From positions 1-22,558 of IMG/VR virus record IMGVR_UViG_3300028548_003794: a stretch of DNA of 22,558 bases; one strand, 5' to 3'. Shown here piece by piece: positions 1 to 22,558 of this stretch. The position numbers were made by a program, and so were the translations under genes. Position 1 is the stretch's first letter. Each line of letters opens with the position of its first letter. The notes beneath the pieces were generated by a model. The model saw only the letters and a program-made list of their open reading frames with translations. It searched no databases and was not told where the DNA came from. This DNA is from a virus.

Positions 1-1
1 A

Positions 2-310
2 TTTGAAAACCGAGATGATTCCAATCAATTGATTTGCACTTACAATGTAGAATTTATTGAAAACTATGAAGAAAACATTATAGATACAATCTCACTACAC
101 AGAAAAAAACAATCCAATACATTGTATACAATCAATGCATTGAACGAAGTTATCAGAGAAAAGAACGGAGGCGTGTTGGATAAATCATTTATGGTGGATT
201 GGATGGAATTTGAGAACACATTGTTATTAACAAATGAATCAGGATTGACAAAAATCCCTACAAAAATACATCAAATTATAGATGTTACGACCTGGTCGCA
301 AAATAATTAA
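2..310 (+). CDS. C-terminal part of an unidentified protein (5' end outside window)
   Basis: The frame is open from base 2, so the gene begins before the window and only its last 102 residues are visible. A TTG at 29 could serve as a start, but no ribosome-binding site precedes it, so truncation is more likely. The visible part is mixed in charge, with a region rich in Asn, Thr and Ile (TLYTINALNEVIREKNGG) and the ending DVTTWSQNN. I see no membrane segment, cysteine cluster or nucleotide-binding motif, and I do not recognise the family. It is followed by a 75-base gap containing the strong promoter of the next gene, so it probably ends a transcription unit or is read through into the next one. 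Confidence 0.7.
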   Translation, partial: FENRDDSNQLICTYNVEFIENYEENIIDTISLHRKKQSNTLYTINALNEVIREKNGGVLDKSFMVDWMEFENTLLLTNESGLTKIPTKIHQIIDVTTWSQNN

Positions 311-319
311 AAAAAACAC

Positions 320-348
320 TTGACATTACTAAATAATTTTAGTATATT
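320..348 (+). promoter_or_regulatory. Sigma-70-like promoter for the small ORF at 386
   Basis: TTGACA at 320-325, a 17-base spacer and TATATT at 343-348. Both hexamers, the spacer length and the flanking acTTGACATTA match the promoter upstream of the DNA polymerase (13946-13974). It lies 38 bases before the ATG of the next ORF, which has a good AAGGAG site at 371-376. The promoter is read from sequence only; use by the host sigma factor is inferred. Confidence 0.75.
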
Positions 349-385
349 GTATCGTAATGTTAATTAATAAAAGGAGTTCCTAACT

Positions 386-613
386 ATGATATTAAAAGTA
401 GTTGGACAAGTAAAAGGACATCGAGAGAAAATGACTATGACTCTTGATACGGAGGCTTTTCGTAATTCTTATAAGGGATTTACTTCCAAACAAGTAAAAG
501 CAAACGCAAAGAAATCTCTTAGATTAGCCAAGACTAAGAAATGGGCAGACTTCAGAGAGTTCTTTGAAAAGAAAGCAGAGATTGAAAATTCTATTTCTGA
601 GATTAATTCTTAA
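386..613 (+). CDS. Small basic protein of unknown function
   Basis: A 75-residue protein with a strong ribosome-binding site (AAGGAG, 371-376) ten bases before the ATG and its own consensus promoter. It is rich in Lys and Arg, with KGHREKMTMTLD near the start and KKWADFREFFEKK near the end. The second half is probably helical. There are no cysteines, signal peptide or membrane segment. Basic charge and strong expression signals would suit a nucleic-acid-binding or early host-takeover protein, but that is inference; I do not recognise the family. Downstream lies the long gene-free stretch with the putative structured RNA. Confidence 0.75.
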   Translation: MILKVVGQVKGHREKMTMTLDTEAFRNSYKGFTSKQVKANAKKSLRLAKTKKWADFREFFEKKAEIENSISEINS

Positions 614-632
614 AAAAAATTAAAAAAAAATA

Positions 633-656
633 AAAAAACTGCGTTTTGAGTTTTTT
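633..656 (+). terminator. Possible weak terminator after the small ORF
   Basis: AAAAAACT (633-640) can pair with AGTTTTTT (649-656) around an 8-base loop, placing a T run at the 3' side. The stem is almost all A-T, so it would be weak. It could separate the small ORF from the RNA region that follows. The rest of 614-680 is low-complexity A-rich and TATATA sequence. Confidence 0.3.
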
Positions 657-719
657 AGTTTATATATATGTATATAACAGATTACTTATTTGGTTTTAAG
701 TAATTTAGTTCTTTGACAA

Positions 720-1204
720 TTTGGAATTTTGAAAGTAGAGAGAGTTATAAGCTCTCTATGGGATTGGCTGAATAATGGATGCCTCGAAAGAAGTCCATAA
801 AGCAATCCACTACAGAATCGTGGTGATTCAATCGATGCTAAATGTTGTGTCGGTTTTCTTTGACAAAAGATGTAGAATGTATTTTCGCAAAAAAAAAGAA
901 GCGATTCTTTGACTTCATTTTGGGTAAGGGTAAAACTGAAATCCCAACTTGTGACAGAATTAACCCAGAGTTAGAGGGGTAATGTAATCACATAGGAGTT
1001 GTATCCACTCGGACGATTATTAACTATAATTGAAGAGCACTATCATAACCGATAGATGTGAGGTATGGAGTAAACAAATCTAACACGAAAATTATAGGTA
1101 ATCGCAAATCCTATATCCCCATTATAATTCCAAAGATTTTAAAAGCCCCAGCGATTTTTAGTTTCCACCTTTATATAGACTTAAAAATACAATGGGGCTT
1201 TTTT
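720..1204 (+). ncRNA. Putative large structured noncoding RNA of unknown class
   Basis: About 480 bases with no ORF, less A/T-biased than the flanking spacers and ending in an intrinsic terminator. TTTGGAATT (720-728) pairs with AATTCCAAA (1126-1134), which could close the whole domain. Local helices include TAGAGAG 736-742 with 752-758; GGATTG 761-766 with 803-808, enclosing ATGGAT 775-780 with 793-798; GAATC 815-819 with 825-829; TTGGG 920-924 with 943-947; CTATAATT 1024-1031 with 1090-1097, enclosing CTATC 1040-1044 with 1051-1055; and TATAGG 1093-1098 with 1110-1115. The last helix competes with 1024-1031/1090-1097, so two folds are possible. A 7-bp hairpin at 682-688/698-704 lies just upstream. 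The promoter is uncertain: TATATAAC near 671-678 would include the closing stem, whereas TTGACA at 713-718 with a poor -10 at 736 would start inside it. I found no tRNA, tmRNA, RNase P, intron or riboswitch signature. Confidence 0.6.
1141..1204 (+). terminator. Intrinsic terminator ending the RNA region
   Basis: AAAAGCCCCA (1141-1150) pairs perfectly with TGGGGCTTTT (1193-1202), and the T run continues to 1204. Inside, ATTTTTAGT can pair with ACTTAAAAAT with one bulge, giving a long two-part hairpin. It lies just after the proposed closing stem of the RNA (ends 1134) and 115 bases before gp32, so it should end the RNA transcript rather than a protein mRNA. Confidence 0.8.
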
Positions 1205-1245
1205 CTATAAAAAAATAAAAAAAACTATGTTTTTAGAAATTTATA

Positions 1246-1310
1246 TGATACTTATTATTGTATCAAGGTTACTTGATTAACAAATGACAATTAAAAATAA
1301 AAAACAGGAG
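1246..1310 (+). promoter_or_regulatory. gp32 leader with alternative hairpins and an A-rich single-stranded tract
   Basis: TGATAC (1246-1251) can pair with GTATCA (1260-1265), or ATCAAG (1262-1267) can pair with CTTGAT (1272-1277). The two hairpins share bases and exclude each other. They are followed by about 28 unstructured A/T bases and the ribosome-binding site AGGAG (1306-1310). T4 gp32 represses its own translation by binding an unstructured A/U-rich leader next to a folded nucleation site. This layout is similar, but autoregulation here is inference. Confidence 0.4.
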
Positions 1311-1318
1311 AATGAAAA

Positions 1319-2080
1319 ATGGACTTAAATGCAATTCGCAAACGTCTCGGTCAATTACAGACCACAAACAATCGCACATCAAGCTTATGGAAACCACAAC
1401 CAGGAAACCAACAGATTAGAATCGTGCCTTACGCTTTCAATAAAGAGAATCCTTTTATTGAATTATTCTTTCACTATAATTTGAACAATCGTTCTTATTT
1501 ATCACCAATATCTTTTGGTAGACCAGACCCTATTGAAGAGTTTGCTCAAAAACTAAAAGCAAGTGGTAATAAAGAAGATTATCAATTATCTAAAAAACTT
1601 GAAGCAAAAATGAGAACTTTTGCTCCAGTTATAGTTAGAGGTGAAGAATCACAAGGTGTGAAACTATGGGGATTTGGAAAGACAGTTTATCAAGAACTAC
1701 TTTCTATAATCGCAGACCCTGATTATGGTGATATTTCTGACCCAATTAACGGTCGTGATGTATCGGTTGAATTCATTTCAGCAGAAGAGAGTGGAGCAAG
1801 TTTCCCTAAAACAAATATTAGGGTTAAACCGAATCAAACACCAATTTCTGATGAACCATCAGTCTTAGAGTTAGTAAAATCATCTCAGAAAGACATTACT
1901 GATATTTATCAAGAGCAATCATACGAGGAGTTAACAGGCATTCTAAACGAATGGTTAAATCCAAGTGATGACGCATCAACAGAAGAAGAAAAAGCACCAA
2001 GCACGGTAGCAACTTCTAAGTTGGAAACTTCTAAAGTAAAAGATACTTCAGAAGCTTTTGATGAATTATTCAATTCATAA
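1319..2080 (+). CDS. 32: Single-stranded DNA-binding protein, T4 gp32-like
   Basis: A 253-residue protein placed just before uvsX. It would coat ssDNA at the replication fork and coordinate polymerase, helicase and recombinase. A basic N-terminus (residues about 1-25, IRKRL) resembles the cooperative-binding arm. A beta-rich core follows (LWKPQPGNQQIRIVPY, then KLWGFGKTVYQELLSIIADP), and a long acidic/Ser-Thr tail ends in SEAFDELFNS, as in gp32-type proteins whose acidic tail recruits partners. It is shorter than T4 gp32 (301 residues) and contains no cysteine, so the T4 zinc site is absent. AGGAG at 1306-1310 fixes the start. The call rests on architecture and neighbours more than on a unique motif. 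Confidence 0.8.
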   Translation: MDLNAIRKRLGQLQTTNNRTSSLWKPQPGNQQIRIVPYAFNKENPFIELFFHYNLNNRSYLSPISFGRPDPIEEFAQKLKASGNKEDYQLSKKLEAKMRTFAPVIVRGEESQGVKLWGFGKTVYQELLSIIADPDYGDISDPINGRDVSVEFISAEESGASFPKTNIRVKPNQTPISDEPSVLELVKSSQKDITDIYQEQSYEELTGILNEWLNPSDDASTEEEKAPSTVATSKLETSKVKDTSEAFDELFNS

Positions 2081-2093
2081 ATAATAACACAAT

Positions 2094-2119
2094 ATGGGGG
2101 TTGAGTTATCAATCCCCAT
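2094..2119 (+). other. Strong hairpin between gp32 and uvsX
   Basis: ATGGGGGTTGA (2094-2104) pairs with TCAATCCCCAT (2109-2119) over 11 bp, with one G-T pair and a 4-base loop. No T run follows, so it is not a standard terminator. It lies 13 bases after the gp32 stop and 19 bases before the uvsX start. It could protect the gp32 mRNA 3' end, mark an RNA cleavage site or lower uvsX translation. An in-frame ATG at 2094 lies within the stem and is an unlikely start. Confidence 0.6.
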
Positions 2120-2138
2120 TCAAACACGGAGTATTGAA

Positions 2139-3239
2139 ATGTCAGTAAATGATGTATTGGCTAAAACATTAGCCGACTCTTTGAATAAAAAATTCAAGGA
2201 TACAAACAAGGTAGCATACTTCTTAGACGGAAGTGATACCACACCAACAGATATCAAGGAATTTATCTCAACAGGTAGTTCCACATTAGATTTGGCTATA
2301 TCAAATAAGCCAAATGGTGGTATTGCAGTTGGTAGAATTACAGAAATCAATGGATTAGAATCAAGTGGAAAATCTCTACTTGGTGCACACATCTTAGCAG
2401 AAACTCAAAAGAAAGACGGAATAGCAGTATATATAGATACTGAAACTTCAGTCAGTCAAGAGTTTATGGAAGTCATTGGTATAGATTTAACTAAGATGTT
2501 ATATTTACATTTAGAAACCGTAGAAGAAATCTTTGAAGCAATTGAAGAAATCGTAACCACCGTTAGAGAATCTGACAAAGAAAAGTGTGTAACGATATTA
2601 GTTGATTCATTGGCAGCAGCTTCAACAAAAGTTGAAATGGACGCAGACTACGACAAAGATGGTTGGGCAACTTCAAAGGCAATCATTATATCAAAAGCTA
2701 TGAGAAAAATCACTCAAATGATTGGAAAACACAACGTAGCATTGGTATTCACTAATCAATTAAGACAAAAACTCGGAGTAATGTTCGGAGACCCTTGGAC
2801 TACAAGTGGTGGAAAAGCATTACCATTCCACGCATCAACAAGAATTCGTTTGAAAAACCTTGGTCAAATCAAGGATACTAAAAAGAATACTATTGGTATG
2901 AAGTGTAGAGCACAGATTGTCAAGAATAGATTAGGACCACCTTTGAGACACGCAGACTATGCTATGTATTTCGATAGAGGAATTGATAACTATGGTGGGT
3001 GGTTAACCGTGATGAAAGAGCATAAACTTGTTAAATCAGGTGGTGCTTGGTATACATTAGTAGACCAGAACGGAGATGAACATAAATTCTTATCTAAAGA
3101 TTGGGAAGAGTTAATTACCAAGAATGATGAACTAAGAGAATATGTTTATGAACTCATTTGTGATAAAGTTATATTAAAATACAAAGGAAAACTTGGTATT
3201 GATGATGTAGAGTTCACAGATGAGGTAATTGGTGATTAA
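2139..3239 (+). CDS. uvsX: RecA-family recombinase, UvsX-like
   Basis: A 366-residue ATP-dependent strand-exchange protein for recombination-dependent replication and repair, working with gp32. The Walker A motif is GLESSGKS (about residues 72-79), with a RecA-type catalytic segment YIDTET (about 98-103), Walker B VTILVDSLAA (about 151-160) and a RecA-core segment VALVFTNQLRQKLG followed by TTSGGKALPFHAS. T4 UvsX is 391 residues, so this is close to full length. I chose ATG 2139 over the in-frame ATG at 2094 because CGGAG precedes 2139 at normal spacing and the upstream segment is a hairpin. Its 3' end overlaps the next gene by 8 bases, suggesting translational coupling. Confidence 0.93.
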   Translation: MSVNDVLAKTLADSLNKKFKDTNKVAYFLDGSDTTPTDIKEFISTGSSTLDLAISNKPNGGIAVGRITEINGLESSGKSLLGAHILAETQKKDGIAVYIDTETSVSQEFMEVIGIDLTKMLYLHLETVEEIFEAIEEIVTTVRESDKEKCVTILVDSLAAASTKVEMDADYDKDGWATSKAIIISKAMRKITQMIGKHNVALVFTNQLRQKLGVMFGDPWTTSGGKALPFHASTRIRLKNLGQIKDTKKNTIGMKCRAQIVKNRLGPPLRHADYAMYFDRGIDNYGGWLTVMKEHKLVKSGGAWYTLVDQNGDEHKFLSKDWEELITKNDELREYVYELICDKVILKYKGKLGIDDVEFTDEVIGD

Positions 3240-4281
3240 TAAAAGACACCTATCGATTCTGAATCAAATAAAAGAATCTGGCGGCGAAATAGATAGTGGA
3301 AAATCAAATGACTCGGTTTTATTGATTGACGGCTTGAATTTATTCATACGAGTATTTTCAGCCATACCAACTACTAACGAGGACGGAGTTCACGTTGGTG
3401 GAATAGTTGGTTTTTTAAGGTCATTAGCGTTTTCTATTAATATGATTAGGCCTACACGAACTATCATAGTATTTGATGGTAAAGGTGGGTCTAATCGCCG
3501 TAGAAAGATATTTCCACAATACAAGATGGGAAGAAAGATGTCGTATCGTTTGAATAGAGCACACGATTTTCTGACTCGTAATGAAGAACAACAAATGATG
3601 ATACGACAATTAAATCGTGTCGTAGAATATTTGGAGTGTTTACCAATTACCATAATCAATATGGAGAACAATGAGGCAGATGATGTCATTGGATATTGTG
3701 CAAAACATATTTTCAAAAACAAAGAAACTACCATTTTATCAACCGACAAAGACTTTCTACAATTAGTAGATAAAAATACAAAACTTTATTCACCGACAAA
3801 GAAAATAATGTATGATGAAGCAAAGGTATTTGAAGAGTATGGAATACACCCAAAGAACTTTTTATTATATAGAGTATTTGATGGAGATAAATCTGACGGA
3901 ATACCAGGAATACACGGAGCAGGTATGAAAACACTCGTTAAGTTATTCCCATTTCTAAAAGATGATGGTAAATACGATATTGATGATGTGATAAGAAGCG
4001 CATCAACACAAAAACATAAGTTATGTGAAAAAATTGTTAAATCAAAAGACCAATTAGAAATGAATAGAAGACTTATGGACTTAGATGATGGTATTATATC
4101 AGGTCAAACAAAACTTAAAATAAAAGAAATAGCAGAAAGGCCAATACAACGATTGATTAAACATAAATTTCAAAAGATGTTTTTAGAAGACAAATTGTAT
4201 CAGGCATTACCAAATCTTAATAGTTGGTTGGCAACTACATTTAACAGATTAAACTTTATGGCAGAGGACACACATAAATGA
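3232..4281 (+). CDS. rnh: 5'-3' exonuclease / RNase H, T4 Rnh-like (FEN family)
   Basis: A 349-residue flap/5' nuclease that would remove RNA primers and 5' flaps from lagging-strand fragments. The metal-binding acidic residues appear in the usual order: VLLIDGLNLF (D33), IIVFDGKGG (D82), ENNEADDVIG (E148, D150, D151), LSTDKDF (D172, D174) and the helix-three-turn-helix DGDKSDGIPGIHGAG (about 217-231). A basic segment NRRRKIFPQYKMGRK follows motif 2, as in T4 RNase H, Taq 5' nuclease and FEN1. The start is probably GTG 3232, with GAGG six bases upstream; TTG 3229 is possible but too close to that site. It overlaps uvsX, and its TGA overlaps the next ATG (ATGA), so these genes are coupled. Confidence 0.92.
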   Translation: MINKRHLSILNQIKESGGEIDSGKSNDSVLLIDGLNLFIRVFSAIPTTNEDGVHVGGIVGFLRSLAFSINMIRPTRTIIVFDGKGGSNRRRKIFPQYKMGRKMSYRLNRAHDFLTRNEEQQMMIRQLNRVVEYLECLPITIINMENNEADDVIGYCAKHIFKNKETTILSTDKDFLQLVDKNTKLYSPTKKIMYDEAKVFEEYGIHPKNFLLYRVFDGDKSDGIPGIHGAGMKTLVKLFPFLKDDGKYDIDDVIRSASTQKHKLCEKIVKSKDQLEMNRRLMDLDDGIISGQTKLKIKEIAERPIQRLIKHKFQKMFLEDKLYQALPNLNSWLATTFNRLNFMAEDTHK

Positions 4282-5831
4282 ATAATAAATTAATACACGG
4301 AGATAGTGTTAACGAATTGAATAAGTTTGAAGACAATTCAGTAGATTTATTATGCACAGACCCGCCATACGGTTATGGATTTATGGGTAGAGATTGGGAT
4401 AAAGTATTGCCAGACATTAAAATATTTGAAGAGTGTTTCAGAGTATTGAAACCTGGTAGTATGGCATTTGTTATGTCGGCACCAAGAAGTGATGTTCAGT
4501 ATCGTATGGCAGAAATGTTAGAAAAGGTTGGATTTAGAATTGACTACACACCAATCTATTGGACTTACGCAAGTGGTTTTCCAAAAGCAATGAACATTGG
4601 TAAGATGATTGATAAACGAGACGGAAACGATAGAGAAGTTATCGGTGTTGATAAAAACTCTGCACCAGACCTACGAGATGTTGGTAAAAAATCAAAAGAA
4701 GCTATCGGTATTGACAAGTTATCTTATGGACAAGTTCAAAATGCAGAACGAAAAGTAAATGAAATAACCAAAGGTGGTTCAGAATTAGAGGGAAGTTATG
4801 CAGGATTTCAACCAAAACCAGCAGTTGAAGTAGTTATTGTAGCAATGAAACCAATAGATAAAAAAGGTTATTTAGAACAAGCAGAAGATAATCAAAAAGG
4901 TGTAACTTGGTTTGATGATTGTAGAATACCATTTGCAGATGGTAGTGATGCGGAACAATATGATTATAATAATGTTGCCGGTCAGATGAACTTTGATGAA
5001 AAATATGAAAAAGATAGTGGTAAAATGTATGAAGGTGGTTGGGAAAAACCTAAAAGAAAAAAGAAATCAGATTATGAAAAATATGTAGAAAAGCAAAAAT
5101 CATTTAAAGGTGCAAAAATAATTGGTAAAACCATTAAAGGTAATGAACACTTTTTGAGTGGAGATATTAAACAATTAAATCCAGCAGATAATTATCAGAA
5201 ACCAAAAACCACCAATAGAAAACCAAGAACAGAGGGTTCAGTATTTAAAACAAGTGGATTTAAGAGTGAAGATAATGATACCGCAGAAGCAAGTCCAATG
5301 GGTAGATTTCCAGCTAATCTATTAGTAAGTGATAATATTATTGATGATGGAAGGATTAGAAAAGGCGATAGTAGAACGACAAAATCTACATATGATAAAG
5401 GAATATGGGGTAATGCTAAAGCAGTTGAAAGTAATGCATTATATAATGATAGTGGTGATTATTCAAGATATTTCAGTTTAGACGCTTGGTGGAGTAAAAA
5501 TCTAAAATCATTACCAGAACCAGTTCAGAAAACATTTCCATTTATGATTGTTCCAAAAGCAAGTCGTAGTGAAAAAGATAATGGATTAGATAGAAATATA
5601 CACCCGACGGTAAAACCCTTGACATTGATGAATTATTTAGTTACATTAGGTAGTCGTAAAGGTGATGTAGTATTGGAACCATTTGCTGGCAGTGGAACAA
5701 CTGCACTCGCTTGTGTAGCACAAGAAAGAGATTACATCGCAATAGAACGAGAACAAGAGTATTACGAGATAGCAAAAGCTCGTTTAGAAAAAGTAGAACG
5801 ACCATTAAAACTATGGAAAAAGTTTTCGTGA
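4278..5831 (+). CDS. DNA methyltransferase 1, beta-class (N6-adenine or N4-cytosine), DPPY type
   Basis: A 517-residue SAM-dependent amino-methyltransferase. The catalytic motif DLLCTDPPYG (DPPY about residues 28-31) is N-terminal, and the SAM-binding motif PFAGSGTTAL (about 468-477) is C-terminal, the order of the beta class (N6_N4_Mtase). Family hallmarks also present are KPAVEVVIVAMKP, WFDDCRIPF, GRFPANLLVSD, PKASRSEKDNG and HPTVKPLTLMNYL. A long Lys/Glu-rich insert (about residues 230-330) probably belongs to target recognition. DPPY often goes with N6-adenine methylation, but the target base cannot be settled from sequence. The final segment PLKLWKKFS resembles the ends of the next two methyltransferases. 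It shares ATGA with the gene before and GTGA with the gene after. Confidence 0.92.
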   Translation: MNNKLIHGDSVNELNKFEDNSVDLLCTDPPYGYGFMGRDWDKVLPDIKIFEECFRVLKPGSMAFVMSAPRSDVQYRMAEMLEKVGFRIDYTPIYWTYASGFPKAMNIGKMIDKRDGNDREVIGVDKNSAPDLRDVGKKSKEAIGIDKLSYGQVQNAERKVNEITKGGSELEGSYAGFQPKPAVEVVIVAMKPIDKKGYLEQAEDNQKGVTWFDDCRIPFADGSDAEQYDYNNVAGQMNFDEKYEKDSGKMYEGGWEKPKRKKKSDYEKYVEKQKSFKGAKIIGKTIKGNEHFLSGDIKQLNPADNYQKPKTTNRKPRTEGSVFKTSGFKSEDNDTAEASPMGRFPANLLVSDNIIDDGRIRKGDSRTTKSTYDKGIWGNAKAVESNALYNDSGDYSRYFSLDAWWSKNLKSLPEPVQKTFPFMIVPKASRSEKDNGLDRNIHPTVKPLTLMNYLVTLGSRKGDVVLEPFAGSGTTALACVAQERDYIAIEREQEYYEIAKARLEKVERPLKLWKKFS

Positions 5832-6619
5832 TAGAATTAAACAAAACATATAACGAAAATTGTTTAGATACAATGAAAGAAATGCCAGATGATTTCGTAG
5901 ATATGACATTGACTTCACCACCTTATGATAATCTTAGAGATTATAAAGGATATAGTTTTGACTTTGAACCAATTGCAGATGAACTATATCGTGTAACGAA
6001 ACCAGGTGGAATAGTAGTTTGGATTATAGGAGATGCGACAATCAAAGGAAGTGAAACAGGAACTTCATTTAAACAAGCACTATATTTTAAAGACACAGGA
6101 TTTAATCTACACGACACTATGATTTACAGAAAACTAAATTACTTACCAGTTACTGCTAATCGTTATGAACCACAATTTGAATATATGTTTGTATTGTCAA
6201 AAGGAAAACCAAAAACATTTAATCCATTGACAAAGATAAATACATCAGCAGGTTCAAAGGGCGGTAATCACAGACACGACGGAGAAAATCTACAACCACT
6301 TCACACTAATGACGGAATTATTAAAAAGGTTGGTAGAAGAACTAATGTTTGGGATGTCGCATGTGGTTCAATGAACTCAAAAGATAAAGTATCATTTGAA
6401 CACCCAGCAACTTTTCCAGAAAAGTTAGCAACCGACCATATATTAAGTTGGAGTAATACAGGAGATTTAGTATATGATTGTTTTATGGGGAGTGGAACAA
6501 CAGCAAAAATGTGTTTAGAAAATAAAAGAAATTATATCGGTAGTGAAATCTCAAAAGAATATTGTGAGATTATACAGAAAAGATTAAAACCATTAAAAGT
6601 TTGGGAGAACTTTTCGTGA
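5828..6619 (+). CDS. DNA methyltransferase 2, beta-class, TSPPY type
   Basis: A 263-residue methyltransferase with TSPPYDNLRDY (about residues 29-39) as catalytic motif and YDCFMGSGTTAKMC near the C-terminus as SAM-binding motif. TSPPY is common in N4-cytosine enzymes, but the base specificity is not proven. The GTG at 5828 is preferred because it overlaps the previous stop (GTGA) and the paralogue downstream starts in the same context with a clear ribosome-binding site. ATG 5813 would add five residues. It is a tandem paralogue of the next gene: the first 50 or so bases of the two are nearly identical. Compact size suggests a solitary methyltransferase; no restriction endonuclease gene is adjacent. 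Confidence 0.88.
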   Translation: MIELNKTYNENCLDTMKEMPDDFVDMTLTSPPYDNLRDYKGYSFDFEPIADELYRVTKPGGIVVWIIGDATIKGSETGTSFKQALYFKDTGFNLHDTMIYRKLNYLPVTANRYEPQFEYMFVLSKGKPKTFNPLTKINTSAGSKGGNHRHDGENLQPLHTNDGIIKKVGRRTNVWDVACGSMNSKDKVSFEHPATFPEKLATDHILSWSNTGDLVYDCFMGSGTTAKMCLENKRNYIGSEISKEYCEIIQKRLKPLKVWENFS

Positions 6620-7419
6620 TAGAATTAAACAAAATATATAATGAAAATTGTTTAGAAACAATGAAAAGAATACCAACACATACGGTAGACTTAACCATTA
6701 CTTCACCGCCATACGATAATTTAAGAGATTACAATGGATATGATTTTGATTTTGAGGAAATAGCAGATGAACTATACAGAATTACAAATCCAGGTGGAGT
6801 TGTAGTTTGGGTTGTAGGTGATGCTACTATCGATGGTAGTAAAACAGGAACATCATTTAAACAAGCACTTCATTTTAAAGAAATTGGGTTTGATATGTAT
6901 GATGTATTTATTTATGAAAAGAGTGGAACAGCACCACCACATAAAAATAGATATTTCAACGCTTTTGAATATATGTTTGTTTTTTCAAAAGGAAAACCAA
7001 AGACAACTAACTTACTGAAAGACAAGAAAAACAAATATGGTGGGACACAAACATTTGGAGATGTAACGAGGAGAGAAAAGGACGGAACACTTACGAACAA
7101 AGGTAGAAAAACAATCAATGAGTTTGGTATTAGAACAAACATTTGGAAATATAATAATGGGAAAGGTTTTACTACAAAAGATGATATTGCATATCAACAC
7201 CCTGCAATATTTCCAGAAAAATTAGTTCAAGACCATATGTTGAGTTGGAGTAATGAGGGAGATATCGTATATGATTGTTTTATGGGAAGTGGAACAACCG
7301 CAAAAGTAGCGATTGAAAACAATAGAGATTATATCGGTAGTGAAATATCAAAAGAATATTATGACATTATACAGAAAAGATTAGAACCATTAAAAGTTTG
7401 GGATAAGTTTGGTGGGTAG
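6616..7419 (+). CDS. DNA methyltransferase 3, beta-class, TSPPY type (paralogue of methyltransferase 2)
   Basis: A 267-residue protein with the same plan as its upstream neighbour: TSPPYDNLRDY near the N-terminus, a GGVVVWVVGDATIDGS segment, HPAIFPEKLVQDH, and YDCFMGSGTTAKVA near the C-terminus. GTG 6616 has GGGAG at 6602-6606, nine bases upstream, and overlaps the previous TGA. The central part (about residues 100-180) differs most from methyltransferase 2. That region would be expected to set sequence specificity, so the pair may recognise different sites after duplication. The base modified is unknown. The 3' end overlaps the next small ORF by 8 bases. Confidence 0.88.
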   Translation: MIELNKIYNENCLETMKRIPTHTVDLTITSPPYDNLRDYNGYDFDFEEIADELYRITNPGGVVVWVVGDATIDGSKTGTSFKQALHFKEIGFDMYDVFIYEKSGTAPPHKNRYFNAFEYMFVFSKGKPKTTNLLKDKKNKYGGTQTFGDVTRREKDGTLTNKGRKTINEFGIRTNIWKYNNGKGFTTKDDIAYQHPAIFPEKLVQDHMLSWSNEGDIVYDCFMGSGTTAKVAIENNRDYIGSEISKEYYDIIQKRLEPLKVWDKFGG

Positions 7420-7600
7420 AAAAAGAAAATATCATACCGATAAAGAAAGACGAGAAGCCCAAAGAAAGTGGCAAATGGAACATTATTTACGCAATAAAGA
7501 AGAAATTAAAGAAAAAGCACGACAAAGATATCGTGAACAAAAAAGAAAAGACATTTATGAAAAAAAAGTTAACGATTTGTATGGGGACATTGATATTTAA
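7412..7600 (+). CDS. Small highly basic, probably helical protein of unknown function
   Basis: A 62-residue protein starting at GTG 7412 (TTG 7409 is an alternative), overlapping the end of methyltransferase 3. It opens with GRKRKYHTDKERREAQRK and continues with Arg/Lys/Glu-rich helix (KEEIKEKARQRYREQKRKD). It has no cysteines or recognisable catalytic motif. Charge and helical pattern suggest nucleic-acid or protein binding, perhaps with the adjacent methyltransferases or helicase, but this is only inference. The overlap and the short 12-base gap to the helicase place it in the same operon. Confidence 0.65.
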   Translation: MGRKRKYHTDKERREAQRKWQMEHYLRNKEEIKEKARQRYREQKRKDIYEKKVNDLYGDIDI

Positions 7601-7612
7601 TATAAGAAGGTT

Positions 7613-8980
7613 ATGAGCAAAAACGAATCACTAATACAATATGGAACATCTTTCCAATCAAAAATCATATCATCGTTATTGGTAAACAATAAGTTTATCC
7701 AAACCGTATATGATATCTTAGAAGTTAGTTACTTTGATAGTGACGCTAATAAATTTCTAATCACAGAAATCAGAAGATATTTTGACAAGTATAAAACACC
7801 ACCTACGATGGAAGCATTGAAAGTGCAGATTGATGACTTGGATAACGATGTAATGAAGACAGCAATCGTAGATAGTTTAAGAAATGCTTGGAACTTCAGA
7901 GAATCACCAGACTTGGAATTCGTTCAAGAAAAAACATTAGAGTTTTGTAAGAATCAAGTTATCAAGAGTGCAATTATGCAATCAGTTGAGTTATTGGATA
8001 CACAAAAGTATGATGAAATCAAGGGTGTAATTGACAACGCAATGAAAGCCGGAGCCGAAAGAGATATCGGACACGAATATATGACTGGCTTTGAAGAACG
8101 AATGAGTTCATCAACGAGAGAAACCGTAGCAACCAAGTGGGATAGTATAAATGATTTAATGGAAGGTGGATTAGCAGGTGGAGAACTTGGAGTAGTAGTG
8201 GCACCAGCAGGTATTGGTAAATCGTGGACACTACAAGCAATCGGAGCAGACGCAGTCGCTAAAGGTAAAACCGTAATCCATTATACATTAGAGTTAAATG
8301 CAGAATATGTAGGATTACGATATGATTGTATCGTAAGTGGACAACCTACTGGCAATTTACAATACTATAAAGAAGAAGTTTTAGCTAAAATAAATAAATT
8401 AAAGGGTAATTTGATTATCAAATATTATCCAACCAGAAGTGCAAGTGTTGCAACATTGGCAGGACACCTACAACAATGTGAATTACAAGGTATAAAACCA
8501 GATATGGTATTGGTTGACTATGCAGATATTATGAAGTCTACGGTCAATTTCAAAGAAAAAAGACACCAAATTGGACACGTTTATGAAGAACTAAGAGGTA
8601 TGGCAGGAGAGTTTAACATACCGATATGGACAGCTTCACAAGCAAATCGTTCATCATTAGAGGAAGATGTGATTGACGCATCAAAAGTTTCAGAAGATTA
8701 TTCAAAAGTTATGACAGCTGATTTTATTATGAGTATGTCAAGAAAAGTGGAAGACAAGATAGCAAACACGGGTAGATTCCACGTTATTAAGAATAGATTT
8801 GGACCAGATGGATTGACCTTTCCAGCTACCATTAATACCAATACAGGTTACATTCAAATATATGAAGCCAACACTCAAGAAGGAAAGCAAGCACAAGGCA
8901 AAATGGACAATGCAGAAGAGTATATGAGAAAAACCTTAGCACAAAAAAAGAAAGACTTCGACTCAGAAGGGTTTGAATAG
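7613..8980 (+). CDS. 41: Replicative DNA helicase, DnaB/T4 gp41-like
   Basis: A 455-residue hexameric 5'-3' helicase that would unwind the fork and work with a primase, which is not in this window. The N-terminal domain (about 1-150) is mostly helical, as in DnaB-type proteins. The RecA-fold domain has Walker A APAGIGKS (about 197-204), Walker B MVLVDYADIMKS (about 298-309), and the sensor-like segment WTASQANRSS. KNRFGPDGLTFPATINTNTG is typical of the C-terminal end of the fold. T4 gp41 is 475 residues, so the protein is full length. AAGAAGG at 7604-7610 sets ATG 7613. The call of a gp41-type helicase rather than another RecA-fold ATPase fits the other T4-type genes here. Confidence 0.92.
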   Translation: MSKNESLIQYGTSFQSKIISSLLVNNKFIQTVYDILEVSYFDSDANKFLITEIRRYFDKYKTPPTMEALKVQIDDLDNDVMKTAIVDSLRNAWNFRESPDLEFVQEKTLEFCKNQVIKSAIMQSVELLDTQKYDEIKGVIDNAMKAGAERDIGHEYMTGFEERMSSSTRETVATKWDSINDLMEGGLAGGELGVVVAPAGIGKSWTLQAIGADAVAKGKTVIHYTLELNAEYVGLRYDCIVSGQPTGNLQYYKEEVLAKINKLKGNLIIKYYPTRSASVATLAGHLQQCELQGIKPDMVLVDYADIMKSTVNFKEKRHQIGHVYEELRGMAGEFNIPIWTASQANRSSLEEDVIDASKVSEDYSKVMTADFIMSMSRKVEDKIANTGRFHVIKNRFGPDGLTFPATINTNTGYIQIYEANTQEGKQAQGKMDNAEEYMRKTLAQKKKDFDSEGFE

Positions 8981-9098
8981 AACTTCAAAGAAAATCTTTC
9001 TAAAACTTCAAAGAATTTAAAATATAATAGAATAAGATGAGTATATATTATACTTATAATAGGAACAAAAAGACAGACAAAACATAGGAGAGTTTCAA
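8981..9098 (+). promoter_or_regulatory. Spacer before nrdJ with a 12-bp direct repeat and two TATAAT boxes
   Basis: AACTTCAAAGAA occurs at 8981-8992 and again at 9004-9015, 23 bases apart. TATAAT follows at 9023-9028 and again at 9055-9060. Neither TATAAT has a recognisable -35 at the normal distance, but the second repeat copy sits just upstream of the first TATAAT. That would suit an activator-dependent (middle-type) promoter. GTATATATTATAC (9041-9053) is an inverted repeat. I see no cobalamin riboswitch box. The AGGAG of nrdJ lies at the end of the spacer. Confidence 0.4.
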
Positions 9099-11090
9099 GT
9101 GAAATTTAAGTTATCAGAAAATTTTATCAGTAAGTATAAAAGGAAAAAAGCACCATTTGGTTTTAACGGATTAGGCGAATTAGTCTATATGAGAACATAT
9201 TCAAGACTTAAAGAAGATGGGAAGAACGAGCGTTGGTGGGAAACCGTTCAACGAGTAGTAGAGGGAACATATTCAATGCAAATGAATCACATTGAATCAC
9301 ACCAATTAGGTTGGAATCCTTGGCAAGCACAGAAATCTGCACAAGATATGTATGATAGAATATTCAATATGAAATTCTTACCACCAGGTCGTGGTTTATG
9401 GGCTATGGGAACAGCAATCACAGAAGAAAAAGGATTGTATGCCGCACTAAACAATTGTGCTTTTGTATCAACGAAAACACTTAAAGAAGATTTAGCAAAA
9501 CCATTTTGTTTCTTAATGGACGCCTCAATGTTAGGAGTTGGAGTAGGATTTGATACTAAAGGAGCGGGGGAAGTTCTCGTTAAAGAGATTGATAAGAAAA
9601 GAGATTCAGTTACATTTGAAATACCAGATACTCGTGAGGGTTGGGTAGAATCACTTAGACTTTTATTAGAAAGTTACTTTCACGGAACACAAAGAGTTGA
9701 GTTTGATTATTCATTAGTTAGACCAGCAGGAGAGCCAATCAAGGGCTTTGGTGGTGTATCAAGTGGACACGAACCATTAGAAGAAGTTCACGAAGATATC
9801 AGAAAAGTATTAGAGGGTAATGCAGGAAATCCAATTACAATAACAACAATCGTAGATATAATGAATTTGATTGGTAAATGTGTTGTAGCAGGTAATGTTA
9901 GACGAACAGCAGAAATTGTATTCGGTGACCCTGATTCAGATGAATACTTAGATTTAAAGAATTATAAAGTAAATCCACATAGAGACCAATATGGTTGGAC
10001 TTCAAACAATTCAGTATTTGCAGAACTCGGTATGGATTATACCGAAATAGCAAAAAGAATTGTAGATAATGGAGAACCTGGTCTTGCTTGGTTAGAAAAT
10101 ATGAGACATTATTCAAGAATGAAAAATGGTGGTGATAACAAAGACCATAGAGTAATGGGTGGTAATCCTTGTTTAGAACAATCACTTGAATCATATGAGT
10201 TATGTTGTTTAGTGGAAACATTTCCAGACAACCACGATTCATTTGAGGATTATCAAAGAACATTAAAATATGCTTATTTGTATGCAAAAACCGTGACATT
10301 AGGAAGAACACATTGGTCAGATACCAACAGAGTTATGTTGAGAAATAGACGAATAGGTTGTTCAGTAAGTGGTGTCGCACAATTTATAACTAATCGTGGT
10401 TTAGATACTTTAAAGAATTGGTTAGAAGATGGATATGATACAATACAAGAATGGGATAAGATGTATAGTGATTGGTTCGCAGTTCCAAGAAGTATTAAAA
10501 CAACATCAGTAAAACCAAGTGGTACGGTTTCTCTATTAGCAGGAGCAACACCTGGTTTACATTATCCAGAATCAAGATTCTATACAAGAAGAATTAGAAT
10601 ATCAGTTAATTCAGAACTAATAGAACCATTAAATAAAGCAGGTTACACGATAGAGCCAGCATTCGGTTCAGAAGACTCAACATTAGTTGTTGAGGTGCCA
10701 GTAGATGTCGGTGAAGGAATAAGAACTGCAAAAGATTTATCAATATGGGAACAATTTAGTTTGGCTGCATTTATGCAACGACATTGGGCAGATAACCAAG
10801 TTAGTTGTACTGCAACATTTGACCCTGAAACAGAAGGTCAAGAGATACCGCATGTATTGAATTATTATCAATATCATTTAAAAGGTATATCGTTACTACC
10901 AAGACACGATTGGGGAGCATATCCACAAATGCCTTATGAAGCTATTGATGAAAAGACATACAATAAGAATGTTAAAAAACTTGGTAAATTATCATTTGGT
11001 GTGATTAAGAACGAAGAAGCAGAAGTTGATAAGTTTTGTAACAACGATTCTTGTGAATTACCAGGTTTACCAGATGTAGAAGAAAATTAG
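9099..11090 (+). CDS. nrdJ: Adenosylcobalamin-dependent (class II) ribonucleotide reductase, monomeric type
   Basis: A 663-residue enzyme converting ribonucleotides to deoxyribonucleotides with coenzyme B12 as radical source, so it needs neither oxygen nor a separate iron subunit. The redox cysteine is in LNNCAFVST (C120). The active-site set NPCLEQSLESYELC gives C358, E360 and C369. The C-terminal shuttle pair CNNDSC is C647/C652. GGVSSGHEPL and KPSGTVSLLAGATPG are further family hallmarks. Length and layout match the monomeric Lactobacillus-type RTPR (739 residues) more than the long bacterial NrdJ. The start is GTG 9099 with AGGAG at 9086-9090; no ATG is near. The TonB-dependent receptor gene follows after 66 bases with no obvious promoter between, so the two are probably co-transcribed. 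Confidence 0.95.
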   Translation: MKFKLSENFISKYKRKKAPFGFNGLGELVYMRTYSRLKEDGKNERWWETVQRVVEGTYSMQMNHIESHQLGWNPWQAQKSAQDMYDRIFNMKFLPPGRGLWAMGTAITEEKGLYAALNNCAFVSTKTLKEDLAKPFCFLMDASMLGVGVGFDTKGAGEVLVKEIDKKRDSVTFEIPDTREGWVESLRLLLESYFHGTQRVEFDYSLVRPAGEPIKGFGGVSSGHEPLEEVHEDIRKVLEGNAGNPITITTIVDIMNLIGKCVVAGNVRRTAEIVFGDPDSDEYLDLKNYKVNPHRDQYGWTSNNSVFAELGMDYTEIAKRIVDNGEPGLAWLENMRHYSRMKNGGDNKDHRVMGGNPCLEQSLESYELCCLVETFPDNHDSFEDYQRTLKYAYLYAKTVTLGRTHWSDTNRVMLRNRRIGCSVSGVAQFITNRGLDTLKNWLEDGYDTIQEWDKMYSDWFAVPRSIKTTSVKPSGTVSLLAGATPGLHYPESRFYTRRIRISVNSELIEPLNKAGYTIEPAFGSEDSTLVVEVPVDVGEGIRTAKDLSIWEQFSLAAFMQRHWADNQVSCTATFDPETEGQEIPHVLNYYQYHLKGISLLPRHDWGAYPQMPYEAIDEKTYNKNVKKLGKLSFGVIKNEEAEVDKFCNNDSCELPGLPDVEEN

Positions 11091-11105
11091 ATTTCTTACA
11101 GGCAA

Positions 11106-11133
11106 GCAACACACCTGGATAAAAATGTGTTGT
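11106..11133 (+). other. Hairpin between nrdJ and the TonB-dependent receptor gene
   Basis: GCAACACA (11106-11113) pairs with TGTGTTGT (11126-11133), 8 bp including one G-T, around a 12-base loop. There is no T run after it. It lies 16 bases after the nrdJ stop and before the receptor's strong AAGGAGA site (11144-11150). It may set differential expression of the two genes by RNA processing or attenuation. Confidence 0.45.
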
Positions 11134-11156
11134 CAACAAAAATAAGGAGAATGATT

Positions 11157-13898
11157 ATGAATTATCGTAATCTTTTAGCATCACTATTGTTAATGTGTGG
11201 ATTGTTTGCTCAATCTATTCACGGAACAATTGTTGATGTGAACTCAAAGCCCTTGAATGGAGCAAATGTTGTTGTTGTTGGAACTAACTTAGGTGGAATA
11301 TCAGATGAAAGCGGTACATTTCACATTGATTTAAGTTCTGGAACATATGACATAACAGTTTCTTTCATAGGGTATTCATCAATGACTAAATCAGTTGTTG
11401 TTGGTGAGAAAATGTCTACATTGGAATTTGTCTTAGAACAAAACTTTGTAGTCCTTTCAGATGTTGAGGTATTAGCTTCTAGAGCATCTCAACAAACACC
11501 GGTAGCCTTCACTAATGTTTCAAAAGAAGATTTGGAATTAAGACTTGGTTCACAAGACCTTCCAATGATTCTTAACACAACACCAAGTGTTTACGCTACA
11601 CAACAAGGTGGTGGTGCGGGTGATGCTCGTATCAACATTCGTGGTTTTAATCAAAGAAACATCGCAGTAATGATAAACGGAGTACCACAAAACGATATGG
11701 AAAATGGTTGGGTATACTGGTCTAATTGGGACGGAGTTGGAGACACAGCTGCTTCAATACAAGTTCAAAGAGGACTATCAGCAGTAAACTTAGCAACGCC
11801 ATCAATCGGTGGAACAATGAATGTCTTAACTGACCCAACTGCCTTTGAAAAAGGTGGTAAGTTCAAACAAGAAGCAGGAGAAGGTGGTTTTCTTAAAACT
11901 ATGTTCAACTACAATACTGGTCTTATGTTTAATGACAAGTTAGCTTTGAGTGGAACTATTGTTCGTAAAACAGGTGATGGACTTGTTAACGGAACGTGGA
12001 CTGACGCTTGGGCATACAACTTGGGAGCAAGTTTTGCAGTAAGTGACAAACAACGTTTTGAATTATATGCAATTGGTGCACCACAAAGACACGGACAAAA
12101 TCTATACAAGCAAAATATCGCTACTTACTCACAAGAGTTAGCTGGTGATGTTGACGGATACGATACTGACGCTTTCGCAGAAGGTGAAAAGTTCGAAACC
12201 GAAGCAGGTAGATTGTTCAATCAAAATGTCGCACCTATTGACCCATCATATACAGGTGAACAATACTGGTATATGTATGGAGCAAACACAACTAAGAGAT
12301 ATAGTTCAACTTTCTTAAATGAAAGAGAAAACTATTTCCATAAACCATTGGTTAACTTAAACCATTTCCTAGAATTAAATGACAAAACTCGTATGAGTTC
12401 AGTTGTTTATTGGAGTGGTGGTTCAGGTGGTGGAACAGGAACTTACGGAAGTGTATCAAGAATGCCAGCAGTTGAAGGCCAGAAATGGTACGCATCTTCG
12501 CCGTGGACTTGGGATTGGAATGCTGAAATAGCACAAAATTCTGACAATGTGGATGAAAACTTCTCAACTGATGAAAATCGTTCAACAGGAATACTTCGTA
12601 ATTCTATCAATCGTCAAGATACATATGGTTTGATTAGTAAATTAAACTTTATTGTAAATGATGAATTAGAACTACAAATGGGTATTGACTGGAGAGCAGC
12701 AACTATTGAACACGCTAGAGAAGTTCGTGATTTATTAGGTGGTGATTATTATGTTGACTATTCAGACGACAACTTTGAAGAAGGTAAAGTCGTTCGTTTA
12801 GGAGACGAGATAGCATACCACAATGATACAACTGTAGATTGGTTAGGTGGATTTGTTCAAGCAAATTACACTACTGACAAGATGAACATTTATGGAATGG
12901 GTGGACTATCAAGTATAGAATACTCTTACCAAGACCACTTCACAGTGGAAGATGAAGTCATCACAGCAGACCCAATTTCAACATACCAAGTTAAAGGTGG
13001 AGTAATGTATAATGTCAATGATGATTTGAGTGTATTTTTCAATACAGGAATGGTTGAGAAAGCACCTATTATGGACAATGTAATTTACTTTGACGGAACT
13101 GTAGCAACAGACCCAGCAAATGAGAAATTTTTGCATAATGAGTTTGGTGTAAATTACAAGTTCGGTAAACTTGGATTAAATGCAAGTGCTTATAACACAG
13201 ATTGGCAAGATAGAAACTTGACTAAGTCAGTAACGACTGGTCAAGGAGATTCAGGTGATACTGATGTTATCTTCCTAACAGGTGTTAATCAAAAGCATTC
13301 AGGTATAGAACTTGAAACTAACTATATGGTAAATGATATGTTAGATTTAATGTTCGTAGCATCTTTCGGTAATTGGAAATTTGATGGTGACGCCAACGGA
13401 AATTATCAGGAAACTGAATATAATGACGCAGGCCAAGCAATTGGATACCAAACAACTGAATACGCTTACGCACTTGACGGATTGTATGTGGGAGATATGC
13501 CACAAACATCTTATATATTAGGAGTAACTCTTAAACCTATCAAGGATTTGAGTATACAAGCAATACATAAAATGTATGACAAAAACTACTCTGACTGGTC
13601 GCCATCAGCTCGTGAATTTGACGGGACTAATGATGACGCAGACAGAAGTCAAGTTTGGGAAGCACCAAGCTATAACAGACTTGATTTACATATGTCTTAT
13701 AAACTTCCAAAAGTCAAAGACTTGGATATGATGCTAACCGCACATATTTTCAATGTTCTTGATGAAGTTTATGTACAAGACGCAGTCGATAATAGTCAAT
13801 ACAACGGTTTTGGTTCTAAAGTACACGCAGCACACAACGCTGAAGTATTCTTAGGAACACCAAGATACGCAAATATTGGATTATCTATTGGATTCTAA
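11157..13898 (+). CDS. TonB-dependent outer-membrane receptor, Bacteroidota/Marinimicrobia-type architecture
   Basis: A 913-residue full-length receptor. A Sec signal peptide (MNYRNLLASLLLMCGLFAQS) with likely cleavage near LFA/Q comes first. Next is a carboxypeptidase-regulatory-like beta domain (about 21-100: IHGTIVDVNSKPLNGANVVV, FIGYSS). A plug domain (about 110-225) includes RINIRGFNQRNIAVMINGVP and GLSAVNLATPSIGGTMNVLT. A beta barrel rich in aromatic-ended strands runs to the terminal IGLSIGF, with the C-terminal Phe expected for BAM-dependent insertion. It would import a ligand across the outer membrane using host TonB-ExbBD. The substrate is unknown; the neighbour nrdJ makes cobalamin a candidate. 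ATG 11157 is chosen for its spacing from AAGGAGA (11144-11150); ATG 11151 is too close. No frameshift or decay is visible. Confidence 0.95.
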   Translation: MNYRNLLASLLLMCGLFAQSIHGTIVDVNSKPLNGANVVVVGTNLGGISDESGTFHIDLSSGTYDITVSFIGYSSMTKSVVVGEKMSTLEFVLEQNFVVLSDVEVLASRASQQTPVAFTNVSKEDLELRLGSQDLPMILNTTPSVYATQQGGGAGDARINIRGFNQRNIAVMINGVPQNDMENGWVYWSNWDGVGDTAASIQVQRGLSAVNLATPSIGGTMNVLTDPTAFEKGGKFKQEAGEGGFLKTMFNYNTGLMFNDKLALSGTIVRKTGDGLVNGTWTDAWAYNLGASFAVSDKQRFELYAIGAPQRHGQNLYKQNIATYSQELAGDVDGYDTDAFAEGEKFETEAGRLFNQNVAPIDPSYTGEQYWYMYGANTTKRYSSTFLNERENYFHKPLVNLNHFLELNDKTRMSSVVYWSGGSGGGTGTYGSVSRMPAVEGQKWYASSPWTWDWNAEIAQNSDNVDENFSTDENRSTGILRNSINRQDTYGLISKLNFIVNDELELQMGIDWRAATIEHAREVRDLLGGDYYVDYSDDNFEEGKVVRLGDEIAYHNDTTVDWLGGFVQANYTTDKMNIYGMGGLSSIEYSYQDHFTVEDEVITADPISTYQVKGGVMYNVNDDLSVFFNTGMVEKAPIMDNVIYFDGTVATDPANEKFLHNEFGVNYKFGKLGLNASAYNTDWQDRNLTKSVTTGQGDSGDTDVIFLTGVNQKHSGIELETNYMVNDMLDLMFVASFGNWKFDGDANGNYQETEYNDAGQAIGYQTTEYAYALDGLYVGDMPQTSYILGVTLKPIKDLSIQAIHKMYDKNYSDWSPSAREFDGTNDDADRSQVWEAPSYNRLDLHMSYKLPKVKDLDMMLTAHIFNVLDEVYVQDAVDNSQYNGFGSKVHAAHNAEVFLGTPRYANIGLSIGF

Positions 13899-13936
13899 TT
13901 AGTTATTGGGGCGAATTAATTTTCGCCCCTAACTAA
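13899..13936 (+). terminator. Terminator-like hairpin after the TonB-dependent receptor gene
   Basis: GGGGCGAA (13908-13915) pairs with TTCGCCCC (13922-13929). The stem extends with TTAGTTA (13899-13905) against TAACTAA (13930-13936) across a 2-base bulge, about 15 bp in all. It begins at the base after the stop codon. It is followed by A's rather than T's, so it may be a non-canonical terminator or a 3' stabilising structure. A new promoter starts ten bases later, which supports a transcription boundary here. Confidence 0.6.
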
Positions 13937-13945
13937 AAAAAATAC

Positions 13946-13974
13946 TTGACATTAACAAAATTAATTTGTATATT
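13946..13974 (+). promoter_or_regulatory. Sigma-70-like promoter for the DNA polymerase block
   Basis: TTGACA (13946-13951), a 17-base spacer and TATATT (13969-13974). Both hexamers and the spacer are identical in form to the promoter at 320-348. It lies 35 bases before the polymerase TTG start, which has AAAGGAG at 13997-14003. It should drive gp43, the Mom-like gene and perhaps the clamp genes. Confidence 0.75.
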
Positions 13975-14009
13975 TATATACAGAGAGTTAAAACCTAAAG
14001 GAGTTATAT

Positions 14010-16511
14010 TTGTATCAAAATCTATGGTATGATGTTCGTAAGAACAAAATGCATTTGTGGGATGATTTAAAAGGTTATCTACAAATACCATACAGAAAGT
14101 ATGCCTATGTCAAAGATTCATCTGGACAACACATTAGTCTATATGGTGATAAATTGAAGAGAGTTACTTCATTCGATAAAGATGACCCAACACTACACGA
14201 ATCAGATATTCCACCAATGACAAGATTCTTGGTTGACCAATATGGAGATTCAGATGAAGTATCAACAGGACATAGAGTTATGTTCTTTGATATTGAAGTA
14301 GAGGTAACTGAGGGATTCCCTGATGTTCAGAAAGCATACAATCCAATTACATCAATCGCACTTTACGATTGCACAACAGAAAAATATTTTACATATTGTT
14401 TTGACCCACACGAAAGAATTGAAAGTTATAAGAAAGGTAATGAAGAAGTAAAATTTTACAAAACAGAATATGAAATGTTAAACAAGTTTTATCAAAAGTA
14501 TATGGAGATACAGCCAACAATCATTAGTGGTTGGAACTCGGAGTTCTTTGATATTCCTTATCTATATAATAGAGCAGTTAGGGTATTGGGGCATAGTGTG
14601 GCAAAACTACTATCACCAATATCTAAAGTTATTTATTCTGATTACAAAAAGAAACATAATATAGTGGGTGTATCATCATTAGATTATTTACAACTATATA
14701 GACAATTTACATTTACTCAACAATCAAGTTATCGTTTGGACTATATTGGCGAAATTGAAGTCGGTATGAAAAAGGTTTCCTATGAGGGAACTCTTAATGA
14801 TTTATACGACAATGACTTACAGACATTTATAGATTATAATATCCGAGATGTAAAAATCTTGGTTGAATTGGATAGTAAATTAGACTTAATTGAGATTGCT
14901 AGAGGTATTTCACACTTAGGACATACACCTTATGAAGATGTTAATATGTCATCAAGGTGGTTAGAGGGTGCTATATTGGTATATTTAAAAAAGATTGGAG
15001 TGATATCGCCAAATAAACCACCAAGACCAAAGAAATTAAATGATGAGAAGTTCGCAGGAGCTTATGTTCAAGACCCACAATCTGGCAAACACGATTGGGT
15101 TTATGATTTAGATATCACGAGTATGTATCCAAGTGTTATTCGTTCATTAAATGTTTCACCAGAAACTAAAGTCGGTAAGGTTGAGGGTTGGAATCCAGAA
15201 CAATTTATAAAATCAACCAACAAAAAAACTTATTCCCTTATGAATAAACAAGGTAAAGAAGTCGGTAAGATGACTGAAACCGAATTAAAAGATTATTTTG
15301 ATAACGCAAAAGTATCGATAGCATCCAACGGAGTAATGTACAGAACAGATAAACAAGGATTGATTCCAGCACTATTAACAAAGTGGTTCAATGAACGAGT
15401 AGAGATGAGAAAACTTGTTAAAAAATATAATGAACAGGGAGATAAAGCAAAGGAAGAATATTTTGATAGAAGACAATATATTCAGAAAATTATTCTAAAC
15501 TCATTGTATGGTGTATTGGGATTACCAGTATTTAGATTCTATGATTTAGATAATGCAGAAGCCACTACATTAACAGGCCAATCATTGATTAAATTTAGTA
15601 AAAAGATTACAAACCATTTCTACAATAATGAACTCGGAACCAATGAAGACTATGTTATCTATATTGATACAGACTCTATTTTTGCATCAGCAGTTCCATT
15701 GATTAAAAAAAGATTTCCAGACCAAGAATTATCAGAAACAATGATGACACAAAGAATTATGGAAATTTGTCAAGAAGTTCAAGATTATTTAAATACGAGT
15801 TATCATTACTTTGCTAAGAAATTTTGTAATGTAGATGAACACGTGTTTGATATTAAACAAGAGGTAATCGCAAAGACAGGTTTATTCGTAACGAAGAAAC
15901 GATATGGATTACGAATCATTAATGACGCAGGTAGAAAAGTAAATAAGATTCACGTTAAAGGATTGGATACGGTTCGTAGTAATTTTGCAGTCGCTATGAA
16001 AGATTTATTATCAAAAGTATTAGATGATATATTAGCAGATGTTCCAAAGGAAAAGATTGACGAACGAGTATCATTGTTCAAAAGAAATATGCACAATCTA
16101 TCTTATGAGGTAATGGCAAATCCTATCGGAGTAAAAGGTATTGGTAAATATATTTCCAGAGATTCAGAAACATCATTTGCTAAATACAAAAAGGGTGCGC
16201 CAGTCCACGTTAAAGCAGCAATCAATTACAATTCATTGATTGACCATTGGTATGAGGGTAAACGATATGAAAAGATATCCAACGGAACAAAGATAAGGTG
16301 GGTGTATTTGAAAGAGAATTCATTTGGATTTGACGCAATTGCATTCAAAGGACACGAAGACCCACGAGAAATATTAGAATTGATTAAAAACCATATAGAC
16401 CACAACAAAATGTATGAACAAGCTATGAGTAAGAAACTCGGTATGTTTTATAAAGCAATGCATTGGGGTGGTGTAGAAGATAAGACAACATCAATGAATA
16501 GGTTTTTTTAA
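14010..16511 (+). CDS. 43: Family B DNA polymerase with proofreading exonuclease, T4 gp43-like
   Basis: An 833-residue replicative polymerase. Exonuclease motifs are FFDIEVE (D94, E96), GWNSEFFDIPY (N176, D181) and DYNIRDV (Y276, D280), all with intact catalytic acids. Polymerase motif A is DITSMYPS (about 369-376), motif B ILNSLYG (about 495-501) and motif C YIDTDS (about 551-556); KKRYGLR follows. The C-terminus TSMNRFF resembles a sliding-clamp-binding peptide and would dock on the gp45 encoded nearby. The start is TTG 14010, seven bases after AAAGGAG; residues YQNLWYDVRKNKMHLWDD fit the T4-type N-terminus, so a later ATG is unlikely. T4 gp43 is 898 residues, so this one is slightly compact. 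No intein or intron interrupts it. Its TAA overlaps the next ATG by one base. Confidence 0.96.
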   Translation: MYQNLWYDVRKNKMHLWDDLKGYLQIPYRKYAYVKDSSGQHISLYGDKLKRVTSFDKDDPTLHESDIPPMTRFLVDQYGDSDEVSTGHRVMFFDIEVEVTEGFPDVQKAYNPITSIALYDCTTEKYFTYCFDPHERIESYKKGNEEVKFYKTEYEMLNKFYQKYMEIQPTIISGWNSEFFDIPYLYNRAVRVLGHSVAKLLSPISKVIYSDYKKKHNIVGVSSLDYLQLYRQFTFTQQSSYRLDYIGEIEVGMKKVSYEGTLNDLYDNDLQTFIDYNIRDVKILVELDSKLDLIEIARGISHLGHTPYEDVNMSSRWLEGAILVYLKKIGVISPNKPPRPKKLNDEKFAGAYVQDPQSGKHDWVYDLDITSMYPSVIRSLNVSPETKVGKVEGWNPEQFIKSTNKKTYSLMNKQGKEVGKMTETELKDYFDNAKVSIASNGVMYRTDKQGLIPALLTKWFNERVEMRKLVKKYNEQGDKAKEEYFDRRQYIQKIILNSLYGVLGLPVFRFYDLDNAEATTLTGQSLIKFSKKITNHFYNNELGTNEDYVIYIDTDSIFASAVPLIKKRFPDQELSETMMTQRIMEICQEVQDYLNTSYHYFAKKFCNVDEHVFDIKQEVIAKTGLFVTKKRYGLRIINDAGRKVNKIHVKGLDTVRSNFAVAMKDLLSKVLDDILADVPKEKIDERVSLFKRNMHNLSYEVMANPIGVKGIGKYISRDSETSFAKYKKGAPVHVKAAINYNSLIDHWYEGKRYEKISNGTKIRWVYLKENSFGFDAIAFKGHEDPREILELIKNHIDHNKMYEQAMSKKLGMFYKAMHWGGVEDKTTSMNRFF

Positions 16512-17290
16512 TGAGTGAATATGTAAAATCAGATTCAGTTTACATTGAAGAGATTCCAAGTTCAGTAGCCAAGAAGATGATTATTGAAAAACACTACACT
16601 CACGCATTTAGTATGTGTAGATATGCTTTGGGTATTTATTATGTAGGGGATAAAGACCATAAGTTCTATGATGAGAAAGAAAAGAAACTAATTGGTTGTA
16701 TGACTTATGGATATCCAGTTGGTCGTTCAGCAATTAAGTCTATGATTCCTACATTACAAAAGGAAGAAGTATTAGAATTAACAAGATTATATATAGATGA
16801 CGGATACGGAAAGAACATTGAATCACTATCATTGGGTAAATCATTTAAATGGTTGAAACAAAATGCACCAAAAGTTCAAATGTTAATCAGTTATGCAGAC
16901 CCTGAACAAATGCACTTAGGAGTAATTTATCAGGCAACAAATTGGTTGTATCAAGATTGTCGTGATATACAATTAATGCCAAATTATTCAGTATCGTTAG
17001 GTGAACCACACAAATGGATACATAGTAGGACGGTATTCTCAAAGTGGGGTAGTCATAATGTAGAACATTTAAAAGAACATATAGGACAGACATTTTTTAG
17101 GAAACGAGAAGCACCTAAACACAGATACTTATATTTCTTGGGTTCATCAAGAGAAAACAAAAAGATGAGAACACAATTAAAACACGATTGTAAAGCATAC
17201 CCAAAGAACAAAAAAGAATTCATACCACCAATTGAAAAATATGAAGTGGAGAATATAAATAAAAACAAGTCTATGGAAAAATTTATTTGA
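16511..17290 (+). CDS. Mom-like DNA modification protein (GNAT-fold acyltransferase family)
   Basis: A 259-residue protein whose middle matches the pattern of phage Mu Mom and relatives. LELTRLYIDDGYGKNIESLS (about 88-107) is followed by FKWLKQNAPKVQMLISYADP (about 112-131) and HLGVIYQATNWLY (about 135-147). Mom modifies N6 of adenine in DNA (methylcarbamoylation), protecting phage DNA from many restriction enzymes. The basic C-terminal third (about 195-259) could bind DNA or the replication complex. It starts on the last base of the polymerase stop codon (TAATG), with no good ribosome-binding site of its own, so it is probably translated by coupling to the polymerase. The exact chemistry cannot be read from sequence; another GNAT activity on DNA or nucleotides is possible. 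Confidence 0.82.
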   Translation: MSEYVKSDSVYIEEIPSSVAKKMIIEKHYTHAFSMCRYALGIYYVGDKDHKFYDEKEKKLIGCMTYGYPVGRSAIKSMIPTLQKEEVLELTRLYIDDGYGKNIESLSLGKSFKWLKQNAPKVQMLISYADPEQMHLGVIYQATNWLYQDCRDIQLMPNYSVSLGEPHKWIHSRTVFSKWGSHNVEHLKEHIGQTFFRKREAPKHRYLYFLGSSRENKKMRTQLKHDCKAYPKNKKEFIPPIEKYEVENINKNKSMEKFI

Positions 17291-17315
17291 TTTTCGGATT
17301 ATTAAATGATATTTA
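17287..17315 (+). promoter_or_regulatory. Possible weak promoter for the sliding clamp gene
   Basis: TTGATT (17287-17292), a 17-base spacer and TATTTA (17310-17315) lie before the clamp gene in the only real gap (53 bases) between gp43 and gp44. The hexamers are poorer than those at 320 and 13946. The clamp's AGGAG follows. A separate promoter would make sense because clamps are needed in excess, but this is weak evidence. Confidence 0.3.
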
Positions 17316-17343
17316 TAGATAAACCAAACAGGAGTTACAAATA

Positions 17344-18075
17344 ATGAACAAATCTCAATTAACTAATTTCATTAACAAATACACATTAGGTGGAGAAATA
17401 AAATCTACCAAATGGACTTCTAATGGTGATAGCTTAACAACAAGATTTATCTCAGGAGATAAGTCAGTTGTTGGTAGAGTCGCTCTAAGTAAATTTAAAC
17501 ACTTAGAACCTTGTGAACTTGGAGTTTACAATACAGGACAACTACTTTCATTGTTATCAGTATTAGGGGATGATGTTGATGTAAAATTATCACGAGCAGG
17601 TGATAAATTTATCTCTATGGAATTAGTAGATAGTATAAGAAAAACAAAATCTAAATATATGTTAAGTGATTTATCAGTTATACCAACACCACCAGAACTA
17701 AAGAATCTTCCAGATTCATTTGAGTTAGGTATTAAGGTAGACGCATATTTCATCAATACATTTATTAGTGGTAAAGGTGCTTTATCAGAAGCAGAAACCT
17801 TTACGATATTAACTGAAAACGATAAAACAAGTATCGTAATTGGATATGCGTCAATCGCATCTAATCGTGTTACGATTCCAGTTGAAACTACAAAGTATAA
17901 AATGATGGAACCAATATCATTTAATGCTAATATGTTCGCATCAATCTTAAATGCAAATAAAGATTGTGAAAGTGCAACATTAGAAGTTAGTTCACAAGGG
18001 TTATCAAGAATTAAATTTGAAATCGATAATTACGATTCAGAATACTTCTTGGTATCAACACAAGCAGTTAACTAA
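17344..18075 (+). CDS. 45: Sliding clamp, T4 gp45-like
   Basis: A 243-residue protein directly before the clamp-loader ATPase, the usual T4-type pairing. T4 gp45 is 228 residues and forms a trimeric ring that tethers the polymerase and other proteins to DNA. The sequence is mostly beta, without cysteine clusters or nucleotide motifs. It has segments typical of two-domain clamps (SKFKHLEPCELGVYNTGQLL and PISFNANMFASILNANKDCE). The latter matches in placement the NFIINMANMKM region of T4 gp45. Assignment rests on length, fold pattern and context rather than on a catalytic motif. AGGAG precedes the ATG. The stop codon overlaps the next start (TAATG). Confidence 0.87.
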   Translation: MNKSQLTNFINKYTLGGEIKSTKWTSNGDSLTTRFISGDKSVVGRVALSKFKHLEPCELGVYNTGQLLSLLSVLGDDVDVKLSRAGDKFISMELVDSIRKTKSKYMLSDLSVIPTPPELKNLPDSFELGIKVDAYFINTFISGKGALSEAETFTILTENDKTSIVIGYASIASNRVTIPVETTKYKMMEPISFNANMFASILNANKDCESATLEVSSQGLSRIKFEIDNYDSEYFLVSTQAVN

Positions 18076-18998
18076 TGCAAAGCTTGGAACATAGCTTATG
18101 GGTTGAAAAGTATAGACCGACATCATTGGATAGTTACATTGGTAACGACCATTTGAAAAGTAAGGTGTCGGTATATCTTGAATCAGGAGATATCCCACAT
18201 TTGTTATTATTTGGTAGAGCAGGAACAGGTAAAACTACTCTTGCTAAACTATTAATAAACAATATAGAGTGTGATTATCTTTATATCAACGCATCAGACG
18301 AGAATAGTGTAGATGTAGTTCGTGAGAAAGTCAAGAACTTCGCATCAACATTAGGTTTCAAAGATATGAAAGTGATTATCTTGGACGAGTGTGATTACAT
18401 TACACCAAACGCTCAAGCAGCACTTCGTAATCTTATGGAAACTTTCTCAAAACATTGTCGTTTTATATTGACTTGTAATTATGTGGAAAGAATAATTGAC
18501 CCGATACAAAGTCGTTGTCAATCATTTCAGATAGTTCCACCCGATAGAAAACAAGTCGCACAACATCTGGCAAATATATTGAATAACGAAAATGTTCAGT
18601 ATGACATTAAAGACATAGCAACCATAGTAAATGGTGGTTATCCAGATATCAGAAGAGTAATCAATGGCGCTCAAAGACAAGTCGTAAATTCTAAATTAAC
18701 AATTGATGAAAATACTATTGCTCAAAATGATTATAAATTGGAAGTGTTGGATATATTGAAAACACAAGACAAAAAGAATTCATTTCAGAACATTAGACAA
18801 GTGTTAGCAGATTCAAAAGTAACGGACTTTTCTGATTTATTCAGATTGATGTTTGATACCGTAGATGATTGGGGAGCAGGACATATCGCAGAGTGTATAT
18901 TGATTTTAAGTAAATATCAACAATCAGACGCAGTCGTAGTGGATAAAGAAATTAACATTATGGCAATGTTTGTTGAATTAATAGGGAGTATTAAATGA
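18075..18998 (+). CDS. 44: Clamp loader ATPase subunit, T4 gp44-like
   Basis: A 307-residue AAA+ ATPase that would open the gp45 ring and load it at primer ends. It begins with the clamp-loader signature SLWVEKYRPTSLDSYIG. Walker A is GRAGTGKTT (about 47-55), and Walker B is KVIILDECDYI. The SRC motif that supplies the arginine finger is in DPIQSRCQSF, and the sensor 2 region is GGYPDIRRVINGAQRQ. T4 gp44 is 319 residues, so it is complete. In T4 the small subunit gp62 is adjacent; here a gp62-like gene lies about 2.8 kb further on, after an accessory insertion. Confidence 0.95.
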   Translation: MQSLEHSLWVEKYRPTSLDSYIGNDHLKSKVSVYLESGDIPHLLLFGRAGTGKTTLAKLLINNIECDYLYINASDENSVDVVREKVKNFASTLGFKDMKVIILDECDYITPNAQAALRNLMETFSKHCRFILTCNYVERIIDPIQSRCQSFQIVPPDRKQVAQHLANILNNENVQYDIKDIATIVNGGYPDIRRVINGAQRQVVNSKLTIDENTIAQNDYKLEVLDILKTQDKKNSFQNIRQVLADSKVTDFSDLFRLMFDTVDDWGAGHIAECILILSKYQQSDAVVVDKEINIMAMFVELIGSIK

Positions 18999-19249
18999 GT
19001 AGTCATCCAAACGCAGCACCACCAAAAGCACAACCACAGATTGACTTAACAAAAACAGATACAATTTTGTGTGAAGATTGTGGAAACGCAGCATTCACAC
19101 CGGCTTTCTTCTTAAAAAAGTTATCCGCATTAGTATCACCAACAGGTAAAGAATCAATCGTTCCGATTCAAGTTTTTACTTGTGGTAGTTGTGGTAAAGT
19201 TCCACAAAATATGCTAGAATCAGCCGGATTAGCAAAACCAGGAGTATAA
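18995..19249 (+). CDS. Small zinc-ribbon-like protein
   Basis: An 84-residue protein with two CxxC pairs, CEDCG (C26, C29) and CGSCG (C63, C66), separated by a hydrophobic stretch (FFLKKLSALVSP). This is the layout of a single zinc ribbon. The N-terminus is Pro/Ala-rich and probably disordered. It overlaps gp44 by ATGA and ends just before the SGNH-like gene, so it is co-expressed with the clamp loader. Function is unknown; zinc ribbons of this kind often mediate DNA, RNA or polymerase contacts. It occupies the place where gp62 lies in T4 but shows no resemblance to gp62. Confidence 0.8.
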   Translation: MSSHPNAAPPKAQPQIDLTKTDTILCEDCGNAAFTPAFFLKKLSALVSPTGKESIVPIQVFTCGSCGKVPQNMLESAGLAKPGV

Positions 19250-19251
19250 TT

Positions 19252-20085
19252 ATGGGTATCATTGATGTTATAAAAGGTTGGAAACCACCAACCAGTAAAC
19301 AAAGTGGCATAACAGACGCAGATACATTATATTCTGAAAAGACAATTCAACACGTTGAAAAATATTACAACGAAGAAATAAGATATCTCAATGTGAAAGC
19401 AGATGGTTCAGATATCGGTAATAACGCTGACCATAGATATACAACATTTGGACCTGGTAAAAAAGCAATACCAATAACTTTAGACCAACACCTTTATCAA
19501 AATGATATAAATAGATATCACGACCCAATACATAATGACAAGAACGCTCCATTACAAATCCATTGTTTCGGAGATAGTTGGACATATGGTTGGGATATAA
19601 AGCAAGAAGAAACTTTCGTTCATCTATTAGGTGATGAAAATACTTCGGTATGGAATTATGGTGGTGGTAAAACAGGTTTAGATTGGGCAGTTAAAAAGAT
19701 AACCGAAACCTATGTTAATTTTAACCATAGAGAAAATCAGAACTTCGTATATGTTATAACGATTCCACATAGTTTTAGAAGAATGCACTTTGAAGACAAT
19801 GGAACAGCTCGTAGAACTTGGGACAAACCAACCGCCGCAGAAGTAAATGAATATAATCACTTATTATATTTTTATCATCATTATGAAATCTTAAATCGTT
19901 TAATTGGTAGAGAAAAAATCATATGGGGAACTTGGGATGATGAAATTCCAAAAAATATGATTGATGTATTCTTTGATTTACACGATTATGCAGGAAGACA
20001 TCCTGGTCCAGAATCTCATAAGTTATATGCAGAACAAATAAAGGATATAATGCGAGAGAGTGGTTGGTATAATGAGCAAAAGTAA
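19252..20085 (+). CDS. SGNH/GDSL-like hydrolase
   Basis: A 277-residue protein whose C-terminal two thirds has the SGNH layout. Block I is IHCFGDSWTYG (Ser109), the oxyanion Gly is likely in NYGGGKTGLD (about 136-144), and block V DYAGRHPGPESHKLYAEQI places the Asp and His at about 245-250. Such enzymes deacylate sugars or lipids. In a phage the substrate could be the host surface polysaccharide or glycolipid, but no signal peptide or tail-fibre sequence is visible. The first 100 residues are unlike the family core and of unknown role. GGAG precedes the ATG. The gene overlaps a second, smaller SGNH-like gene by 14 bases. Confidence 0.78.
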   Translation: MGIIDVIKGWKPPTSKQSGITDADTLYSEKTIQHVEKYYNEEIRYLNVKADGSDIGNNADHRYTTFGPGKKAIPITLDQHLYQNDINRYHDPIHNDKNAPLQIHCFGDSWTYGWDIKQEETFVHLLGDENTSVWNYGGGKTGLDWAVKKITETYVNFNHRENQNFVYVITIPHSFRRMHFEDNGTARRTWDKPTAAEVNEYNHLLYFYHHYEILNRLIGREKIIWGTWDDEIPKNMIDVFFDLHDYAGRHPGPESHKLYAEQIKDIMRESGWYNEQK

Positions 20086-20587
20086 AAGAAAAAAAATAAC
20101 TTCATATGGTTGTAGTTTCACTTTTGGTGAGGGATTGGATGATTCAAAAAAAAGTTATCCTTATGAATTGGGTAGATTGTTAGATGATGAGTTTGATATT
20201 GAAAATAATAGTTCAGTAGATGAAAGCAACGATAGAATTTTCAGAACATTTTTTGAACATCTGATAACTAATGAACAAAAAACTATCTATACAATACAAT
20301 GGACATTTCCAGACAGAACAGAATTTAAAAATGATGATATTGATACTGAAAAGTTATTACGATATATTTGGAGTATAGATTCACTTTGTAAACAATTCGG
20401 ACACGAACTAATTCAATTTATGCCAATAGAAAATAAATTTGATGTATTGCCAGACTCATTTTTAAATACAAAAGAAATTACCACATTAGTAGAAAATAAT
20501 ACCCAACTTACAGAAGAACAACACAAAAAATTAGGAAAATATTTATTAATAGCATTAATAAATGTATTGGAAAATAAACTTAAATAG
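20072..20587 (+). CDS. Second SGNH-like protein, possibly inactive or shortened
   Basis: A 171-residue protein with the block I motif SYGCSFTFGEG (Ser15 in place of GDS), then SYPYELGRLL and IQWTFPDRTEF, a combination common in phage SGNH-like proteins. Near the end, TQLTEEQHKKLGKYL aligns by eye with a block V helix (normally D..H LTEEGHKKLG). Asn/Gln stand where the catalytic Asp/His are expected, so activity is doubtful. ATG 20072 is chosen over the GTG at 20060 because of the overlap and spacing. It carries one copy of a 25-base repeat also found in the downstream Hint gene. It may be a decayed relative of a larger SGNH protein whose end is now in the next ORF. Confidence 0.65.
   Translation: MSKSKRKKITSYGCSFTFGEGLDDSKKSYPYELGRLLDDEFDIENNSSVDESNDRIFRTFFEHLITNEQKTIYTIQWTFPDRTEFKNDDIDTEKLLRYIWSIDSLCKQFGHELIQFMPIENKFDVLPDSFLNTKEITTLVENNTQLTEEQHKKLGKYLLIALINVLENKLK
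20416..20440 (+). repeat. 25-base direct repeat, copy 1
   Basis: This 25-base tract begins ATTTATGCCA and ends AAATAAATTT. It recurs at 20975-20999 with one difference (A to G) and in the same reading phase, encoding FMPIENKF here and FMPVENKF there. Confidence 0.85.
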
Positions 20588-20639
20588 TTACTAATTTACT
20601 AAAATCACAGACATTTAATATTTATTATTAGAAAAAATT

Positions 20640-21134
20640 ATGTCAACACAAACAAAAATAGAAAACACACCCGATATACACTTTACATCACCGAAGTCTT
20701 GTTTCGTTGGCAATACTATGATTACACTATCAGACGGAACATATATAAAAATAGAAGATATTAAGATTGGTGATAAGGTTAAATCTTATGATATGGAAAC
20801 AGAAAAATTAAAAAATTCAATAGTAGAGGAAATATGTACACCAATATATGAGAATATAATTGAATATGCATTTCGTGATAATACAAAAATACAATGCACA
20901 GACGACCATCCAATCTATCCCTTCTGGACTAAAAATAAGGGTTGGACTTCTAAATTAGAATTGGGTGATATGGTATTTATGCCAGTAGAAAATAAATTTA
21001 CAGAATTAATTGGTTATACACCAATAAAAACTGATGGGATACAAACTTACAATTTGGGTAAGTTAAACAATAATTACAATTATTTTATAAATAGGATTTT
21101 AGTCCACAATTATCATCTCTTATCGCAGAAATAA
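20640..21134 (+). CDS. Stand-alone intein-like (Hint domain) protein
   Basis: A 164-residue protein that is almost entirely a Hint fold. Block A is CFVGNTMITLSDG (C21 as residue 1), followed by IEDIKIGDKV. Block B is CTDDHP (T87, H90), and the C-terminal block is YFINRILVHN (H156-N157). The +1 residue is Tyr, not Cys/Ser/Thr, so ordinary protein splicing is not expected; this resembles bacterial intein-like domains that cleave or ligate differently. There is no endonuclease domain. The flanks, DIHFTSPKS before C21 and YHLLSQK after N157, would join into something like the SGNH block V (compare RHPGPESHKLYAEQI in the gene at 19252). The start ATG has no good ribosome-binding site, and a stop lies upstream in frame, so it does not fuse to the preceding SGNH-like ORF. 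Confidence 0.83.
   Translation: MSTQTKIENTPDIHFTSPKSCFVGNTMITLSDGTYIKIEDIKIGDKVKSYDMETEKLKNSIVEEICTPIYENIIEYAFRDNTKIQCTDDHPIYPFWTKNKGWTSKLELGDMVFMPVENKFTELIGYTPIKTDGIQTYNLGKLNNNYNYFINRILVHNYHLLSQK
20975..20999 (+). repeat. 25-base direct repeat, copy 2
   Basis: This copy matches 20416-20440 at 24 of 25 bases and lies 559 bases downstream, inside the Hint domain. Conservation of the reading phase suggests gene conversion, copying or an assembly artefact rather than chance. Confidence 0.85.
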
Positions 21135-21176
21135 TTTACATTTTAAGGACTTATTATATGGTTTGTTGATATTTAT

Positions 21177-21833
21177 ATGTATATGAAACATTATGTATAT
21201 AAATTAAAAGAAACAAAAACAGACGAGTTTTACTACGGAGTAAGAACTTGCGAATGCAATCCAACAGATGATAACTATTTTGGTAGTATGAAATCTTGGA
21301 AACCAAATATAGATAATCTAAAAAAAGAAATAATTTCTGAGTTCAATAGTAGAGAAGAAGCATCAAAGTATGAATCTAAATTGATTGAAGAAAACATTAA
21401 ACATCCATTAAATAGGAATTATCATACAGGAGCAGGATTAGCATTTTATGGTAAAGAGCATTCTGAAAATACAAAAGAAAAGATAAAGGAAAGTTTAGTG
21501 GGTAAGCATAAAGGTGAGTCAAATCCATTTTACGGTAAACAACATACTGAGAGTTCAAGAGAAAAGATTAGATTAGCTCAACTTGGAGTTAAACATAAAG
21601 AAGAAACAAAGAAAAAGATGAGTGAGTCTGCAAAAGAGATAGACAGAACAAACTATAACTTTAAAAGTTTTCAAAAAAGAAAAAAGATTATGTTTTCAGA
21701 AACTGGAGAGATATTTATTTCTATATACCAAGCAGGTAAATCACTCGGAGTATCGAGGTCTTATATCAGAAAACACATCGGAACAAAATTTAGGTTATTA
21801 AATGAAGCAAAAAACACTATTCGACCACATTAA
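21177..21833 (+). CDS. GIY-YIG homing endonuclease with NUMOD motifs
   Basis: A 218-residue free-standing homing endonuclease of the T4 Seg/I-TevI kind. The GIY-YIG core appears as HYVYKLKETKTDEFYYGVR (residues 5-23), and the likely metal-binding Glu is in KYESKLIEENI. The DNA-binding part has NUMOD3 repeats (GKEHSENTKEKI, YGKQHTESSREKI, GVKHKEETKKKM). It ends with a NUMOD1-type helix-turn-helix (IYQAGKSLGVSRSYIRKHIG). It would cut DNA of related phages lacking this gene and spread itself. ATG 21177 or 21183 could start it; neither has a strong ribosome-binding site. It overlaps the gp62-like gene by 32 bases and lies inside the insertion separating the two clamp-loader genes. Confidence 0.9.
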   Translation: MYMKHYVYKLKETKTDEFYYGVRTCECNPTDDNYFGSMKSWKPNIDNLKKEIISEFNSREEASKYESKLIEENIKHPLNRNYHTGAGLAFYGKEHSENTKEKIKESLVGKHKGESNPFYGKQHTESSREKIRLAQLGVKHKEETKKKMSESAKEIDRTNYNFKSFQKRKKIMFSETGEIFISIYQAGKSLGVSRSYIRKHIGTKFRLLNEAKNTIRPH

Positions 21834-22233
21834 GCAGATTACTAATGTTCAGAACCAACATTATTGGGAAAACTTAGACGAAGGTTCTAAGAAAACTTTC
21901 AGTAATTATATGGTGCATAGGTTTTTATCAATGAAAGCCGAGTGGATAGAAGTTGTAAATGAAATACAACAATATTGGGAATTGAAACCTAAAACAGTTT
22001 ATCAATTCTATACAAATTTATTACCAAGAGGAAATACATATTTACGATATACAAAATCTAAAAAGAAATCCAAAATAGAAAAGTGGGCTATGGATATATT
22101 ATGTGAACATTTACAAGAAAGTTCACGTAATGTTGAAAAAACACTTGACATTATGGGTAAAGATGTTGTATATTCTATTATATCCAAGTATGGTATAGAC
22201 GACAAGCAAATGAAAAAAATATGGAGTAAATAA
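21802..22233 (+). CDS. 62: Clamp loader small subunit, T4 gp62-like (tentative)
   Basis: A 143-residue helical protein. The pattern NYMVHRFLSMK near residue 37 and FYTNLLPRGNTYLRYTK near 69-85 fits the gp62 type, where a conserved LPRG/VPRG-like segment follows a helical N-terminal half. The C-terminus (VVYSIISKYGIDDKQMKKIWSK) is also similar in kind to gp62 of T4-like marine phages. gp62 has no ATPase site; it bridges the gp44 ring and the clamp. T4 gp62 is 187 residues, so this one is shorter. Its start overlaps the endonuclease gene by 32 bases, consistent with insertion of the endonuclease just upstream. Similarity is judged by eye and context, so the name is provisional. Its stop overlaps the next ATG (TAATG). 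Confidence 0.6.
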   Translation: MKQKTLFDHIKQITNVQNQHYWENLDEGSKKTFSNYMVHRFLSMKAEWIEVVNEIQQYWELKPKTVYQFYTNLLPRGNTYLRYTKSKKKSKIEKWAMDILCEHLQESSRNVEKTLDIMGKDVVYSIISKYGIDDKQMKKIWSK

Positions 22234-22558
22234 TGGCGATTAAAGACGCACCTACAAGAGTTATTGATGATGTCGGTCAAGAATATGACCCGACAGGTGT
22301 CGTTGGATATATGGAAAACAAATATCCCGAAATGACACAAGAATTTAGAACTATACAACAAGAACAATACGAATTGTTCTTACACAAACAACACGACTAC
22401 GGCCCACAAAATGTGGCAGTTGGTTCATTGTTGAAAACCAAAGAAGATATTAAGTTATCGTTGTTGGGTTTATGGTTTAGAATACAAGACAAGACAGAAA
22501 GAATTAAAACTCTACTGATGAGAGATGATAAAAACTCAGTTCAAGATGAATCAGTAGT
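22233..22558 (+). CDS. Nucleotide modification associated domain 1 (DUF1599) protein, 3' end outside window
   Basis: The first 108 residues are visible. The motif EQYELFLHKQHDYGPQNVAV (about 44-63, with H54-D55-Y56-G57) and the helix WFRIQDKTERIKTLL followed by SVQDESV match the DUF1599/Nmad1 pattern. There an HDYG motif, an R-x-x-D-K-x-x-R helix and a D-E-S segment build an all-alpha nucleotide-binding core. The family is found in phages near genes for unusual DNA bases, which fits the Mom-like and methyltransferase genes here. It may hydrolyse or sense a nucleotide, but the reaction is not known for this member. It starts on the last base of the gp62-like stop codon. Confidence 0.75.
   Translation, partial: MAIKDAPTRVIDDVGQEYDPTGVVGYMENKYPEMTQEFRTIQQEQYELFLHKQHDYGPQNVAVGSLLKTKEDIKLSLLGLWFRIQDKTERIKTLLMRDDKNSVQDESV

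Follow-up and report, generated by a model that had tools for sequence, protein, structure and literature searches.

A double-module variant of the manA RNA upstream of gp32 in a T4-like phage fragment

Introduction

Upstream of the gp32-like gene of a viral DNA fragment lies about half a kilobase of sequence that seems to encode no protein, which raises the question whether a structured RNA is made here, to which class it belongs and whether it serves the gene that follows. The fragment, hereafter called the window, is the whole stretch of 22,558 nt that was analysed (IMG/VR record IMGVR_UViG_3300028548_003794, positions 1–22,558), and comes from a T4-like phage. The region in question, 680–1204, is located between an ORF of 75 amino acids (386–613) and the gene for a gp32-like single-strand DNA-binding protein on the plus strand (1319–2080; PF08804, 50.9 bits; phrog_1192); the PF08804 match confirms the gp32 identity assumed in an earlier sequence-only reading. 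That reading had described the region as a candidate for a large structured RNA that fits none of the standard classes it could recognise and may be another of the large ornate RNAs. GOLLD and ROOL are large ornate structured non-coding RNAs of this kind, some of them from phage DNA (PMC12286853). According to the accessible parts of the respective texts, the manA RNA was described as a cis-regulatory riboswitch candidate of marine phages and cyanophages (Weinberg et al., 2010; PMC2864571), was reported in S-CREM1 (PMC9964418) and was re-curated in Rfam 14.3 (PMC7779021). A double-module manA was not found in the accessible parts of the literature searched, which comprised openly available texts, and a search for literature on cyanophage transcriptomes mentioning manA yielded nothing useful.

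The window contains further genes of note. A TonB-dependent receptor (11127–13898) with a CarboxypepD_reg-like domain (PF13715), a plug (PF07715) and a barrel (PF00593) is encoded within the T4-like replication gene cluster, which is unusual in a phage. A protein of the Mom DNA-modification family (16511–17290; PF25680, 166.7 bits) is encoded directly 3′ of the DNA polymerase gene, and a small Hint/intein-like protein at 20640–21134, for which every Pfam match stays under the curated cut-off. A search for tRNA and tmRNA genes gave none.

Results

A structured, non-coding RNA on the plus strand

Homologues were accessible through a conserved piece of 21 nt, part of the last hairpin of the first of two copies described below, which matches at least 119 stretches of viral DNA; among the matches listed, the second module starts directly 3′ of this piece in every distinct case. 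From 82 distinct full-length sequences, removal of redundancy at 93% left 57, and the double-module arrangement is present in at least about 100 marine viral loci. One pattern match in a cellular genome (L237) does not continue into module 2 and was taken as chance. DNA-level BLAST against named phages retrieved nothing relevant. Judged by its DNA polymerase (44.6% identity), Microcystis phage Mel-JY01 is the nearest named relative, and manA gave no match in it.

Folding energy alone leaves the strand unsettled because both the plus strand (z = −3.4; 1 of 100 shuffles was equally good) and the minus strand (z = −4.2) fold better than shuffled sequence. Within the helices of the homologue alignment, G-U was counted in 254 cells versus 21 for A-C; the RNA is therefore the plus strand, and a minus-strand RNA is ruled out. 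When a structure of 73 pairs was evaluated in 29 homologues, 97.2% of the cells formed standard pairs and two-sided changes were present at 50 of the pairs. The covariation score of these 29 sequences was 0.551, compared to 0.202 for shuffles and about 0.1 for the slid structure, and none of 500 shuffles matched the real alignment on any measure. Pairing in P0, P6 and P9, in the terminator stem and in the 5′ hairpin is understated by column counts, as MAFFT misaligns these helices; P0 was for this reason retested sequence by sequence. Three small ORFs of the region (775–912, 842–982 and 1058–1210) are each open in just one of the 57 sequences, and a coding region is thereby ruled out. As judged from these homologues, the region 680–1204 encodes a real structured, non-coding RNA on the plus strand. 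The half kilobase without a conserved ORF, the large structured phage RNA and the covariation among homologues that had been recommended as a check have thus all been borne out, the covariation being strong.

Two tandem matches to manA

Scanning the window against Rfam at gathering thresholds gave no match, with manA falling short by 2.2 bits (53.0 versus a gathering score of 55.2 bits). In a permissive scan of 310–1320 (E up to 10), manA (RF01745) matches twice in tandem, each match spanning the full model: the first copy at 736–913 (22.3 bits, E = 0.0022) and the second at 920–1119 (53.0 bits, E = 1.7e-12). Among relatives found via gp32 or by sequence pattern, the second copy scores 55–73 bits in close relatives, over the gathering score in many, and the first copy reaches 28–40 bits in the contigs of some. 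GOLLD, ROOL and other large-RNA families gave no match in the Rfam scans, neither at gathering nor at E up to 10. The Rfam search that the sequence-only reading had called for, GOLLD and ROOL included, contradicts its statement that the element belongs to no known class; of its suggestion of another large ornate RNA, the large structured phage RNA stands, and the lack of kinship to a known class does not.

The alignments show the core motifs YGAAUAA, a GUGGUG-type loop and a GGUA...AAUCC hairpin in both modules. The architecture is that of manA, in which a P1 hairpin precedes a P2 stem around a multi-branch core, with P2 closing two cores here. Two modules are found in every distinct homologue; having one module characterises the manA model as well as P-SSM2 and P-SSM4 without being a formal criterion, so that the element was filed as a manA variant. 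It is located upstream of gp32, from which a terminator and another promoter-like region separate it. By its sequence matches, the element is a double-module variant of manA RNA.

Anatomy of the double module

The outermost helix, P0, is formed by TTTGGAATT (720–728) and AATTCCAAA (1126–1134) on the plus strand. The proposed 9-bp pairing of the ends is exact base for base, and own mates pair better than permuted mates in 54 homologues (mean −8.1 versus −6.8 kcal/mol; 0 of 2000 permutations as good, a figure that relatedness of the sequences inflates). Inside P0 follow the P1 hairpin (736–758), in which 96.7% of the cells are paired and two-sided changes occur at 4 of 7 pairs, and the P2 stem, whose strands GGGAU (760–764) and AUCCC (1115–1119), supported by pairing and covariation, enclose both modules. 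P2 is paired in all 57 sequences with two-sided change in 7, the covariation coming from one pair and maybe one or two events, and it is therefore considered as one closing stem common to both modules.

Module 1 (765–947) comprises P3, P3a, P4, P5, P6, P7, P9 and P10, and module 2 (948–1114) P3, P3a, P4, P5, P6, P6a, P7 and P10, all on the plus strand and each defined by its manA match and by covariation. In both, a short P3 leads into a YGAAUAA-type motif, after which come P3a, a P4 domain that contains P5, P6 and P7, and the last hairpin P10, which in module 2 adjoins the 3′ strand of P2. The variable helices are P6 and P9 in module 1 and P6a in module 2. Sequence comparison thus shows that a single P2 stem and, outside it, a single P0 stem surround two adjacent manA cores. 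Competing helices had been proposed near 1024–1115; these are not conserved, with the helix 1024–1031/1090–1097 fully formed in 1 of 57 sequences and P10 (1094–1098/1110–1114) in all 57. A switch between competing helices at 1024–1115 is ruled out by its absence from the other homologues.

The predicted transcription unit

A promoter-like region at 641–676, recognised by its similarity to a consensus, consists of the box GCGTTTTGAG (641–650) and TATATATATGTATATAA (660–676), and a bipartite pattern of this putative phage type recurs upstream of most homologues. The predicted transcript probably begins with a 5′ hairpin, ATTACTTA/TAAGTAAT (681–704), whose place is taken in most homologues by a hairpin of differing sequence. 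The hairpin is followed by an almost invariant unpaired block, AGTTYTTTGAMAA, next to variable positions 696–706; in the window this boxA-like block is AGTTCTTTGACAA (707–719), with 8 of 13 positions invariant in the 57 sequences. The boxA consensus GYTCTTTAANA is gamma-proteobacterial (PMC5725501) and may not be that of the host; GTTCTTTGACA of the window differs from it by one base, and most homologues carry GTTTTTTGAMA, with T where the consensus has C. The block could recruit Nus factors and shield the untranslated RNA from Rho.

The boxA-like block is also found elsewhere in these phages, directly after TATATTAT-type promoter sequences (L230, 491/572; L118, 2900/2981), in these cases as two blocks in tandem about 80 bp apart and followed by other hairpin-rich sequence; they may mark the starts of other untranslated transcripts. 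In four loci (L111, L121, L126 and L134), another conserved segment, GTTAAGTCATCACTGCAAG...GAGACTACTGGAGTCGACTCGTAAG, replaces the phage promoter and the boxA-like block is kept. This segment, closed in L134 by a complementary ACGAGTCGA/TCGACTCGT pair, has no Rfam match at gathering and is perhaps another RNA.

At the 3′ end, an intrinsic terminator, AAGCCCCA/TGGGGCTT with a T-run (1143–1204), is conserved in kind among homologues, and its conserved inner segment CGATTTTTAGTTTCCAC (1152–1168) is common to many of them, also ahead of genes other than gp32. The strong terminator that had been noted is real: a terminator lies 3′ of the element in 50 of 57 homologues, compared to 16 of 201 random places (8%) and 14 of 285 Markov shuffles, and none was detected in the remaining 7. 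In 45 of the 50 it starts 214–228 nt from the landmark, with 17 different arms. The terminator arms pair with the core in runs of similar mean length irrespective of their origin (5′ arm, own 6.86 versus foreign 6.84; 3′ arm, own 7.38 versus foreign 7.44), so that antiterminator pairing of the arms is ruled out. Beyond the terminator, gp32 has its own promoter-like region (1226–1277) with TATGTTTTTAG, GATACTTATTATTG and a 5′ hairpin ATCAAG/CTTGAT, a layout that is alike in most of 40 aligned homologues. The limits 680–1204 originally given for the element coincide with the span from the 5′ hairpin to the terminator, and we infer that they match a complete RNA gene.

Genomic context and cyanophage manA

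The next gene is gp32 in 121 of 139 occurrences, a set that includes loci fetched by gp32. Among the listed loci that were found by pattern, 113 have a usable ORF; in 99 of them this is gp32, with 62% to 100% identity to the gp32 of the window. The remaining loci include one ahead of an HSP20 gene (L097) and others ahead of unnamed genes. Single-module manA of cyanophages follows pstS, the gp23 or gp24 head-protein gene or a ferredoxin gene at some loci, precedes talC or, in P-HM2, gp32 at others, and is also found between regA and purL. A predicted sigma-70-type promoter lies directly ahead of P1 in all 12 cyanophage manA examined, and the following gene is close and not separated by a terminator in some cyanophages (P-SSM2 purL, P-RSM6 talC and P-HM2 gp32). 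At six cyanophage loci (L236, L240, L241, L245, L246 and L247), the −35 box of the manA promoter is overlapped by a terminator-like hairpin and its T-run (e.g., GAGGGTGCTTGACACCCTCTTTTTTT), so that terminator and manA promoter form one cassette there.

Discussion

We favour, from sequence comparison, a free-standing phage ncRNA over a riboswitch of gp32. The element would be a double-module manA RNA of approximately 525 nt with its own promoter, 5′ hairpin and terminator that acts in trans, a reading to which we give somewhat more belief than doubt. The RNA would be transcribed separately from gp32 via its own promoter-like region and would work in trans during infection; each module may fold into a similar binding site, and the RNA might thereby offer two sites to one partner, either a protein or a small molecule. 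This reading is favoured because of the near-fixed terminator distance, the separate promoter-like region of gp32 and the varied neighbours. The promoter-like region and 5′ hairpin of the element and the occurrence of the unit ahead of HSP20 and other genes also count for it, as does the position of cyanophage manA beside unrelated genes and always directly behind a sigma-70-type promoter. Counting against it are the predominance of gp32 downstream, which a cis role would explain, the close genes without a terminator in P-SSM2, P-RSM6 and P-HM2, which resemble the arrangement of a 5′ leader, and the homologues that lack a detected terminator. The broader proposal that the double-module manA is trans-acting and that the whole manA class is a phage RNA gene moving with its own promoter between unrelated positions is put forward tentatively, as plausible and short of probable.

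As an alternative, the element would serve gp32 as a riboswitch-like leader of tandem build. Its two manA aptamers would sense a metabolite cooperatively, like tandem glycine aptamers, and gate the terminator at 1143–1204. Such a function would suit the tandem modules, the terminator just 3′ of the element, the frequent gp32 neighbour and the listing of manA as cis-regulatory and a possible riboswitch in the accessible part of its description (PMC2864571). However, the mutually exclusive pairing of aptamer and terminator expected of an attenuator was not found: terminator and core have no common pairing partners, neither P0 nor P2 reaches into the terminator, the homologues do not share the competing helix of the window, and the fact that own arms pair with the core no better than foreign ones speaks against an attenuator. 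The promoter-like region of gp32 past the terminator and the differing neighbour genes also argue against this leader, which we regard as unlikely. A cis-acting 5′ element, either a 5′-end stabiliser or a put/EAR-like element of processive antitermination whose boxA-like block recruits Nus factors, would agree with manA at the extreme 5′ end of predicted cyanophage transcripts beside varied genes, and with a boxA-like block that adjoins P0 and recurs at other sites in these phages. Since a conserved terminator directly downstream fits antitermination poorly and most homologues deviate from the boxA consensus at its C, we consider such an element quite improbable. The new large ornate class unrelated to known families, which the sequence-only reading had in mind on account of size, multi-branch fold and phage location, and for which the window score under the Rfam gathering threshold could be cited, is refuted by the E-value of manA in the window and by scores above threshold in many relatives, and retains hardly any credibility. 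Still less is left for chance folding or a small coding gene, suggested by the AT-rich DNA and the short ORFs of the window and refuted by the covariation and by the lack of conservation of these ORFs.

The likeness to manA extends from the match of both modules to the full model, with the P1 hairpin and the P2 stem common to both, over the YGAAUAA-type motif, the GUGGUG-type loop, a UAAC/ACC-type loop and the last hairpin GGUA...AAUCC adjoining P2, to the occurrence in marine phages near gp32, HSP20 and nucleotide genes. In contrast to P-SSM4 and P-SSM2, in which the same P2 stem closes one module, two modules are placed here within one P2 and an outer P0; a putative phage-type promoter with a 5′ hairpin stands in place of the sigma-70-type promoter of cyanophage manA, and the double-module form is equipped with a terminator of its own whose inner segment is conserved. 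Tandem glycine riboswitches consist of two similar folded domains in tandem. The element resembles them in this respect by analogy and differs in that no overlap of aptamer and terminator was found; as far as tested, by the lack of an Rfam match, the two are not homologous. With GOLLD and ROOL it shares the nature of a large structured non-coding RNA, whereas no Rfam match connects it to them.

These findings bear on manA, an orphan riboswitch candidate of Weinberg et al. (2010) that occurs in phages of abundant marine hosts. Annotation at the gathering score misses manA members of the double-module kind, and the double-module form with its own terminator, present at this many viral loci, yields a deep alignment. 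This form argues that the manA class need not act on the adjacent gene, and it makes the question whether manA works in cis or in trans directly testable.
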